Below are positions 1-64,000 of a stretch of DNA of 64,000 nucleotides, one piece after another. The first letter of the stretch is position 1; each line of letters opens with the position of its first letter. The stretch is from positions 1,736,001 through 1,800,000 of the forward strand of contig NZ_CP008887.1 in NCBI RefSeq assembly GCF_000769655.1, given 5' to 3'. This DNA is from Thermococcus eurythermalis (GTDB taxonomy: Archaea > Methanobacteriota_B > Thermococci > Thermococcales > Thermococcaceae). Made by a program: the position numbers and the translations under genes. The notes beneath the pieces were generated by a model. The model was given only the letters and a program-made list of their open reading frames with translations. It did not search any database and had not been told where the DNA came from.

Positions 1-435
1 CTTGAAGCCGAGGAACTCCATGAGCTCGAGCGAGCTCTCGGTGTGGCCGCGACGCCTGTTGAGCCCTATCCCTCCGAGGAGGTGAAGGTGCCCGGGGTAG
101 CGGAAGGCCTCAACGCCCAGCCCCCCGGCGAGTTTTCTAGCGGTAAGGGCCCTCTCTTCCGCGGTTACGCCGGTAAAGGTCTCCTTGTAATCGACTGGAA
201 TCAGAAAGTTGGTCTCGCCTTCTTTGCTTGGCAGGCGGAAGAAGCCCCGCTTTAGGGCCTCGTCCATATCCATCGTGAGGCACAGCAGGCCCTTTGCGGA
301 GAGCATGAAGTTGACTACCTCGGCTGAGGCTATCTCGGCTGGATAAATCAAATCGGCCTCGAACTCCCTTCTGTCGTCGATGAGAACCACAGGCTTTCCA
401 TCGAGAACGGCCTTTCTAAGTTCTCCCAGGTTCAT
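1..435 (-). CDS. ribB: 3,4-dihydroxy-2-butanone 4-phosphate synthase (RibB), 3' end cut by window
   Basis: RibB converts ribulose 5-phosphate to 3,4-dihydroxy-2-butanone 4-phosphate plus formate, supplying the four-carbon unit for riboflavin. The reading frame runs off the left edge, so only about the first 145 residues are seen. The N-terminal DDRREFEADLIYPAE block is the acidic metal/substrate-binding region of the family, and RRGHTESSLELMEF matches the conserved RxGHTE block. ATG at 435 (MNLGELRK) is preferred; an in-frame ATG at 441 would add two residues. It lies downstream of ribD and ribE on the same strand but is separated from them by an unrelated gene, and it has its own promoter region and candidate operator (445-460). 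Identity is confident from motif order and from context with ribD and ribE. Confidence 0.88.
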   Translation of the reverse strand, partial: MNLGELRKAVLDGKPVVLIDDRREFEADLIYPAEIASAEVVNFMLSAKGLLCLTMDMDEALKRGFFRLPSKEGETNFLIPVDYKETFTGVTAEERALTARKLAGGLGVEAFRYPGHLHLLGGIGLNRRRGHTESSLELMEFLGFK

Positions 436-444
436 AGGCATCAG

Positions 445-490
445 GTTCTATAAGAGGAACATTATTTTTAAAAATTTGTTCCAAAAATGG
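445..490 (-). promoter_or_regulatory. ribB promoter with candidate riboflavin-regulator operator
   Basis: Upstream of ribB on the minus strand are an AT-rich TATA-like run (TTTTTAAAAAT) and the imperfect inverted repeat GTTCTATAAGAGGAAC (445-460). The ribD promoter carries the same combination: a GAACAAA half-site joined to TTTTAAAAAT and a GTTC-N8-GAAC palindrome. Sharing of these elements by two promoters of one pathway suggests a common regulator. RbkR is the known archaeal riboflavin regulator; its assignment here is inference. Confidence 0.5.
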
Positions 491-495
491 AAAAA

Positions 496-1629
496 TCACC
501 CGGGCTGGACGACGAGGTCCAGGACGAGGAAGCCCTCAAAGTCTGGCATTAGCGGACCATCGCCATCGTCGTTGTGGACCGAGATGTTTCCGAAAACGCC
601 GAAGAGGGACCTAACGTGTTTTCCCTCCCAGACGTCCTCTGCAGCAACGCCCCGGGAGAACATGTTCAGCCTCCCTGTAAAGGCCACCCACACAGCAGGT
701 TTGCAGCCCGTGGAGTTGAAGCTTACAGAAATCACCCTCCCCCCTTTGCCAGAGTAGTCAAAGCCGTAGTAGCCGCCGTCGCTGTAGAGGCACGAGTTCC
801 CGATGAGCCGGGCGGAGTAGACCTCGCTCCCGTTCGCCCCCAGCTCGGCACAGTAGTCCTCCGGGGGCCGGGGCTCCTCGGGGACGTCCATCTGGGCGAG
901 CTCTTCCGCAGTGGTTACCCTCTTTCCCACGAGGGAGATAAGGTTCTCGCGGTATTCCGTGCACCTGCGCAGAAACTCCTCGCTCCTCCCGAGCCTCTTG
1001 GGAACCATTATGGGGGCGTTCCAGGCATTAAAACCGTCGGGGACGGTCAGTGTGAGAAGCCATTCTTCATTTCCCGAAAGTGACGCTGAGGGAAGCTCCA
1101 GAACCTTTCCGTTCCTCAGATAGACCTTTTTCGGCATTTCTCTGAAGACTCCCTTGAATGAGAGGACGGTGCACTGGCCCGCCTTCAGTTTGGCCGAGTA
1201 CGTGAACTTCCCCTTCGAGTGGCCAACCTTATCGAGTGCCGGCTTAACGAACTCCACCTTCCCTACGGAGAGACCTAGGTCGCGGCTCACATTGAGAACC
1301 CGCTCCCTTATGCCGTCCCACCGGAGTCCCAGGTAGTCCGCGCCGGGATAGAGGATGTAGAAGGCCACATTGGAGTCAATCCACCTAGGCACTTCAGCGC
1401 TGAAGATAACCCTCTGGTCTTTCAGCGAGCAGGCGAGCACTTCGACCGAGTATCCGGTGCTGTCGAGCCTCTCCGCCGAGAAGACGAGAAGGTCGCCGTT
1501 GGCCGTTGCGGAAATAGCCTCATCCGGTCTTTCCGGCTTTTTGCCGTTGGTATCAGAAAAGGCCACTGCACCTGCTACGATAAGAAGTAAGAGCAAAAAA
1601 ATAAGGGTTGGTCTCCCTTTCTTTGCCAT
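496..1629 (-). CDS. exported or membrane-anchored protein of unknown function
   Basis: I do not recognise this family. The 377-residue protein begins with a short basic segment and a strongly hydrophobic stretch (about residues 8-25, LIFLLLLLIVAGAVAF), then a long soluble, beta-rich, mostly extracytoplasmic part with potential NxS/T glycosylation sites (NVS, NGS, NST, NIS) and several Cys, so it is probably anchored by its N-terminus and exposed outside the cell. ATG 1629 is chosen because a GGAGGTTGTG ribosome site lies just upstream; an ATG at 1677 has none. A TATA-like tttaaatatta lies at about 1680-1692, suggesting its own transcription. It separates ribB from ribD-ribE, which are usually contiguous in relatives, so it may be an insertion into the riboflavin locus. 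Confidence 0.7.
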   Translation of the reverse strand: MAKKGRPTLIFLLLLLIVAGAVAFSDTNGKKPERPDEAISATANGDLLVFSAERLDSTGYSVEVLACSLKDQRVIFSAEVPRWIDSNVAFYILYPGADYLGLRWDGIRERVLNVSRDLGLSVGKVEFVKPALDKVGHSKGKFTYSAKLKAGQCTVLSFKGVFREMPKKVYLRNGKVLELPSASLSGNEEWLLTLTVPDGFNAWNAPIMVPKRLGRSEEFLRRCTEYRENLISLVGKRVTTAEELAQMDVPEEPRPPEDYCAELGANGSEVYSARLIGNSCLYSDGGYYGFDYSGKGGRVISVSFNSTGCKPAVWVAFTGRLNMFSRGVAAEDVWEGKHVRSLFGVFGNISVHNDDGDGPLMPDFEGFLVLDLVVQPG

Positions 1630-1752
1630 ACTCACAACCTCCAGTCTTCGTACACTACTACCATCAATAATAGACAAACTCTTAATATTTAAACTTTCTG
1701 TTAAGAAATTTTGTTAAACTCCTCTGGGACATATAATCCATTGCGGTCCCTT

Positions 1753-2307
1753 TTACCTCCACATTAGGGCTCTCCTAACGTACCTCGCTAAAACGTCAAT
1801 CTCGTAGTTCACCCTGTCCCCGGGCCTCAGGTGGCCAAGGTTCGTCATCTCGAGCGTGTAGGGGATTACCTGAACCCAGAAGCGGTTCGCCTCGACCCTC
1901 GCGACGGTTAGAGAAACGCCGTTAAGCGCTATCGAGCCCTTCTCAGCTATTCCCCACCTCTCACGGGGCATCTCAAATGCCATCCAGGTCGTGTTCCCGC
2001 TCCTCCGCGCGGTGATAAAGCGAACCGTCCCGTCCACGTGGCCCGTAACTATGTGGCCGTCAAGTCTATCGCCGAGCTTCAGGGCCCTCTCGAGGTTCAC
2101 CAGCTTTGCCTCCCTCAGGTTAGTCCTCTTCAGGGTCTCCTCGCCCACATCGAAGACGGCCGTTTTTCCGTCGAACTCGACAACGGTCAGACAGGCCCCG
2201 TTCACCGCGACACTGTCTCCTGGCTTTACCTCGAACGGGAGCTCTACGTAAAGCTTTCCCGCCGAGTAGCGGGCTTTGCCTGTTCCCTCAACGATTCCGC
2301 TGAACAT
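1753..2307 (-). CDS. ribE: riboflavin synthase, lumazine-binding two-repeat type
   Basis: It catalyses the dismutation of two 6,7-dimethyl-8-ribityllumazine molecules to riboflavin and the pyrimidinedione precursor. The 184-residue protein has the two lumazine-binding repeats of the bacterial-type enzyme: MFSGIVEG and GDSVAVNGACLTVV in the first half, GHIVTGHVDG and KGSIALNGVSLTVA in the second. ATG 2307 gives the canonical MFSGI start and follows a GGTGGTGGAG ribosome site; the ATG at 2316 is less likely. Its 5' end overlaps the 3' end of ribD by about 20 nt, indicating translational coupling in one transcript. Thermococcales use this type rather than the unrelated archaeal RibC of methanogens (family knowledge). 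Confidence 0.93.
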   Translation of the reverse strand: MFSGIVEGTGKARYSAGKLYVELPFEVKPGDSVAVNGACLTVVEFDGKTAVFDVGEETLKRTNLREAKLVNLERALKLGDRLDGHIVTGHVDGTVRFITARRSGNTTWMAFEMPRERWGIAEKGSIALNGVSLTVARVEANRFWVQVIPYTLEMTNLGHLRPGDRVNYEIDVLARYVRRALMWR

Positions 2308-3370
2308 CTCCACCACCGGGGTAGGCCGTTACGAGGAAGCTCTCCCCAAGCCTCTCTATTGACTCAATTCTCACCACCGGAGCCTCGCTGGCCTTTTGGA
2401 CTTTTAGACACTCAAAGGGCTTTATTCCGTTCCCGAAGAGCTTGGGCCCGTAAAAGAGGTAGAACTTGTCCGCAAAGGGCAGGAACCCGCAGGCTATCCT
2501 CCCACCCTCAATTAGAACGCTATCGATTCCGAGCTCGCCGAGTTTCCTCAGGATTTCTCCCGGCTCGGTTATCGGATATGCCTCGGCGATACCCTCGAAG
2601 AGCTCCGGCCTCTCCGTGAAGAAGATTACCCGGCCATCTTCAAAGAGCCTGAACTTCTTGCCCTCCCTGATGGCATTGGCAACCCTGCCGGAGCGGTCGA
2701 GGATTACCTTCACCTTCTCAGGGCAGTTCTTCAGCCTGCAGTTGAGCCTCGGGTTGTCCGCCAGAACCGTCCCCGCGCCGACCATTATAGCCATGTGCCC
2801 CCTCCTGAGCTCCTGAACTCTCTGTCTCGCTTTCTCACCCGTTATCCACTGCGAGGAGCTGGTCTCCGTCGCGATGAAGCCGTCGAGGGTCATGGCGAGC
2901 TTGATCGAAACAAAGGGCATCTTGCTCGTCACGTACTTGATGAAAATCTCGTTGAGCCTTCTGGCTTCCTCTTCGAGCAGGCCGACCTCAACCTCTATTC
3001 CAGCTTTCCACATCTTTTCGATTCCCTTTCCAGCTACGAGCGGGTTCGGGTCAACCATCGCAACGACGACGCGCTTGAACCCTTCCTTGATTATCCTGTC
3101 CGCGCAGGGGGGCTGTTTGCCCCAGTGCGAGCAGGGCTCAAGGGTGACGTACATAGTAGCTCCCCTGACGTCGTACCCCTTTCTCTTGGCGTCCTCTATG
3201 GCGTTGACCTCCGCGTGCTTCTCGCCGAAGCGCCGGTGCCAGCCGACGCCGATTATCTTCCCGTCCTTAACGATGACCGCGCCGACCATGGGGTTCGGGT
3301 TTACCCAGCCCTCACCGCGCTTCGCCAGGTCAAGCGCCAGCCGCATGAACTTTTCATCTTCACTGTTCAT
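2288..3370 (-). CDS. ribD: bifunctional riboflavin deaminase/reductase RibD
   Basis: RibD deaminates 2,5-diamino-6-ribosylamino-pyrimidinone 5'-phosphate and reduces the ribosyl side chain with NAD(P)H. Residues 1-145 form a cytidine-deaminase-fold domain with the zinc motif H52-A-E54 and the two ligand cysteines C80 and C89 (EPCSHWGKQPPC). Residues about 150-360 are the dihydrofolate-reductase-like domain (MPFVSIKLAMTLDGFIA, and LIEGGRIACGFL near the end). At 360 aa it has the usual full length. It is the first gene of the minus-strand rib operon and is divergent from the prolyl oligopeptidase gene. A perfect-arm palindrome lies about 35 nt upstream of its start. Confidence 0.94.
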   Translation of the reverse strand: MNSEDEKFMRLALDLAKRGEGWVNPNPMVGAVIVKDGKIIGVGWHRRFGEKHAEVNAIEDAKRKGYDVRGATMYVTLEPCSHWGKQPPCADRIIKEGFKRVVVAMVDPNPLVAGKGIEKMWKAGIEVEVGLLEEEARRLNEIFIKYVTSKMPFVSIKLAMTLDGFIATETSSSQWITGEKARQRVQELRRGHMAIMVGAGTVLADNPRLNCRLKNCPEKVKVILDRSGRVANAIREGKKFRLFEDGRVIFFTERPELFEGIAEAYPITEPGEILRKLGELGIDSVLIEGGRIACGFLPFADKFYLFYGPKLFGNGIKPFECLKVQKASEAPVVRIESIERLGESFLVTAYPGGGDVQRNR

Positions 3371-3386
3371 GACTGGACATTCGTTC

Positions 3387-3422
3387 CAAAATTTTTAAAA
3401 TTTTGTTCTACAGTTAGAACAA
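3387..3422 (-). promoter_or_regulatory. ribD promoter and 20-bp palindromic operator
   Basis: The palindrome at 3403-3422 has 8-bp arms TTGTTCTA and TAGAACAA around four bases. It abuts the TATA-like run TTTTAAAAATTTT at 3387-3402 on the minus strand. A shared GAACAAA-TTTTTAAAAAT arrangement and a GTTC-N8-GAAC repeat recur before ribB. The position just upstream of the TATA element of a biosynthetic operon suits a transcription factor. A conserved FMN riboswitch structure was not seen. RbkR is a reasonable candidate regulator but unproven here; the site could also serve the divergent gene. Confidence 0.6.
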
Positions 3423-3464
3423 ACCCTTTTTACCTTCTGCTTCAACGTTTAGATGGTGGTTTTC

Positions 3465-5315
3465 ATGGAAGACCCGTACATATGGATGGAGAACCTGAAC
3501 GATGAGCGAGTTCTAAAGCTTGTCGAAGAGGAGAACAGGCGCTTTAGGGAGTTCGTTGGGGAGCTAAGCGAAGAGCTGTTCCCGGAGGTCTGGGAGTACT
3601 ACTCGATGCCAACGCTCCACTCCGTGAGGCTCACTGAGAAGGGCGTAATCGCGATGTACAAAGAGAAAGATAGACAGGTCATCAGGTGGCTCGGCGGAGA
3701 CGTTATCGTAGACTCGAAGGCCCTCGAAAAGGAGCTCAACGACGAGGTTCTCCTCCAGGGGTTCACGGCGGACAAGAGAGGAAAGCTCCTCGCCTACAGC
3801 TTCTCGATAGGTGGGGCAGACGAGGGCATAACCCGGATCGTAGATCTCGAAACCGGCGAAATCCTTGAGGAGTTCAGGCCTTCGGTGTGGAACATCACAT
3901 TCCTCGAAGATGGCTATTACTTCTCCCGCTTCTACAGGCACGGCGAAACGCCCGACGGCGTCAAAGCTCCAGCTGTGAGGCTCTTCTGGAAAGACAGGGA
4001 CGGAGAGAAGGTGGTCTTCGGCGAGGGCCTCGGTTCCGGCTACTTCCTCGGGCTTGGAAAGAGCACCGATGGAAAGTGGGCAATCCTCACCGTTACCTTC
4101 GGCTGGAACAGCGCGGAAATTTACGCCGGCCCGATAGACGAGCCTGAGAAGTGGGAAAAGGTTTACTCTGCAGACGTCCCGGTTGAGCCCATCGATGTCA
4201 TTGACGGCACACTCTACCTCCTCACGAGAGAGGGAAGGGGGCTCGGAAAGCTCATCGCAGTGAAAGACGGAAAAGTCGAGGAGATAATCCCAGAGGGCGA
4301 CTTCCCTCTTGAGTGGGCCGGAATCGTGAACGGAAAAATCCTCGCCGGCAGGCTCGTCCACGCGAGCCACCGCCTTGAGGTCTACTCCCTTGACGGGGAG
4401 AAGCTGGACGAAGTGAGGTTTGACCTTCCGGGCAGCGTCTACCCGCTCGACGCCGACGGGAAGAAGGCCCTCCTGAGGTACGAGAGCTTCACCGTTCCCT
4501 ACAGGCTCTACGAGTTCGAGGGTGAGCTCAAGCTCGTGGAGGGACAGGAGGTTGAGGGGAACTTTAAGGTCGAGGAGGACTTCGCGGTCTCCAAGGACGG
4601 CACGAGGGTGCACTACTTCCTCGTGAAGGGCGAGAGGGACGAGAAAAGGGCCTGGGTCTTCGGCTACGGCGGCTTCAACATCTCCCTGACTCCAAGGTTC
4701 TTCCCGCAGGCGATTCCATTCATAAAGCGCGGCGGAACCTTCGCCATGGCAAACCTGCGCGGCGGCTCGGAGTATGGTGAGGAGTGGCACCGCGCCGGAA
4801 TGCGCGAGAACAAGCAGAACGTCTTCGACGACTTCATAGCCGTTCTCGGCAAGCTCAAGGCCGAAGGGTATAAGGTGGCGGCATGGGGCAGGAGCAACGG
4901 CGGGCTTCTGGTCTCAGCCACGCTCACCCAGCGGCCGGACGTCATGGACGCGGCACTGATAGGCTACCCTGTCATAGACATGATGCGCTTCCACAAGCTC
5001 TACATAGGCAGCGTCTGGATTCCAGAGTACGGAAACCCCGACGACCCGAAGGACAGGGAGTTCCTTCTGAAGTACAGCCCCTACCACAACGTTGACCCCA
5101 GGAAGAAGTATCCTCCGACGCTCATTTACACCGGCCTCCACGACGACCGCGTTCACCCGGCACACGCTCTCAAGTTCTTCATGAAGCTGAGGGAGATAGG
5201 TGCGCCCGTCTACCTCCGCGTCGAGACCAAGAGTGGGCACATGGGCGCATCGCCGGAGACGAGGGCGAGGGAACTTACAGACTTGCTCGCATTCGTGCTT
5301 AAGACCCTCTCTTGA
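3465..5315 (+). CDS. prolyl oligopeptidase (family S9)
   Basis: A cytoplasmic serine peptidase that cleaves short peptides after proline. The 616-residue protein starts MEDPYIWMENL, the typical Thermococcales start, and follows a GGTGG ribosome site; the upstream ATG at 3453 overlaps that site. The first 340 residues or so are the beta-propeller gate, and the C-terminal part is an alpha/beta hydrolase. The nucleophile lies in GRSNGG at Ser477; the D and H of the triad are expected in LHDDRVHPAHA and KSGHMGA near residues 560 and 592. Length and triad positions agree with the characterised Pyrococcus furiosus enzyme (from memory). Transcribed alone, divergent from ribD. No signal peptide. Confidence 0.93.
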   Translation: MEDPYIWMENLNDERVLKLVEEENRRFREFVGELSEELFPEVWEYYSMPTLHSVRLTEKGVIAMYKEKDRQVIRWLGGDVIVDSKALEKELNDEVLLQGFTADKRGKLLAYSFSIGGADEGITRIVDLETGEILEEFRPSVWNITFLEDGYYFSRFYRHGETPDGVKAPAVRLFWKDRDGEKVVFGEGLGSGYFLGLGKSTDGKWAILTVTFGWNSAEIYAGPIDEPEKWEKVYSADVPVEPIDVIDGTLYLLTREGRGLGKLIAVKDGKVEEIIPEGDFPLEWAGIVNGKILAGRLVHASHRLEVYSLDGEKLDEVRFDLPGSVYPLDADGKKALLRYESFTVPYRLYEFEGELKLVEGQEVEGNFKVEEDFAVSKDGTRVHYFLVKGERDEKRAWVFGYGGFNISLTPRFFPQAIPFIKRGGTFAMANLRGGSEYGEEWHRAGMRENKQNVFDDFIAVLGKLKAEGYKVAAWGRSNGGLLVSATLTQRPDVMDAALIGYPVIDMMRFHKLYIGSVWIPEYGNPDDPKDREFLLKYSPYHNVDPRKKYPPTLIYTGLHDDRVHPAHALKFFMKLREIGAPVYLRVETKSGHMGASPETRARELTDLLAFVLKTLS

Positions 5316-5441
5316 TTCCTTCTAGGCTTTTAATGTTACTTTTTCATAACTTTTGGACGTTTTTTTTAAAGTGTCTGATACCCGCAATTAAGAGATAAGC
5401 TTATAATTGTGAACGCCGCTAAATTATATGGCTGAGTGACT

Positions 5442-6140
5442 ATGGCTGCGGGAAGAATTTCAACAGGCGTTCCTGGACTTGACATCATGCTCAATGGGGG
5501 ATTAATCCCAGGTAGGGTGTACCTGGTTAAGGGATCACCTGGAAGTGGAAAAACGACTCTGGCAATGCACTTTGCCATGGCAGGGGTTGCAAACGGCGAG
5601 AACGTGATGTTCATAACCCTTGAGGAGCCTGCTGAGAATATAAGAGAGGACTTCGGAAAGATGGGCTTTGATGTGTATCACGAGAACTTCATGCTCATAG
5701 ACGCGACGCCCACGACCGAGCACTACGTCCTGGTTGAAGACTTCTCTGAATCCTTCGCCAAAAACCTCAACAAGCTCACCGAATCCATAAAGGAGCAGTT
5801 CCGAACCCGATATTACTCGCGGGTTGTTGTAGACCCAATAACAATGCTGAAGCTTGCCTCAAAGGAAGAGCTTGAGTACCGCAAGGCGTTTCTCGGCTTT
5901 GTCAAGACCATGATGCGCCTCAGGACAACGGTTATCATAACCTCAGAGCTTGAACGGACGGACATAGAGGAGTACCTCGTGAGCGGCATCATCGAGATGA
6001 AGCTCTTTGAGCACAACGGGGAGCTCAAGAGGGCAATTAAAATCACCAAACTCCGTGGAAGCGGCTTTGATAACGTCATAAGGCCATACGATATAACAGA
6101 GAGAGGCATGGTAGTTCACCCCGACAAAACGGCACCATGA
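5442..6140 (+). CDS. KaiC/RecA-superfamily ATPase
   Basis: A 232-residue single-domain RecA-fold ATPase of the archaeal KaiC-like group (GvpD/RadA-related proteins). It opens with the typical ISTGVPGLDIMLNGGLIPG block; the Walker A motif is GSPGSGKTT at residues 31-39, and the strand ending VVVDPITML is the Walker B region. There is no HTH or Fe-S extension. ATG 5442 is preferred; an in-frame GTG at 5436 lies in the GAGTGA ribosome-site region. It ends 9 nt before the next gene, so the two are probably co-transcribed. Role unknown; family members act as signalling or regulatory ATPases in archaea. Confidence 0.85.
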   Translation: MAAGRISTGVPGLDIMLNGGLIPGRVYLVKGSPGSGKTTLAMHFAMAGVANGENVMFITLEEPAENIREDFGKMGFDVYHENFMLIDATPTTEHYVLVEDFSESFAKNLNKLTESIKEQFRTRYYSRVVVDPITMLKLASKEELEYRKAFLGFVKTMMRLRTTVIITSELERTDIEEYLVSGIIEMKLFEHNGELKRAIKITKLRGSGFDNVIRPYDITERGMVVHPDKTAP

Positions 6141-6149
6141 GGGTCTAAC

Positions 6150-6977
6150 ATGCTTCCCCCAGAAGTCCGGGAGGTTCTTGAAGAACTCCGTGCCGAGAGG
6201 ATACGCGGCGCGAGCTGGATGGCCAGGCGGGGGGCTGAGGCGTTTAGAATTCTCGCAGAACTCCTTGAGGGGGAGGAGCTGAAGAAGGCGCTGGCAGAGC
6301 TCAGGAGGGAACTCCCGCAGGTAAATCCCACAATGGCATCGCTCTACAACCTCTCGCGCTTCATTCCCGTGACGGGTGACCCCCTCCTTGTAAAGTCCAG
6401 GGTAGACGAGTTCCTTAGACTGGTTGACGAGGCAAAAAATGCAATCGGGAACATAGGGAGCGAGCTAATAGACGATGGAGACACTGTTATAACTCACTCG
6501 TTCTCTTCAGCAGTCTTTGAAGTCATCAGAACGGCAAAGGCCCGGGGAAAGACCTTCAGGGTAATCCTCACTGAGAGCGCCCCTGATTATGAGGGGATAG
6601 CCTTGGCAAACGCCCTGGAGAAGGAGGGAATCCCTTTTGAAGTCATAACCGACGCTCAGCTCGGGCTTTTCGCTGAGAGGGCCACCCTTGCCCTCGTCGG
6701 CGCGGACAACGTGACGCGCGACGGCGCTGTGATAAACAAGGCGGGTACGTACCTTTTAGCACTTGCCTGCCACGAGAAGGGCGTCCCCTTCTACGTCGCT
6801 GCAGAGAGCTTCAAGCTCCACCCGGAACTAAACAGCAAAGACGTGGAAATCCTTGAGAGGCCCTACGCGAGGCAGGGGCACAGGGTCAGGAACTTTCTCT
6901 TCGACGTTACTCCCTGGAAGTACGTGAGGGGCATAATAACGGAGCTTGGAATCCTGGTGCCTCCAAGGGACATCTAA
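6150..6977 (+). CDS. eIF2B/ribose-1,5-bisphosphate isomerase-fold protein
   Basis: A 275-residue member of the eIF2B alpha/beta/delta - MtnA - R15P isomerase superfamily. The C-terminal two thirds carry family blocks: DGDTVITHSFSSAVFEV, the substrate-site region FRVILTESAPDYEG, VGADNVTRDGAVINKAGTY, and a final PWKYVRGIITELGI. It is shorter than the archaeal R15P isomerase of the AMP pathway (about 320 aa) and than MtnA, so it is more likely an eIF2B-like paralogue of uncertain role. A GAGGGT ribosome site precedes ATG 6150. It follows the KaiC-like ATPase by 9 nt and is convergent with the next gene. Catalytic activity cannot be assigned from sequence alone. Confidence 0.75.
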   Translation: MLPPEVREVLEELRAERIRGASWMARRGAEAFRILAELLEGEELKKALAELRRELPQVNPTMASLYNLSRFIPVTGDPLLVKSRVDEFLRLVDEAKNAIGNIGSELIDDGDTVITHSFSSAVFEVIRTAKARGKTFRVILTESAPDYEGIALANALEKEGIPFEVITDAQLGLFAERATLALVGADNVTRDGAVINKAGTYLLALACHEKGVPFYVAAESFKLHPELNSKDVEILERPYARQGHRVRNFLFDVTPWKYVRGIITELGILVPPRDI

Positions 6978-7021
6978 AGCCCACAGAAAATGAATAGAAA
7001 ACAGAAAGGAAAAGTGAAGGC

Positions 7022-9322
7022 TCACTCCTGGTGGGCCAGCCAGAGCAGGGCTCCCTTGATGAAGGGCCAGTTGCTCTTGATGTACTTCTGGCGGTAATCG
7101 TCACTGAGGGCCTTGCTTGAACCGTAGGCGATTATTCTGCCCTTTCCAGCCTCCACAGCGGCCGCTAGTATCGGGTTTGTGCCCTTGGCCATGACAACGT
7201 TTCCATCGGCATCAACGGAGTAGCTGGTATCGTAGCCCTTGATGAGCCAGACCGCGTTGCCGCTTATCGTAAGGGTGCCACCGTTGTAGTAGATTGTCCA
7301 GTCATCGGGCACGAACTTCATGGCCGGGTGAGCCTTGTTGTATATTCCAACGAACGGATAGTATGGCTTGCCGCTGTTCTTCTCGTCGTCCATGAGCTCG
7401 TCGGCGTTGAAGGTAATACCGTACTTACTAACTACTGCGTTGAGGCTCTCAAGCCTTGAGTACCTGTACCAGTCTCCGGCTATAAAGAGTCCACCGCCGT
7501 TTTCGATGTACTTCTGGAGTGCGCTTACCTCCTCCGAGGAGAGGTCCCTAACGGGGTTGAGTATAATCACAACGTCGTATCCCTCAAGCAGGTCTGGAGT
7601 AAGCGGGTCCCTGTTTATTGTAACCTCCCAGCCGAGCTCGCTTTTGATTTTCTTGGAGAGGCCCTCAACGCCAACGTCCTCGACGTAGTGCTGTCCGTGA
7701 GATGCATCAATAAGAACCCTAGCCATGGTGAGCGTTATGTTGGTCTGGGTGCCGGTCTGGTTTGAAGAGGACTTCACTTTCTCGAGAGCTCCCTTGAGGT
7801 ACGGCAGGAGGAACTCGATTTCCTCCTTAACGTCCTCACCGAGGAACAGTGCCCTGCGTATGTGTATCATCGCCGGGAGGTAAAGGCCGTTCTTCTGAGC
7901 ACTGGCCGCGAACTCCTTGTAAAGCTCATATTCCTCGTTCACTGCCGCCATACTGCTCTTAACCCAGTTGATCTTGGCCTCAAGCTTCTCGTCAAAGGTA
8001 ACGCCGTAGCTGGTAAGCTCGGAGACTACTGAAGCAAATTCCTCGTAGAGCTCATCGAGATCTGAGAGCTTGCTCTCATACTGGCGGCCGTAGTAGATTG
8101 TCAGACCAAACGCAAGGGCGTTTGGATTTGGAGCGGCTTTAGGGACTTTCGTGTAGTTGGTGGGGTAAACCTCTATGATGTTATATTTATAGCCAATGCC
8201 CTCAACGTACTCAAGGGTGTCGCCAACTTCAACGTCCATTATTTCATAGTAGTCATAGAGAACCAGCGCTCCAGTGCTGTCCTCAACGGTTATCGCTTTT
8301 CCATCAACCTTGGTGACCTTGACGTTCTTCAGCCTGACGAGCATGCTCTGGTAGGCATCACTCATCTCACCAGCGGTAATGAGAACTGGCTCCGGAAGCT
8401 CGGAGGTGCCAACCACCTCGTAGGTCGGGTCTGTTATCTGGTAGAGCCCCTTGTATACGCCAGTCGTTCCGATGACCTGGACGACGTCCCCCAGCTTAAC
8501 CCCTGGCGAGCCGCCAACGTACACGTAAATTCCACTGTTGGGCTCGGTGCCGTTCTGAATGAAGAACCCGGTGCTGCGGGTGCCTATAACCACACCACTT
8601 GTGAGAACGAGCTTGCCGTCCTCCCAGTTCTCCCTTATCTCCTTGATAGTCTGGTACTGGGGAGTCGCTGGGGGCAGGCCTATGTCCTCTGCACTCCTCG
8701 GCTCAATCTTAAAGTTGCCATAGGAATAGTATACCACTCCTATAACATAGCTGAGTTCCTGGTCTGCCTCTGGTGTGTAACGATACATCAGGTCGTCGAC
8801 CCTGGCTGATCCACTACCATCGTCGATTTCCCACTCGCCGTGTCCCAGGTCGGGGTTGGTAACAACAACGTTCTCTACCTTAACGAGCACGCTTTCCCAC
8901 TGCTCCTGAGAAACATCACCAGTCTGGAGAACAACGGGTTCTGGAATGTCAGCGGTTCCAGTGACATCAACGTCTTCCGGAGCAGCCTTAATCTGCGTTA
9001 GCCCATAGTGCTCCTCAACAGTACCAGTCACCAGTATCAAATCACCCTGGTTGACACTGGGAGACGTGCCGAGATAGACGTATATCCCACTCCATGGACC
9101 AGTACCGTTCTGAATGAAAAAGCCCTTCGAGGTCACTGCAGTAACTACACCGCTTGTCATCACTAGTTGGCCGTTGTATGGCGAGTCTCCGCTGGGGTCT
9201 TCGGTATACTGTATGTCATGGATTGAAACATACTGAACAGCCGCCGATGCAAGTGGAAGCATCGCCGTAGGCAAGGTGCCCAACACCAACAGTACAATTA
9301 AAGCTAGTCCCCATCGTCTCAT
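7022..9322 (-). CDS. secreted protein: tandem OB-fold (YhcR/ExeM-like) repeats plus C-terminal GATase-like DUF4350 domain
   Basis: This 766-residue protein has a signal peptide (hydrophobic about residues 5-28, ending LASAA). Two OB-fold repeats follow (about 30-160 and 165-300), recognised by paired blocks LVMTSGVVTAVTSKGFFIQN / LVLTSGVVIGTRSTGFFIQN and SGIYVYLG / SGIYVYVG; such repeats accompany secreted nucleases and lipoproteins. A helical region (about 390-530) leads to a C-terminal domain starting ARVLIDASHG, with VVIILNPV and NGGGLFIAGDW, which resembles DUF4350/glutamine-amidotransferase-like folds. No nuclease domain is visible, so a binding or scaffolding role outside the cell is likelier. 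ATG 9322 is preferred because GGGGTGATTGCC precedes it; a TATA-like ttatttataca lies near 9355. Convergent with the upstream pair, divergent from the adenosyltransferase gene. Confidence 0.75.
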   Translation of the reverse strand: MRRWGLALIVLLVLGTLPTAMLPLASAAVQYVSIHDIQYTEDPSGDSPYNGQLVMTSGVVTAVTSKGFFIQNGTGPWSGIYVYLGTSPSVNQGDLILVTGTVEEHYGLTQIKAAPEDVDVTGTADIPEPVVLQTGDVSQEQWESVLVKVENVVVTNPDLGHGEWEIDDGSGSARVDDLMYRYTPEADQELSYVIGVVYYSYGNFKIEPRSAEDIGLPPATPQYQTIKEIRENWEDGKLVLTSGVVIGTRSTGFFIQNGTEPNSGIYVYVGGSPGVKLGDVVQVIGTTGVYKGLYQITDPTYEVVGTSELPEPVLITAGEMSDAYQSMLVRLKNVKVTKVDGKAITVEDSTGALVLYDYYEIMDVEVGDTLEYVEGIGYKYNIIEVYPTNYTKVPKAAPNPNALAFGLTIYYGRQYESKLSDLDELYEEFASVVSELTSYGVTFDEKLEAKINWVKSSMAAVNEEYELYKEFAASAQKNGLYLPAMIHIRRALFLGEDVKEEIEFLLPYLKGALEKVKSSSNQTGTQTNITLTMARVLIDASHGQHYVEDVGVEGLSKKIKSELGWEVTINRDPLTPDLLEGYDVVIILNPVRDLSSEEVSALQKYIENGGGLFIAGDWYRYSRLESLNAVVSKYGITFNADELMDDEKNSGKPYYPFVGIYNKAHPAMKFVPDDWTIYYNGGTLTISGNAVWLIKGYDTSYSVDADGNVVMAKGTNPILAAAVEAGKGRIIAYGSSKALSDDYRQKYIKSNWPFIKGALLWLAHQE

Positions 9323-9477
9323 GGCAATCACCCCAGAGAAGAACGGCGCCTATGTATAAATAAGTTTTTCCACTATGCATAATCAAGCTGAAGTATATTC
9401 CCCAGTTTTTGATTGTCTGATTTTTCACAAAGGCTAAAAAGAGAGATTATGGAAACAACAAGCGTGGGGGTGTTGGT

Positions 9478-9993
9478 ATGCCAATAACAACGAAGACAGG
9501 TGATAAAGGTTTAACAGGTCTCTTCACAGGCGACCGCGTGGCGAAGTATTCACCAGTAATGGAAGCCAACGGCACCATAGACGAGCTCGACAGCTTTCTG
9601 GGGGAGGCTAAGCACTACGTCCCGGAAGAGATGACGGAAATCCTTGAGAAAATCCAGGTTCAGCTCTACGACCTGATGGCCGAGCTCGCGAGCAGGGGGA
9701 AGTACGCCAAGGTCGGAGACGAGGAAGTCCGCTGGCTTGAAGAGCTAATCCACAGGTATGAGGAGGAAGTCCAACTCCGCGCCTTCGTCCTGCCCGGCTC
9801 AACGATAGCGAGTGCGAAGCTCGACGTCTGCAGAGCTATAACAAGGAGGGCCGAGAGGAGAGTGGCTAAACTCGTCCTCGACTACGGTTTCGGCCAGAAC
9901 GCCCTAATATACCTCAACAGGCTCAGCGACCTGCTCTTCATAATGGCGAGGGCGATAGAGAAGAGGGAAGGAAAGCTGAAGGAGGTCAAGTGA
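9478..9993 (+). CDS. PduO-type cob(I)yrinic acid a,c-diamide adenosyltransferase
   Basis: It transfers the adenosyl group of ATP to cob(I)alamin, making coenzyme B12. The 171-residue protein shows all PduO-type blocks: N-terminal TKTGDKGLTGLFTGDRV with the ATP-binding K/R residues, ANGTIDELDSFLGEAK, the central-helix CRAITRRAERRV, and C-terminal YLNRLSDLLFIMAR. Full length for the family. GTGGGGGTGTTGGT just upstream supplies the ribosome site. Its last 8 nt overlap the convergent MFS gene. Thermococcales generally salvage corrinoids, so a salvage role is likely (inference). Confidence 0.94.
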   Translation: MPITTKTGDKGLTGLFTGDRVAKYSPVMEANGTIDELDSFLGEAKHYVPEEMTEILEKIQVQLYDLMAELASRGKYAKVGDEEVRWLEELIHRYEEEVQLRAFVLPGSTIASAKLDVCRAITRRAERRVAKLVLDYGFGQNALIYLNRLSDLLFIMARAIEKREGKLKEVK

Positions 9994-11245
9994 GCGTCTC
10001 CTTTCCTTCTTTCAGTCTTTCTTTAGCCCGAACGTCCATCAGCAGAATTTCGCGGTATCTCAGCCAGTAATAGAGGGCGACGGCCCCCATTCCAATCCAG
10101 AGGCCGAGGGTAACGAGCCACGCGGGGTAAACGTTCAGGAGCGGGCCGACGAGGACGAGGCCGAGGGGCGTCGCTATGTTCGTCAGTATTCCCAAGGCCG
10201 AGAAGACCCTGCCGCGAACCTCGCTCGGAACGGCCCGCTGGATTTTGGAGTCAATTGGAATGCTTATGAAAGCCTCGCTTACTCCCCAAACTACAGAGGT
10301 GGCCGTAAGTACAATGAAAGCTCCCTCCCGTTCAAGCTTTGAAAGAGGGGATATCAACCATATGAACAGAACCATCACGAGGCCGTTGAGGAGCATCGCC
10401 TCGAACAGGAACTTTCCTGCCCCCTTCCCGAACTTCACCGCTATGAGAATGTTCCCAATCAGTGCCCCGCCCATGAAGAAGCTCTCCATGAGGCCGAACT
10501 GGAAGCTCGTGAACTTGAGGACTTCCCTCATTGCGTATGGGAGCAGAACCGCTCCAAAGGGGGCCCCAAAGATGCCCATGAATATCGCGAAGGTCATCAG
10601 CGTCCTCAGGTAATGGTGCCCGAAGATGAAACGGACGCCTTCCTTTATGTCGCTGAAGACCTGACCGATTCCCTCAATTGGCTTTGCCTTCCACTCGTAG
10701 CGGATTAGCATCTCAAAGAGGCCTGAACCGAAGAAGCTGACCGCGTTTATCAGGATTGCAAGCTTTATCCCGCCGATTCCGTAGATTAAACCGCCGAGGG
10801 CCGGTCCAACGAGGCGGGCCAGTATCGTGAAAGAAGACACCGTTGAGTTTGCCTTCTCAAGCTCGTCGGGCTCCACCAAGTCGGGAAACATCGCCCCGGT
10901 TCCGGCAGAGAAGAACGAACCCAAGACCGCCATAACCACCTGAACTGCCAAAAGCTGGTAGATGCCGAGGAAGTTGAAGGCTATGACACCGAAGAGGAGA
11001 ATCCCCCGGATTAGGTCAAATCCAACCATGAGCCACTTTCTATTATACCTGTCGCCGACGACACCTGCGAAGGGCATGACTATGAGGGAGGGAATTATCT
11101 CGGCGAGGATAAAGAGCGTCATCATCGAACCGCTGTGGGTCTTGTCGAGGACATAGAGCGGTAGGGCAACGTCCTGCACCGCCCAGCCGAGCTGGGAAAC
11201 GAACCTTCCAACGGCAAAGAGCCAGAAGTTCCTGTTGAGGCTCAC
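9986..11245 (-). CDS. MFS transporter (12-helix drug/efflux type)
   Basis: A 419-residue integral membrane transporter of the major facilitator superfamily. It starts MSLNRNFWLFAVGRFVSQLG and has an MFS signature loop between helices 2 and 3 (FAGVVGDRYNRKWLM). About twelve hydrophobic segments are evident, with a central cytoplasmic loop near residues 185-205 and a second signature-like RAVPSEVRGRVFSALG. This layout is that of the MFS_3/enterobactin-exporter-like group, usually an efflux pump. The substrate cannot be read from the sequence. It is convergent with the adenosyltransferase gene, overlapping by 8 nt. No regulator gene is adjacent. Confidence 0.87.
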   Translation of the reverse strand: MSLNRNFWLFAVGRFVSQLGWAVQDVALPLYVLDKTHSGSMMTLFILAEIIPSLIVMPFAGVVGDRYNRKWLMVGFDLIRGILLFGVIAFNFLGIYQLLAVQVVMAVLGSFFSAGTGAMFPDLVEPDELEKANSTVSSFTILARLVGPALGGLIYGIGGIKLAILINAVSFFGSGLFEMLIRYEWKAKPIEGIGQVFSDIKEGVRFIFGHHYLRTLMTFAIFMGIFGAPFGAVLLPYAMREVLKFTSFQFGLMESFFMGGALIGNILIAVKFGKGAGKFLFEAMLLNGLVMVLFIWLISPLSKLEREGAFIVLTATSVVWGVSEAFISIPIDSKIQRAVPSEVRGRVFSALGILTNIATPLGLVLVGPLLNVYPAWLVTLGLWIGMGAVALYYWLRYREILLMDVRAKERLKEGKETLT

Positions 11246-11309
11246 GGCACCACCTCCTCTGTCCCCATTTTTGCATAATTGTTGAATTAAGTGATTAGGA
11301 ATTAAAGAA

Positions 11310-11963
11310 TCAAATCAGCTCGACCCTCACGTCGCCGTTCACAGTGCTGGCCCGGACCTCGAACTCACCCGTCCCTATAACGGGGTCGTCCGGGTCTATG
11401 CCGACCAGTTTGACGTCTCCATTGACCCTTTTGCTGACTATCCTGGCATCGCAGAACTCGGTCAGGCGAAGCACGATGTCACCGTTGACGCAGCTTACCT
11501 CAACGTCCCCCTCGAGCTCCTCGATGGTAAGTTCGATTTCACCGTTCACGGTGGAGGCCTTCAGGGGGCCAGCAACCGTTAGGTGAGCCCTTATCTCGCC
11601 GTTCACCGTGCTGAGCTTTTCGGCCTCGCAGTCCTTCAGGCCTATCTCGCCGTTAACCGTCGTGACTTCCTCAAAGCGCACGCCCCTGGCCTTAAGCTCG
11701 CCGTTCACGTTCTTCGCGCTCACCGGGACGCTCCGCGGAACCTTCACCTCTATCTCAGCCCAACCGTTCTCCCTGAGCAGGTCCAGGAACTTTTTCTTCG
11801 GCTCCTCCCCGATGACGAGCCTGCTTCCCTTCTGCTCGACTTCAACGTTTACCTCGCCGTGGACGGTGTAATCCACCTCGACGTAGTCATTTTCCCAGCC
11901 TTCAATCTCGATCCGGCCGTTGGTGGCCTTTATGTCGACTTCCTGGACGTTTTCAAATATCAT
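11310..11963 (-). CDS. DUF4097-family beta-repeat protein
   Basis: A 217-residue protein made largely of short beta repeats carrying the VNGE/VNGD motif (KNVNGELKARG, TVNGEIGLKD, TVNGEIRAHL, TVNGEIELTI, CVNGDIVLRL, RVNGDVKLVG, TVNGDVRVEL), typical of the DUF4097 right-handed beta-helix-like fold. No signal peptide or membrane helix is present, so it is probably cytoplasmic or held by a membrane partner. It is the last gene of an ArsR-led operon; its ATG overlaps the stop of a 45-codon gene as ATGA, so its translation should be coupled to that gene. The upstream membrane protein also ends in beta-rich repeats, suggesting the two act together. Function unknown. Confidence 0.8.
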   Translation of the reverse strand: MIFENVQEVDIKATNGRIEIEGWENDYVEVDYTVHGEVNVEVEQKGSRLVIGEEPKKKFLDLLRENGWAEIEVKVPRSVPVSAKNVNGELKARGVRFEEVTTVNGEIGLKDCEAEKLSTVNGEIRAHLTVAGPLKASTVNGEIELTIEELEGDVEVSCVNGDIVLRLTEFCDARIVSKRVNGDVKLVGIDPDDPVIGTGEFEVRASTVNGDVRVELI

Positions 11964-12097
11964 ATCAAACCCTCCAGCGGATGAAATTCAAAATCGAAAA
12001 GGGGCCTCTCGTGCCCCGTCTTCTTTTCGCAACACTCCTCCCGTCCATCGGCGATTGTGATGGTATCGGGAGCCTTTGAAATTGCCGCGGTCTCCAT
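11960..12097 (-). CDS. 45-residue protein with Cys-Cys pair, coupled to the DUF4097 gene
   Basis: I do not recognise this small protein. The ORF starts with ATG at 12097 after a GGGGTGAGTGGG ribosome site that overlaps the stop codon of the upstream membrane-protein gene, and it ends in an ATGA overlap with the DUF4097 start, so it fills the whole gap between the two genes. The translation is soluble and acidic, begins METAAISKAP, has adjacent cysteines at residues 22-23 inside REECCEKK, and ends FEFHPLEGLI. Strong ribosome site and overlap on both sides argue it is translated. It could bind a metal or act as a leader that sets translation of the DUF4097 gene; neither is shown. Confidence 0.6.
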   Translation of the reverse strand: METAAISKAPDTITIADGREECCEKKTGHERPLFDFEFHPLEGLI

Positions 12098-12102
12098 CCC
12101 AC

Positions 12103-13395
12103 TCACCCCAGGTATGATGTCAGCTCGTCGAGGAGCTCCTTCACGCGCCTGTTGAGCAGGGTCCTGTCTATGCCAAGTCCCTCTATCAGCCCGGCGCTCT
12201 GCTCCTCCACTATCTCCTTCGCCTTCCTGACCACCAGCCTATAGGCGTCGCCGTTCTCTATGGTGTACGCTTTGCCCCCCGTCCTTATGCGCACCGTGCC
12301 GTCTCTGGCGGAGATTACGACGTCCTCGATGCGTATCTTGGCCCTTCCCCTGCCGACGCTGACCGAGACGTCGCCCGAGCGCAGGGAAACGGTTTCGCCC
12401 AAGCTGAGGCTCTCGTTTCCGCTCCGGTAGATCACCCTCTCACCGTCGACCTCGATGGAGTACTCGTCGGTCTGAACCTTCAGCCTCTCGCCTACCTTGG
12501 TGAGCTGGAAGCCGTTGCGGAGCTCCCTGATGGTCAGCATATCCTTGAACCCCCCAACGATTCCGTCATGGATGTGTATCGGGCCTATCCTGACCCTCTC
12601 CCCGTGCGGTGTATCTACGACCTCAATGAAAGGCAGCTTCACGTACTCGAAGTCCTCGCCCTCGTAGACCTTGATTATGCCCAAATCCACTACGCTCTCG
12701 CCCTTCGTCTTTCTGTAGAGCCTGTCCGGGTTAATCAAGCGATTTGCAGTTTCAACGAAGCCCTCGTCAGCATTTGTTTTCTTCCCAACCTTCAGCTCTC
12801 CCCACACCGCGACTGGACTTGAGAGGGCTTTCCTTATCTTTCCGAGCGGAGTCTCCACCTCAACTTCAACGCTTCCATCTATCACCCAGCCAACCCGCTT
12901 CCCGCCGAACTTTACGGGGTACGCTCTTCCCTCTCCCCTTAGCCCCACGTCGCCGAAGTCGGCCCCATTGAACTCGTAGGCCTTCTTCTCGACCTTCCAC
13001 TGAAAGTGCCTTTCTTCGCCCTTGCCGATGAGCAGTCCCGCTATGGCGAGGACAACGGAGTATGCGAAGGCCCTTCCAGCTAGGTCGTGGAGGTCTTCGG
13101 GCATGCCGAGCCAGCCGCCGAAGTACAGGAACAGGGCAGTCCAAAACGCACCCTTTGCCAGTGCGAAGATTATTCCGGTCAGCGTTACGCCGAACCACTT
13201 CCCCACGCTCAGCAGTTCAAAGGCAAAGATTAGAGCTATTATCGCGTAGACAATGTAGTGGTTGTACTCTTCAAGGCCGAGGTGGCCTTTAAAGAGCCAG
13301 ACGATCAGGAGCACTGCGGTGAGCTTTTTGAGGTACTCAGCTATCTTAAACCTCGGGCTTTCGTAGCCCGTAATGCTGTAGTTCCAAACACTCAT
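12103..13395 (-). CDS. membrane protein with four or five N-terminal helices and cytoplasmic beta-rich domain
   Basis: This 430-residue protein is not assigned to a known family. Residues about 20-150 hold four or five hydrophobic helices (LTAVLLIVWLF, YIVYAIIALIFAF, LTGIIFALAKGAFWTALFLYFGG, AYSVVLAIAGLLIG). The remainder is a long soluble part with beta-repeat character (GNESLSLGETVSLRSGDVSV, RDGTVRIRTGGKAY) ending in a charged helix. Its ATG overlaps the stop of the ArsR-type regulator gene by 4 nt (ATGA), and its stop overlaps the ribosome site of the 45-codon gene, so all four genes 13805-11310 form one tight operon. The architecture suggests an envelope sensor or scaffold whose expression is set by the first gene (inference). 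Confidence 0.72.
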   Translation of the reverse strand: MSVWNYSITGYESPRFKIAEYLKKLTAVLLIVWLFKGHLGLEEYNHYIVYAIIALIFAFELLSVGKWFGVTLTGIIFALAKGAFWTALFLYFGGWLGMPEDLHDLAGRAFAYSVVLAIAGLLIGKGEERHFQWKVEKKAYEFNGADFGDVGLRGEGRAYPVKFGGKRVGWVIDGSVEVEVETPLGKIRKALSSPVAVWGELKVGKKTNADEGFVETANRLINPDRLYRKTKGESVVDLGIIKVYEGEDFEYVKLPFIEVVDTPHGERVRIGPIHIHDGIVGGFKDMLTIRELRNGFQLTKVGERLKVQTDEYSIEVDGERVIYRSGNESLSLGETVSLRSGDVSVSVGRGRAKIRIEDVVISARDGTVRIRTGGKAYTIENGDAYRLVVRKAKEIVEEQSAGLIEGLGIDRTLLNRRVKELLDELTSYLG

Positions 13396-13805
13396 TCTTC
13401 CACCTCCTCAAGGGCGGTAATTATCTCCAGCAGGCGCAAAAACAAACGGCCGTTGGGCGAGATTTCATACCTCTCGCCTTTCCTGATCATCCCCGTTTTC
13501 AGGAGGAGCTTCAGGTGGTGCGAAACGGTCGGGCTCTCCACGCCCAGCGCTTCCTTTATCTCTTTGAAGCTCATCGGCCCCTCGGAGAGCATCTTGAGCA
13601 CCCTAATCCTGTCGGGGTTGGCGAGGGCCTTGAGGGTTTTCGCAGCTCTCTCCTCGTCTATCTCGGGCAGGCTTCCGCCTTCGAGCTTTCTCCTGAGCCG
13701 GGCCTTTATCGAGAGCATGACCTCATCAACGGGGTCAATGTTTTCCTCCAGCACCTCCAGCCTCTTCTTCAGCTCTTCGAGCTGAACCTTCAGGTCGTTC
13801 TCCAT
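13392..13805 (-). CDS. ArsR-family winged-helix transcriptional regulator
   Basis: A 137-residue DNA-binding protein with an N-terminal charged coiled-coil region (residues 1-45, with heptad-like leucines) followed by a winged helix: LANPDRIRVLKMLSEGPMSF, KEIKEALGVESPTVSHHL as the recognition helix, and LLKTGMIRKGERYEISPNGRL as the wing. The HxxK-type ending of the recognition helix is typical of ArsR-like archaeal regulators. There are no metal-binding cysteines, so the signal is unknown. A 31-bp palindrome (13817-13847) sits between its TATA box and start codon, implying autorepression. First gene of a four-gene operon. Confidence 0.88.
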   Translation of the reverse strand: MENDLKVQLEELKKRLEVLEENIDPVDEVMLSIKARLRRKLEGGSLPEIDEERAAKTLKALANPDRIRVLKMLSEGPMSFKEIKEALGVESPTVSHHLKLLLKTGMIRKGERYEISPNGRLFLRLLEIITALEEVEE

Positions 13806-13816
13806 GGTACCACCAG

Positions 13817-13874
13817 GTACAGATTTTTGTAGTACAATTTTCTGTACTTAACTAGTGCGCCAAGTATATAAAAG
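13817..13874 (-). promoter_or_regulatory. promoter and palindromic operator of the ArsR operon
   Basis: The TATA element CTTTTATATACTTGG lies at 13861-13874 on the minus strand. Downstream, between it and the start codon, the interval 13817-13847 is a dyad with outer arms GTACAGA and TCTGTAC and inner arms TTGTA and TACAA around one central base, giving three GTAC-type boxes. Position over the expected transcription start suits a repressor. The adjacent ArsR-type regulator is the natural candidate. Confidence 0.65.
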
Positions 13875-13973
13875 TTTATCGGTGTGAGAAGGGTCAAAGA
13901 TGAAGAGCCATAATCAATAGTTAACAAGAGCCAAATACGAAACAGCAGGACAAAAGAAGAATGACAACAAGAC

Positions 13974-14453
13974 TCACTCAAGCCGAGATTCTATAGTCTT
14001 AATCTCCTCATCAAGCAGGTTCTTGATGTGCTTGAGGAGCTCAAGGTACTCCCTCAGCGTTTCCTTGTCAATCTTCCGCGCCCGGCCAGTCTCTTCAATC
14101 TTCTTCTTAAGCCTCTCGTGGTAGCTTATTGCAGTGTAGAAGGTCCGGAGAGCCAGGTCGTTTGACGTCCTCAGGTACTCCCAGCCCTTGTCGGTCAGCC
14201 GGTACTTAACGCGCCTTACCTTTCCGCGGTACTCCTCATGGGGCTCCAGAAGGCCTTCTTCGACCATCTTGTTGAGTATTGTGTACAGGTTGCTGTGGCT
14301 CGGCTTCCAGAGACCGATTGCAAGCTTTTCAAGCTCTTTTAGGATTTCATAGCCGTGGGTTTCCCCTTTGAGGCCGACGATGACCAGTATGATGTTCTTC
14401 AGGGGAACCGTAAAGAGCCCCTTGATTATCTTCCGCTCCATGTCTTCTCCCAT
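13974..14453 (-). CDS. PadR-family transcriptional regulator
   Basis: A 159-residue PadR-like repressor. The winged helix includes IILVIVGLKGETHGYEILKELEK, the recognition region KPSHSNLYTILNKMVEEGLLE and the wing region KVRRVKYRLTDKGWEYL; the C-terminal helices (residues about 95-159) would form the dimerisation domain, as in PadR-s2-type proteins. ATG 14453 follows a GGTGGT ribosome site (an in-frame GTG at 14462 is part of that site). The gene is divergent from a giant RND/MMPL transporter, a common PadR arrangement in which an efflux pump is derepressed by its substrate. The intergenic region carries three CATGT boxes at exact 15-bp spacing. Confidence 0.87.
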   Translation of the reverse strand: MGEDMERKIIKGLFTVPLKNIILVIVGLKGETHGYEILKELEKLAIGLWKPSHSNLYTILNKMVEEGLLEPHEEYRGKVRRVKYRLTDKGWEYLRTSNDLALRTFYTAISYHERLKKKIEETGRARKIDKETLREYLELLKHIKNLLDEEIKTIESRLE

Positions 14454-14487
14454 TGCGACCACCGTAATTGAAGGTTAAACCACAATC

Positions 14488-14547
14488 CTTATAAGCAATT
14501 CTCTCAACGACATGTCGAAATTTGACATGTTTGAATTTATCATGTTG
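14488..14547 (+). promoter_or_regulatory. divergent promoter with triple 15-bp-spaced CATGT operator
   Basis: A symmetrical TATA element CTTATAAGC lies at 14488-14496. CATGT boxes start at 14511, 14526 and 14541, exactly 15 bp apart, each followed by an AT-rich spacer. The first two form a dyad with perfect 7-bp arms ACATGTC and GACATGT around seven bases. PadR repressors recognise ATGT-spacer-ACAT sites (family knowledge). The boxes cover the expected transcription start of the transporter gene, which fits repression by the adjacent PadR protein. Confidence 0.7.
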
Positions 14548-14569
14548 ATAAACGACAATGGTGATGGAC

Positions 14570-17500
14570 ATGGCGTGGAACGAATGGATAGTAAAGCACG
14601 CAAAGGCCATCGTGGCCCTCTGGGCCATCGTCGTCATGCTCTCAATGCCCCTTGCGGCAAAGCTGAGCGACCTCACGAACTACAGCACGGACCAGTTCCT
14701 GCCCAAGGACGTGGAGTCAGTTAAGGTGCAGGAGACCCTAACGAAGGAGTTCCCGGAGTTCGCGACCAGCAACAACCAGACGTACATGATAGTCAGCGGG
14801 GTGGACGTGAACGACCCTGCAACGAGGAACGCCTACGAGCGCTTCAAGGCCGAGGCAGCGCCCTACGGCTCGAACTTTACCTCTTACTACGACGCCGTTG
14901 ATATGCTCCAAAACGAGTCCTACGAGATGGCGTTAAACCTCACAAAGACCACCGCAAACCTCACGGGGATCTTCTATACATCAGCCATCAATGCCAGCGA
15001 CACCTATGGGGCGCTCCTTTCACAGATCCAGAACCTCAGCGACCAGGTAAAGGAGCTCAACGAAACCCTTCCCCAGCTCGCCGGTGCTTACCTCGCGCTC
15101 GATGCCAACCTGAGCGTTCTCTACAACCAGAGCCTAGCCTTAAGGGAAGCGCTCAACCAGACGGACTTGGCCTATGTTCAATTACACCAGAACCTAACCA
15201 CCGCAAGCGAACAGCTGAAAACGCTGAACTCAACGATAGCGGGCCTCAACTTCGGCCTCTACAACCTGAGCGACGGCTACGCGAGGACTTACCTCGGCGT
15301 TCTCGGAACCTACGGAGCGCTCGTTAAGGCAGGGGCTTACCAGAGCGGGCTCAGCGAAATGACGGCCAAGGCAATAGCAACCCGGCTCGGAGTCCCCGTC
15401 GAGTTTGTCTACGCGGTCTACAACGCTACTTACAAAGTCTATTCGGCCTACGGGCCATCGGCAGTAACCGATGCGCTCCTTGTCAACGTCACGAGGGGTA
15501 TAGTCCTAAACCAGATAGACGACCCGATGCAGAGGAGCCTAGCGGAGGCCTACTCTGCCGCCTTCTACGGCGGTGTTGTGGCGTTCGACGGGCAGGCTGG
15601 TAGCAACTACGCGCTCATACAGCTCGGCGAGAACGCGGTTGAGCCCGTCGAGGAGATAGCGGGCAACGCACTCTCCAACCTCCCGCTCCTCATCGAAAAG
15701 GCAGGCGGAAGCTACACCGTTCCGGGCTTCGGCAGTGTTCCCGCCAAGACCCTCTCGTACATCGTAAACGTCTCGATAGGCCTCGGAAGGAACCCAAGCC
15801 CCCAGGCAGTTGAGGGCGCGACCATCAAAGTCGCGAAGGCGCTCATGACTGGCAGTCCGCTCCTTGGGATGCCCAATGCCGATGTAATATTAAGGACGCT
15901 CCTCGCTTACGGCCCGACCAGGGAGCTCGAAATTAACCTCCTCACCGGGGCGCTGGTCGAGAAGCTCCCAGCCGAGCAGAAGTCCCTGGCCAAGCCGATA
16001 GCGAAGACCGTCGTTGCCTTCGACGCCAAAGCAACAGGCGTTCTGGCGAAGAACCCCGAGACCTTGAAGAAGGCAACCGTTTCACTGCTCGCCGAGCTCG
16101 TGAAGGAGAAAGGCGTTGAGCTTCCGGAGAGCGTCATAGGTGAGGTCTATGACTCAAATGGAAACATCAGACCGATAGTGAGGGAACTGCTCGTCCAGAA
16201 CACGGCGGAGAGGCTCGGGGACGAGAAGGTCGCGGAGACGATAGTGAACGTCGTCGTCAAGAACCCGGAGGAGCTCGCCAAGGGAATTGGCGTGAAGGAG
16301 GCCGTTAAGAAGATTATCACGAGCCTCGCAGGGGACGCACCGATAGACCTTGGAAAGGTTGTTGACGAGGTTTACGCAGGAAAGGACCCCTATACGATAG
16401 CGTATGAACTCTTCGAGGAAGGTGTGAACAAGGAGCTCGCCAACGTAAACGCCCCAGAAGACGTTAAAGAGACGCTGAAGGAGATTATGCTCACTGTTGC
16501 CGAAAAATACCCGATGGGCGAGGCTGAAATCGAGGCCCTCGTTAAGGAGAAGACCGCGAAGCTCGTTGAGAAGTTCATCGGGGACATAAACCTTGGAGTT
16601 GAGCTCCACATCAACACTTCCCAGCTCGTCGAGATAGCCTTCAGGTTCAGGGACGACCCGAGCGTGATAACCAGAGAAGACGTTAGGCCGATAGAGGAGG
16701 AGATTTACCCGTCAATCTACGGCCTCGCCAAGGACTACATGGGAATGCTCAAGAGCCCCGACAACAGGACGATGCTGGTTCTCTTCGTTCCAAAGGGCCT
16801 GGAGGGCGTAAGCGACCTGGAAAAGCAGAGTAAAGCCCAGTATGAGAGCTCGCTGAAGGCAAAGGAAGTGGCCCTGAAGGAGTTCGAGAAGGTCTCACAG
16901 AAGGTAGAGGTGTACGTAACCGGAACGCCCGTTCAAACCTACGAGGCAATCAAGTACGGCAAGGAGGACAACGACAAGACCACGAAGTTCAGCGTGGTCG
17001 GTGCTCTAATCGTGCTGTTCATCCTCATGGGCGCGGCTCTGCTTGCAACGCTCCTGCCATTCACAGGAGTCGCGACTGCGACCCTCACAGCACTTGGAAT
17101 CCTCTACCTGCTCGCTAAGGGAGACTACCTCGACGTCGGGAGCTGGGCCCAGATGCTGACCGTCACGACGGCACTTGGTCTCGGTATAGACTACTCGACC
17201 TACTACCTCCACCGCTTCAAGGAGTACCTCGCTGAAGGCTACGACCACAACAGGGCGGCGAGCGAGGCCCTTAAGAGGGCCAAAGACGCCGTTCTGGCCA
17301 GCGCATCAACCGACGTTGTGGCCTTCGCGAGCTTCGTCCTCGCCTGGGAGTTCCCGATATTCAAGACCATCGGCATGATAGCGCCCTTAGCCGTTATAGT
17401 CGTCCTCCTGGCCAGCTTAACCTTCATTCCGGCGATAACCGTCCTCATAGGCGACAAGCCGATATTCTGGTGGCCGAGGCACATAAAGCACCACATCGAG

Positions 17501-18634
17501 AGGGTGGACCTCCACGAGAGGAGCAGAATCGCGGAGTGGGCCGTCAAGCACGCCAAGGTGGTTGTGCTCATAGCGCTCCTCATAGCCGTTCCGGCGGCGT
17601 ACAACTTCGTGAACTTCAACGGAACCCATGATATAAAGCTCTTCATCCCCAAGGACAGCGAGACCTACAACTTCCTCAAGCTCAGCGAGAGCACGGTCGG
17701 TGCAGGAGTTACCTCCCCGACCTACATCCTAATCGACCTCGGGCACCCTGTGAGCGACAGCGACCTCAAGACCATCAGCGAACTCGCGGAGAGGGTTTCG
17801 AAGGTTCCGGGCGTTAAGTACGTCTACACCCTTACCCAGCCCTACGGAAAGCCCGTGAACGCGAGTGTGGACGAGCTGAAGACCATTGGGGGCAACCGCT
17901 ACCTGTCCGAGGACAGTACCAAAGTGCTTATCCAGGTCACCGGAGAGTACGGGGCCACCGACGACCGCTCCAAGGACATGGTGAGGACGATAAGGGAGGT
18001 AGTGAAGGACGAGGAGGAGTCGGGAGCGATAAAGTCGGGAATGGTCGGCGGAAGCACCGCACTGGCGCTCGACCTCAGCGACCTCATCAACGACGTCTTC
18101 TGGCACAGACTCTTCCCGGTGGCGCTCGTGCTCATGTTCCTCTCCCTCATACCGACGCTCAAGGGACTGCCTGCCGTAATAACCACTATAGGTACCATAG
18201 GCACCGGCGTGCTCCTCAGCATAACCGTCTCCAGCTGGCTCTTTGAGCAGGTCTTTGGCCAGCAGGTCATGTGGTTCCTGCCGATGCTCGTCTTCATAGT
18301 GCTCCTGGGAGTCGGCATTGACTACAACAGCTTCTACCTCGTCAAGGCCAGGGACGAGTTCGAGCGCAGGAGCGCGAAGGATGCACTGGTGGTCGCCGCG
18401 GGAACGATGGACACACTGGTCGTCGGGCTTGCAGCGGTGCTCGCCGCCACATACGGTTCACTGATGACGGGTGCAACGTGGGGAATAAGGGAGATAGGCT
18501 TTGCACTGGCAGTCGGAGTGCTTCTCACCGCTACGGCGGCGGTCTATCTGATAGGTCCGGCCACGATGGCCCTCTTCGGCGAGAAGGCCTGGTGGCCACT
18601 GCACAAGGGCGGAAAGAAGGACGAGAGGAAGTGA
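14570..18634 (+). CDS. giant RND/MMPL-family transporter
   Basis: A 1354-residue membrane transporter of the RND superfamily (MMPL/HpnN-like, also seen as 'predicted RND exporter' in archaea). A first helix at residues about 10-33 is followed by a very long extracytoplasmic domain (about 40-800) that is Asn-X-Ser/Thr-rich near its N-terminus with coiled-coil character, then a bundle of helices (about 805-960) with the SSD-like GLGIDYSTYYLHRFKEYLAEG, a second extracytoplasmic domain, and a second bundle with GVGIDYNSFYLVKARDEF. The paired G-I-D-Y motifs are the expected proton-relay region of the duplicated half. ATG 14570 follows a GGTGATG ribosome site. Divergent from padR, so probably a regulated lipid or drug exporter; substrate unknown. 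A T-rich terminator follows. Confidence 0.88.
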   Translation: MAWNEWIVKHAKAIVALWAIVVMLSMPLAAKLSDLTNYSTDQFLPKDVESVKVQETLTKEFPEFATSNNQTYMIVSGVDVNDPATRNAYERFKAEAAPYGSNFTSYYDAVDMLQNESYEMALNLTKTTANLTGIFYTSAINASDTYGALLSQIQNLSDQVKELNETLPQLAGAYLALDANLSVLYNQSLALREALNQTDLAYVQLHQNLTTASEQLKTLNSTIAGLNFGLYNLSDGYARTYLGVLGTYGALVKAGAYQSGLSEMTAKAIATRLGVPVEFVYAVYNATYKVYSAYGPSAVTDALLVNVTRGIVLNQIDDPMQRSLAEAYSAAFYGGVVAFDGQAGSNYALIQLGENAVEPVEEIAGNALSNLPLLIEKAGGSYTVPGFGSVPAKTLSYIVNVSIGLGRNPSPQAVEGATIKVAKALMTGSPLLGMPNADVILRTLLAYGPTRELEINLLTGALVEKLPAEQKSLAKPIAKTVVAFDAKATGVLAKNPETLKKATVSLLAELVKEKGVELPESVIGEVYDSNGNIRPIVRELLVQNTAERLGDEKVAETIVNVVVKNPEELAKGIGVKEAVKKIITSLAGDAPIDLGKVVDEVYAGKDPYTIAYELFEEGVNKELANVNAPEDVKETLKEIMLTVAEKYPMGEAEIEALVKEKTAKLVEKFIGDINLGVELHINTSQLVEIAFRFRDDPSVITREDVRPIEEEIYPSIYGLAKDYMGMLKSPDNRTMLVLFVPKGLEGVSDLEKQSKAQYESSLKAKEVALKEFEKVSQKVEVYVTGTPVQTYEAIKYGKEDNDKTTKFSVVGALIVLFILMGAALLATLLPFTGVATATLTALGILYLLAKGDYLDVGSWAQMLTVTTALGLGIDYSTYYLHRFKEYLAEGYDHNRAASEALKRAKDAVLASASTDVVAFASFVLAWEFPIFKTIGMIAPLAVIVVLLASLTFIPAITVLIGDKPIFWWPRHIKHHIERVDLHERSRIAEWAVKHAKVVVLIALLIAVPAAYNFVNFNGTHDIKLFIPKDSETYNFLKLSESTVGAGVTSPTYILIDLGHPVSDSDLKTISELAERVSKVPGVKYVYTLTQPYGKPVNASVDELKTIGGNRYLSEDSTKVLIQVTGEYGATDDRSKDMVRTIREVVKDEEESGAIKSGMVGGSTALALDLSDLINDVFWHRLFPVALVLMFLSLIPTLKGLPAVITTIGTIGTGVLLSITVSSWLFEQVFGQQVMWFLPMLVFIVLLGVGIDYNSFYLVKARDEFERRSAKDALVVAAGTMDTLVVGLAAVLAATYGSLMTGATWGIREIGFALAVGVLLTATAAVYLIGPATMALFGEKAWWPLHKGGKKDERK

Positions 18635-18647
18635 AGCCCCAACCCCC

Positions 18648-18660
18648 TTCTTTTTTCTTT
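18648..18660 (+). terminator. T-rich terminator after the RND transporter gene
   Basis: A CTTCTTTTTTCTTT run begins 13 nt after the stop codon. Oligo-T runs without a hairpin are the usual archaeal intrinsic terminator. Confidence 0.5.
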
Positions 18661-18701
18661 CCATTCGGCAGACTTTTAAACGCTAAGCCGGAGCTTTCAC
18701 C

Positions 18702-19580
18702 ATGAACATCGCCGAGATGCTCGCCCTCATAGCGGTCGGCTACGTCCTCAAGCTAATCCTCAAAGACGAGAGGCCCTTCAATTACCTCAGAATCATCGTG
18801 AACGATGTCCTTCTGGCCCTCTTCATCTTCGGAAACGTTGCGAGTAAGGATTTGAACTATCTGCTGGGCATCAAAACAGTCTTTCTCTACGTTTTTATTA
18901 TCGTGGGACTAAGTCTCTCGACCTCCTACCTTTACGGGCGCTTTAAGCTCAAAAACAACCCCTGGGCCGGCGCGCTGATGGTTCTCTCGGTCTACCCCAA
19001 CACGGCAGCGCTTGGCTTTCCCATAGCGAGCCTCTTCCTCGACGACATAACGCCCGCGATACTTTACTCCACGACCAACTCAATGATAGTCATCCCAATC
19101 GTCACCTTCATAGCGGCCCACTACTCCAGCGGGGGCGCGAGCGTTAAGGAAAGCTTCATCAAGGCCCTTAAGTTCCCGCCGACGGTGGCGAACCTCTTCG
19201 CCCTTGCACTCGTCATAGGCGGCGTTCATCTTCCTGCCCAAATCCTTGAGCCGGTAAAAACCGTCGGCTGGCTCAGCATTCCATTGCTCGTCATCTACTT
19301 CGGCTCGCGGATAACGCTGAGGAGTTTCGACTGGCGCAAGCTCGCTGAAGTTGGGGCCTTCAGGATAGCGATTCCATTCACCTTTGTTTTCCTCACCCTC
19401 CGGTGGGAAAGGCCGGAGGTCTTTTACTCGGTTCTCGTCGAGGCGAGCATGCCTCCAGCAATAGCGGCCAACGCAATCCTGGCTCAGTACAGGCTCAAGG
19501 CAGAAGAAGCCATAAGCGTAACCTTCGTCCTCACACTCTTCGTCATCGGACTGTTTTTGGCGTTGAAGTTGGTACTATAG
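18702..19580 (+). CDS. AEC-family (auxin efflux carrier-like) transporter
   Basis: A 292-residue membrane protein with about ten hydrophobic segments and the AEC/MemTrans family pattern: a first half with LMVLSVYPNTAALGFPIASLFLD and a loop-to-helix STTNSMIVIPIV, and a second half with PTVANLFALALVIGGVHLP and a final VEASMPPAIAANAILAQYRL conserved near the C-terminus. Family members move organic acids or auxin-like solutes; the substrate here is unknown. The start ATG 18702 lies about 25 nt after a TATA-like ACTTTTAAAC, so the message probably has a very short leader. Transcribed alone. Confidence 0.85.
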   Translation: MNIAEMLALIAVGYVLKLILKDERPFNYLRIIVNDVLLALFIFGNVASKDLNYLLGIKTVFLYVFIIVGLSLSTSYLYGRFKLKNNPWAGALMVLSVYPNTAALGFPIASLFLDDITPAILYSTTNSMIVIPIVTFIAAHYSSGGASVKESFIKALKFPPTVANLFALALVIGGVHLPAQILEPVKTVGWLSIPLLVIYFGSRITLRSFDWRKLAEVGAFRIAIPFTFVFLTLRWERPEVFYSVLVEASMPPAIAANAILAQYRLKAEEAISVTFVLTLFVIGLFLALKLVL

Positions 19581-19638
19581 CACGCCGCTTCTCCCTTATT
19601 CTCTTCAAGGCTACGGGTTATGCCAGCCTGGGCAAACC

Positions 19639-19712
19639 TTTTTAAATACCTCCTCAATTCCCAACGCGAAGGGGCGGCTGGCGGGAGCTGGCCGTCACCG
19701 GGAGGTGGTTGT
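19639..19712 (+). promoter_or_regulatory. rps15 promoter and structured leader with two GNRA hairpins
   Basis: The TATA element TTTTTAAATA is at 19639-19648. The leader then folds into a 10-bp hairpin (19673-19682 with 19687-19696, loop GGGA) followed immediately by a 4-bp hairpin (19696-19699 with 19704-19707, loop GGGA). The ribosome site GGAGGTG at 19701-19707 is inside the second hairpin, six nt before the start codon region. Two GNRA-type loops and a hidden ribosome site suggest control of translation, possibly by S15 itself (inference). Confidence 0.5.
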
Positions 19713-20168
19713 ATGGCAAGGATACACGCGAGAAAGAGGGGTAAGTCTGGTTCAAAGAGGCCTCCAAGGACCGCTCCGCCGACCTGGGTGGAGTACACCG
19801 CTGAAGAGGTCGAGGCGCTCGTTGTTAAGCTCAGGAAGGAGGGCTACAGCACCGCGATGATAGGAACCATCCTCCGTGACCAGTACGGCATACCCAGCGT
19901 CAAGCTCGTCACCGGCAAGAAGATAACCAAGATTCTTGAGGAGAACGGCCTTGCCCCGGAGATTCCGGAAGACCTCATGTTCCTCATCAGGCGCGCCGTG
20001 AACCTCAGGAAGCACCTCGAGCAGCACCCCAAGGACAAGCACTCAAGGAGGGGCCTCCAGCTCATTGAGAGCAAGATTAGGCGCCTTGTCAAGTACTACA
20101 GGAGAACCGGAAAGCTTCCGGCCAAGTGGCGCTACGACCCAGAGCAGGCGAAGCTCCTTGTTCGCTGA
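19713..20168 (+). CDS. rps15: 30S ribosomal protein S15
   Basis: Archaeal/eukaryotic-type S15 (eukaryotic uS15), a primary binder of 16S rRNA in the small-subunit platform. The 151-residue protein has the archaeal N-terminal extension [20 protein letters not shown] rich in basic residues, then the four-helix S15 domain ending with [39 protein letters not shown], spanning the family signature. ATG 19713 follows a GGAGGTGG ribosome site and gives the usual start; an earlier in-frame ATG at 19620 is upstream of the TATA box and is rejected. It leads the rps15-gan-pcc1-rps3ae block conserved in Thermococcales. Confidence 0.97.
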
Positions 20169-20199
20169 CCCTCTCCTTCTTCTTCCTTGGTGATGCCCC

Positions 20200-21618
20200 G
20201 TGGACAGGGAAGCCTTTCTGGAGAGGGTTCGCGAGGGAGCCGAGCTTATCAAGATGCACATCGAGTTAGGGCACACTATAAGGCTCATCTCCCACCGCGA
20301 CGCCGACGGAATAACTGCTGGCGCTGTTCTTGCCAAGGCAATAGCCAGAGAGGGCGGGAGCTTTCAGCTCAGCATCGTCAAGCAGGTCAGCGAAGAGCTC
20401 ATAGAAGAGCTCGCACGTGAGAAGAGGGAAATCTACGTCTTCAGCGACCTCGGAAGCGGTTCAATCGAGCTGATTCAGAAAAAGCTCGACTTTGCGACCG
20501 TCGTTGTGGCCGACCACCACCCACCGGAGGGCGACTTTTCGAGCGAGTCCAAGGTCCTCATAAACCCGGTTCCCTTCGGGGCAAACAGCGTCCGCGACTT
20601 GAGCGGTTCGGGCGTCGCCTACTTCGTTGCCAGGGAGATGAACGATAAGAACAGGGACCTGGCTTACATAGCCACTGTCGGTGCGGTTGGAGACATGCAG
20701 GAGATAGACGGCACCTTCCACGGCCTCAACCTTGAAATCCTTGAGGACGGCAAGAAGCTCGGAATCCTTGAGGTCAGGAAGGAGTTAAGGCTCTTCGGCA
20801 GGGAGAGCAGGCCCCTCTACCAGATGCTGGCCTACGCGACCAATCCAGAGATACCCGAGATAACCGGCGATGAGCGAAAGGCAATAGAGTGGCTCCGCGC
20901 GAGGGGCTTCGACCCGGAACTCCACTACTGGCAGCTCCGCGAGGAGGAGAAGAGGAAGCTCCACGAGGCCTTGCTCGTCCACATGATAAAGCACTCCGCA
21001 CCGAAAGAAGCCATAGACAGGCTCATAGGGGACGTTGTCGTGAGCCCGCTGTATCCCGAGGGCGACGTCAGGCACGAGGCCAGGGAGTTCGCAACGCTCC
21101 TCAACGCGACGGGAAGGTTGAACGCGGGAACTCTCGGCGTGGCGATATGCCTCGGCGATGAGGATGCATACAAGAAGGCCAGAAAGATGCTCGAAGACTA
21201 CAAGAAGGAGCAGATAGAGGCTAGGAAGTTCCTTATCCAGAACTGGAGCATGGTTGATGAAGGAGAGCATGCCTACGTCTTCTACGCTGGCAGGAACATC
21301 CGCGACACGCTCGTGGGGATAGTTGCCAACATGGCCATCAATGCGGGCCTGGCCAACCCGGAGAAGCCCGTCGTCGTGATAGCGGACAGCGAGGAGGACG
21401 AGAACCTCGTTAAGGCCTCCGCCAGAACGACCGAGAAGGCCCTGGAAAAGGGCTACCACCTCGGAGAGGCGCTGAAAGAGGTCGCTGAGAAGCTCGGAGG
21501 AGAGGGCGGCGGCCACGCGATAGCGGCCGGAATACGCTTCCCCAAGGGCAAGATAGACGAGTTCATTAAACTCTTCAACGAAGTACTCGGAAAGCAGGTG
21601 AAGGGCAATGAAGATTAA
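20200..21618 (+). CDS. GINS-associated nuclease GAN, archaeal RecJ/Cdc45-like DHH exonuclease
   Basis: In Thermococcus, GAN is a 5'-3' single-strand exonuclease that binds GINS in the CMG-like replicative helicase (family knowledge). The 472-residue protein has DHH motif I in SHRDADGIT (H32, D34, D36), the DHH motif at D105-H106-H107, and the DHHA1 motif [12 protein letters not shown] near the C-terminus; all metal ligands look intact, as expected of an active nuclease. The start is GTG 20200 after a GGTGATG ribosome site. It follows rps15 by 31 nt and overlaps the start of pcc1 by 11 nt, so it is translationally coupled to a KEOPS subunit. Confidence 0.93.
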
Positions 21619-21868
21619 GGCGGACGTTGAGATACGGTGGCACTACGGCGACGAGCTCAAGGCTAGAGCGATAGCCGGCGCTATAGAGGTTGACAACGAT
21701 GCAATGCCCGAGGAGCTAAAGAAAAGTTTAAATGTGCGAACCCGATGGGTTGATGGGGACGTTATAACAAAGGTTAAATACTCGGGTGAGATTGAGACAC
21801 TCATCAAAGCACTCGATGATTTGGTGTTTTCGGTCAAAGTCGCCGAGGAAATGACCGAAAAGGTATGA
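21608..21868 (+). CDS. pcc1: KEOPS complex subunit Pcc1
   Basis: Pcc1 is the small dimerising subunit of KEOPS, which makes the universal tRNA t6A37 modification with Kae1, Bud32 and Cgi121. The 86-residue protein has the family's fold pattern: N-terminal strand [22 protein letters not shown], a central [17 protein letters not shown], and a helix [20 protein letters not shown] at the end. It overlaps the GAN gene by 11 nt and precedes rps3ae by 15 nt. Clustering with ribosomal and replication genes is the standard Thermococcales arrangement. Confidence 0.92.
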
Positions 21869-21883
21869 ACTGGAGGTGTTAAG

Positions 21884-22486
21884 ATGGCAAAGGGTAACCC
21901 AAGGCGTAAGGCAGCCGCTGCCAAGGATAAGTGGAAGATGAAAGAGTGGTTCGTGGTTTACGCTCCGGAGTTCTTCGGAAGCAAGGAGATAGGCCTCACC
22001 CCCGCTGACGACCCCGAGAAGGTCATCGGTAGGGTCGTCGAGACCACCCTCAGGGACATTACCGGTGACTTCACCAAGAGCCATGTCAAGCTCTACTTCC
22101 AGGTCTACGACGTCAAGGGCCAGAACGCCTACACCAAGTTCAAGGGCCACACCCTCGCCAGGAGCTACATAAGGAGCCTCGTCAGGAGAAGGACCACCCG
22201 CGTTGACGGAATCTTCAACATCACCACCAAGGACGGCTACAAGCTCCGTGTCATGGGCATGGTCATCGCCTACAGGAGGATTCAGACCAGCCAGGAGAGG
22301 GCCATAAGGAAGATCATGCAGGACATCATCTACAAGAAGGCTGAGGAGCTCAACTTCGCCGACTTTGTCCTCCAGTCCGTCAACGGCCAGATCGCCCAAG
22401 AGATTGCCAAGGAGGCCAAGAAGATATACCCGATCAAGCGCGCTGAGGTCAGGAAGATAAAGGTTCTCGCCGAGCCGGGGGCCTGA
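21884..22486 (+). CDS. rps3ae: 30S ribosomal protein S3Ae (eS1)
   Basis: eS1 is a small-subunit protein near the mRNA exit and platform, found in archaea and eukaryotes. The 200-residue protein begins [20 protein letters not shown] and contains [13 protein letters not shown]-type and [20 protein letters not shown] blocks diagnostic of S3Ae, plus a basic C-terminus. GGAGGTG precedes the start codon by 7 nt. It ends the rps15-led operon; a promoter for the next gene lies downstream. Confidence 0.97.
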
Positions 22487-22584
22487 CGGCCCTCTGAAAA
22501 ATCTCTTTTGACCCCTCTGTGCTTTTCTATTCAACTCAACGACCAACTTTTTAAGAGTCCATCCAACTTCAATGGGGTGAGAAC

Positions 22585-23649
22585 ATGAAGTTCCTTGTAA
22601 AGACCCAGCGAGACATGGAAGCCGTTGCCGGCAACTACATTACGGAAGCGGTTCCCGACGCGGAAGTCTGGATTGCGCCGATGGGCTACACCGGGCTCGT
22701 TCTCGTGGAGGCAGACGAGAATGCCTATGAGAAGCTCCTTGAGATACCCGAGGTGGAGCGCGTTATCCCGGTTCTCGTCGAGACCGAGGCCGACCTTGAG
22801 AAGATAGCGGAGAGCGCCGAGAAGATTGCCCACCTCATCGGGGAGAACGAGACCTACGCCGTCAAAACGAAGAGGCGCGGAAAGCACGACTTTTCGAGCA
22901 TAGACGTGAACAGGGTTCTTGGGGCGAGGATAAAGGAACTGAGCGGGGCAGACGTCAACCTGAGCTGGCCCGATAAGGTCGTCCAGGTTGAGATAATCGG
23001 CGATAGGGCATACATCTCGGTTCTTCCGGGGGAGGAGTACAGGAAGTACACTCCCAACAAGATCGACGCAAGGAAGCTCTTCAGAAAACTCACGGTCGTC
23101 CAGATGCCCTACTGGGGAGACTACAAGGCCTGCAGGAAGTTCGGCGAAAAGATAGGCAGGGCGGCACAGGCGTTTGAAGTCAAGGAGCTTATAATAGCCC
23201 CCAAGGAGAAGATGGACGCCTTTGAGCTGATGGAGTTCATCAAGGGAGTCAAAATCGGACAGGAAAGCCGCTACAAGATACAGCGCGAGGCCTATCCCTG
23301 GAAGGTCGAGAAGGTTCCGGTCTCAGTGTGGGACCTCTACCAGGTTGTCAGGGACAAGAGGCGCAACAAGAGGCTTCTCATAATAACCGACCCGAAGGGC
23401 CCGACGCTGGCGGAGGTCAAGGAGGAACTCGCGAGGGACATGCACCACGCGAGGGAAGTGGTGGTCTTCATAGGCTCCCGTGAGGGAATCCCGCGCGGCG
23501 TCTTCCGCTTTGCCGACTACGTCGTGGACCTGGCCCCGTACATGACCTTTGCCACCGAGCATGGAATCCCTGCAACGCTGGTCTCCCTCTGGGAAGTTTA
23601 CGAGGAGTTTTTGAGGGAGAACGGGAAAGAGGAGAAAGAAGGGGAATGA
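22585..23649 (+). CDS. THUMP domain/SPOUT-fold predicted RNA methylase (COG1818 type)
   Basis: A 354-residue protein with an N-terminal THUMP-like RNA-binding region (residues about 1-150, including RVIPVLVETEADLEKIAESA and YAVKTKRRGKHDFSSIDVNRVLG) and a C-terminal SPOUT-like domain (about 170-345) with LIITDPKGPTLAEVKEEL and VVVFIGSREGIPRGVFRFADYVVDLAPYMTFATEHG. The last segments form the deep-knot cofactor site of the fold. Thermococcales annotate this family as SPOUT RNA methylase; the substrate is not known to me. ATG 22585 follows GGGGTGAG and a TATA-like CTTTTTAAGAG, so it is transcribed separately. It ends near a T-rich terminator and the convergent C/D RNA gene. Confidence 0.82.
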   Translation: MKFLVKTQRDMEAVAGNYITEAVPDAEVWIAPMGYTGLVLVEADENAYEKLLEIPEVERVIPVLVETEADLEKIAESAEKIAHLIGENETYAVKTKRRGKHDFSSIDVNRVLGARIKELSGADVNLSWPDKVVQVEIIGDRAYISVLPGEEYRKYTPNKIDARKLFRKLTVVQMPYWGDYKACRKFGEKIGRAAQAFEVKELIIAPKEKMDAFELMEFIKGVKIGQESRYKIQREAYPWKVEKVPVSVWDLYQVVRDKRRNKRLLIITDPKGPTLAEVKEELARDMHHAREVVVFIGSREGIPRGVFRFADYVVDLAPYMTFATEHGIPATLVSLWEVYEEFLRENGKEEKEGE

Positions 23650-23657
23650 CTTCATTT

Positions 23658-23665
23658 CCTTTTTT
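23658..23665 (+). terminator. T-rich terminator after the THUMP/SPOUT gene
   Basis: CCTTTTTTCGG lies 9-16 nt after the stop codon, the usual archaeal oligo-T terminator. Confidence 0.5.
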
Positions 23666-23666
23666 C

Positions 23667-23725
23667 GGCGTCAGCCCCTAAGGTCGTCCTCACCGCTCAG
23701 GAATCCGCCGTAGTCATCATCCGCC
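23667..23725 (-). ncRNA. box C/D guide sRNA (sRNA-1)
   Basis: Read on the minus strand, the elements occur in canonical order and spacing: C box GATGATGA (23714-23721), 13-nt D' guide CTACGGCGGATTC, D' box CTGA (23697-23700), 3-nt spacer, C' box GTGAGGA (23687-23693), 12-nt D guide CGACCTTAGGGG, and D box CTGA (23671-23674). GGCG before C pairs with CGCC after D as a terminal stem. By the N+5 rule the predicted 2'-O-methyl targets are the C of GAAUCCGCCGUAG and the U of CCCCUAAGGUCG. It lies about 35 nt downstream of the DUF92 gene stop on the same strand, so it may be co-transcribed and trimmed. Confidence 0.85.
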
Positions 23726-23757
23726 CCTCGGCTTTAAGAGAAGAGGTTTCTTAAACT

Positions 23758-24474
23758 TCACTGAAGGAGGAGATAGAACAGACCAGCCCCTGCAAGGCCA
23801 CCGAGCAGGCTCGCGAGGAAGTTCGTCGAGTTGTTGTCGGTAACGCCCCAGTTCTCAAGGGTCGCCCCGATAAGGCTGTCAAGGTTTACGCCGATAAACC
23901 CACCGGTTACAACTGCAAGGAGCATCTGGCCCTTGTATTCCGTCAGGGGAAGCGCGAAGAGTGCTATAACCAGAGAGCCGATAAGAGCAAACAGCTCACC
24001 GGCAAGCGAGACTCCCCCATTCACACCTGGCTTTACAGGACGGAGGTTGGTTATCAGCCTGGGCCTCTTCCCGAAGACTTTGCCGAGCTCGCTCGCAAGG
24101 GTGTCCCCGTTAACGGTAGCTATCGCCGAGAACGTGCCCGCCCAAAAGGTGTCCATCATGGTGAGCTTTTCAATCACGAGGAAGAGAACCACCGCGAGGC
24201 CGTTGCCCAGGACGTTGCCCCAGCTCCTCACTCCGCCATTGGACTGGGCAACTCCCCTCCTTTTCTTCTCCTCGTAGCGGTACTTGGTGGCAAGAACACC
24301 GAGGACAACGAACGTCAGAAGCGCGAGGAACGGATAAACTCCACCGAGCTCAAGGACTGCTAAGCCAAGAAGTGCCGCTGAGACTGTGCCCCTCCAGTCA
24401 AGGGCTTTCGTTTTATACGCACCAACGCCAAGCACTGCAACGATTGCAACGTCTGTGACAATCCTTCCGAGCAT
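23758..24474 (-). CDS. DUF92/TMEM19-family membrane protein
   Basis: A 238-residue polytopic membrane protein of the DUF92 family (COG1836). About six hydrophobic segments are visible, with the conserved cytoplasmic NSGGVRSWGNVLGNG-like block (here QSNGGVRSWGNVLGNG), ATVNGDTLASELGKVFG and RPVKPGVNGGVSLAGE, and VTDNNSTNFLASLLGG near the end. Plant VTE6, a phytyl-phosphate kinase, belongs to this family, so an isoprenoid phosphate kinase role in archaeal lipid metabolism is possible but unproven. A CAGGTG ribosome site precedes ATG 24474. The guide RNA sRNA-1 follows its stop. Confidence 0.85.
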   Translation of the reverse strand: MLGRIVTDVAIVAVLGVGAYKTKALDWRGTVSAALLGLAVLELGGVYPFLALLTFVVLGVLATKYRYEEKKRRGVAQSNGGVRSWGNVLGNGLAVVLFLVIEKLTMMDTFWAGTFSAIATVNGDTLASELGKVFGKRPRLITNLRPVKPGVNGGVSLAGELFALIGSLVIALFALPLTEYKGQMLLAVVTGGFIGVNLDSLIGATLENWGVTDNNSTNFLASLLGGLAGAGLFYLLLQ

Positions 24475-24545
24475 CCTCTGACACCTGAGGGAAGTTATAA
24501 GTTGAGTTTATTACGTTTTTCCCTGGACGAAATAGGGAAGAAAAA

Positions 24546-24995
24546 TCAGAGGGTCTCGAACTTCACCGTCTCGGTGATGAATGTTATGTCAAGGCTCTCT
24601 ATCCCGGGTATCTTCTTGGTAACCTCAGAAATTATCCTCTCAAGCTCCTTCATGTCCTTGGGGCCAATTACGTGGAGAACCAAGTTGTGGGAGCCGATTG
24701 CGCGCTGGATTACCTTGACGTTCTCGTCGTTCTTGAGGACGTTTATGACCTCCCCAATGTCAACATCGGGCTTGATGGTGACTCCTAAGACGACATGGAT
24801 ATAGCCCATGGCATCATAATCGGGTATGATGGTATATTTGAGTATGACCCCACTCTGCTCAAGCCTGTTCATTCTCCTCGAAATCCTCTGCCTCGTTGTA
24901 CCGAGGAGTTCGGCAAGCTCCTTGTAGGTAAGGCGAGCATTCTTGGCGAGCAGCTTAAGGATCCTCAGGTCGATGGCAGTTATTTTATCCCTCAT
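24546..24995 (-). CDS. Lrp/AsnC-family transcriptional regulator
   Basis: A 149-residue Lrp/AsnC regulator. The N-terminal winged helix is ITAIDLRILKLLAKNARLTY, KELAELLGTTRQRISRRMNRLEQSGVI; the C-terminal RAM ligand-sensing domain includes HVVLGVTIKPDVDIGEVINVL and KVIQRAIGSHNLVLHVIGPKD. It has a strong AGGAGGTGG ribosome site and a TATA-like TTTTTATATGC near 25042-25055. Such archaeal regulators respond to amino acids and form octamers. Nothing in its immediate neighbourhood identifies a dedicated target; autoregulation is likely. The 184-bp gap upstream holds a perfect 14-bp palindrome. Confidence 0.93.
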   Translation of the reverse strand: MRDKITAIDLRILKLLAKNARLTYKELAELLGTTRQRISRRMNRLEQSGVILKYTIIPDYDAMGYIHVVLGVTIKPDVDIGEVINVLKNDENVKVIQRAIGSHNLVLHVIGPKDMKELERIISEVTKKIPGIESLDITFITETVKFETL

Positions 24996-25094
24996 TTTTG
25001 CCCACCTCCTTTCTGGTTAGTTGGAAAAAACGACCAGTGCATATAAAAATATTTCGTCTCACTCCGATTCTCCTACCACAAGGTTACTCCCCAC

Positions 25095-25108
25095 CCCCTA
25101 ATTAGGGG
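25095..25108. promoter_or_regulatory. perfect palindrome CCCCTAATTAGGGG upstream of the Lrp gene
   Basis: A 14-bp perfect dyad, extended imperfectly by further C/G runs (CTCCCC and GGGGAG on the minus strand), lies about 40 bp upstream of the Lrp-gene TATA element. It could be a regulator site for the Lrp gene or a hairpin in the 3' end of the upstream MazG transcript. Nothing in the sequence decides between these. Confidence 0.35.
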
Positions 25109-25179
25109 AGACTAAAGAAAAGACATAAAACAAAGTGTCGTGTGGAAATATCATTACCCCAACAATAATTACCCGGTTT

Positions 25180-25470
25180 TCAAACTTTTTGGTTTGAGTC
25201 TCTTAGCCGGTACTTGTCCACGCTCCTCTTCAGGGCGTCTTGGACGTCTATGCCGTAGTAGTTTGCTATGCAGACGAGGGCAAAGAGGACATCCCCCAGT
25301 TCCTCGAGGAGTTTGTCTTTATCGGCGTGCCCCTTGATGCCCTCGTATGCCAGCATCGCGTCCGCCAGCTCGCCCAGTTCTTCGGTCACTGCGGCAAACA
25401 TCTCAAAGGGCTTCCAGTAGCCCCCAAGCTCCTGGATTAGCTCATCAACGAGTTTCTGCAGTTCATTCAC
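25180..25470 (-). CDS. MazG-like nucleotide pyrophosphohydrolase
   Basis: A 96-residue all-alpha NTP pyrophosphatase-like protein of the MazG superfamily. The metal-binding EExxE helix is present as VTEELGELADAML, and the second acidic motif as ELGDVLFALVCIANYYGID. Such enzymes remove non-canonical or excess nucleoside triphosphates. The start is taken as GTG 25470 (reading VNELQKLVDE), preceded by GGGGAG, and it overlaps the ArsR-type gene stop by 8 nt, so the two are in one operon. The function fits a stress or house-cleaning role; the exact substrate is unknown. Confidence 0.87.
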   Translation of the reverse strand: MNELQKLVDELIQELGGYWKPFEMFAAVTEELGELADAMLAYEGIKGHADKDKLLEELGDVLFALVCIANYYGIDVQDALKRSVDKYRLRDSNQKV

Positions 25471-25846
25471 CGAGGAGCTCCCCCTTGACCATCTGGAAGT
25501 ACCTCTCAATCGCATCTTTCTTCGCCCTGTAGAAGTGCATTCTTCCCTCTTTTCTGTTCTCGACCAGTCCCAGGGACTTAAGAGTCCTTAGGTGGTGGCT
25601 TATGAGGGTCTGGTCTTCTCCAAGGGCCTGCGATATGAGGCAGACGCAAAGCCACTGGTCGCGGAGGAGTTTCAGAATTGCAAACCTGAGCGGGTTGGAT
25701 ATCGCCTTGAGGAACCGTATGCTATCCTGGTCCACAGTGGGGTCTACCTCCACGTCGAGCTCGGGAATTCCACACCTGTCCACGCACTTCAGAACGGTCT
25801 TCTTCTGCTTCTCATCGAGCTTTTCCAAGAGCTCCACTACTTTCAT
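25463..25846 (-). CDS. ArsR-family regulator with cysteine metal/redox motif
   Basis: A 127-residue winged-helix regulator. The helix before the recognition helix carries LCVCL with C67 and C69, matching the metal- or metalloid-binding ELCVCD box of ArsR/SmtB sensors; a further pair, C21 and C25, sits in the N-terminal helix (KCVDRCG). The recognition helix is GEDQTLISHHLRTLKSLGLV with wing KEGRMHFYRA. Four cysteines suggest sensing of thiophilic metal, metalloid or redox state (inference). ATG 25846 follows AGGTGGTACGC. It heads a two-gene operon with the MazG-like gene and lies next to a perfect TTTCATATGAAA dyad (25891-25902). Confidence 0.88.
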   Translation of the reverse strand: MKVVELLEKLDEKQKKTVLKCVDRCGIPELDVEVDPTVDQDSIRFLKAISNPLRFAILKLLRDQWLCVCLISQALGEDQTLISHHLRTLKSLGLVENRKEGRMHFYRAKKDAIERYFQMVKGELLGE

Positions 25847-25879
25847 GCGTACCACCTAGAACTAAAGTATCACCCTGGA

Positions 25880-25902
25880 TTAATAAAAGTTTTCATATGA
25901 AA
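25880..25902 (-). promoter_or_regulatory. promoter and palindrome upstream of the cysteine-type ArsR gene
   Basis: The perfect dyad TTTCATATGAAA lies at 25891-25902, immediately upstream of the TATA-like CTTTTATTAATCC (about 25878-25890, minus strand), 45 nt before the ArsR start codon. A factor bound here would abut the pre-initiation complex. The adjacent ArsR-type protein is the likely ligand, giving autoregulation. Confidence 0.45.
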
Positions 25903-26270
25903 TTAATCGACAATCTGCATTGGGATTTCACTGCCGTCGCTGGAATACGCCCTTACGGTGTCCTCCGTGAACGGCCACGCTATTATGATATGAACTCCCC
26001 CAAACTTCGAGAAAACTCGAGGTCACCTGCGGAAGGCCAGGGATTGGGACTTGGGTGGGAGTGGACTGTCCCCTTTATCGTCTCGTCGTAGGGGAGCATC
26101 CAGGTGTCAAAGAATACGCTCCTCCGCCCCGCATATTGGTTTGGAGCTATCAGCACCTCCTCAAAGATGCCATCCTTTTCCCGGAGAAAGCCCGCAAACT
26201 CGTTGGGGTAAGCGCTCCTCGCGAGCTGCAAGAGGTACTCGAAGAGCTCCCGTCTAATCCGTACCTTCAT
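25903..26270 (-). pseudogene. JAMM/MPN+ metalloprotease gene with one-base frameshift
   Basis: The gene encodes a small JAMM isopeptidase-like protein (PfJAMM1 type, which removes ubiquitin-like SAMPs). The motif is complete: E24, H70-S-H72, S80 and D83 (HSHPSPNPWPSAGD). After GDLEF the frame reads into an early stop at about 25983, but the other frame continues for about 35 residues with a typical family ending (KFGGVHIIIAWPF through IPMQIVD) to a stop at 25903. Adding one T to the TTTT run (26012-26015) restores a normal 122-residue protein reading LEFFSKFGG. So one base is missing: a true mutation, a programmed slip, or a sequencing error. The catalytic residues lie upstream of the lesion. 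Confidence 0.75.
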
Positions 26271-26293
26271 ACTTTCACCTCAAAGAAAAAGAG

Positions 26294-26680
26294 TTAGAGA
26301 ACAGCTATGCACTCAATCTCAATCCTAACGCTCTTTGGTAGGTTCGAAACTTCAACAACGGCTCTGGCAGGTTTGGAATCTGAAAAGAACTTCTCGTAAA
26401 CCTCGTTGAACTTGGGATAGTCGTTGATGTCGCGGAGGAAGGCCGTAACCTTGACAACGTTCTCGGCGCTCCCCCCAGCAGCTTCAACTATCGCCAGCAT
26501 GTTCCGTATTGCCCTCTCGGCCTGCTCTTCTATTGTGTCTCCGACGACCTCACCGGTCGAGGGATCAACTGGTATCTGGCCAGATACGAACAGCAGTTTT
26601 CCGCCCTCAACGAGCACAGCCTGACTGTAGGGCCCTATCGGCTTGGGGGCCTTTTCCGTGTAGACGGCTTTCTTTTCCAT
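26294..26680 (-). CDS. RidA/YjgF-family enamine/imine deaminase
   Basis: A 128-residue member of the Rid (YjgF/YER057c/UK114) family, which hydrolyses reactive 2-aminoacrylate and related enamines made by PLP enzymes. The protein starts MEKKAVYTEKAPKPIGPYSQ and contains GKLLFVSGQIPVDPSTGE, NVVKVTAFLRDINDYPKFNEVYEKFF, and C-terminal PARAVVEVSNLPKSVRIEIECIAV. The arginine of the PARA block contacts the substrate carboxylate. ATG 26680 follows GGGGGTAATGAAT. A C/D guide RNA gene lies directly upstream, so that RNA may be cut from the leader of this message. Confidence 0.94.
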   Translation of the reverse strand: MEKKAVYTEKAPKPIGPYSQAVLVEGGKLLFVSGQIPVDPSTGEVVGDTIEEQAERAIRNMLAIVEAAGGSAENVVKVTAFLRDINDYPKFNEVYEKFFSDSKPARAVVEVSNLPKSVRIEIECIAVL

Positions 26681-26689
26681 ATTCATTAC

Positions 26690-26752
26690 CCCCGTCAGCG
26701 AAGCGAAGATTCCTCATCGTTTCCTCAGGTGTCCTCGGCCTCATCATCCTTT
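26690..26752 (-). ncRNA. box C/D guide sRNA (sRNA-3) between DUF2666 and rid genes
   Basis: On the minus strand: C box GATGATGA (26741-26748), 12-nt D' guide GGCCGAGGACAC, D' box CTGA (26725-26728), spacer, C' box GATGAGGA (26711-26718, one mismatch to consensus), 12-nt D guide ATCTTCGCTTCG, D box CTGA (26695-26698). The N+5 rule predicts methylation of the fifth base in GUGUCCUCGGCC (C) and in CGAAGCGAAGAU (G). The C box contains the TGA stop codon of the DUF2666 gene, and the D box ends only about 14 nt before the rid start codon. Overlap with a stop codon and with a leader implies processing from the mRNA or its own internal promoter. Confidence 0.85.
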
Positions 26753-27535
26753 CTTTTCGAGGTACTTTTCAAGGGACTTGGCTGGGACATCGAGGGCAAG
26801 GCCGACCTTTTCAAGGGCCGCCCTGAGGGCGTAAACCCTCGCGTGCTCCTCGAAGGGCTCGTCCACATAAAGAGAAGGCTCAAAGGCCTCGTAAACCTCA
26901 ATGACCTTGGGGATGTCGGACTTTTTGACCTTTTTGAAGGCCGAGAATTCGCTCTCAATACCCTCCAGGTCAATGTCCGCGTAAACGGGGAGCTTGAGGA
27001 CGGTGGTCTCGTTTATGCTCGCCAGGAGCCTCGCAACGTCCAGCATGAGGGTTTTGTCGTCTATTATGAGCCTCTTAACAACTATCCAGCGCCCGTGCTT
27101 GGCGGTAAAGTTCACGTGGTCGTCTTCGAACGGGAACTCAACGTCAGCTCCCTCAAGGGCCCCTTCTGGATAATCAACACTCGTGAGGGGCCTCAGCGTT
27201 TCTCTGACGAGATAGGCCCTTGCAACCTCAACGAGAAGCTTCTTGAGCTTCTTGTCCGTCTCGTTCACAAGGCTACCGAGCTTTCTGGCCGTCCCCGGAG
27301 ACTTGAGCGCCACAACGGTCTCGGAGAGTGCGTCTTTTCTCAGCTCTTCCGCGAGCTGCTTCACGCCATTGACATCTATGGCATCGCCGAGGTAGTCACC
27401 AATCCTCGCGTTGACCGTGTTAGATACCCCCGCCAGGAAGTGGGCTATCTTCTCGTTTTCCATGTCGGTCAGCTTCTTCGCGACGCTCCAGTCCTTGTGT
27501 TTAGCGGTGAACAAGATGTGCTCTTCGACCTTCAT
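26744..27535 (-). CDS. DUF2666 protein with internal duplication
   Basis: A 263-residue soluble protein of the Thermococcales DUF2666 family, of unknown function. It is an internal duplication: EEHILFTAKHKDWSVAKKL near residue 4 matches DDHVNFTAKHGRWIVVKRL near residue 137, and each is followed by a helical stretch (HFLAGVSNTVNARIGDYL and DVARLLASINETTVLKL). No signal peptide or membrane segment. The gene is divergent from lonB, with promoters in the 90-bp gap. Its stop codon lies within the C box of sRNA-3. Confidence 0.82.
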   Translation of the reverse strand: MKVEEHILFTAKHKDWSVAKKLTDMENEKIAHFLAGVSNTVNARIGDYLGDAIDVNGVKQLAEELRKDALSETVVALKSPGTARKLGSLVNETDKKLKKLLVEVARAYLVRETLRPLTSVDYPEGALEGADVEFPFEDDHVNFTAKHGRWIVVKRLIIDDKTLMLDVARLLASINETTVLKLPVYADIDLEGIESEFSAFKKVKKSDIPKVIEVYEAFEPSLYVDEPFEEHARVYALRAALEKVGLALDVPAKSLEKYLEKKG

Positions 27536-27647
27536 ACTCTCACCTGACCAGAGTTCTTGGTATTGCTTTTAGCTTTTTCCACAGCAATCGAAAAAGGTTA
27601 TAAATCACTTTCCTGATTGGCCTTTAGAGATGAGAGAGGGAAAGGAG

Positions 27648-29552
27648 ATGAGCGAGGAGGAGATGGTTAAGGAAAAACCACTCCCAGGCGAGTACGGGGA
27701 GAGACTCGACTTAGGTATTGACTTTGAGACGACAGCGGAAATCAAAGTCCCTGAAAAGCTCATAGACCAGGTCATCGGTCAGGACCACGCGGTAGAGGTC
27801 ATAAAAACCGCCGCGACCCAGAAGAGGCACGTCCTCCTAATCGGTGAGCCGGGCACAGGTAAGTCCATGCTCGGCCAGGCGATGGCAGAGCTCCTCCCCA
27901 CGGAGAACCTTGAGGACGTACTGGTCTTTCCGAACCCCGAAGACGAGAACATGCCCAAGATTAAGACGGTGCCCGCCTGCCAGGGAAGGAGAATAGTCGA
28001 GAAGTACCGCGAGAAGGCAAAGAACCAGGAGAACATAAAGTCGTACATCCTGCTCTTCGTCATGCTCACCGTGATGTTCGCCATATTCATGGACTTCAGC
28101 GCGACTACGCTCCTCATGGGCATCTTCGTTGTGATACTCACCATGATGGCGCTCTCCAACATGCGCTTCAGGAACAGTGTCCTAGTCCCCAAGCTCCTCG
28201 TTGACAACTGCGGAAGGACCAAGGCTCCGTTCATTGACGCGACCGGCGCACACGCGGGAGCGCTCCTCGGCGACGTCAGGCACGACCCGTTCCAGAGCGG
28301 TGGCCTCGGAACCCCCGCCCACGAGCGTGTTGAGCCCGGAATGATACACCGCGCCCACAAGGGCGTCCTGTTCATAGACGAGATAGCGACCCTCAGCCTC
28401 AAGATGCAGCAGAGCCTCCTCACAGCGATGCAGGAAAAGAAGTTCCCGATTACCGGCCAGAGCGAGCTCTCAAGCGGTGCTATGGTGAGAACGGAGCCAG
28501 TTCCATGCGACTTTATTCTTGTGGCCGCAGGAAACCTCGACACGATAGACAAGATGCACCCCGCGCTCCGTTCGAGAATCAGGGGATACGGTTACGAGGT
28601 CTACATGCGCACCACGATGCCGGACACCATTGAGAACAGGCGCAAGCTCGTCCAGTTCGTCGCCCAGGAGGTCAAGCGCGACGGCAAGATTCCGCACTTC
28701 ACGAGGGACGCGGTTGAGGAAATCGTCCGTGAGGCCCAGAAGAGGGCCGGCAGAAAGGGACACCTCACCCTCCGCCTCCGCGACCTCGGCGGTATCGTAA
28801 GGGCCGCCGGCGACATCGCGATCAAGAAGGGCAAGAGCATCGTTGAGAGGGAAGACGTGCTTGAGGCCATGAAAATGGCAAAGCCCCTAGAAAAACAGCT
28901 CGCGGACTGGTACATAGAGAACAAGAAAGAATATCAGGTCATAAAGACGGAGGGCGGCGAGATAGGCAGGGTCAACGGCCTGGCCGTCATAGGCGAGCAA
29001 AGCGGTATAGTCCTCCCGATTGAGGCCGTTGTGGCCCCCGCGGCGAGCAAGGAGGAGGGCAAGATAATCGTCACAGGAAAGCTCGGTGAGATAGCAAAGG
29101 AGGCCGTGCAGAACGTCTCGGCAATCATCAAGCGCTACAAGGGAGAAGACATCAGCAGGTACGACATCCACGTCCAGTTCCTCCAGACCTACGAGGGCGT
29201 CGAGGGCGACTCCGCCAGCATAAGCGTTGCAACGGCCGTAATCTCCGCCCTTGAGAACATTCCGATAAGGCAGGACGTTGCAATGACCGGCTCTCTGAGT
29301 GTTCGCGGTGAAGTCCTGCCGATAGGTGGCGCAACGCCGAAGATTGAAGCGGCCATCGAGGCAGGCATAAAGAAGGTCATAATCCCGAAGGCCAACGAGA
29401 AGGACGTCTTCCTCAGCCCGGACAAGGCGGAGAAGATAGAGATTTACCCTGTCGAAAGGATTGACGAGGTGCTCGAAATAGCCCTCGAAGACTCACCGGC
29501 CAAAGACGAACTCCTCAGGAAAATCCGCGAGGCCCTTCCAATCGGAAACTAA
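27648..29552 (+). CDS. lonB: membrane-anchored ATP-dependent protease LonB
   Basis: LonB degrades unfolded membrane and soluble proteins. The 634-residue protein has Walker A GEPGTGKS (residues 66-73), a membrane insert of two hydrophobic segments at about 125-165 ([17 protein letters not shown] and [15 protein letters not shown]), the Walker B region [12 protein letters not shown], and a C-terminal S16 domain with catalytic Ser522 in EGDSASIS and Lys565 in GATPKIEAA, spaced 43 residues as in other LonB. No intein is present, unlike some relatives. ATG 27648 follows GAGAGGGAAAGGAG; a TATA GTTATAAATC at 27597-27606 supports it over the ATG at 27630. Followed by a T-rich terminator. Confidence 0.95.
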
Positions 29553-29557
29553 ACCAG

Positions 29558-29570
29558 TTTCTTTTTATCT
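29558..29570 (+). terminator. T-rich terminator after lonB
   Basis: TTTCTTTTTATCT begins about 6 nt after the stop codon and precedes the suf promoter, a typical archaeal oligo-T terminator. Confidence 0.45.
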
Positions 29571-29658
29571 CCCTTCTCTGCCATTGTTTCAAAGTTCACA
29601 TCTGTGTCCAGTAATGCTTAAAAAACGTCCCACTTACGTTACCCATGGAGGTGAGCTA

Positions 29659-30399
29659 ATGCTCAAAGTTGAGAACCTTCACGTGAATGTCGAAAACAAA
29701 GAGATTCTCAAGGGCGTTGACCTGGAGGTTAACCCCGGTGAATTCCACGTTGTTATGGGCCCAAACGGCTCAGGAAAGTCAACACTCGCGCTCACAATAG
29801 CCGGCCACCCGAAGTACGAGGTCAAGGACGGAAGGATTCTCTTCGACGGTGAGGAAGTAACCGACCTCAGCCCCGACGAGAGGGTTAAGAGGGGTATAAT
29901 GCTCGCCTTCCAGCACCCTCCGGAGGTCGAGGGCGTTAAGATAATCGAGTTCCTCCAGCAGGTTCTCGTCGAGCTCAAGGGGCTTGACCCGGTTGAGGCC
30001 TACGACCTGATAGTAGAGAAGGCCAGGGAGTTCTGGTTTAAGGAAGAAGACCTGCACCGCTACGTCAACGTCGGCTTCTCCGGCGGTGAGAGGAAGAGGC
30101 TTGAGCTCCTGCAGGCGGTTCTCATCGAGCCGAAGCTTCTCATACTCGACGAGCCGGACAGCGGTGTTGATGTTGACTCGCTGAGCGTCATCAGCAGGAA
30201 AATCGAAGAGCTCCACAAGAAGGGAACGGCGATACTTTTGATAACTCACTACGGCAGGATCCTCCAGCACATAGACAGGGAGAGCATCACCGTCCACGTG
30301 ATGAAGGACGGCAGGATTGTGAGAACCGGCGGAGGAGAGCTCGTGGACAGGATAGACAGAGAGGGCTTCGCCGGAATATTCGAGGAGGTGGGAGCATGA
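29659..30399 (+). CDS. sufC: Fe-S cluster assembly ATPase SufC
   Basis: SufC is the ABC-type ATPase that drives the SufBC scaffold for Fe-S assembly. The 246-residue protein has Walker A GPNGSGKST (residues 34-42), the Q-loop region near FQHPPEV, signature FSGGERKR, Walker B LLILDEPDSGVD and switch His in LITHYGRIL; DSGVD is characteristic of SufC. ATG 29659 follows GGAGGTGAG; a TATA-like CTTAAAAAAC lies at 29617-29626. It overlaps sufB as ATGA. There is no sufD or sufS nearby, the minimal archaeal SufBC type. Confidence 0.96.
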   Translation: MLKVENLHVNVENKEILKGVDLEVNPGEFHVVMGPNGSGKSTLALTIAGHPKYEVKDGRILFDGEEVTDLSPDERVKRGIMLAFQHPPEVEGVKIIEFLQQVLVELKGLDPVEAYDLIVEKAREFWFKEEDLHRYVNVGFSGGERKRLELLQAVLIEPKLLILDEPDSGVDVDSLSVISRKIEELHKKGTAILLITHYGRILQHIDRESITVHVMKDGRIVRTGGGELVDRIDREGFAGIFEEVGA

Positions 30400-31736
30400 C
30401 TGAAACGATAACCATTAGCGACGCCAAGGCGATAATCGAGAACCAGATTGAGGAGCTGGCAAAGAGGAACAGGGAACCTGAATGGATGACGAGGATAAGG
30501 TACAAGGCGCTCGAAGCCTTTGAGAAGGCCCCGCTAAACGACCCGGTCATAAGCGAGGAGGAGCTCCTCCAGTTCATAGCGAAGCCCGAGGTGGAAGGCA
30601 TCCCTGAGAACATTGAAAGCCTCGACGACCTCCCGCCGGAAATGAAGGCCCTCCTCGACAGGCTCGGCATTTCAGAGGTCGAGCAGAAGTACATAGCAGG
30701 ATTGGCAGTTCAGACCGACACGGGTGTCATCTACAACCAGTTCCTCCAGGAGTGGGCAAAGAAGGGGCTAATCGTCCTCCCGACGGAAGAGGCCGTCAGA
30801 AAGTACCCAGATATTGTCAAGGAGCACTTCCTCAAGCTCTTCAGCGTTGATGAGAGCAAGCTGACGGCCTACCACACTGCGGTCTGGAACGGTGGAATCT
30901 TCCTGTACGTCAAAGAGGGACTCAAGGTTCCGTTCCCGCTCCACCTGTTCTTCCTGATACAGGAGAGTGCATTGGCTCAGGCACCTCACATAATCATAAT
31001 CGCCGAGCCCAACACCGAGTTCCACCTCATAGAGGGCTGTACGGCTCCAATACTCGTCAAGCACTCCCTACACCTCGACATGACCGAGGCATACCTCCAC
31101 GAGGGGGCTAAAGCCCAGCTGACAGTTCTGCAGAATTGGCCTGAGTACGTCCACACGAGGCCGATGACCAGGGCGAAGATTGGGAAGGGGGCGCGCTTCA
31201 TCAACACGACCGTCGGCCTCGGAACGGGCAAGAGCAATGTCGCGAATCCGAAGTACTGGGTCGAGGAGAACGGCTACGTAGAGCTGAACGGCATTCTGCT
31301 CGGCCAGAAGGACTGGTTCATTGACCTCGGAGGAGAGATGTACCTCCGTGGCAAAGGGGCGGCGGGAATAAACGCCAGTAAGTCCGTCATAATGGACGAG
31401 AGCACCGTTATAACGCGCGGAGTGATAAGGGCTGAAGCGCCGAAGACCAGGGGCCACATAAGCTGTGACGCGCTCCTCATGAGCGACAAGGCCACCATGG
31501 AGACATATCCTGGTCTCGTCAGTAGGGTTGATGATGCGGAGCTGAGCCACGAGGCTGCTATCGGCAAGATACGCGAGGAGGAGCTCTTCTACCTGATGTC
31601 TAGGGGCCTGGACGAGGAGAAGGCGACCCAGCTCATAGTCAAGGGCTTCCTCGAACCGATGCTCAAGGACATACCGATGGAGTTCCTGGTCGAGATTAGG
31701 AAGATTATCGAGCTCGCCGTGAGCGGGGGCATGTGA
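30396..31736 (+). CDS. sufB: Fe-S cluster scaffold SufB
   Basis: A 446-residue SufB/SufD-family beta-helix protein that with SufC forms the SufBC scaffold building [4Fe-4S] clusters for the many ferredoxins and hydrogenases encoded nearby. Blocks seen are KVPFPLHLFFLIQ, IIIAEPNTEFHLIEGCTAPI with a central cysteine, LHEGAKAQLTVLQNWPEYVH, and the C-terminal EAAIGKIREEELFYLMSRGLDEEKATQLIVKGF that ends the family. It is translationally coupled to sufC through ATGA. Archaeal SufB of this size lacks the long bacterial N-terminal part. Confidence 0.93.
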   Translation: MTETITISDAKAIIENQIEELAKRNREPEWMTRIRYKALEAFEKAPLNDPVISEEELLQFIAKPEVEGIPENIESLDDLPPEMKALLDRLGISEVEQKYIAGLAVQTDTGVIYNQFLQEWAKKGLIVLPTEEAVRKYPDIVKEHFLKLFSVDESKLTAYHTAVWNGGIFLYVKEGLKVPFPLHLFFLIQESALAQAPHIIIIAEPNTEFHLIEGCTAPILVKHSLHLDMTEAYLHEGAKAQLTVLQNWPEYVHTRPMTRAKIGKGARFINTTVGLGTGKSNVANPKYWVEENGYVELNGILLGQKDWFIDLGGEMYLRGKGAAGINASKSVIMDESTVITRGVIRAEAPKTRGHISCDALLMSDKATMETYPGLVSRVDDAELSHEAAIGKIREEELFYLMSRGLDEEKATQLIVKGFLEPMLKDIPMEFLVEIRKIIELAVSGGM

Positions 31737-31839
31737 ACTCGCCAGGTATCTTTGTCTTTTTCTTCCCTCTAGAGCTTGGCAGTTTTAGATTCTCGCGAAT
31801 AAAAAGAATGCATTGCCCATATTGCCTGCAAGCCTGTTA

Positions 31840-32028
31840 TCAGACGTAATGCATCAGCACATACACCACAAATCCAAGGGCTATGAGACCAAGAATCGCC
31901 ACAATAACTGTTTCAAGTGTTGAATACTGCTTCACTTCCCTGCTTTCGCGGATATACCGCTCGTTTTTCTCACTGGCCAGCATCTCAGACCGCTTAACAG
32001 TTATCTGGTCGGGAATCGGCCCGCGCAC
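31840..32028 (-). CDS. small tail-anchored membrane protein
   Basis: A 62-residue protein I do not recognise. The N-terminal 40 residues are charged (VKRSEMLASEKNERYIRES) and the C-terminal 22 form one hydrophobic helix (VIVAILGLIALGFVVYVLMHYV), so it would be tail-anchored with the charged part inside. The start is GTG 32028 after GGGTGGTACT; a TATA-like ATTAAATACTCC lies near 32063-32074, which argues it is expressed. An internal ATG at codon 16 is an alternative start. It is upstream of nothing on its strand and convergent with sufB. Real status is likely but not proven. Confidence 0.5.
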   Translation of the reverse strand: MRGPIPDQITVKRSEMLASEKNERYIRESREVKQYSTLETVIVAILGLIALGFVVYVLMHYV

Positions 32029-32106
32029 AGTACCACCCAGCTCTTATCTACGCATTGGGAGTATTTAATGCTTCCTCAGGAAGGGTATATCGTAACATCA
32101 CGGGTA

Positions 32107-32550
32107 TCAATAAAGCTCCTCGACAAGCCTTATTACTTCCGGCAGGGCCCTCTCAACTTCCTCGCTGAGCTCCATTCCGAGGTCTATTTCTTTGGCGACG
32201 ACGCCGATGAGATGTATTTCCGCCTTTGCCAGCCTTTCGTCGAGCTTCATGAGGAGTTTGAGCCCGTCTATCGCACCCATGAAGTGGGCACTCCTTATCT
32301 CCGCCTTCAGCTTCTCGAAGACCTCTTCGCCGGCAAGGTGTAGGACGCTCCCCGGCTCAAGCTCGTCGCTCAGAATAGCGTCTATGATTATCAGCCTATC
32401 CTCCCCGCTGTAGTGGTTTGAGAGCCTGAAGATGTCAGTCCCGACCTCAAGGACGTTGTAACCTTTCTCGGCCAGAATTCTGCCGGCCTTCAGCCCGATT
32501 CCATCGTCCTTCATCAGCTCGTTGCCGAGTGCAAGGATTAGGGTGCTCAT
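32107..32550 (-). CDS. hydrogenase maturation endopeptidase (HycI/FrxA type)
   Basis: A 147-residue NiFe-hydrogenase maturation protease. It removes a short C-terminal peptide from the large subunit once nickel has been inserted. The sequence starts MSTLILALGNELMKDDGIG, the conserved GNxxxxDDGxG block, and contains LIIIDAILSDELEPGSVLHLAG and SAHFMGAIDGLKLL with the expected acidic and His nickel ligands. It lies two genes from hydA, whose product ends in DPCISCSVH followed by only four residues, a fitting substrate (as with FrxA in Pyrococcus, from memory). Confidence 0.9.
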   Translation of the reverse strand: MSTLILALGNELMKDDGIGLKAGRILAEKGYNVLEVGTDIFRLSNHYSGEDRLIIIDAILSDELEPGSVLHLAGEEVFEKLKAEIRSAHFMGAIDGLKLLMKLDERLAKAEIHLIGVVAKEIDLGMELSEEVERALPEVIRLVEELY

Positions 32551-32659
32551 TTTGCCTCCCTCACAAGGTTGTCCCGGGGGTTTATGAGCCTTATCGAAAC
32601 CCTTATATACTTTTCGCAGTAGTCATGACCATCTCAAAGTTTAAAAGGGGGATGTTCCA

Positions 32660-33388
32660 ATGACGTGGAAGATTGCGCCGTTGCTTCTGGTGCTCGTCGT
32701 TTTCTCGGCAGGTTGTCTAGTCCAGACGGGAGGCGAGACAACGTCCCCTGGCTTTGTCCTCAACGTGACTTACGTCCCCTTCAAAGTACCCCTCAATGTG
32801 ACTGTTATTGAGATTAACGTGAGTACTAACTTTGTCGGCTACAAGAGTCTTGTCATAAACGATGTATATCCTGCCATACTAGTAAAAGCGGGTTCGGATG
32901 TGAGCAACGTTTCGGCCTTTAGGCTCTCAAAGGACGTTTATCTTGTCGTTCCCGCCCTCGACGAAGACTCCTCAGAGAAGTTCTACTCCCTAACGGTATG
33001 GCTTAAAAACGGCTCCGTTGCGATAGCGAACATAAAGTTCTCTGGAACTCCAACAAGGGTTATTGACATGGTCGTCAACTACGATGTCGAGAAGAATGGG
33101 ACACACTACGTCGTCAGGCCCATCGGATGGTCCCTGAAAAGGATAACTCTCTGGAATGAGACCTTCAACGTAACTGTTGAACTGCCGGAGCCAATTCAAG
33201 TCGCCAACGCTCCATCTGTTAAATTCAAGAACGACACCTACGTCCTGCCCGAGGTCTGCAAAACAACGAGCGGTGGAGTTACAGTAATCTACAGATACTC
33301 AATCGGCGAAATTCACGTCGTCGGGCCGATGGGAGATGCTTTCGTCGGAAAGGTGTACTTCCCCTGCGAGGAGATAGCTGGAAAGTGA
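32660..33388 (+). CDS. lipoprotein of unknown function
   Basis: A 242-residue exported protein. The N-terminus is a lipoprotein signal: basic start, hydrophobic LLLVLVVFSAGC with a lipobox-like SAGC whose Cys19 would be lipid-linked, then a Thr/Ser-rich linker (TGGETTSPG). The mature part is beta-rich with multiple NxS/T glycosylation sites and two Cys near the C-terminus (PEVCKTT and FPCEEI). No family recognised. A TATA CTTATATAC lies at about 32602-32610. It is convergent with the frameshifted vapC gene, ending 1 nt before it. Confidence 0.72.
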   Translation: MTWKIAPLLLVLVVFSAGCLVQTGGETTSPGFVLNVTYVPFKVPLNVTVIEINVSTNFVGYKSLVINDVYPAILVKAGSDVSNVSAFRLSKDVYLVVPALDEDSSEKFYSLTVWLKNGSVAIANIKFSGTPTRVIDMVVNYDVEKNGTHYVVRPIGWSLKRITLWNETFNVTVELPEPIQVANAPSVKFKNDTYVLPEVCKTTSGGVTVIYRYSIGEIHVVGPMGDAFVGKVYFPCEEIAGK

Positions 33389-33389
33389 T

Positions 33390-33817
33390 TCAGGAAATCA
33401 GCTCCACCCTTTCCTTCTTTGCGGGTTCAAAGAAGTCCTCATCGAGCGTAGCCAAGGCAAAGCCGTGCTCGATGCAGGTTGCGAGAATCAGTGCATCGTT
33501 GGAGAGCATGGCGTACTTCTCGATGAGCTCCATTGCCTTAAAGACCGTTCTTTGTGTGGACTCAATGAACCCAAAGCCTCTCGGAGCTTTAAAAACAACC
33601 TGAATCTCAGGTGGCAGTTTATCCTTCTTTCCTTTGAGGGTCCTGGGTGCGAGGTTTGAGAAATAGCCGAGGAGCAGATACGTAACCTCACTGAACACTG
33701 TTTCGGTGATGTAAAGGGCTACGTCTTCGTTCTCAAAGGACTCAAAGAGTTTAACCGCCCGTTCGCTACCTTTGAAGTACTCCACGATGAGGAGCTGTCA
33801 ATCAGCAATTCCCTCAT
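33390..33817 (-). pseudogene. vapC: VapC-type PIN ribonuclease toxin gene with one-base frameshift
   Basis: The PIN body is clear (LIVEYFKGSERAVKLFESF, VFSEVTYLLLGYF, LSNDALILATCIEHGFALATLDEDF with the acidic residues). The uninterrupted frame begins only at GTG 33785, after the first catalytic Asp. Upstream, ATG 33817 opens MRELLIDSS in another frame, which is exactly the missing first strand with the conserved Asp7. Inserting one C in the CC of the TCCTCA stretch (33791-33792) joins them as IDSSLIVEYFKG. So the gene lacks one base near codon 10. The start ATG lies inside the end of the antitoxin gene, the usual vapBC overlap. An intact toxin requires the extra base. Confidence 0.75.
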
Positions 33818-34007
33818 AGAATTCCCTCTTGAGTTCCTTCCAGGATTTATCGGTCTTCATGATGCCCTTAAGCTTCTTCATGTTTTCGAAGAGCTCGTCC
33901 TTGTGAGAGAGATACCATGCCATAGCCTCAACGTCCTTCCTGAAGGTCTCAGCGTACTTCTTGGGCACTTTCACGTGTATGACAAGGTCAACGATTTCTT
34001 CGGCCAT
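33798..34007 (-). CDS. vapB: VapB-type antitoxin
   Basis: A 69-residue small protein upstream of and overlapping the PIN-domain toxin gene by 20 nt. The N-terminal LVIHVKVPKKYAETFRKDVEAMA has the strand-helix-helix pattern of AbrB/RHH-like archaeal antitoxins of the DUF-type found beside Thermococcales VapC, and the C-terminal part is a basic-acidic toxin-binding tail. GGGGAGCACT precedes ATG 34007. The antitoxin frame appears intact although the toxin frame is broken. Confidence 0.72.
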   Translation of the reverse strand: MAEEIVDLVIHVKVPKKYAETFRKDVEAMAWYLSHKDELFENMKKLKGIMKTDKSWKELKREFYEGIAD

Positions 34008-34057
34008 AGTGCTCCCCAGTATTTTTCTGTCACCAGGCCCTTAAAAAAGTTGAGAAA

Positions 34058-35341
34058 TCAGAGCCTCGCCACATGCACTGAACAGGAGATGCACGGGTCG
34101 TAGGCCCTTACAACCATCTCTGCGAGGTACTTGAGCCTCTCCGGGTCGTCGTTGTAGTGCTTCTCCGCCATCATTCTCACGTGCTGCTCCATCATGGCGA
34201 GGTTGAAGGCGGTCGGGGTTATGATGTCCGCGTAGGCTACCTTTCCGTCCTTGACTTCGAGCGCGTAAACGAGGATTCCGCGCGGTGCCTCGGTGGTCGA
34301 GACGCCGAAGCCGTCCTTTATCTCAACTTCGTCCCTCGGCCTTATCGGCCACTTCGCCAGGGCCTCGTCTATGAGGTCAATCGCCCTCTCCGTGAAGTAG
34401 ACGAGCTCAAGGGCCTGGGCGAGGTTGTTGGCGAAGGGGTTGGTCGGCCTGAGCAGGTCCTTGTGGGCCTCGTAGAGTTCCTTTGCCATTCCGTAGAGCT
34501 TGTCTGAGTGGTTGACGACGCGAGAGATTGCCCCCACCATGAAGGGCTTCCCGTGGTAGTGGGAGTGCTTGGCGAAGCTGTGCTCGACTACGAACTCCTT
34601 TATGTGCTCCCTGTATGCCTCGCTCGGGAACTCGTTTCCGTCGCTGGCGCTTATGTAGTCGCCGTAGATTCCATAGGGCCCTCTCGGCTTCACGGCGAGG
34701 TGCGTTATCGGCCCCTCGACGTCCCCATACTGCTCCAGCTCTGAGAACAGCTCGAAGGTGTACTCCGCCTTGGGGAGCGCTTCCTGTAGGCGCTTCTTCA
34801 TGAGCTCAAGGGTGGCCTTGCCCGGCAGCTTCCCGAAGCCTCCCAGAACAACGTTCTCCTGGTGTATTGCCCTCGCTCCGAGTTCGTCCATCATCCAGCT
34901 CCCGAGGTTCTTGAGGTCGAGGGCTATGCCTATCTCCTTCTTGTATTCCTCAACCATGTGGAGTGGCCCAGAGTAGCCGAGGTAATCCGGTAAGACGAGG
35001 AGGTACAGGTGGAGCACGTGGCTCTCTATCATGTCGCCGATGTAGAGAACCTCCCTGAGCGCCCGGATTTCCTCACGCGGGGTGAAGCCAATCGCCTTCT
35101 CAGCGGCTTCAACCGCGGTGAGCTTGTGGGCGGCCGAACAGAAGGAGCATATCCTCGGGTAAACTGCCAAGGCTTCTTCGAGCTTCTTGCCCAGGGTTAT
35201 GGCCTCGAAGAACCTCGGGCCCTCTATGATGTTGAGCCGAACCTCCTTAACCCCGTCGTCGCTGACGAGTATTTCGACACCGCCCTTGCCCTCAACGCGC
35301 GCTATGTGGTCAACGGTTATGGGGAGGTAGACGTTGTTCAT
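34058..35341 (-). CDS. hydA: sulfhydrogenase I alpha subunit, NiFe hydrogenase large subunit HydA
   Basis: The catalytic NiFe subunit of the cytosolic heterotetrameric hydrogenase. The four nickel-binding cysteines are C65 and C68 ([10 protein letters not shown]) and C417 and C420 (DPCISCSVH). Only four residues follow the final His, the expected peptide removed by the maturation protease. At 427 aa it has the usual length. It is the last gene of the hydBGDA operon; its ATG overlaps the hydD stop. In Pyrococcus the complex reduces NADP+ with H2 and can reduce polysulfide (family knowledge). Confidence 0.96.
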
Positions 35342-36147
35342 TCTTTCACCTCCCTGAATATTTTCTCAACCATCTCCTCGAGCTTCGGGTTGTGGGCGTT
35401 GAAAATCTTCATGCGCTGGAGTATCTCCTCTTTAGTGAGTCCCTTCTCCTTGAACGTCCTGGCGAGTGAGTCGAACCACGCCACATCGTAGCCTATCGCT
35501 CCCCTGCAGCCAATGCACGCCACTCCGAAGCCCGGACAGCGGGCGTCACAGCCGGCTCTCGTTATGGGGCCAAGGCACGGCTCGCCTTTCTCTATTAGTA
35601 TGCACGGGTGCCCATTCAGCCTGCACTCAACGCAGACGGGGTAGTCTATGTCCTCAGGCCAGGAGCCTACGAGGAACGTGCCCAGAGCGTAGAGGAAGTC
35701 CTTTTTCTCCGGCGGGCAACCGTAGATGCGGTAGTCCACCTTGATGTAGTCCTCAACTGGCTTGGCGGGCTTGGGCCTGAACTTGACCGTTGCGTTTCCG
35801 TAAACCGCCTTCCAGAGCTCTTCGACTGGCTTGTCCTTCTCCCAGCTCTGCACACCGCCGTGAACTGCGCAGGAACCAACGGCAACCACTATCTTAGCGT
35901 TCTCGCGTATCTTCCTAACGAGCCTGACCTCTTCCTCCGTGGACACGCTCCCCTCAATGAACGCTATGTCCACAGGTTTTTCCTCGTAGGAGTCCCTCTC
36001 CAGCATGTACCAGCACACTATCTCGGCGTTGGGGATAAGCTGGACTATCTCGTCCATCATGGCAAACTGGAGCTGACAGCCGTAGCAGGAGGTGAGGGCG
36101 TAGAACCCAATGCGAAGTTTTCCTTTCATTCCCACCACCTCAGTCAA
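35338..36147 (-). CDS. hydD: sulfhydrogenase I delta subunit, small subunit HydD
   Basis: The NiFe-hydrogenase small subunit that holds the Fe-S relay next to the active site. The 269-residue protein has the proximal-cluster cysteines in [24 protein letters not shown] and [16 protein letters not shown], and further cysteine-rich blocks [25 protein letters not shown] and [18 protein letters not shown] for two more clusters. No twin-arginine signal is present, so the enzyme is cytosolic. It overlaps hydG at its start and hydA at its end by a few nucleotides. Confidence 0.95.
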
Positions 36148-37030
36148 GCATTCCCGGTGTTGATACTATGTCGAAGTACGTGAAGACTGGGCCGTCTTTA
36201 CAGACGTACTTCCAGGAGGTGCTCGTTCCCACGTTGCAGTGGCCGCACTTCCCGATTCCGCACTTCATCATTCTCTCCAGCGTGACGTAGATGTTCTCGG
36301 GCTTGTAACCGTGCTCGATGAGGGACTCGAAAACGTCCTTGTACATTCTCGGCGGGCCGCAGATTGCCACGGCCGTGTTTTTGGGGTCTGTGTTCGCCTC
36401 GCCGATGAACTTCTGCGGCCTTCCCTTCGGGCCCGGCCAGTCGGGGTCTCTGGTGACGCTCTGGATTATCTTGACGTTCTCGGCCTCTGCGATGTCCTTC
36501 ATTGCCTCAAGCTCCTTGTAGAAGAGCAAATCTTTCCCATAGCGGGCGGTGTTAATGAAGGTTATGTTGCCGTACTTCCAGCGGTTGTCCATTGCGTAGA
36601 GGAAGACGCTTCTCAGGGGTGCGGTTCCAAGACCTGCCGCTATTAGGAGCAGGTCCATTCCCTCCCACTGGTCAACGGGAAAGCCGTTCCCGTAGGGGCC
36701 CCGCACGAGGACGGTGTCACCAGGCTTAAGTTTGTGGACGACTGTGGTCACCCTTCCAGCTTTTCGTATGCAGAGCTCAAAGAAACCCTGCCTCATGGGG
36801 GAGGAACACACGCTGATAGGCACTTCACCCACGCCGGGTATTGTGAGCTGGACGAACTGGCCCGGCCTGAACGTCCAGTTCTCGGCTATGGTCGGGTCTT
36901 CAAACCTGAACAGAAACAGCTTTTCCAGCTCGGTCAGCTGGTACACCCTGAGAACCCTGACCTTTCCCAGGGCGTAGGGGTTCTCCTCCGCAAAGGTGTT
37001 GCCCGGAGAAATGAACCTCGGAATGGTCAT
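36140..37030 (-). CDS. hydG: sulfhydrogenase I gamma subunit, FAD/NAD(P)-binding HydG
   Basis: The flavoprotein subunit that exchanges electrons with NADP(H). The 296-residue protein is a ferredoxin-NADP reductase-type fold: FAD-binding [20 protein letters not shown] near residues 56-75, [16 protein letters not shown], the nucleotide-binding [17 protein letters not shown], and a C-terminal [2Fe-2S] motif [17 protein letters not shown] as in dihydroorotate dehydrogenase electron-transfer subunits. The genes overlap on both sides, so translation is coupled. Confidence 0.95.
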
Positions 37031-38139
37031 AGTTCATCACCCCTAACGGAAGGTGTGTACGCAAACCCTTTCTTTGGAATCTCTTCGGAGACTCTTGGCG
37101 GGCACGTTGCCTCTTCAAGGCCCAGAATTACCCGGAGGTTCCGCACAAAGTTTATCCCGGCGGGACAGAAGTAGGAGCACCTGCCGCAGCCAACACAGTA
37201 GCTGAGACCGAGCTGTTCAATGTATGCGTTTTTGCACATATACCTGTTCATGAACCTGGACTTCTTTGTCGGCCTGAAGTTGTGTCCGCCCGCCACCATT
37301 CCATGCCTGACCAGCTGGCAGGAGTCCCACCTCCTCACCCTTACCCCGGTGTTCCCATCTATGTTTGGGACGTCCTGGACGTCAAAGCACCTGCACGTCG
37401 GGCAGGTCGTGTTGCAGTTACCGCAGGCGAGACAGATGTCGGACTGCTCGTCCCACATCGGGTGCTCTGTCTCGAGCTCAAGCAGGTACCTCAGGTCAGC
37501 CCAGTCCTCGTGGTACCTGAACATCTGGTGCCTCTTGTTTTCGAATTCCCTAAAGCTGCACACGTCCTGGGGCGTTACTTCCTCAAACAGCTCAAGGTTC
37601 TTGTCAACTATCCTGTGGCCGGTGGGAGTCCCAACGCGGACGAGCCAGCCGTCGGGAAGCTCGTGCAGGAAGAGGTCGAAGCCATCATCTGCAAAGTCGG
37701 TCTCCCTCAAATTGCAGAAGCAGTACTCGTCCGGCACACAGCTGATGCCTACGATGATTCCCTTCTCACGCCGAACCTTGTAGTATTTGTCCGGGAGCTC
37801 GTCAAGGTAAATTGTGTCGAGTATCTTAAGGCCGAATATGTCGCAGGCATGGACGCCGAAGACCACGAAGGGTTCAACGTTCTCAATTGTCTCGCGGTAC
37901 TCAGCCTCTGAAATGTTGAACTCGAAGAGCTTCTCCCTCGGCAGGAAGAAGAACTTCTTCGGGGGCATTATGGTTCTGTTGTAGTTGAACTCGACTTTCC
38001 TGACGTCATCCACTTCCCTGAAGTCGTAGAACTTCTCCGATACCTTAACGGGGGCATATAGCTTGCCCCATTCTTTCAACCGCTCCAAGAACTCGTAGGT
38101 GTTCTCCTTCGGCAGCTTAACATACCTCAACTCCACCAC
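37027..38139 (-). CDS. hydB: sulfhydrogenase I beta subunit, Fe-S electron-transfer HydB
   Basis: The anaerobic-sulfite-reductase-A-like subunit linking the flavoprotein to the small subunit. The 370-residue protein has two [4Fe-4S] ferredoxin motifs: [18 protein letters not shown] at about residue 235 and [14 protein letters not shown] at about 318. The first gene of hydBGDA, with ribosome site AGGGGTGGTG. The start is uncertain: GTG codons at 38139 and 38136 are in frame, while TTG 38130 would give the [13 protein letters not shown] start known in Pyrococcus. It is divergent from the formate hydrogenlyase operon, sharing a 238-bp regulatory region. Confidence 0.93.
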
Positions 38140-38377
38140 CCCTTTTTGTCAAAAAATGTCTGTACGTCACTGATTTGATATATGCTCTAAGCCTCAATTA
38201 TAGTCATTCAATTCTGTAAAAAAGCATTTCTGAACCCTTAGTTTCAAAACCAAAGGTTGAGAAAACCTTTAGTTGTTCAATCAAGGTTTAAAAAATCCTT
38301 AAAAGTTTCTCACTGGACTGACAATTGAACACTTATGGTCACATGAACATAATTGTACACATGCTGGAGGGAAAAGT
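38140..38377. promoter_or_regulatory. divergent regulatory region between hydBGDA and the formate hydrogenlyase operon
   Basis: This AT-rich region must hold both promoters. A clear dyad with perfect 7-bp arms AAAGGTT and AACCTTT lies at 38252-38270. TATA-like runs are GGTTTAAAAAATCC (about 38284-38298) and CCTTAAAAGTTT (about 38297-38308) for the plus operon and a gatttgatatat stretch (about 38175-38187) for the minus side. GTTTTGAAAC-N5-GTT on the minus strand (about 38236-38253) resembles the SurR site GTTn3AACn5GTT but has one extra base. No second clear operator is seen. Confidence 0.5.
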
Positions 38378-40291
38378 ATGCAGCTCATCACCTGCCCTTA
38401 TTGTGGAACCGGGTGCAGGGCGTATGTTAAGAAAGAACTATCCCGCCCGTTCATGATAGAGTATGTCACCGATATAAACGTCCCCAATGACCGCGGAAAG
38501 CTCTGTCCGAAAGGGAACGCCATGTTTGAACACCTGCTCAGCAAAGAGAGACTGAAAGTCCCGCTGAAAGCCGTTGAAGAAGGAAAATTCGTAAAGATAA
38601 GCTGGAAGGAGGCAATAAATGAAATCGCATCTTTTATCCGGGACTACATAAAGGACGACCCTAACAAGCTCATGTTCATTGCGGGGGGAAAGGTCAGCAA
38701 CGAGTCTGCGTACCTCTTTCAGAAACTCGCGAGGAGCATCGGGACAAACAACGTTGACAACACCAGCCACCTCTGCCACGGTGTATCCGTGAAGGCCATA
38801 CTGGACGCAAGCTTCGAAAGGAACTGGGCGACGTACGATGATGTTGAGAAAAGCAATGTGATAATCGTATGGGGAACCAACCTGGCTGAGACCGCCCCGC
38901 TTATTTTCCGCAGGGTTCTAAAGGCCAAGAACAGGGGGGCCAAGGTCATAGTCATAGACCCTAGGAAGACCAAGACCACAAAGTTTGCCAGCACTCACGT
39001 CCGCCCGTTTCCGGGCACGGACATTGCGCTGATAAACGCACTCACAAACCTCCTGATAAAAATGAGAAACGCGAGGAGCGCCCACTTTACTGCCTCCGAC
39101 CTCAAAATAATCGGCAAGTACACTCCGGAGCACGCCGAAAAAATAACCGGGGTGCCTGCGAGGGACATCGAGAAGATAGCCAGAGACATCTCCCTTGGGG
39201 GAGAGGGTGTCATCCTGTGGGGCTCAGGCATCGCACTCCACTCCAACGGCTACGACGTTATCAGGAGCATTATAACACTCGCCTCAATGGTTGACTTCAA
39301 AGTCCTGCCGATTGCTGGACAGAACAACTCCCAGGGAGTCATGGATATGGGCGTGGTGCCCGACTTACTGCCCGGGTACAGGAGGTACGACGAGGTAGAC
39401 TTCTTCAGGGAGGCCTGGAAGAACGAGGGACTCCCGGCCGAAGCAGGGCTCGACATTCCGAAATCAATCAAAGAGGCGCAAAAGTGCAACATTTCAGCGT
39501 TTTACATTATGGGAGCAAACATCGCGGTGAGCTTTCCGGAGGCCGAAAAGGCCCTAAAACGCGCAGAGTTCGTTGTTGCCCAGGACATATTCCCGACGCA
39601 GACAACGGAACTTGCCGATATCGTTCTCCCCGCGGCCGCGTTCCTTGAGAGCGACGGTTCTACAACGAACGCCGAGAGGAGAATCCAGTGGAGCTCCAGG
39701 GTGAAGTGGCCCCCGAAGGACGCCAAGCCAGACTGGGCCATTTTAAGGGAGCTGGGAAATGCGCTTGAACTTGAGGGGTTTGACTTCTACTTCGCCGAGG
39801 AGATTCTCCGCGAGATAAGCACCCTCGTTCCCCAGTATGCAAACGCCGGCCCGCGCACCCTGATAAGAAGGCCAGAGGGAGTTATATGGAGCACGGAACC
39901 ACGCTCCGGGCCCGTCAAGGCATACACTTCCGAGAGAATGCCCACCCTTGAGCCCCCGGTCATGATCACCGTCAGGTACGTGGGCCAGTTCCAGACTGGA
40001 ACTATGACCAAGAGAAGCCCCTCACTGCACGTCAGGTGGCAAGACCTGCCCGTCCTGGTAAGCGAGGAAGACGCCCGGAAGTGGGGGGTAAAGGACGGCG
40101 ACAGGATAAAACTCGTCTCTGAGAACGGGGAGTACATTGGAACCGTGAAGGTGTCCGGGACAGTCATTCCCGGCACGATTAAGGCCCCCTGGCACGAGGG
40201 CGCCAACTGCATAATGAGCCTGAAGATTGATGAGGAAACCGGTCTACCCCAGATGAAAGCATGTTCATGCAAACTTGAGAGGGTGGAGTGA
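38378..40291 (+). CDS. fdhA: formate dehydrogenase catalytic subunit (Mo/W bis-MGD)
   Basis: It oxidises formate to CO2 and passes electrons to the ferredoxin subunits. The 637-residue molybdopterin oxidoreductase has an N-terminal [4Fe-4S] site (C6, C9, C13, C43: CPYCGTGC ... KLCPKG). The metal ligand is Cys133 in DNTSHLCHGV followed by His134; the codon is TGC, so this is the Cys, not selenocysteine, form. The C-terminal MopB domain includes QFQTGTMTKRSPSLHVRW. GGAGGG precedes the ATG. It opens the operon whose next genes encode a ferredoxin, membrane hydrogenase and Mrp antiporter, the arrangement of Thermococcus formate hydrogenlyases. Confidence 0.95.
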   Translation: MQLITCPYCGTGCRAYVKKELSRPFMIEYVTDINVPNDRGKLCPKGNAMFEHLLSKERLKVPLKAVEEGKFVKISWKEAINEIASFIRDYIKDDPNKLMFIAGGKVSNESAYLFQKLARSIGTNNVDNTSHLCHGVSVKAILDASFERNWATYDDVEKSNVIIVWGTNLAETAPLIFRRVLKAKNRGAKVIVIDPRKTKTTKFASTHVRPFPGTDIALINALTNLLIKMRNARSAHFTASDLKIIGKYTPEHAEKITGVPARDIEKIARDISLGGEGVILWGSGIALHSNGYDVIRSIITLASMVDFKVLPIAGQNNSQGVMDMGVVPDLLPGYRRYDEVDFFREAWKNEGLPAEAGLDIPKSIKEAQKCNISAFYIMGANIAVSFPEAEKALKRAEFVVAQDIFPTQTTELADIVLPAAAFLESDGSTTNAERRIQWSSRVKWPPKDAKPDWAILRELGNALELEGFDFYFAEEILREISTLVPQYANAGPRTLIRRPEGVIWSTEPRSGPVKAYTSERMPTLEPPVMITVRYVGQFQTGTMTKRSPSLHVRWQDLPVLVSEEDARKWGVKDGDRIKLVSENGEYIGTVKVSGTVIPGTIKAPWHEGANCIMSLKIDEETGLPQMKACSCKLERVE

Positions 40292-40292
40292 T

Positions 40293-40790
40293 ATGGGGAA
40301 GAGGGTCTTTATCGACTTTAGGAACTGCATAGGGTGCAGGGCCTGTGAGATTGCCTGCGCCAGGGAGCACCACGGGAAGGCCAACATCACGCTCATCGAG
40401 ACGTCGGAACTGCTCATGATGTCCTTTAACTGCAGGCACTGTGAAAACGCCCCCTGTATGCTGGTCTGTCCCGCCAGGGCGCTCTACAGGGACGAAGACG
40501 GGGCCGTACGCGTTAAGGCCCAGGACTGCATAGGCTGTATGTTCTGCTCCGTTGCGTGCCCATTCGGCACGCCTGAGTTCGTCCCCGAGCTGAAGATTAT
40601 GGCCAAGTGCGACCTCTGCAGTCACCGCAGGGAGGAGGGCAAGCTTCCGGCGTGTGTCACGACCTGCCCGACGGACGCGCTGATTTTCGCCAGCGAGGAG
40701 GAGATACTCCAGATAAAGGTCAAACAGAACCTTGCCAAGGTTGAGGAGCTCGCCAAGAAGGTTGAAAAGATAATGGGGGGAACCGTATGA
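40293..40790 (+). CDS. four-cluster [4Fe-4S] ferredoxin subunit (HycB/HydN type)
   Basis: An electron-transfer subunit between formate dehydrogenase and the hydrogenase. The 165-residue protein has four cysteine groups for four [4Fe-4S] clusters: CIGCRACEIAC, CRHCENAPCMLVCP, CIGCMFCSVACPFG and CDLCSHRREEGKLPACVTTCP. ATG 40293 follows GGAGTGAT, right after the fdhA stop. A close paralogue lies at the far end of the operon (53360-53863). It overlaps the next gene by 4 nt (ATGA). Confidence 0.93.
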   Translation: MGKRVFIDFRNCIGCRACEIACAREHHGKANITLIETSELLMMSFNCRHCENAPCMLVCPARALYRDEDGAVRVKAQDCIGCMFCSVACPFGTPEFVPELKIMAKCDLCSHRREEGKLPACVTTCPTDALIFASEEEILQIKVKQNLAKVEELAKKVEKIMGGTV

Positions 40791-42211
40791 TATTCGAGCT
40801 CATAGCGCTTTCAATAATCCTCGCGTATGTCGGTGCCGTCTGCTTCGCCCTCGATGACAGAAAGGCAGACGCCGTAATGCTCCCCCTCCTCTGGGCCTCG
40901 ACGATACTTCAGGTTGCCGCCGGCGTCCTGTTTTACTCGTCCCCCTCAACGATTCATGTTAAACTGCTGGCCTCAGAGCGCTTCGGTGAGGTATACGGCT
41001 TCATAATTGACCCGACGAGCGTGTTCACGGCCCTGGTGGTTTCATCTGCGGGTGCAATATTCCTGACCTACGCGGTCAGGTATATGGACGATAGAAACAT
41101 CGGGCACCCCCACAGGGGCCAGAAGGGAAGGTTCTACGGGTGGATGATGATATTCCTCGGCTCAACGCTCACGTTCATATACTCATCAACGATACTGCAG
41201 ATGCTGATATTCTTCGAGCTGATGAGCCTGGCGTGCTGGGGTGTCGTGGGCTTCTATGGAAGCAGAAAATCTGAGAGGTCCGCCCTCAAGGCCCTCCTGA
41301 TACCGAACTTCGGTGCAGTGGTCGGCTTCTACACCGCTGTGGCCTTCGGGTTCAAGTACGGCGACCTCAGCCTGAAGTTCCTCGGCAGCCTCCCCGGGAA
41401 CGAGAAACTGATTCTGTTCGTCTGCCTCATGATTGCGGCCTTTACAAAGAGCGCCCAGTTCCCGTTCTACTCGTGGATTCCTGACGCTATGGTGGCCCCA
41501 ACTCCTGCGAGTGCCTTCCTTCACGGAGCGGCGATGGTCGAGATGGGTGTCTACCTTCTGGTAAGGGTCGTCCAGTTCATGAATCCGCCCAGAGAGACGT
41601 TCTATCCGATGGCGGCAATCCTGTCCCTGACGCTGGTGATAGCAATCCTCGCGTATCCCAAGCAGACCGACGCCAAGAGGCTGCTCGCCTACTCAACGAT
41701 AGCCGAGTGTGCCATAATGTATACAGGAGTTGCGGCCGCAGTCCTCGGTCACCCCGTCGGGATTAAAATCGCGCTGTTCCAGCTCATGAACCACGCCTAC
41801 CTCAAGGGCCTCGCGTTCCTCACCGCAGGAGCCTTCACATACTACTACGGCACCCTGGACATGACGAAGATAAGGGGCCTCAAGGAGACCCCGATACTTG
41901 CATACGGCTGGGCCATAGGGCTCCTCGGGCTCGCGGGACTGCCGCCGTTCGGCATTTTCTTCAGCAAGCTCTACCTCTTCCTCAACGCCGGCCCCCTGTA
42001 CAGCTCCCCGCTCGGGGCACTGCTGCTGGCCCTGATCCTTGTGGACTCCGTCGTACTGCTGGCGGTCGGGCTGAAGAGCATCAACATGATGGTGTTCAGC
42101 GATGGAGAAGGAAAGAAAGTTGACGGCATCGTAAAGGGCGCACTGGCCGGGCTGATACTCCTCTCCCTGGTCTCGGCGTACATCGGGTACTTCGCCCTGG
42201 GGGTGATGTGA
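40787..42211 (+). CDS. proton-conducting membrane subunit (NuoN/MrpD/HyfB-like) of the formate hydrogenlyase
   Basis: A 474-residue antiporter-like subunit with about fourteen helices. The family signatures are KSAQFPFYSWIPDAMVAPTPAS with the conserved Lys-Pro region, ATVEMGVYLLVR-type helix (here AAMVEMGVYLLVR), and KRLLAYSTIAECAIM with the His/Lys channel residues. It belongs to the complex I/Mrp antiporter superfamily and would carry ions across the membrane coupled to hydrogen production. Its start overlaps the ferredoxin gene by 4 nt. The next gene follows with no gap. Confidence 0.93.
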   Translation: MIFELIALSIILAYVGAVCFALDDRKADAVMLPLLWASTILQVAAGVLFYSSPSTIHVKLLASERFGEVYGFIIDPTSVFTALVVSSAGAIFLTYAVRYMDDRNIGHPHRGQKGRFYGWMMIFLGSTLTFIYSSTILQMLIFFELMSLACWGVVGFYGSRKSERSALKALLIPNFGAVVGFYTAVAFGFKYGDLSLKFLGSLPGNEKLILFVCLMIAAFTKSAQFPFYSWIPDAMVAPTPASAFLHGAAMVEMGVYLLVRVVQFMNPPRETFYPMAAILSLTLVIAILAYPKQTDAKRLLAYSTIAECAIMYTGVAAAVLGHPVGIKIALFQLMNHAYLKGLAFLTAGAFTYYYGTLDMTKIRGLKETPILAYGWAIGLLGLAGLPPFGIFFSKLYLFLNAGPLYSSPLGALLLALILVDSVVLLAVGLKSINMMVFSDGEGKKVDGIVKGALAGLILLSLVSAYIGYFALGVM

Positions 42212-44023
42212 ATGCTGTTCGCGGTCCTCTTCACCATTGCAATCATAATAGGACTCGCCAGGCGAGAACAGGTAAAGGTCGTTGGGTTACTGTCCGCTCT
42301 GGCCTCATTGGCCCTGATAGTCGAGGCCTTCAACGGCATCAATGTTACTTACTCCATCTTCGGGCTTGAGTTCACCTTCATGACCGACACCCTGTCGAGG
42401 TTCTTCTGCATACTCGTGGGAATCTCGGGCCTCGCGGTCTCGATATACACCGCTGAGTACATGGAGCCGAGGCACCTGAACCTCGCCGCGTACCCTGCTT
42501 TCATACTCTCAATGGCGCTCATAGTGCTCAGCAGGGACTTCCTCGGGTTCATAATATTCTGGGAGCTCATGACAATAGCCTCCTACGTGCTGATAGTCAC
42601 GTACTACGACAGCCCAGAGACCAAGAGGGCGAGCCTCATCTACCTCGTTGCAATGCACGCCTTCAACACGGCACCGCTCCTCCTCGCGATAGGTGCCATC
42701 TACAGCAATTTCGGAACCCTCAGCTTCTCCGCCCTGCAGGGGGCCTACGTGCCGACCTGGGTACTCTGGGCGTTCCTGATTGGCTTCATGTCAAAGGCGG
42801 GCATATTCCCCATACACTTCTGGCTCCCGGAGGCACACCCCGTCGCTCCAAGCAACGTGTCCGCACTCCTGAGCGGTACGATGCTGAAGATGGCCATCTA
42901 CGGCATGATAAGGGTCGTCGAGCTGTTCCCGGGAAGCGAGGCAATCGCCAAGACGATGGTCGTGCTTGCAGTCCTCACAATAGCGGTTGGGGCGATAATG
43001 GCCCTTGTCCAGAAGGACATAAAGAGGCTCATGGCCTATTCGAGTGTGGACAACATGGGCTACCTGTTCCTGGCGCTCGGGGCCTACATAATGCTGGACG
43101 GAACCCTCAAGAAAATCGCTTTCCTTGCCCTACTGCTCCACGCCTTCAACCACCTCGTCTTCAAGAACCTGCTCTTCATGCTTTCGGGCAACGTGCTCCA
43201 CGCAACGGGCAGGAAAGACCTCGAACTGAGGGGTCTCGGAAAGAAAATGCCCTTCACCGCGGCGATGATGGTCGTGGGAATCCTCTCTGTGTCCGCGGTT
43301 CCGCCGTTAAACGGCTTCATAAGCAAGTGGCTGATATACCAGGCGACGTTCCTCTCAAAGGACCCCCTGCTGGTCGGGGGAGGAGTGGTAAGCCTGTTCG
43401 CGAGCGCATTAACTCTGGCCGCCTACATCAAGATATACCGCATCTTCAGGGGAGAGCCCAACGTTGAGGCCCACGAAGCGGCCCCGCTCATGCTCGCGGG
43501 AGAGGCCCTCCTTGCAGTCCTGTGTGTGGCCGCTGGAATATTCCCCGGCGTGATAGCGGGACTGGCAGATGTTGACGTCGGAAACCCGTGGCTGATTTCG
43601 CTCGGCGGGGCAACTTTCAACGCACTGCTCTTTACAGGGGTGCTGTTCTCAATCATAGTCGCGGTGGCAATAGCCCTGCCCACAAAGAAGAACCTGGACG
43701 CCCCCTGGACCACGGGCGAGCCCGCTGAGAAGTTCGAGCAGAAGCCCGAGCACATGTTCACCCCGGTCTCAAGGTGGGGTGAGAAGCTCAGCATCATCGG
43801 CGGGAAGATTGAGGATAAGCTCTCGGCCTTCGAGAGGTGGTACTCCTCCAGGGACATGGGCTACCTCGATGAGATGGTGTTCATGCCTGTAATCCGGCTG
43901 ATGGCAGGGACTTCCTACGTGATGAGGGAGCTGTCCAAGAACCTGAACGCTCTGCTCGCGGTGACGTTTCTGGCGCTGTTCACCATAATCCTGACTATGG
44001 CCGTACTGGTGGGGGTGATCTGA
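42212..44023 (+). CDS. large proton-conducting membrane subunit (NuoL/HycC-like)
   Basis: A 603-residue complex-I antiporter-type subunit with about sixteen helices and a C-terminal soluble stretch before the last helices. Channel signatures are SKAGIFPIHFWLPEAHPVAP, SNVSALLSGTMLKMAIYGM, and KRLMAYSSVDNMGYLFL. A C-terminal extension (about 490-560, EKPEHMFTPVSRWGEKL) leads to a last hydrophobic anchor, as in HycC. It follows the preceding antiporter-like gene directly (TGA then ATG). The two subunits together would give two proton or sodium paths beside the Mrp module. Confidence 0.93.
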   Translation: MLFAVLFTIAIIIGLARREQVKVVGLLSALASLALIVEAFNGINVTYSIFGLEFTFMTDTLSRFFCILVGISGLAVSIYTAEYMEPRHLNLAAYPAFILSMALIVLSRDFLGFIIFWELMTIASYVLIVTYYDSPETKRASLIYLVAMHAFNTAPLLLAIGAIYSNFGTLSFSALQGAYVPTWVLWAFLIGFMSKAGIFPIHFWLPEAHPVAPSNVSALLSGTMLKMAIYGMIRVVELFPGSEAIAKTMVVLAVLTIAVGAIMALVQKDIKRLMAYSSVDNMGYLFLALGAYIMLDGTLKKIAFLALLLHAFNHLVFKNLLFMLSGNVLHATGRKDLELRGLGKKMPFTAAMMVVGILSVSAVPPLNGFISKWLIYQATFLSKDPLLVGGGVVSLFASALTLAAYIKIYRIFRGEPNVEAHEAAPLMLAGEALLAVLCVAAGIFPGVIAGLADVDVGNPWLISLGGATFNALLFTGVLFSIIVAVAIALPTKKNLDAPWTTGEPAEKFEQKPEHMFTPVSRWGEKLSIIGGKIEDKLSAFERWYSSRDMGYLDEMVFMPVIRLMAGTSYVMRELSKNLNALLAVTFLALFTIILTMAVLVGVI

Positions 44024-44024
44024 T

Positions 44025-44897
44025 ATGGAGCTCATCGGGGCAATCATTGCTCCATTTTTACCACCATTGCTAGATGGCGTCGCGAGGAAAGTGAAGGCGA
44101 TGATACAGAACAGGGTAGGGCCCTCAATCCTCCAGACGTGGTACGACATAATCACGCTCCTCTCCATGGAATCAATACTCCCAACGTCATCGCTCGCTTT
44201 CAGGATGGCCCCCTACGTCGCGCTCGCGAGTGCCCTCTGCATGGCCCTCATGCTGCCCTACGGGTCAGGCGCGATAATAAACTTCGGGGGAGACCTGATA
44301 GCATTCATATACGTCTTCACACTGTTTTCCGCGGCCCTGGTGTTTGGAGCCCTGAGCGTAGACAACTCGTACTCCCACGCTGGTGCCAACAGAGAGCTAA
44401 CGCTCTCGCTGATCTTCAAGCCGCTCTTCGCGGTTACGATAGGCATATTCGCCCTCAAGACAGGCTCGCTGAGCATAACCAAGATCGCCCGCTCAATCTC
44501 CCCGAGCCCCTCAATCATCGGAGCCTACCTGCTGCTCCTCTACGTCACCTACGTGGAGTCCGGGTTCATACCCTACGACATCGCCGAGGCGGAGACGGAA
44601 ATCCTGGAAGGTCCCCTCACAGAGTACAGCGGAAGGCTTCTCGGTCTGTTCAAGTGGGCACTCCAGATAAAGAGGTTCGCAATGATATGGCTGTTCGCGT
44701 CCTTCGTGGCCCTCCCTGTGGCTGAAGGCGTCGTCGCATTCGCCCTCCAGCTGCTGGTGTTCCTGCTCACATACCTCTTGATGGTGACCTACGAGTCCCT
44801 GAACGCCCGCCACAGGCTCGACCAGGCAACGAAGCAGGGGGTCAAGGCCATCGTTATCGGTGTGATAATCATGATAATCGCATGGCTGGGATGGTGA
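44025..44897 (+). CDS. membrane-anchor subunit (NuoH/HycD-like)
   Basis: A 290-residue, about eight-helix subunit of the HycD/NuoH family that anchors the hydrogenase core to the membrane arm. It starts MELIGAIIAPFLPPLLDGVARK and has the family blocks KAMIQNRVGPSILQTWYDII, GALSVDNSYSHAGANREL and VESGFIPYDIAEAETEI, which carry conserved acidic residues of the quinone-site region in complex I but used for coupling in hydrogenases. One nt separates it from the previous gene; 4 nt from the next. Confidence 0.95.
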   Translation: MELIGAIIAPFLPPLLDGVARKVKAMIQNRVGPSILQTWYDIITLLSMESILPTSSLAFRMAPYVALASALCMALMLPYGSGAIINFGGDLIAFIYVFTLFSAALVFGALSVDNSYSHAGANRELTLSLIFKPLFAVTIGIFALKTGSLSITKIARSISPSPSIIGAYLLLLYVTYVESGFIPYDIAEAETEILEGPLTEYSGRLLGLFKWALQIKRFAMIWLFASFVALPVAEGVVAFALQLLVFLLTYLLMVTYESLNARHRLDQATKQGVKAIVIGVIIMIIAWLGW

Positions 44898-44901
44898 GAC
44901 T

Positions 44902-46542
44902 ATGATAAGGGAGTTTGAAGAAAAATTTGGCTCGACGCTTGGGAAAAAGGTCATCGCAAAGAACAAAGTGCTTTACACGCTGATGGTAAGGAGAGAGGAC
45001 TTTCCCAACATAATCAACTACATTCTCAGCAGACCGAACACAAGGCTCTTCACAATGGTAGGAATGGACGAGAGGAACACCGAAGAGGCATTCAGCGTGA
45101 CCTACTGGTTCCTTGACTGGAAGGACAACGAAGTCGTCGGGATAAGGCTCTACGTCCCTGAAGACGAACCCACCTTTCCCAGCGTCGGCGCTTTCCACAA
45201 GGGGGCAATATGGTTCGAGAGGGAAGTCCAGGACCTACTGGGCCTGAAAGCGGAGGGACTTCCGGACCCGAGAAGGCTTGTACTCCCCGACGACTGGCCA
45301 GAGGGAGTTTACCCGCTGAGGGAGGACTTCCAGTACTACCACTCCCCAGCCGGAACGAGGAGCTACCCCTACAAGGAGCCGCCCGAAGACTCTACGGTGC
45401 ACCCGATGGGGCCATACCACGTCGCGCTGGACGAGCCGGCGCACTTCAGGCTCTTCGTCAAGGGTGAGGAAATCGTTGACGTGGACTACCGCGGCTTCTA
45501 CTCCCACAGGGGCATAGAAAAGCTCGCAAGGGGAAGGCTGAACTACAACCAGATAATATTCATCGCGGAGAGGATATGCGGCATATGCGGATTCTCCCAC
45601 TCCGTAGCGTACGCCCAGGCCGTCGAGGAGGCGGCTGGAATTGAAGTGCCGGACAGGGCGAGATACATCAGGACGATACTCCTTGAGATTGAGAGACTGC
45701 ACTCCCACCTCCTCTGGCTGGGCGTCGCGGCCCACCTGACCGGCTTTGACACGGCCTTTATGCGCTCGTGGGAGATTAGGGAGCAGGTCATGGAGCTCGC
45801 CGAGAGGCTCACTGGCAACAGGAAAACGTACGGCCTTGTTCTCGTTGGCGGAGTCAGGAGAGACCTCCTGGACTACAGAAAGTCCCTGGTTCTTGAGACT
45901 CTCAAGAACCTGAGGAGAGAGTTCGACGAGCTCGTTGACATGCTCGTATCAACGAAGAGCTTCGTAAAGAGGTGCGAGGGCGTCGGTGTGCTCCCGAAGG
46001 AGAAAGCTATGGAGTGGGACACCGCCGGCCCCCTGGCGAGGGCTTCTGGAATTGACTACGACACAAGAAAGAGCCTCCCCTACGCGGCATACGATGAGCT
46101 GAGCTTTGACGTCCCCGTCTACAAGGAGGGAGACGTCCTGGCAAGGGCCCTCGTGAGGATTGACGAAGTGAGGGAGAGCATCTCCCTGCTGGAGCAGGCG
46201 GTTGACGCTATTCCCGGCGGCCCCGTGATAGCGGAGTTCAACGAAGTCCCAAGCTGGAGGGAGGGTATATCGGCCGTTGAAGCCCCGAGGGGCGAGAACA
46301 CCCACTACGTGATGACAGGGGAGGTGAACAGAATCTACAGGTGGCGGGTGAAGGCGCCGACGTACAACAACCTCCAGGCAGTTCCGGACATGCTGAGGGG
46401 CTACACAATAGCCGATGCTCCGCTGATAGTGGCCTCGATAGACCCCTGCTACTCGTGTACCGAGAGGGTTCAGGTCGTTGACGTGGAGTCAGGAAAGGCG
46501 AAGGTAATCTCACTGGGCGGAGGGATAGGGGCATGCCCGTGA
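44902..46542 (+). CDS. fused HycE-type hydrogenase large subunit (NuoC-NuoD-like)
   Basis: The catalytic NiFe subunit of the membrane hydrogenase. Residues 1-150 match the NuoC/HycE N-terminal domain (FHKGAIWFEREVQDLLGLKA), residues 180-546 the NuoD/large-subunit domain. Both nickel-binding cysteine pairs are present: C226 and C229 in RICGICGFSHS, C516 and C519 in DPCYSCTER. Intact cysteines mean a catalytic hydrogenase rather than a quinone oxidoreductase. The tail after DPCYSC continues for about 25 residues and is the likely cleaved extension. It overlaps the next ferredoxin gene by 10 nt. Confidence 0.95.
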   Translation: MIREFEEKFGSTLGKKVIAKNKVLYTLMVRREDFPNIINYILSRPNTRLFTMVGMDERNTEEAFSVTYWFLDWKDNEVVGIRLYVPEDEPTFPSVGAFHKGAIWFEREVQDLLGLKAEGLPDPRRLVLPDDWPEGVYPLREDFQYYHSPAGTRSYPYKEPPEDSTVHPMGPYHVALDEPAHFRLFVKGEEIVDVDYRGFYSHRGIEKLARGRLNYNQIIFIAERICGICGFSHSVAYAQAVEEAAGIEVPDRARYIRTILLEIERLHSHLLWLGVAAHLTGFDTAFMRSWEIREQVMELAERLTGNRKTYGLVLVGGVRRDLLDYRKSLVLETLKNLRREFDELVDMLVSTKSFVKRCEGVGVLPKEKAMEWDTAGPLARASGIDYDTRKSLPYAAYDELSFDVPVYKEGDVLARALVRIDEVRESISLLEQAVDAIPGGPVIAEFNEVPSWREGISAVEAPRGENTHYVMTGEVNRIYRWRVKAPTYNNLQAVPDMLRGYTIADAPLIVASIDPCYSCTERVQVVDVESGKAKVISLGGGIGACP

Positions 46543-47030
46543 CAAAGTACTATCCCTTCGAGCCGGAGCAGGCGCCACCAGAGTACAGGGGAATCCCGGT
46601 GATAGACCCGCGCCTGTGCGTTGGATGTGCCGCATGTGTGAACGCCTGTCCACCTGACGCGCTGGTCAAGATAGACGACTACGAGAAGGGGACGAGAAGG
46701 ATAGTCCTCGACATCGGCAGGTGCATAAGGTGCGCGAGGTGCGAGGAGGTCTGTCCGACCGGAGCGATAAGGCTAACGCAGGAGTTCGAAGCGGCGAGCG
46801 ACGACAGAAGCTCTCACGTGGAGGTAGTGGAGCTGAGGCTCGCAAGGTGCAGGGGCTGTGGAAAGTACACTGACTACACCGAGAGACAGCTCCAGAAAGT
46901 CCTCTCAATGATACCTCCCGGCATCGTTGAGTTCGACAGGGTGAGAGAGAAGCTCCCGCTCTGCAGGAAATGTAAGAGGCTCCTGACGGTTGTTAACGCC
47001 ACAAAGTTCGAGGAGGAGATGAGAGAATGA
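46533..47030 (+). CDS. NuoI/HycF-like ferredoxin subunit
   Basis: A 165-residue subunit with two [4Fe-4S] motifs of the NuoI/HycF type: CVGCAACVNACPPDA and CIRCARCEEVCPTGA, plus a C-terminal CRGCGKY and CRKCKRL cysteine set (two additional pairs) that may hold a zinc or another cluster. It links the peripheral electron carriers to the small subunit. The start ATG 46533 overlaps the large-subunit stop by 10 nt; the end overlaps the following small-subunit gene by 4 nt. The final cysteine pairs are longer than in typical HycF. Confidence 0.92.
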   Translation: MPVTKYYPFEPEQAPPEYRGIPVIDPRLCVGCAACVNACPPDALVKIDDYEKGTRRIVLDIGRCIRCARCEEVCPTGAIRLTQEFEAASDDRSSHVEVVELRLARCRGCGKYTDYTERQLQKVLSMIPPGIVEFDRVREKLPLCRKCKRLLTVVNATKFEEEMRE

Positions 47031-47797
47031 AGCTCAGGTCCGTTTGGGTCTTTCACCTCAACACCGGGGCGTGCAACGGCTGTGACATAGAGATACTCGA
47101 CGTCCTCACCCCCTACTACGACGTTGAAAGGCTGGGTGTCAAGCTCGTCTCAACTCCCAGGCACGCTCACGCCTTACTGGTCACCGGGCCCCTAACGAGG
47201 CAGTCCTACTACGCCGCCAAAAGGGCCTACGAGGCAATGCCCCCGAAGCCGAGGATAGTCATCGCCATAGGCACCTGCGCCTGCAGTGGCGGAATCTTCT
47301 ACAACAGCTACGCCGTGAGGCGGGAGTCAGAAAGGCTCGGACTGGAGTACCCGAGGGCCGGAGGAACCTCTGAGTTCCTGCCGGTGGACGTGTATATTCC
47401 GGGGTGCCCGCCAAGGCCGGAGGAGATACTCTACGGGCTCGCGCTCCTGCTCGGGATTGCCGAGAAGAAGCTGTCCCCTCGCCACTACAGGGACGAAGAG
47501 TTCGTCCTCCCGCGCACCCAGTTCAAGGCATGGGTTGAGGTAATCCTCAAGGCGAGAATCAGGAAGGAGCTCGGCTACTTCGACGGCTACAGGCTCCTTG
47601 AGAGGTTTATGAAGCTCGTGGACGTTGCAGAGACGCCGGAAGCCCTCAAGAAGCTTGTCGAAGAAGAGAAACTCAAAGAAAAGGACAGCCGGCTCAGGTA
47701 TGGACTGAATAAGCTCTATGAGCACTACTTAGAGGTGGTGAGGACGTATGAAGACATACTTGGTCAGAAAAGGAGAGTACTTGGAGTTCAAAAATGA
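47027..47797 (+). CDS. NuoB/HycG-like hydrogenase small subunit
   Basis: The small subunit holding the proximal [4Fe-4S] cluster. The 256-residue protein starts VWVFHLNTGACNGCDIEILD and has IAIGTCACSGGIFYNSYAV and VYIPGCPPRPEEILYGLALLLG: the four cluster cysteines are in the GACNGC, TCACSG and GCPPRP blocks. The second half (after about 160) is an extra helical extension beyond NuoB. It overlaps the previous gene by 4 nt and its last 50 nt overlap the start of the next small gene in another frame. Confidence 0.93.
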   Translation: MKLRSVWVFHLNTGACNGCDIEILDVLTPYYDVERLGVKLVSTPRHAHALLVTGPLTRQSYYAAKRAYEAMPPKPRIVIAIGTCACSGGIFYNSYAVRRESERLGLEYPRAGGTSEFLPVDVYIPGCPPRPEEILYGLALLLGIAEKKLSPRHYRDEEFVLPRTQFKAWVEVILKARIRKELGYFDGYRLLERFMKLVDVAETPEALKKLVEEEKLKEKDSRLRYGLNKLYEHYLEVVRTYEDILGQKRRVLGVQK

Positions 47798-47999
47798 CGT
47801 CGCACGGGTGCTCGATCACTTCGAGTCCAACTTTTCAACCGAGGAAATCGTCGGAGAAGTCAGCGAGAGGAGTGCGGAGCTGGTCGAGAAGGGTGTGACG
47901 GATATAGACGCCTACCCGGAGGAGGATAGGGAGACGATAGCCAGACTGCTCCCCGAGATAGAGAAGGGCCTCATAGCCGTGAGGAGGGTCTTTAGATGA
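47748..47999 (+). CDS. 83-residue unknown subunit of the formate hydrogenlyase operon
   Basis: An acidic, helical protein of unknown function (starts MKTYLVRKGEYLEFKNDV, contains STEEIVGEVSERSAELVEKG). It lies between the hydrogenase small subunit and mrpF, overlapping the former by 50 nt in another frame and the latter by 4 nt (ATGA). A strong GAGGTGGTGAGG ribosome site precedes ATG 47748. The size, position and tight coupling argue that it is a genuine small subunit or assembly protein linking the hydrogenase and antiporter modules. No membrane segment, no cysteines. Confidence 0.68.
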   Translation: MKTYLVRKGEYLEFKNDVARVLDHFESNFSTEEIVGEVSERSAELVEKGVTDIDAYPEEDRETIARLLPEIEKGLIAVRRVFR

Positions 48000-48265
48000 T
48001 TGAGACGGCAATTTACGTGCTGTTTGCGGTTTACGGGCTCTCAGGCCTGCTCTACTTCATCAGGCTACTCAGGGGGCCAACCGTGGTGGACTCAATCCTC
48101 GCCGCGGACTGTGTGTCCCTCGATGTCGCGCTGATAGCGCTGCTCCTGTCAATCTACTATAGGAACTCGTTCCTGGCAGTCGGGGCGCTGTTCCTGGTGC
48201 TCTGGGCGTTTATCCTGGACGTGTTCGCGGCCAAATACCTCACGAGAGGGGAGGTGGGAACTTGA
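47996..48265 (+). CDS. mrpF: Mrp-type antiporter subunit MrpF
   Basis: An 89-residue, three-helix subunit (MnhF/PhaF family), with RLLRGPTVVDSILAADCVSLDVALIAL containing the conserved PT-D-R-type loop. It is part of a multisubunit Na+/H+ antiporter module fused genetically to the hydrogenase, as in Thermococcus Mbh and formate hydrogenlyases. ATGA overlap with the preceding small gene; its TGA overlaps the TTG start of mrpG. Confidence 0.92.
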   Translation: MIETAIYVLFAVYGLSGLLYFIRLLRGPTVVDSILAADCVSLDVALIALLLSIYYRNSFLAVGALFLVLWAFILDVFAAKYLTRGEVGT

Positions 48266-48594
48266 TACTCACGGTCATCGGGCTTATACTCCTCGCCATA
48301 GGCGCAGTCTGCGACCTCCTCGGTGCGATAGGAATGCACCGGTTTAACACGTTCTACCTCAGACTGCACGCCGCGACCGTCGGCACCGTTGGAGGAAAGT
48401 TCTACCCGCTCCTCGGAGTGGCGTTTATAGCGGCAGAGCAGGGCCTGTGGCCAGTGGTCGGAATCTCGGTACTTGCGGCGCTCCTCGTCCTGGTCACGAC
48501 CCCAGTGGGAAGCCACGCACTCGCCTACGCCGCGAGCAAAGCCAGGATAGTGGAGATGGAGCTTGACGAGTTCAGGGGGGAGGAAGATGTTTGA
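48262..48594 (+). CDS. mrpG: Mrp-type antiporter subunit MrpG
   Basis: A 110-residue, three-helix MnhG/PhaG-family subunit, with LGAIGMHRFNTFYLRLHAATVGTVGGKF as the signature. The start is TTG 48262, unusual but supported by an ideal GGAGGTGGGAA ribosome site and by the overlap with the mrpF stop (TTGA). The C-terminal part is soluble and acidic. The next gene starts 7 nt before its end in another frame. Confidence 0.9.
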   Translation: MILTVIGLILLAIGAVCDLLGAIGMHRFNTFYLRLHAATVGTVGGKFYPLLGVAFIAAEQGLWPVVGISVLAALLVLVTTPVGSHALAYAASKARIVEMELDEFRGEEDV

Positions 48595-48829
48595 GCTGGC
48601 GGCGGTTTTCCTCCTGTGCGCAGTGGCCCTCAGCTACCTCATAGTCACCGAGACAGACCTGCTGAAGGCAGTCGCATATTCTGGCGTCTTCGGGGGACTC
48701 ATACTGCTGACGCTGTACGTTCTGATGGCCCCCGACGTAATCCTCGCGTACGTTGCAATATCCGTGGGACTCTCCACCGGCCTTATGGTGTTCGTGGTAA
48801 GCAAAACGACGAGACACGAGGTGGTCTGA
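48587..48829 (+). CDS. DUF4040/MrpB-N (MbhD-like) antiporter subunit
   Basis: An 80-residue, three-helix protein of the DUF4040 family, equal to the C-terminal segment of MrpA and to MbhD. It contains LLKAVAYSGVFGGLILLTLYVLMAPDVILAYVAISVG, the family pattern. ATG 48587 follows GGGGGGAGGAAG and overlaps the mrpG end by 8 nt. In this operon the MrpA polypeptide is replaced by separate pieces, as in archaeal Mbh. Confidence 0.88.
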   Translation: MFELAAVFLLCAVALSYLIVTETDLLKAVAYSGVFGGLILLTLYVLMAPDVILAYVAISVGLSTGLMVFVVSKTTRHEVV

Positions 48830-48830
48830 A

Positions 48831-49553
48831 GTGAGGAAGGTCATCACGCTCTCCATCATCATGCTGGCGGTCATAGCGGGGGCGTACTACCTCTCCCCAC
48901 ACCTGCCCCCCAAGACGGAGCTGAACGCGCTTGGCGAGTTCTACATTAGAAACAGCTACTTCGGGGAGCACTCCGCCGGTTCGCCGGAAGTCGTGACTGC
49001 AATCCTCTGGGACTACAGGGGTCTTGATACGTACTTTGAGACCGCCGTCCTGTTCATGGCAATAATCGGCGCGGTCTCAATCTTCAGGAACATGCCCAGC
49101 GTGAGCTTCCACCCGCGCGGCTTCACCGACATCACCAGAACCGGAGTGAAGATAGTCGGACTCATTACCTTCGTAGCGGCCGCCACGACCGCGTTCCACG
49201 GCCACATAACGCCCGGAGGTGGCTTCCAGGGCGGTTCAATGCTCGCCGTGGTGCCCCTGCTGGTAATAGTTGCGTTCTCCAAGAAGGCCCTTGAGAAGGC
49301 TGGGCTCACCAAGGAGAGGGCCCTCGTCATTAGGACGATAGGCCTCCTCACAATAGCCATCGTCGCGTTCTACCCCCTCCTCGCGGGAGGCTACTTCATG
49401 CAGAACCTGCCGGTGTACCCGAAGGAGCTCCACGGAATGCTCGTCAGCGGAAGCCTGTCCCTCTTCAACATGGCGGAGTTCCTTGCGGTTGGAGCAGGGT
49501 TCACGATAATATTCCTGCTCCTTTCAAACCCTGAGGGGGGGAGCGAAGCATGA
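48831..49553 (+). CDS. fused MrpA C-terminal (MbhE-like) and MrpB subunit
   Basis: A 240-residue protein that joins two units usually separate in Mbh. Residues 1-85 match MbhE/MrpA-end (NVVTAILWDYRG-like, here EVVTAILWDYRGLDTYFETAVLF). Residues 100-235 are the MnhB domain (TGVKIVGLITFVAAATTAFHGHITPGGGFQGG). GTG 48831 is the start, after GGTGGTCTGAA. It has about six helices. Overlaps mrpC by 4 nt. Confidence 0.9.
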   Translation: MRKVITLSIIMLAVIAGAYYLSPHLPPKTELNALGEFYIRNSYFGEHSAGSPEVVTAILWDYRGLDTYFETAVLFMAIIGAVSIFRNMPSVSFHPRGFTDITRTGVKIVGLITFVAAATTAFHGHITPGGGFQGGSMLAVVPLLVIVAFSKKALEKAGLTKERALVIRTIGLLTIAIVAFYPLLAGGYFMQNLPVYPKELHGMLVSGSLSLFNMAEFLAVGAGFTIIFLLLSNPEGGSEA

Positions 49554-49927
49554 CGTTTGCCCTCGCGCTGATAGTGAGCAGCATAGCCGCGATCATCGTA
49601 ATTTCACTCTACGGCGTAGCCGTGAGGCCAAACCTCGTGAAGAAGATAATCTGCCTCAGCATATTCTCCGACATCATCAACGTGGCCGTCATACTGCTCG
49701 GCTACCGCGCCGTCGAGAGGCCCCTCCCTCCGGTGCTCACAGACTACTCGCAGAAGGGCGTTGAGGAGCTCGTTAGGGGGGCCGTTGACCCGCTTCCGCA
49801 GGCCCTCACCATCACCGCGATAGTCATTGGCCTGGCAATAACCGTGCTCATGGCCTACGGTGCTATCCATATCCAGAGGAAGTACGGCACCGTGGACGTT
49901 AGAAAGCTCGCGAGGTGGGAGGAATGA
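49550..49927 (+). CDS. mrpC: Mrp-type antiporter subunit MrpC (NuoK-like)
   Basis: A 125-residue, three-helix NuoK/MnhC-family subunit, with LYGVAVRPNLVKKIICLSIFSDIINVAVILLGY and an extended loop (ERPLPPVLTDYSQKG) before the last helix, whose family signature is DPLPQALTITAIVIGLAITVLMAYGAIHI. It overlaps the previous gene as ATGA and the next as GGAGGAATGA. Confidence 0.93.
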   Translation: MTFALALIVSSIAAIIVISLYGVAVRPNLVKKIICLSIFSDIINVAVILLGYRAVERPLPPVLTDYSQKGVEELVRGAVDPLPQALTITAIVIGLAITVLMAYGAIHIQRKYGTVDVRKLARWEE

Positions 49928-50409
49928 GGTTCCTGCCGGTGACCCTGCTCGCGTTCATACTGTACATCATAATAACCGGCTCGGCCACTCCGTACGACAT
50001 CGCAACGGGGGCAGTAACAGCGGTCATTGCGGGCCTGCTCTTCGGCAGGTATCTGGTGAAGAACCCCAAGAAGGCCCTCAACCCTGCAAGATGGGTTGCC
50101 ATGGTGGCCTACTTCATCAAGTACATCACGGTAATCGAGCTCAAGGCCCACCTGGACGTCATAAAGCGCATAATCTCCGGCGAGACGAACCCGGGCATCA
50201 TTAAGGTCCCCATCACCGTGAAGGACGAGTACGCCCGGTTCCTGGTCGCGAACTCGATAACGAACACCCCGGGCACCGTAACGGTGTACATGGACGAGGA
50301 ATACGCCTACGTCAACTGGATAGACGTGAAGACGAGAGACCCTGACGAGGCCAGGAAGGAGATCCTTGAGGAGTTCGAAAAACACGCGAAGAGGATTTTT
50401 GAGGGGTGA
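49924..50409 (+). CDS. mrpE: Mrp-type antiporter subunit MrpE
   Basis: A 161-residue MnhE/PhaE-family subunit with two N-terminal helices (VTLLAFILYIIITG and ATGAVTAVIAGLLFGRYLV), a third hydrophobic segment VAMVAYFIKYITVIEL, and a soluble C-terminal domain (LVANSITNTPGTVTVYMDEEYAYVNWIDV) typical of the family. ATG 49924 follows GTGGGAGGA; the ATGA overlaps mrpC. In Mrp and Mbh operons MrpE is usually first or between D and F; here it is between C and D. Confidence 0.92.
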   Translation: MRFLPVTLLAFILYIIITGSATPYDIATGAVTAVIAGLLFGRYLVKNPKKALNPARWVAMVAYFIKYITVIELKAHLDVIKRIISGETNPGIIKVPITVKDEYARFLVANSITNTPGTVTVYMDEEYAYVNWIDVKTRDPDEARKEILEEFEKHAKRIFEG

Positions 50410-50414
50410 TACAG

Positions 50415-51956
50415 ATGAACGCACTGATACTCCCCACGATTCCAATGGCGTTTGCGTTCGCGCTCCCCGTCTTATCCCAGATACTTAAGGGCAACAGGAA
50501 GTTCGTCAACGCCTACGCCATGGTAGTCACGGGCCTGACGTTCGTGCTGAGCCTTGACGTCTTCAGGGCGGCGTACTCCTCAGAAAAGCCGCTGATTTAC
50601 ACCTTCGGCGGGTGGAAGGCCCCGATAGGCATAATATACGAGGTGGACAGGTTCGGGGCGCTGCTCGCTCTCACGACGTCGTTCCTCATGTTCATAATAA
50701 CGTTCTACTCGGTCAGGTACCTTGAGCGCGAGACCGGCGTCGAGTGGTACTACACACTCTACCTCGGGCTTGAGGCCGGACTCCTGGGGATATTCCTCAC
50801 CGGAGACGCGTTCAACCTCTTCGTAATGCTCGAGGTCACGGCAGCCGCCGCCTACGGGCTTGTGATGTTCTACACCGAGGAAGGCTATCCAGCCTACTCC
50901 GGTGTCAGGTACGCCATCATAAGCTCCATTGGAACGACCTTCTACTTCCTGGCGCTCGGCGTGCTCTACTACGGCTTCGACACTGTGAACTTCGCAGACC
51001 TCGCGGCGAAAGCCAGAGGCTACCCGTTCCCGGTGTCAGAAGCTTCCGGCAACCTCCTGATGGCATTCGCCCTCGCGATGGCACTCATAACGTGGGCGTT
51101 CACCATAAAGTCTGCAATCATGCCAAACCACTTCTGGCTTCCGGGGGCACACTCCTCAGCGCCGTCCCCGATATCGGCAGTCCTGAGTGGCCTTGTGGTC
51201 AACGCGGGCATTTACGGTCTGGCAAGGTTCATCTGGCTGTTCACAGGGGTTCCAGAGTTTGAAAACGCTGTGAGGGCAGTCTCAACGGTGCTGATAGGGC
51301 TTGGTGCGGTATCGGCACTGCTGGCATCTCTGGCAATGACCGCACACGACGACGTCAAGAGGATTGTCGCCTACTCAACGATCCTCCACATGGGATACCT
51401 CGCAATGGCGGTAGGTCTGCGGACTGAACTCGGAACCAAGGCAATGGTCTTCCACATGCTCAACCACTCACTGGGTAAGGCGCTCCTCTTCCTTGCGGTC
51501 GGTGTCTTTATCCACGAGGCCGGAAGCAGAAAACTCCAGGACCTCGCTGGACTCGGCAAGAAGATGCCCCTCACAACGGTAAGCCTCGCCATAGCGACGA
51601 TATCCCTCGTCGGCCTTCCGCCGACCAACGTGTTCTTCAGCAAGCTCGTGCTCTACTACGCCTACATGGAGAAGAGCGTGGCCCTTGTAGTCGTCCTCGT
51701 GCTCTCAAGCGTCTTTGCACTGGTAAGCTACATGAAGATGCTCTACTGGCTCTGGATTAAGAAGGCCGAGAACAGCACCGATGCGAAAGAGCCCAAGAGC
51801 ATGGTTGCGGTGCTGCTGTTGCTGGCCGTGCTGTGCCTTGCGATTGGAATCCTCTCGCCACTGATACTCGAAGACGTGATTGACCCCACCGCAGTGCAGG
51901 CCCTCGACGTCGAGGGATACATACAGGCGGCCATAAACGTCCTTGGAGGGAAGTGA
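50415..51956 (+). CDS. mrpD: Mrp-type antiporter subunit MrpD (MbhH-like)
   Basis: A 513-residue antiporter subunit of the MrpD/NuoN family. Signatures are FNLFVMLEVTAAAAYGLVMFY, KSAIMPNHFWLPGAHSSAPSPISAVLSGLVVNAGIYGL and KRIVAYSTILHMGYLAM, containing the Glu of the helix-5 site, the Lys and the His lining the channel. ATG 50415 follows GGGGTGATACAG. About fourteen helices. It is the largest subunit of the antiporter module. Confidence 0.94.
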   Translation: MNALILPTIPMAFAFALPVLSQILKGNRKFVNAYAMVVTGLTFVLSLDVFRAAYSSEKPLIYTFGGWKAPIGIIYEVDRFGALLALTTSFLMFIITFYSVRYLERETGVEWYYTLYLGLEAGLLGIFLTGDAFNLFVMLEVTAAAAYGLVMFYTEEGYPAYSGVRYAIISSIGTTFYFLALGVLYYGFDTVNFADLAAKARGYPFPVSEASGNLLMAFALAMALITWAFTIKSAIMPNHFWLPGAHSSAPSPISAVLSGLVVNAGIYGLARFIWLFTGVPEFENAVRAVSTVLIGLGAVSALLASLAMTAHDDVKRIVAYSTILHMGYLAMAVGLRTELGTKAMVFHMLNHSLGKALLFLAVGVFIHEAGSRKLQDLAGLGKKMPLTTVSLAIATISLVGLPPTNVFFSKLVLYYAYMEKSVALVVVLVLSSVFALVSYMKMLYWLWIKKAENSTDAKEPKSMVAVLLLLAVLCLAIGILSPLILEDVIDPTAVQALDVEGYIQAAINVLGGK

Positions 51957-51957
51957 A

Positions 51958-52311
51958 ATGCCCCTTGAACTCCTGAAAAGGCACTACTGCGACAACCTGC
52001 TTGCAGTTGCGCAGGTGAGGGACACCCTGCTGGTAATACTAAGGGAGGGGGACAAGGTCGAACTGCTGGCCGATGCGGCTGAAAACGTCTTCGAACCCCT
52101 CGCCGAGAAGGGCTACGACGTAATGCTGTGGCTCTCGGACTCAATTGACACGCTCCACCCCGAAGTGTTCGGTGGTATGGACGACTTTCGTATTTTGTAC
52201 GACCCAGAGGACTTCCTCTCACGCCATCTTCCGAAGTTGTTGGAGATGAAAGGAGCCCTTCCAACCGTCAAAAACCTTGACAAGATGCTGGTTAAGGAGG
52301 TGGTAAGATGA
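51958..52311 (+). CDS. 117-residue unknown protein in the formate hydrogenlyase operon
   Basis: A soluble protein I do not recognise; starts MPLELLKRHYCDNLLAVAQV, contains EGYDVMLWLSDSI-like sequence (here KGYDVMLWLSDSIDTLHPE) and ends with a basic LVKEVVR. It has a single Cys11 and is predicted to be alpha/beta. ATG 51958 follows GGAGGGAAG, 1 nt after the mrpD stop; its end overlaps the GltD-like gene (ATGA). The position between the antiporter and the flavoprotein suggests an accessory or regulatory subunit. Confidence 0.68.
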   Translation: MPLELLKRHYCDNLLAVAQVRDTLLVILREGDKVELLADAAENVFEPLAEKGYDVMLWLSDSIDTLHPEVFGGMDDFRILYDPEDFLSRHLPKLLEMKGALPTVKNLDKMLVKEVVR

Positions 52312-53363
52312 ACGGAATGAGGTTTGCATTCCTGTGTAGAGAAAAGCCCAGCCCCACCGGGAAGAAGGTCGCCATCATAGGTGCGGGGCCTGCTGGCCTC
52401 AGCGCCGCGGGCTATCTCGTCTGCCACGGCCACGATGTCCACGTTTACGACAAGCTCCCAGAGCCTGGAGGACTGATGCTCTTCGGAATCCCCGAGTTCA
52501 GAATCCCCATCTACCGCGTCAGAGAGGGATACAAGGAGCTCGAAAACGTCTTTGAAGTCAAGTTTTACCCGAACACCAAAGTAAGCTTTGGGGACGAGGA
52601 AGAAGAGGGAGACGACTTCGTCAAGAACGTCGTGGACTTCAACGAGCTCGTCCAGAACTACGACGCCGTCCTAATCGCCACGGGGACGTGGAAGTCCTTT
52701 ATCCCGGACATAGAAGGCGTCGAGCTTGAGGGCGTCTACCCGGCGCTGGGCTACCTGTTCAGGATAAAGAGCGCCAAACTCGGCCACCTGGACTGGAGCG
52801 AGGTCGTTCCCATCGAAGGAAAGAGGGTTATGGTGATTGGAGCCGGCCACACTGCAGTTGATGCCGCAATGGAGAGCCTGCTCCTCGGCGCTGAAAAGGT
52901 CTACATGAGCTACAGGAGGACAATAAGGGAGGCCCCTGCCGGAGCATACGAGATTAACCTCCTCCAGAAGAGGGGCGTCAAGTGGCTTGAGCTGACAGTC
53001 CCTGTCCGCATAATCGGTGAGAACGGCAAGGTGAAGGCCATTGAGCTCCAGAAGTGCAAACTGAGCGAACCCGACGAGACCGGCAGGAAGAGGCCCATAC
53101 CCATAGAGGGCTCGAACTTCCAGATAGACGTTGACTACGTAATCTTCGCCGTGGGCCAGAGGCCGACCCCACCTAAGGGGGCTGAAATTGCCGTTGACAA
53201 GAAGGGCAGGATAATAGTGGACTCAAGGCACATGACGAGCATAGAGGGAGTTTTTGCCGCCGGCGACGTTGCCACCGGCCCCTCGAAGGTTGGAAGGGCC
53301 GTTTTGGACGGCCTTTTGGCGGCTGAAAGCATGCACCACTGGCTTATGGAGGTGAGAAAATGA
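52308..53363 (+). CDS. GltD-like FAD/NAD(P)H oxidoreductase subunit
   Basis: A 351-residue flavoprotein of the glutamate-synthase small-subunit family. The FAD motif is VAIIGAGPAGLSAAGYLVCHGHDVHVYDKLPEPGGLM in the first 60 residues (GxGxxG then E/D), and the NAD(P) motif is MVIGAGHTAVDAAMESL at about 180. A C-terminal FAD block ends GVFAAGDVATGPSKVGRAVLDGLLAAESM. It lacks the usual N-terminal [4Fe-4S] domain, and the next gene supplies a separate four-cluster ferredoxin. In FHL operons of Thermococcus this pair could connect NAD(P)H to the formate/hydrogen system (inference). Confidence 0.9.
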   Translation: MNGMRFAFLCREKPSPTGKKVAIIGAGPAGLSAAGYLVCHGHDVHVYDKLPEPGGLMLFGIPEFRIPIYRVREGYKELENVFEVKFYPNTKVSFGDEEEEGDDFVKNVVDFNELVQNYDAVLIATGTWKSFIPDIEGVELEGVYPALGYLFRIKSAKLGHLDWSEVVPIEGKRVMVIGAGHTAVDAAMESLLLGAEKVYMSYRRTIREAPAGAYEINLLQKRGVKWLELTVPVRIIGENGKVKAIELQKCKLSEPDETGRKRPIPIEGSNFQIDVDYVIFAVGQRPTPPKGAEIAVDKKGRIIVDSRHMTSIEGVFAAGDVATGPSKVGRAVLDGLLAAESMHHWLMEVRK

Positions 53364-53863
53364 GGAGGATACTCCACGTTGACTACAGCCTCTGTATAGG
53401 GTGTGAGACCTGCCAGGGGGTCTGTGAGTTCCTCCACCACGGAAAGCCAAACATAAGGATATACTACACAATGAGCGGTCTCCCAATCCCGATAAACTGC
53501 CGCCACTGTGAAAAGGCCCCGTGTATGGAGATATGCCCCGTCGGCGCCATTTCAAGGGACCACGACGGCGCTGTTATCGTGGACCCCCAGAGGTGCATTG
53601 GGTGTTTCATGTGCCTTGCAGTGTGCCCGTTTGGCGTCCCGAGCTTCAACGTGGAAGTGAGGGCAATCACAAAGTGCGACATGTGTGCAGACAGGCGCGA
53701 GCTTGGAATGGAGCCGGCGTGCAAGGAGATGTGCCCGGCTGAGGCAATATTCTTCGGAAAGCCGGAGGAAGTAGAGGACAGGGTCAGGAGGAGGACCGCG
53801 GAGAAGATAGCGAGGGAGAGGATTTCGTCGGAGTCCTTCGAGAGCTTTGGTCAGATGCTATGA
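53360..53863 (+). CDS. second four-cluster [4Fe-4S] ferredoxin subunit
   Basis: A 167-residue ferredoxin paralogous to the one at 40293-40790: CIGCETCQGVCEFLHHGK, CRHCEKAPCMEICP, CIGCFMCLAVCPFG and CDMCADRRELGMEPACKEMCP would hold four clusters. It overlaps the GltD-like gene by 4 nt and ends the operon, with a T-rich terminator just after its stop. It likely passes electrons between the flavoprotein and the hydrogenase/dehydrogenase core. Confidence 0.93.
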   Translation: MRRILHVDYSLCIGCETCQGVCEFLHHGKPNIRIYYTMSGLPIPINCRHCEKAPCMEICPVGAISRDHDGAVIVDPQRCIGCFMCLAVCPFGVPSFNVEVRAITKCDMCADRRELGMEPACKEMCPAEAIFFGKPEEVEDRVRRRTAEKIARERISSESFESFGQML

Positions 53864-53865
53864 CC

Positions 53866-53877
53866 TTCTTTTTTTTC
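53866..53877 (+). terminator. T-rich terminator after the formate hydrogenlyase operon
   Basis: TTCTTTTTTTTC starts 3 nt after the last gene's stop codon. It is the strongest oligo-T run near the operon end. Confidence 0.55.
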
Positions 53878-53939
53878 AGTTTCTGTTCATAAGTTCGCCG
53901 TATGCCGGCGGGAAAACCGCTCGTGTTCTAAGGGCGCCC

Positions 53940-54106
53940 CTTGGCGTCTTGTCCAGCTACAAGTAGATGAACAGGGCTATCATGAAGAGGGTAGCTCCAC
54001 TGAAAAGGCACAGCGCCGATTATCTTTAGTGTATAACTAGTGTATAACCAACCGCCAGAACGAGCACAACTGGCAGCAGAACCCTGTAGAGTGTCTTCCA
54101 TTCCAT
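53940..54106 (-). pseudogene. decayed copy of the small two-helix membrane protein
   Basis: This lies in the 311-bp gap between the FHL operon and the next gene. The minus-strand ORF starts MEWKTLYRVLLPVVLVLAV (ATG 54106), matching MERKTLYRIMLVVVIVLAI of the intact gene at 56868-57056. It stops after 26 codons. An 11-bp tandem duplication (AGTGTATAACT, 54028-54038, then AGTGTATAACC, 54039-54049) causes the break; deleting one copy restores YTLKIIGAVPFQWS, which aligns with FTLGVAGIVPFVWS. A second frameshift and a stop then follow in the region homologous to FMVILFFVLRL (here FMIALFIYL). Two or three lesions show that it is non-functional. The remaining gap holds no other recognised feature. 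Confidence 0.75.
54028..54049. repeat. 11-bp tandem duplication within the pseudogene
   Basis: Two head-to-tail copies of AGTGTATAAC(T/C), 54028-54038 and 54039-54049, differ at the last base only. It adds 11 nt (not a multiple of three), which shifts the frame of the small membrane-protein pseudogene. Confidence 0.8.
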
Positions 54107-54174
54107 ACGACCAAGGATAAAAAGAACGTCCAGAAAGTTTTTATTAGGCGAACCAAACTCCAATGGGGTGTAAG

Positions 54175-55299
54175 ATGAAAAGACTGCTAATGCTCATGCT
54201 CCTAATTCTTGCAATCCCAGTGAGTGCCTCACCCGTCAAGCTCTGGAGTTATTCCGACACCTGCGCAGTGTTCTCGCTCTCGATGAACTCTAACGGCTCC
54301 ATCGGTCTGGCGTTTGGTTACTACGCTGAGCTTTTGGGCCCCGATGGAAAACTCCTCTGGAAGGGCCCTACGAGGGGAATAGCCTATTCCTCTGCCCTTT
54401 CTGAGAACAATATCCTCCTGATAGGAACGGAGGGCAGATGGATTCAGGCCTTTGAAAATGGCAAAATAATATGGGAAAAAGAGCTCAATAACGCCGTTGT
54501 TAGCGTCTCAATAAGTCCCAACGGAGATTTTGCCGTCGCCGGCGACGCATCGGGCTGGGTCTACTTCTTTAAAGATGGAAACCTTGTGTGGGAGAAAAAG
54601 ATCAGCGACTATGTCTGGGCCGTTGTGTTCCAGGACGGAAAAGTCTTTGTTGGTTCAAACAATGGCCTTTCAGTCTTCTCAACAGAAGGGGAGCTAATCT
54701 GGGACACCAATCCCGGGCCCGTGAGAAAGACTTCGATAGCCGACGATGTGGTGGTAGCCCTCGTTGTCCCCAGATCCGAGTCTTGGAGCGAGCTGGTTGC
54801 CTTTGATCTAAACGGGAAAATCCTCTGGCGGTACAGATTTCCTGGATACGCAAGGGCCGTCGACACTGATGGGGAAAACATCGCAGTCGCCGGAAACTTT
54901 GGGAACGTCACCCTCTTCAGTATTGATGGAAAACTCCTCTACTCGAAACCACTGATCGGCTACGCCTACGATGTCGCAACGATGAAAAAATATACAGTGG
55001 TGGGCTATGGAAAGACGGTGGAGCTAATAGCCCCCAACGGAACCGTCGTCTGGTTCGAGCGCTTCAACGGAACGGTTTATCACGTCGCGTTCTCTCCAAA
55101 GGGTTACTTTCTCACGGAACACGGCTCCCATGACGTCCAGAACTGTTACGGCACCATCGACGCATGGGCCCTCACCGGAACCCCCACAGTTACGGCGCAA
55201 GAATCTAATAGAAAGACCGGCGTTAACCCGTGCATCACAGGGGGTCTTATCGCCCTCGTGGTTCTTATGGGGGTACTGTTATGGCGGAAGCGGTCGTAG
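54175..55299 (+). CDS. secreted PQQ/WD40-like beta-propeller protein with C-terminal anchor
   Basis: A 374-residue protein with a signal peptide (MKRLLMLMLLILAIPVSA) and a body of about seven repeats in the PQQ-enzyme/WD40 style, each with a G-x-x-W or hydrophobic-Gly pattern: GPDGKLLWKGPTRGIAYS, NGKIIWEKELNNAVVSVSIS, DGNLVWEKKISDYVWAVVF, EGELIWDTNPGPV, DLNGKILWRYRFPGYARAV, DGKLLYSKPLIGYAYDV, NGTVVWFERFNGTVYHV. A C-terminal hydrophobic helix (LIALVVLMGVLLW then RKRS) anchors it. ATG 54175 follows GGGGTG. Its last 19 nt overlap the ABC ATPase gene, so the two are coupled. Likely an envelope lectin-like or sensor partner of the adjacent exporter. Confidence 0.78.
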   Translation: MKRLLMLMLLILAIPVSASPVKLWSYSDTCAVFSLSMNSNGSIGLAFGYYAELLGPDGKLLWKGPTRGIAYSSALSENNILLIGTEGRWIQAFENGKIIWEKELNNAVVSVSISPNGDFAVAGDASGWVYFFKDGNLVWEKKISDYVWAVVFQDGKVFVGSNNGLSVFSTEGELIWDTNPGPVRKTSIADDVVVALVVPRSESWSELVAFDLNGKILWRYRFPGYARAVDTDGENIAVAGNFGNVTLFSIDGKLLYSKPLIGYAYDVATMKKYTVVGYGKTVELIAPNGTVVWFERFNGTVYHVAFSPKGYFLTEHGSHDVQNCYGTIDAWALTGTPTVTAQESNRKTGVNPCITGGLIALVVLMGVLLWRKRS

Positions 55300-56201
55300 C
55301 GAAGAACCTCGTCAAGCGCTACGGCGACTTCGAGGCCGTGAAGGGGATAAGCTTTACGGTCAAAAAAGGGGAAGCCTTTGCCCTCCTCGGCCCGAACGGG
55401 GCTGGGAAGACAACCACTGTAAAGATGCTGACGACACTGACTTCAATTACCTCCGGCGAGGCATACGTGAACGGCTTCGATGTCAAAAGGGAGAAGCTCG
55501 CGGTGAGGCGCTCGATAGGTCTTGTCCCCGACGTCTCCAACCTCTACGACGAGCTGACGGTCCGAGAGAACCTGCTCTTCATGGCCAAGCTCTACGATGC
55601 CCCACCAAGCAGAGTGGACGAGCTGATAAAGGAGTTCGAGCTCCCAGCCGACAGGAAGTTCGGCAGGCTGAGCACGGGCTTCAAGCGAAGGGCCACGATC
55701 GCAGCTGCCCTCGTCCACGAGCCGGAGGTGCTGTTCCTCGACGAGCCCACCAACGGGCTCGATGTCCACTCCGCCAAGGCCGTCAGAGCCCTGATACGCT
55801 ACCTCAATAAGAAGGGCATGACAGTTTTCATAACAACCCACAACATGGTTGAAGCCGAGACAATACCCCAGAGAATAGCGATAATGAGGGACGGCCGGAT
55901 AGTTGCCGAGGGAAAGAGGAACGAACTGGCGAAGCTGGTTGGGAAGAAAAAGATTGTTAAACTCTCGGTTGAGCCCCTGACGTCGTCCCTTTTGAGGGCC
56001 CTTGAGCGTTACAACCCCTCCTTTGAAGAGGAGGGACTCGTTTTTGAGGTAGATGATGTTGATGCCTTCCTCGATGAGTTATACTCTCTCAAAACTGAGC
56101 TCGGTTTCAGAATTGAGGGGCTGTGCACCGAGATTCCCGGCATTGAAGAGGTCTTCGTCGAGCTGACAAAGGGCTGTTCCTGCGGGGGGTGCCCGCTTTG
56201 A
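55281..56201 (+). CDS. ABC transporter ATP-binding protein with cysteine-rich tail
   Basis: A 306-residue ABC-2/DrrA-type ATPase. Walker A is GPNGAGKTT (about residues 38-46), Q-loop region LVPDVSNLYDELTVREN, signature LSTGFKRRATIAAAL, Walker B VLFLDEPTNGLD, and switch His in FITTHNMVEAET; the C-terminal domain (about 215-306) is the DrrA-type regulatory part. The last residues are CSCGGCPL, three Cys within six positions, which is unusual for this family and may bind metal. ATG 55281 follows GGGGGTACTGTT. Operon with the permease and the beta-propeller protein. Confidence 0.92.
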   Translation: MAEAVVAKNLVKRYGDFEAVKGISFTVKKGEAFALLGPNGAGKTTTVKMLTTLTSITSGEAYVNGFDVKREKLAVRRSIGLVPDVSNLYDELTVRENLLFMAKLYDAPPSRVDELIKEFELPADRKFGRLSTGFKRRATIAAALVHEPEVLFLDEPTNGLDVHSAKAVRALIRYLNKKGMTVFITTHNMVEAETIPQRIAIMRDGRIVAEGKRNELAKLVGKKKIVKLSVEPLTSSLLRALERYNPSFEEEGLVFEVDDVDAFLDELYSLKTELGFRIEGLCTEIPGIEEVFVELTKGCSCGGCPL

Positions 56202-56908
56202 AGGTTCTGGCGATAGCCGAGAAGGAGCTCAAAGAATACGTCCTTAAGCCGGGTTCAATAAGCTGGGGAGTGATATTTCCGCTCGTATTTACCCTCGCCT
56301 TCGCGGTGCGCTTTGGGGACGTTGACCACCTGGCACCGGGTCTGCTCACGATTTCGGTTCTCTTCGGGACGACATCTTTCGTGTCCTCCTCCGTAGTCTT
56401 CGAGAGACGGCTTAGGACGTTTGAAAGGCTCCTCGTCGCGCCCGTTAGCTACCTGGAGATTACCCTTGCCAAAGTTTTGGTTGCATCGGCCTTTGGAATC
56501 TTTGTGGGCCTCGTCAGCCTTACCTTTCTCCACTTTTTCATGGTCTATCCAATCTGGAACATTCCGCTGTTAGTGTTGTTTCTGACAATTTCAGCGGTTG
56601 TATTCTCTGCCTTTGGCCTCTACGTCTCCCTCGTGCCCGAGAACCCGATAAACGCAATGACGTGGCTCAACCTCATAAGACTGCCGATGATGTTCACGAG
56701 CGGGGCGATAGTGTCCCTCCTGCTCTTCCCGAGGTGGTTCATTGCGGTCGGCCTGCTCACGCCGATGACCTACGCGGTTGAAGGTGTCCGCTTCGCGATG
56801 CTCCACTACTACGACGTCGTCAATCCAGTGTACTCTTTCCTCGTCCTGCTCCTGCTGGCCATGGTCTTCATTTACCTGTCAACCTCCAGGCTCGAAGGCC
56901 TTTATTGA
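56198..56908 (+). CDS. ABC-2 type permease
   Basis: A 236-residue membrane permease of the ABC-2/DrrB/NodJ type with six hydrophobic segments, including SWGVIFPLVFTLAFAV, TISVLFGTTSFVSSSVVF, LLVLFLTISAVVFSAFG and the typical GLLTPMTYAVEGVRFAML before the last helix. A TTG start at 56198 is preferred (6 nt after GGGGGGTG, overlapping the ATPase stop as TTTGA); GTG 56189 is an in-frame alternative. Its 3' end overlaps the convergent small membrane-protein gene by 41 bp. Substrate unknown. Confidence 0.87.
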   Translation: MKVLAIAEKELKEYVLKPGSISWGVIFPLVFTLAFAVRFGDVDHLAPGLLTISVLFGTTSFVSSSVVFERRLRTFERLLVAPVSYLEITLAKVLVASAFGIFVGLVSLTFLHFFMVYPIWNIPLLVLFLTISAVVFSAFGLYVSLVPENPINAMTWLNLIRLPMMFTSGAIVSLLLFPRWFIAVGLLTPMTYAVEGVRFAMLHYYDVVNPVYSFLVLLLLAMVFIYLSTSRLEGLY

Positions 56909-57056
56909 GACGAAGGACGAAGAACAGGATTACCATGAAGACCGTTATGTACTCGCTCCAGACAAAGGGAACTATTCCAGCAACTCCGAGCGTGAAGATT
57001 ATAGCGAGCACAATAACAACCACAAGCATAATCCTGTAGAGCGTCTTCCGTTCCAT
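56868..57056 (-). CDS. small two-helix membrane protein, intact paralogue of the 54.1 kb pseudogene
   Basis: A 62-residue protein with two hydrophobic helices (LVVVIVLAIIFTLGVAGIVPF and YITVFMVILFFVLRL) and a basic C-terminus (NKGLRAWRLTGK). GGTGGTTGC precedes ATG 57056, and a TATA-like TTTTTAAGCCC is about 30 nt upstream. The existence of a decayed relative at 54106 supports its being a true gene. It overlaps the 3' end of the ABC-2 permease by 41 bp on the opposite strand, an antisense arrangement. Unknown function. Confidence 0.6.
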   Translation of the reverse strand: MERKTLYRIMLVVVIVLAIIFTLGVAGIVPFVWSEYITVFMVILFFVLRLNKGLRAWRLTGK

Positions 57057-57094
57057 GCAACCACCGGAAAAGAAAAAGGAGAAGGGCTTAAAAA

Positions 57095-58987
57095 TCAGCC
57101 GGTTGAGTTTGCAGTCTCACCGACAGGGCAGGTGAGCGGTTCTGGTTGGTAGTCAAAGAGCTCCGGGTGGAGGAGCTCCGCCGTCTCCCTAATCGCCAGC
57201 ACAATCCGCGGGCTGGGCCTCTGGAAGACGTTGGGGTTGCTCACGGTGTAGACCTTTCCTTCGGTGGCGGCTTTAATCGTCGAGAGCGGCTCCGAGCAGA
57301 ACACACTCGGGTCAACGTAGGCCGAGGCAATGATGACGACGTCTGGATTCCTTGCAACGATTTCTTCAGCGCTGACGGCCTTCCAGCCATCAACGTCTCC
57401 GAAGGCGTTCTTACCGCCGGCAATCCTGATTATGCCCTCGGCGAAGGTGTTCTTCCCTCCTACCCAGTAGCCGTTGTAGGTGCTGACGAGGTACATAACG
57501 CTCGGCCGGCTAGCGTTGGCGACAAGGCCTTCAATGTAGCTTATCTGGGCCTTCATCTCTGCTATTACAAGGGAAGCCTGCTTCTCCCTGTTGAGAACCT
57601 TTCCGAGAAGTTCAACCTGCTGATAAATGCCTTCAATGCTCTCCGGATTGACGATTACAACCGGCGCAATCTTCTCAAGGTTTTCAAGGAAGCCCTGCTT
57701 GTAAAAGACCGCGTTGTCCGCTATAATCAGGTCGGGGTTGAGCTTTGCAATCTCCTCGAGGTTGGCATAGGCGCCGTAGCCTCCCACCCTTGTTATGTTT
57801 TTGACGGCCGGGGGCCAGTCCGCGTAATCGGTAACGCCGACGAGCTTGTCACCCGCCCCGATGTAGAATATCGTCTCGGTGATGCTGGGTGCAAGAGAGA
57901 CGACCCTCACAGGCTCCTCCCGGATTGTGACGCTCCGGTTGGCCATGTCGGTGATGGTAAGCGGGTAGCTGGTCTCAAATGCGTCCGGGTGCAGGATTCT
58001 TGCCATCGTCTCGATTCCGCGGATAAGTCTCGGGCTGGGGTGAATAAGGTCGTTCTCGTTGTCTATCATATAAACGCGCCCATTTTTGACTGCGGTTGTG
58101 CCGGCGAAGAGCTTGTAAGCGTCTTCCACCGTCATGCCGCAGTGGGGCGTCAGGACTATGACCTCGGGGTCCCTCGCTATTACCTCCTCAAGGCTTACCT
58201 GCGGCCAGTTTGAGGCGTCGTTGAAAATGTTCACTCCTCCAGCGATGCTGATTACGTCGCTTATGAATGTGTTGCCGCCGGCAGTCGTCAGCGGGTCGTT
58301 CCAGACAACGTAGAAGGTTTTGACCTTTGGCTTGTCTTCCATAAGCTCCCTCATTGCGCTGATTTTGGCGTTGAACTCTTCAACAACTTCTCCGGCCTTA
58401 TTCTTTTTGTTGAAGACCTCCCCGAGGAGCTCTATCGCGCGGGGTATTTCATTGAGACTCTTGGGGGCGACGACTACAACGGGGGCAATCTTCTCAAGGT
58501 TCTCAAGGAAGCCCTCCTTGTACAACACGGCGTTGTCAGCTATGATTAAGTCTGGCCCTAAGCTTGCTATCGTCTCAAGATTTGCATAGGCGCCGTAGCC
58601 CCCAACGGACGTTATGTTCACGGCTTCTGGCGGCCAGTCCTCGTAACCGGTAATACCCACAACCCTATCGAGCAGGCCGAGGTAGTAGAGGTCTTCGGTT
58701 AAGCTTGGGGCCAGTGAAATTACGCGCTTTGGCTCCGCCTTGATTGTGACCGTCCTGTTCGCGAAGTCTTTAATCGTTATCGGGTAGTAGCCCTTCTCGG
58801 TCTGGGGCGTGCTTGATGTCGTCGGTGATGTCGAGGTTTGGGGATTCGTCGTTGGGGTGGCGGGTGTGGTTGTAGATATTGCCGAGGGAGACGATGTGGA
58901 GCTCGTGCTCTCATTTGAGGCGATACAGCCCGTTGCTACAACGGCTCCCAGCAGGAGCAGGACGACAATGAGTGCACTCCTTTTCAT
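57095..58987 (-). CDS. tandem-duplicated ABC substrate-binding lipoprotein (Fe3+-siderophore/cobalamin TroA-BtuF type)
   Basis: This 631-residue protein has a lipoprotein signal (LLLGAVVATGC, lipid-linked Cys about residue 21), a Ser/Thr-rich linker, and two full-length periplasmic-binding (peripla_BP_2) domains in one chain, at about 65-330 and 340-615. The domain starts YPITIKDFANRTVTIKAEPK and YPLTITDMANRSVTIREEPV; both include VVGITGYEDWPPEAV / LVGVTDYADWPPAVK, GGYGAYANLETIASL / GGYGAYANLEEIAKL and DLIIADNAV. The DNA copies are also alike, indicating intragenic duplication. ATG 58987 follows AGGTGATGGC. No permease or ATPase lies beside it, so its transporter must be elsewhere. Confidence 0.9.
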   Translation of the reverse strand: MKRSALIVVLLLLGAVVATGCIASNESTSSTSSPSAISTTTPATPTTNPQTSTSPTTSSTPQTEKGYYPITIKDFANRTVTIKAEPKRVISLAPSLTEDLYYLGLLDRVVGITGYEDWPPEAVNITSVGGYGAYANLETIASLGPDLIIADNAVLYKEGFLENLEKIAPVVVVAPKSLNEIPRAIELLGEVFNKKNKAGEVVEEFNAKISAMRELMEDKPKVKTFYVVWNDPLTTAGGNTFISDVISIAGGVNIFNDASNWPQVSLEEVIARDPEVIVLTPHCGMTVEDAYKLFAGTTAVKNGRVYMIDNENDLIHPSPRLIRGIETMARILHPDAFETSYPLTITDMANRSVTIREEPVRVVSLAPSITETIFYIGAGDKLVGVTDYADWPPAVKNITRVGGYGAYANLEEIAKLNPDLIIADNAVFYKQGFLENLEKIAPVVIVNPESIEGIYQQVELLGKVLNREKQASLVIAEMKAQISYIEGLVANASRPSVMYLVSTYNGYWVGGKNTFAEGIIRIAGGKNAFGDVDGWKAVSAEEIVARNPDVVIIASAYVDPSVFCSEPLSTIKAATEGKVYTVSNPNVFQRPSPRIVLAIRETAELLHPELFDYQPEPLTCPVGETANSTG

Positions 58988-58995
58988 TGCCATCA

Positions 58996-59030
58996 CCTGG
59001 ACGTTTTGTCCGGATTAAATGTCCAAGGGT
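58996..59030 (-). promoter_or_regulatory. GGAC/GTCC repeat region before the binding-protein gene
   Basis: On the minus strand, GGACATTTAATCC and GGACAAAACGTCC follow one another just before the start codon region. GGAC and GTCC half-sites at 58998-59023 form overlapping dyads around a TATA-like ATTTAATCC. They may be a metal- or cofactor-sensing operator, but no regulator in the window is matched to it. Confidence 0.3.
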
Positions 59031-59073
59031 GTTGAGAGGGAAGGGTTTTTAAAGTTGTGGTCTGGGAGAAAAG

Positions 59074-59640
59074 TCAGGTTTTGCCGACCCTGAAGAGGTC
59101 AACCCGCGTTATGATCCCCACTATCTTGCCCTCCCTGTTCTGGACGAGAACCGCTGGATGGTCCTCGAGGAGGTACTTAACGACTTCCAAGTCCTCGTCC
59201 TCGTTGACTATCGGGAAGGGCTCCTCCATCACTTCCATGACCTTATGGTCGTAGATGTCCTCGTATTCAAGGCTCTGCCTCACGAGGGTTCGCTCGGTCA
59301 CCGAACCGACGACCTTGTTCCCAGAGACGACGGGAATCTGGGAGATGTTGTGCTCGTTCATCAGCTTGATAACGCGCTCCACCTTCTCGTAGGGTTTGAC
59401 TGAAATAACGGGCGATGACATGACGTCTTTTGCTTTGGGCTGGGCCTTCTTACACTCGAGGAGGGCCTGGAGAATTCGATTCAGCGTTGACAGACGGGGG
59501 TCTACCTTACCCGCCTCAAGCTTCGCGATGTAGGCCTGCGTTACGCCGGCTTTTTTCGCAAGTTCTTCCTGCGTTATGCCGAGCTCCTTTCGAATTCGCT
59601 TGATTTCCCTGGGGTCAATCGGCCGGGGAATGACTACCAT
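59074..59640 (-). CDS. HTH (Xre type) plus CBS-pair transcriptional regulator
   Basis: A 188-residue protein with an N-terminal Xre helix-turn-helix (IKRIRKELGITQEELAKKAGVTQAYIAKLEAGKVDPRLSTLNRI, residues 14-57) and a CBS pair (about 68-188: VMSSPVISVKPYEKVERVIKLM and VMEEPFPIVNEDEDLEVVKYLL). The CBS pair would bind an adenine nucleotide and change DNA binding. ATG 59640 follows AACTGGTGGTTATTT; a TATA element CTTATAACCC lies at about 59674-59682. It is the next minus-strand gene after the H/ACA RNA gene. Confidence 0.9.
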   Translation of the reverse strand: MVVIPRPIDPREIKRIRKELGITQEELAKKAGVTQAYIAKLEAGKVDPRLSTLNRILQALLECKKAQPKAKDVMSSPVISVKPYEKVERVIKLMNEHNISQIPVVSGNKVVGSVTERTLVRQSLEYEDIYDHKVMEVMEEPFPIVNEDEDLEVVKYLLEDHPAVLVQNREGKIVGIITRVDLFRVGKT

Positions 59641-59700
59641 AAATAACCACCAGTTATTGAAGCAACGAGGGGGTTATAAGCCTTCCTCAGAAGGGCGTCG

Positions 59701-59835
59701 AATTGTGGGCCGGGCACAGAGGCCCGCGCTCATTCGCTCACGCGGGTGGATGCTCCCGGCCCTGTGGGCTCGGCGTGAGCACGCTCCGTTCATCGAACCC
59801 GAGTACCTCACGGAGGCGGGAAAACCGAGCCCGTG
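59701..59835 (-). ncRNA. two-hairpin H/ACA guide RNA
   Basis: On the minus strand, hairpin I (59832-59763) has lower stem GGGCTCGG/CCGAGCCC, a pocket, an upper stem CTCCG/CGGAG closed by a k-turn-like UGA...UGA element, and ends with ACA (59765-59763). Hairpin II (59762-59704) starts directly after it: lower stem GGGCCGGG/CCCGGCCC, upper stem CCCGCG/CGCGGG with a kink-loop-like TGAGCGAATGAGC, and ACA at 59706-59704. In both, the pocket top is 16 nt from the ACA, as in archaeal H/ACA guides. The upper-strand pocket sequences are TTTTCC-type and AGCATCCA. It starts about 10 nt after the EamA stop codon. High GC in a hyperthermophile of lower average GC also fits an RNA gene. Confidence 0.85.
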
Positions 59836-59844
59836 CGAGGAGAC

Positions 59845-60765
59845 TTATTGTCCCCTCGCTGTCGGCAGTAGTAGATAGAAAAAGGGGCTTAAAAGCTTTA
59901 GCCGATGGGATATCAGGACAACTCCAAGGACGGCCAGGACCAGCCCCTCGAATATCTTCGCGTTCGGCTTTTCCCCAAGGAGCACCACCGCGAGAAGTGA
60001 CGCTATTACCGGGTTTATCGCAGAGACCGGCGCCGCTATTGGGGAGCCAACGAGGGTTACCGAATACACGAAGAGGTACTGCCCCAGCACCAGCCCGAGA
60101 ACGGCCGCACCCGCGAGGACTGCGACCTCTCTCCTGCTTACTCCTCTCACTTCCCTTCCGTACTTCGGCAGGAACGCCGAAATCCCAATGGAGGCAAAGA
60201 CTATCCTGACTCCAGCCAGCTGGATGGTGGGGATACTGCTGGAGAGGTGCTCCATTATTGTTATGGCGATGCTCCATGATATCGGGGCCAGAAAAGCAAA
60301 GACAAAACCGAGCCGGTCTGTATGCTCCTCTTCTTCGGCCCTCTTCACCACTATTATGGCCAGGACAACGAGAACGGCACCGATAATTACGTGGGGCTCG
60401 ACCTTCTTACCCAGAAAGAGTATAGCCCATAAGATTGTCCAGAGCGGGTATGTTGAAGTTATCGGGACAGTTCTAGAAACTCCCATTCTCTTGAGGGCGC
60501 CGAAGTAAAAGTAGTCCCCTATGACGAATCCGAACTGGGCGGAGATGAACGCGAGGGCAAGCAGTTTAACGGGCAGCCTGAAAACACCCAGATTTCCAGT
60601 TAAGGCAAAGATTGTCAGGAAAAGGGTCGAGGCGACGTACAGCCTCAATATGTTGGCGCCTACAGGTGAGAGCTTTTTCAAGCCCGCCCTCACCAGTATC
60701 GTCGCTGAGGCCCACGAAAAGGCCGACAGCAGTGCCGCGAAGATCCCAAGGACTAGCTCCTGCAT
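59845..60765 (-). CDS. EamA-family (DMT) transporter
   Basis: A 306-residue, ten-helix transporter of the drug/metabolite superfamily with two EamA repeats. It starts MQELVLGIFAALLSAFSWA and shows VPITSTYPLWTILWAILFLGKKVEPHVIIGAVLVVLAIIVV in the first and VSAINPVIASLLAVVLLGEKPNAKIFEGLVLAVLGVVLI in the second repeat. ATG 60765 follows AGCAGGAGC; an upstream ATG at 60783 is disfavoured. Substrate unknown. The H/ACA RNA gene follows about 10 nt downstream of the stop on the same strand. Confidence 0.87.
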   Translation of the reverse strand: MQELVLGIFAALLSAFSWASATILVRAGLKKLSPVGANILRLYVASTLFLTIFALTGNLGVFRLPVKLLALAFISAQFGFVIGDYFYFGALKRMGVSRTVPITSTYPLWTILWAILFLGKKVEPHVIIGAVLVVLAIIVVKRAEEEEHTDRLGFVFAFLAPISWSIAITIMEHLSSSIPTIQLAGVRIVFASIGISAFLPKYGREVRGVSRREVAVLAGAAVLGLVLGQYLFVYSVTLVGSPIAAPVSAINPVIASLLAVVLLGEKPNAKIFEGLVLAVLGVVLISHRLKLLSPFFYLLLPTARGQ

Positions 60766-60854
60766 GCTCCTGCTCGGAGGCAACTCTTAAAAAATTAATG
60801 CTTTAGCGTTTAGATGAATATATGAAAAAGGCCTTAATAGCCCCTACCGAACCC

Positions 60855-60916
60855 TCTGCGATGATGACCTCGGCAGAGCTGACGCCAGGATGATGAGGAT
60901 CTTGAGTGCTGAAAAT
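60855..60916 (+). ncRNA. box C/D guide sRNA (sRNA-2)
   Basis: On the plus strand in a 168-bp gap: C box GATGATGA (60860-60867), 11-nt D' guide CCTCGGCAGAG, D' box CTGA (60879-60882), spacer, C' box GATGATGA (60889-60896), 12-nt D guide GGATCTTGAGTG, D box CTGA (60909-60912). C and C' boxes are both perfect. The N+5 rule predicts methylation of the fifth base in CUCUGCCGAGG (G) and CACUCAAGAUCC (C). A TATA-like CTTAATAGC at about 60832-60840 lies about 25 nt before the RNA 5' end. Converges on the DUF2226 gene. Confidence 0.88.
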
Positions 60917-60933
60917 ATAAGCGGAGAAAGGAC

Positions 60934-62622
60934 TCAGCGGAGGATTACGTTTACGCTCCTTGGTTTTATTGCAACGCTGTACTCGCTTGACACCTCGCGG
61001 ATTATTCTGTTTATGACGTCCACAACGTCTTTCTTTATTTTCTCGTCCGAGACTCCAGAGTAGGCACCAAAGAGCCCACCAACGTTCTCTTTAACAAAGG
61101 AAGCCTCAACGTCTATGTAAACTGTCGTACCATGTACTTCGTGGTTAATCTTAAGCCACTTGAAGATGACCCTCGGCATCAGCTTGAGCTCGGCGCGTAT
61201 CCTGTTCTTTAGCGTTTCAATGGCCGGCTCCACCCTGCTCTTCAGCAGTGTTTCCTCTGCCTCCTTCTTCTTCTGTTCGGTAAGCGGGGCGAGCTCATCT
61301 ATACCGGCCTCCTTAAGGAGCTTCTCAACCTCCTTCTCAAGGAGCGCCTTTTTGGCCAGGACTTCTGCGGCCTTTCCTGATGCAACCGGTTTCTTCGCAG
61401 GAGCGTGCCCCAGGGAAGGCTTCTCCACGAGCTCCACTTCAACACTGTGGACTGTGATGTAGCGGCCTATTGAACGCGAGAGCTCTTTAACATGCCTGGT
61501 AAGGACGGTCCTAATGGTCTTCTCTGTGGTTGCCCTGTCAAACGGGCTCTCAACGACAATGGAAAGGTTTACCTCGAACTCTCTCCACCCCTTAACGTCA
61601 AAGTACGCGCTGTCCACTTTAATCCCAGCCGTCTCGAGTTCCTGTACCACAGTTCTTGCAAAATTGCTGAAGTACGGCCAGACGTCTTTGAGGACGGAAA
61701 GCTTAACCCTTCCGTCCTTTGTTACTGCCCCTGTCTTTTTCTCATCTTTTAAGGTTATTTCCTGTGGCCTCGCTTCCTCACCGTTGAGGACAACGCTTAT
61801 GTCTCTGAGTATGGGCTTGTGCTCCGCTTCCCTTAGGATCACGGGCGCGTGCTTGCTGACTATGTGGAGGATTCTCCTTTCGGCCACCTCGAGGTTCCGC
61901 CTATCCCCTGTCCCAGCGCTTCCGTAAACGTGGACATTGAGGTAAACGACGCCCTCTCCAACGTTGGCGTCGAACTCGATCTTGTCTATGGAAACTCCTT
62001 TCATCTTGCGGACTTCTCGAACTATGTGCTCGGCGTATTTTTTGAATGCCTCCTCCGGGAGCTTGCCACCGGTGAAGCTGACGACTATCTCCGGTTTTCC
62101 TCCCGACTTCTGAGCAGGCTTGGGGACAGCCTTTTCTCCTGGCTTTTTCTCGGCCACGGGTTTCTGCTCTGGGACCGGCTCGGGCTTAGGTGCAGGCTCT
62201 TTTGCTTCCGGTACCTCCTTAGGCCTAACCTGTACCGCCGAACCTGAGAACAGCTCATCAAGGGGAATCTTAGGAGTCTCTGAATAAACGTCGAGGTTTT
62301 CGGCTATTGAAAGCTTCATTTCAATCTCGTCGAGTGAATAAGCATCAACTACCATGGGCTTGCCAAGAAGGGCCTTAAAGAGGTTTAATGCGTCTTCTCC
62401 AACGAGTGTCTGCTTATTATCAACGACGAGACATTCAGCCGCCAGCACCTTTGAGCTGTCCAGGAGTATTGTTATGTAGTACTTGCCGCGCTGATCCTTG
62501 GCGAATACTTTGAGAAAGGCTCCCTTCCCTTCACTGAGGGCTTTTTTGGCCAGCTCAGTGAGGTCTTTTTTTGATGTCACCACCACGTTCTCAACTAATG
62601 GGGTCTTGTCAGGTAACTGCAT
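60934..62622 (-). CDS. DUF2226-family protein
   Basis: A 562-residue Thermococcales-type protein of unknown function. Residues 1-125 form an N-terminal domain (ENVVVTSKKDLTELAKKAL, YYITILLDSSKVLAAECLVVD); residues about 130-180 are a Pro/Lys/Glu-rich linker (EPAPKPEPVPEQKPVAEKKP); the rest consists of repeated alpha/beta units such as KYAEHIVREVRKMKGVSIDKIEFD and FARTVVQELETAGIKVDSAYFDVKG, and a helical KEVEKLLKEAGIDELAPL. No membrane segment. ATG 62622 follows GGTGGTGGGG. A TATATATA run directly upstream is very close to the start. It is divergent from the TrkA-N/DHH gene. Confidence 0.8.
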   Translation of the reverse strand: MQLPDKTPLVENVVVTSKKDLTELAKKALSEGKGAFLKVFAKDQRGKYYITILLDSSKVLAAECLVVDNKQTLVGEDALNLFKALLGKPMVVDAYSLDEIEMKLSIAENLDVYSETPKIPLDELFSGSAVQVRPKEVPEAKEPAPKPEPVPEQKPVAEKKPGEKAVPKPAQKSGGKPEIVVSFTGGKLPEEAFKKYAEHIVREVRKMKGVSIDKIEFDANVGEGVVYLNVHVYGSAGTGDRRNLEVAERRILHIVSKHAPVILREAEHKPILRDISVVLNGEEARPQEITLKDEKKTGAVTKDGRVKLSVLKDVWPYFSNFARTVVQELETAGIKVDSAYFDVKGWREFEVNLSIVVESPFDRATTEKTIRTVLTRHVKELSRSIGRYITVHSVEVELVEKPSLGHAPAKKPVASGKAAEVLAKKALLEKEVEKLLKEAGIDELAPLTEQKKKEAEETLLKSRVEPAIETLKNRIRAELKLMPRVIFKWLKINHEVHGTTVYIDVEASFVKENVGGLFGAYSGVSDEKIKKDVVDVINRIIREVSSEYSVAIKPRSVNVILR

Positions 62623-62709
62623 CCCCACCACCATTAGCTATATATACTCCCCATTCCGAATCCACATAAAGAACTTAGGGCGATGTCACGGTTTAGTATA
62701 CCAGAGCCC

Positions 62710-62743
62710 CTATTTAAACATTGTTGTGCAGGACACGGGTGAT
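62710..62743 (+). promoter_or_regulatory. promoter and ribosome site of the TrkA-N/DHH gene
   Basis: TATA-like CTATTTAAACA is at 62710-62720, about 25 bp before the GGGTGATG ribosome site (62737-62744), so the leader is very short. This places the start at ATG 62748 (an in-frame ATG at 62742 overlaps the ribosome site). Confidence 0.5.
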
Positions 62744-62747
62744 GCTT

Positions 62748-64000
62748 ATGAGAGTCCTTATCCTGGGTGGTGGGGCCCTTGGACGCTCAATAGCCGAAGC
62801 CCTCAAGGGAGAGTTCGATGTGGTTATCGTGGAGAAGGATGAAATCCGCGCCAGAACCCTTGAGGAGAGCGGTTTTCACGTTGTCCAGGGAGATTTCTCT
62901 TACACGGCCACGCTCCTAAAGGCCGGAATCGAGAAGTCCGAACTTGTTGTGATGACCACTATGAACGTGGATACAATAAAAAAGACCATATACGTGATCA
63001 GAACAAACAACAAGGACGTCCCAATCATGACAGTACTCCCGGACGATATCGGGCTGGACGAGCTCACCGAGAGCATAAAAGAGAGCTTCGAGGCCGATGT
63101 TAAGGTTGACTACGCCATATCCCCAAGAACTGCACTCAAGAACGCGCTCATTGATATGGTAAAGCAGATAGGAGAGAAGAAGAACGTAAACCTTCTCGTG
63201 AAAAAGCTCCTCGAGCTGAAAAATGAGGGTGACTCCCTCCTCATCGCCATGCACGACAACCCAGACCCGGACTCACTCGCGAGCGCCGCCGCGCTGAGCG
63301 TCATAGCCCAGACGCTCGGATTCAAGACGAAAATCGTCCACGGGGGCGAAATAACCCACCACGAAAACAGGGCCTTCATCAACCTCCTTGGCATTGACGT
63401 AACGCGCATCTCAAGGGGCTCTTACGAGATAAGGCGCTACCCGTTCATAGCGCTCGTTGACTGCCAGCCGAACGGGAACATCACAATCCTTGAGAGCTTG
63501 GACTACGAGCGGATTAAAATCATCATAGACCACCACCAGATACTCCAGCATCTCCCTGACATTATTCCAGAGGACGCGTTCCTAGACATAAGGCCCGAGG
63601 TCAACTCGGCTTCCTCAATCCTCGTCGAGTATCTTAGAGGACTTAACATACCCATCTCGCCGTCCCTCGCAACGGCACTCTTCTACGGCATCTACGTGGA
63701 CACGAAGAGGTTCTCAAAGCTGAGCCCGGTCGACCTCAAGGCGATTGAGTTCCTGGCGGGAAAGGTTGACTACGAGCTCCTCGACAAGATTGAGCACCCA
63801 GATATAAGCACAGAAACCGCGGAAATCCTCGCGAGGGCAATAATGCACAGGAAAATCTACAAGAACGTCATAATAAGCAACGTGGGCTTCATCACGAACC
63901 GCGACGCCCTGGCAGAAGCCGCGGACTTTCTCCTCCGCCTCGAAGGCATAACGACCGTCCTCGTCTTCGGCATAGTGGACGACAAGATTGAAATCTCAGC
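62748..64000 (+). CDS. TrkA-N domain plus DHH phosphoesterase, 3' end cut by window
   Basis: The open frame runs off the right edge, giving the first about 418 residues. Residues 1-130 are a TrkA-N/Rossmann nucleotide-binding domain (MRVLILGGGALGRSIAEAL, FDVVIVEKD, SELVVMTTMNVDTI). Residues about 170 onward are a DHH phosphoesterase domain with AMHDNPDPDSLASAAALS (DxD motif I), HGGEITHHENRAF, ALVDCQPN and IIIDHHQIL (the DHH motif). This fusion is known in archaea as a DHH-family phosphoesterase that binds a nucleotide; substrates may be cyclic dinucleotides or short RNA. Starts at ATG 62748 after GGGTGATG. Confidence 0.85.
   Translation, partial: MRVLILGGGALGRSIAEALKGEFDVVIVEKDEIRARTLEESGFHVVQGDFSYTATLLKAGIEKSELVVMTTMNVDTIKKTIYVIRTNNKDVPIMTVLPDDIGLDELTESIKESFEADVKVDYAISPRTALKNALIDMVKQIGEKKNVNLLVKKLLELKNEGDSLLIAMHDNPDPDSLASAAALSVIAQTLGFKTKIVHGGEITHHENRAFINLLGIDVTRISRGSYEIRRYPFIALVDCQPNGNITILESLDYERIKIIIDHHQILQHLPDIIPEDAFLDIRPEVNSASSILVEYLRGLNIPISPSLATALFYGIYVDTKRFSKLSPVDLKAIEFLAGKVDYELLDKIEHPDISTETAEILARAIMHRKIYKNVIISNVGFITNRDALAEAADFLLRLEGITTVLVFGIVDDKIEIS

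Follow-up and report, generated by a model that had tools for sequence, protein, structure and literature searches.

Toastrack proteins, their multi-TM partners, and wHTH regulators make up sub-membrane signaling modules that occur sporadically in archaea, as set out in a comparative account of the PSP response (PMC11237479). In the PspA-free Lia/toastrack operons outlined there, a winged-helix regulator lies beside a DUF4097 protein and its multi-TM partner. In an archaeon, translational coupling requires overlaps or very short gaps between genes, and the coupled pairs are enriched for complex subunits (PMC10666635). Short coupled upstream open reading frames (ORFs) that end in an NTGA overlap are described for prokaryotes in excerpts of PMC12548453 and PMC10666635.

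Here, we report a 45-codon gene lying between a membrane-protein gene and a DUF4097 gene in a 64,000-nucleotide stretch of Thermococcus DNA (the whole stretch analyzed is called the window). Judged from comparisons among related genomes, the frame is a real protein-coding gene under purifying selection on its amino acids. The surrounding module has components of the same three kinds, and by analogy with the Lia/toastrack operons an envelope-stress role is plausible. It differs from those operons, as far as the available part of their description extends (PMC11237479), in having an ArsR-like regulator and a membrane protein for which 48 members scanned gave no LiaI/LiaF TM model; that part makes no mention of a small coupled gene. 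Like the short coupled ORFs in the excerpts cited above (PMC12548453, PMC10666635), the small gene ends in an NTGA overlap; unlike them, it has conserved amino acids, and relatives that lack it couple the flanking genes directly.

Organization of the operon and its proteins

The same locus was compared in 67 Thermococcaceae genomes (that of the window and 66 others). The membrane gene was found in 70 of the 94 genomes searched, and three were excluded before counts were made: G042, in which the DUF4097 gene lies elsewhere, and G016 and G074, in which contig ends cut the locus.

Table 1. Coordinates of the operon, its small gene, and nearby features in the window
Feature	Position	Strand	Remarks
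ArsR-like winged-helix regulator, 137 aa	13392..13805	-	4-nt overlap with the membrane gene start
Membrane protein, 430 aa	12103..13395	-	Four predicted N-terminal helices, then a beta-rich domain
GGGGTGA	12103..12109	-	Last sense bases and stop codon of the membrane gene; doubles as ribosome site for the next frame
Small gene, 45 codons plus stop	11960..12097	-	Core GHERPLFDF C-terminal; N-terminal half variable
Possible RNA hairpin, GGGGC-ACGAGAG-GCCCC followed by T-rich TTTTCGATTTT	12001..12017	-	Inside the coding core
GHERPLFDF codons, residues 28 to 36	11990..12016	-	F34 and D35 invariant in 28/28 copies
GGAGGG	11970..11975	-	Within the last small-gene codons; DUF4097 ribosome site
DUF4097 (toastrack) protein, 217 aa	11310..11963	-	LiaG/LiaX-like
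PadR-like regulator	13974..14462	-	
MMPL/RND-like membrane protein, 1358 aa	14558..18634	+	Divergent from the PadR-like regulator; adjoins the operon
Cobalamin adenosyltransferase	9478..9993	+	PduO N-terminal type

Translation of positions 12097 to 11960 (minus strand) gives METAAISKAPDTITIADGREECCEKKTGHERPLFDFEFHPLEGLI. The ATG at 12097 stands 5 nt past the TGA of the membrane gene (whose end at 12103 reads ...CTGGGGTGA), and the TGA of the small gene shares an ATGA with the DUF4097 start. A sequence-only reading of the window had listed the 45-codon frame with its coordinates, the 5-nt gap, the ATGA overlap, and a Cys-Cys pair, all of which are present exactly as claimed, and the ArsR/membrane/sORF/DUF4097 order that it proposed for the operon is kept across loci: at 66 of 67, an ArsR-like gene comes before the membrane gene, and the two mostly overlap by 4 nt. 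It had also credited the small gene with an ideal ribosome site. That site is present, but it is formed by the last bases of the upstream gene and persists at loci that have no small gene: 59 of 67 loci keep GGGGTGA or GGGTGA, among them most of those without the small gene, where the DUF4097 start mostly lies 4 to 6 nt past the membrane stop, after the same GGGGTGA or GGGTGA. The site thus serves whichever frame follows and is weak evidence for the small gene.

The DUF4097 protein passes Pfam PF13349 (42.2 bits; gathering score, 22.9). Its best NCBIfam relatives are LiaX and LiaG, both below cut-off, and it is not a LiaG equivalog (NF049997, 36.5 bits against a cut-off of 285). The regulator belongs by sequence to the ArsR/SmtB family, since it passes NCBIfam NF033788 (60.2 bits against 55). 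For the membrane protein, 48 members scanned gave no LiaI/LiaF TM Pfam model at E up to 0.1, and Foldseek returned nothing for its fold at E up to 0.001. The best VIA-align match (Z, 8.6) was to TCP10/G-box beta sheets, which we read as a common arrangement only, and no PDB fold matches convincingly; the toastrack fold was absent among the matches listed. The small protein has no relative in Pfam, NCBIfam, or PDB sequences, and its AlphaFold model is without secondary structure (pLDDT, 64). In a literature search, the motif letters gave no match, no paper combined three of the terms Thermococcus, DUF4097, LiaF, and ArsR, and no small-ORF terms were found in the main text, reference list aside, of the T. 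kodakarensis transcriptome paper. A mobile or repeated DNA element was considered for the core and rejected, its pattern occurring once exactly in the genome with two looser matches, the level of the reversed control.

Conservation and selection on the small gene

Between the membrane and DUF4097 genes, the small frame is intact in 28 of 67 syntenic loci, reduced to remains in 8, and absent from 31; the sequence-only reading had named a frame unconserved at homologous sites as what would refute the gene, and this was not the outcome. The remains comprise three frameshifts, three scars, one diverged copy, and one fusion (scar, fusion, and divergence being by-eye assignments). Start codons in the 28 intact copies are ATG (25) or GTG (3), and in one genome a 1-nt insertion precedes the small gene, a GTG start is used, and the frame is kept. 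The version in G011 has 30 codons. Thirteen copies are ungapped over 45 codons, and all of these come from loci without an extra DUF4097 paralogue; read in this frame they contain no stop, whereas the other two frames have 19 and 29. Their pooled pN/pS is 0.403 (dN/dS, approximately 0.33), and the value is 0.417 for codons 2 to 26, which lie outside the RNA-hairpin core. For the whole gene, 0.395 was reached by none of 200 equal-rate neutral simulations and by none of 200 with block rates, and the lowest simulated values for codons 2 to 26 were 0.42 and 0.49. The membrane gene has a dN/dS of 0.17 and DUF4097 one of 0.16, so the small gene evolves about twice as fast as its neighbors.

GHERPLFDF occurs in most of the 28 copies (L33, F36, E30, and G28 each in at least 90%), and the LFDF residues are kept in 27, 28, 28, and 26 copies, respectively. 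Their codons vary almost only synonymously (CTT/CTC, TTC/TTT, GAT/GAC, and TTT/TTC), and synonymous change is low across codons 27 to 45.

Distribution, losses, and the second DUF4097 paralogue

A profile built from the 28 copies, which therefore match by construction, was searched against 94 family genomes and matched 30 at E up to 0.005, in every case at the locus described here; in two of these (G064 and G041) the small gene is broken. No copy away from the locus was found in the 94 genomes at E below 0.005, and a wider search of 115 phylum genomes added none to these 30, which belong to 2 of the 12 genera. The gene was seen in one genus, with a single decayed copy in a sister genus, and is not a general feature of the Thermococcales. 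An off-locus match in G022 (L012) lies in the frame antisense to a gene that we take to be spermidine synthase, so we read it as chance.

Gain or loss of the small gene takes 12 changes on the membrane-protein tree (without L111, which is cut) and 14 on the DUF4097 tree (without rows with short proteins), of which at least 11 and at least 10 are forced, so the gene has a long history in the genus and has been lost many times, or else recombination has moved it. Because 31 of 67 loci are without it and 8 hold remains only, the module works without the small gene, which on this comparative evidence is dispensable, present early in the genus and lost repeatedly. It adds a conserved small-protein family missing from the Pfam and NCBIfam libraries, and sister species that carry the same operon with or without it offer a natural experiment on the role of tiny coupled archaeal genes; apart from that, it is a modest accessory gene restricted to one lineage.

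A second DUF4097 paralogue is present in 17 of 67 loci, all 17 with the small gene or its remains, and is missing from all 31 gene-less loci, a pattern that would arise if paralogue and small gene usually disappeared together; the loci share ancestry, so the P value for this association is only indicative. The paralogue is diverged and lies downstream of the small gene and upstream of the usual DUF4097 gene (L113, L115, L117, L120, L124, L125, L130, and others). At one locus (L093, G068), the small-gene remnant, which follows the membrane stop, and the start of the extra paralogue seem to form one in-frame fusion, and at another (L142, G059) the usual DUF4097 gene is broken into two pieces with one in-frame TGA.

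Proposed role and competing explanations

Our preferred reading, to which we give slightly less than an even chance, is a lineage-specific microprotein made by coupled translation, an accessory peptide that docks by PLFDF on a protein of the ArsR/membrane/toastrack module. From the anatomy of the locus, we infer that ribosomes ending the membrane gene would reinitiate 5 nt on at the small gene and that the ATGA overlap would then pass them to the DUF4097 gene, so that the peptide would be made alongside both partners. As coupling requires an overlap or a very short gap, translation of the small frame would keep DUF4097 coupled across a 139-nt gap. The N-terminal half of the peptide changes fast and is probably disordered; close to the C terminus is a short linear motif, (G)HERPLFDF, of which PLFDF would be the likely contact on one module protein (which one is a guess), tuning its assembly or signaling.

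Although the frame is short and has no family in Pfam or NCBIfam, its conservation and the neutral simulations contradict a chance open frame, an explanation that we find scarcely credible. A more serious contender, though itself improbable, is a ribosome relay or cis-regulator, in which translating the frame would open both the hairpin and the ribosome site of the next gene, the peptide itself doing little. The core can form GGGGC/GCCCC with a T-rich tail, and in most copies the hairpin beats synonymous shuffles in stability; in 7 of 28, however, more than 0.3 of the shuffles are as stable or more so. When three central offsets in 16 representatives were set against 210 control windows drawn from neighboring genes, they were beaten by 0 to 3 windows on one score and by 5 on the other; core stability relative to such shuffles is thus near the top by both, yet other windows, such as the DUF4097 start, are equally extreme. 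When 17 copies are folded as an alignment, CCCCUUU pairs with GGAGGG further downstream instead, which would suit a relay, but none of the 6 pairs covaries. A search of positions 11200 to 13500 against Rfam for a known RNA gave no match up to E 1. A cis-acting RNA hairpin in the core is possible on these folds, which are suggestive only. The scarcity of synonymous changes in codons 27 to 45 would suit a relay; however, LFDF is kept through synonymous changes, the N-terminal half is constrained at the protein level, and gene-less loci couple directly, mostly across 4 to 6 nt. We think it unlikelier still that this is a dying gene, left over from a longer ancestor that was linked to the second DUF4097 paralogue, with its frame kept mainly since coupling needs it open. 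The forced changes on the membrane-protein tree with their repeated losses, the frameshifts, scars, and fusion among the remains, and the split of paralogues between loci with the gene or its remains (17/17) and gene-less loci (0/31) all fit such decay, but purifying selection on amino acids is seen in the 13 copies lacking the paralogue and the motif is retained throughout the genus.

Two further explanations concern what the peptide might bind, and we hold both to be very unlikely. The bolder has LFDF docking the microprotein on a cytosolic hub such as PCNA, which would link the membrane/toastrack module to replication. It draws on a recurrent weak off-locus match of the profile (E, 0.02 to 0.8) to the end of a frame of about 500 aa, which in the genome of the window is the RFC large subunit ending KKGKQATLFDFLGKK, a tail that is the RFC PIP box; the LFDF core would then be a degenerate PIP box of the same kind. 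Against the canonical Qxx[LMIV]xx[aromatic][aromatic], however, ERPLFDFE offers only the L and one F, with E for Q and E for the second aromatic, so that two of four anchors are lacking; LFDF-coding strings number 44 in the genome against 64 in the reversed control; and archaeal PIP boxes are located at the very C terminus. With two anchors missing and LFDF common in the genome, PCNA is kept only as the boldest reading. The other, less probable again, is the original proposal of a metal-binding peptide in a metal-sensing operon. The copy in the window has the Cys-Cys pair, and the regulator clears the ArsR/SmtB metalloregulator cut-off (60.2 against 55 bits), but only 5 of 28 copies have the pair; 16 contain any Cys, and 12 contain none. 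The membrane protein has no Cys, and the regulator has two His and no Cys, which excludes a thiol metal site; metal sensing was thus not borne out. Haloferax zinc-finger micro-proteins, as presented in part of PMC10716476, are alike in having fewer than 70 residues, but the small gene, unlike them, is without paired C(P)XCG motifs, and its Cys are not conserved.

Against the preferred reading of an accessory docking peptide stand the faster evolution of the small gene, the loci that do without it, and the membrane gene of the window. The membrane gene looks mosaic in the window and in G024: its first two-thirds are 58 to 74% identical to those of the G013 gene, whereas identity is mostly 88 to 100% over the membrane-gene end, the small gene, and DUF4097. 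Nearly identical small genes beside differing membrane alleles argue against tight coevolution with the first two-thirds of the membrane protein.
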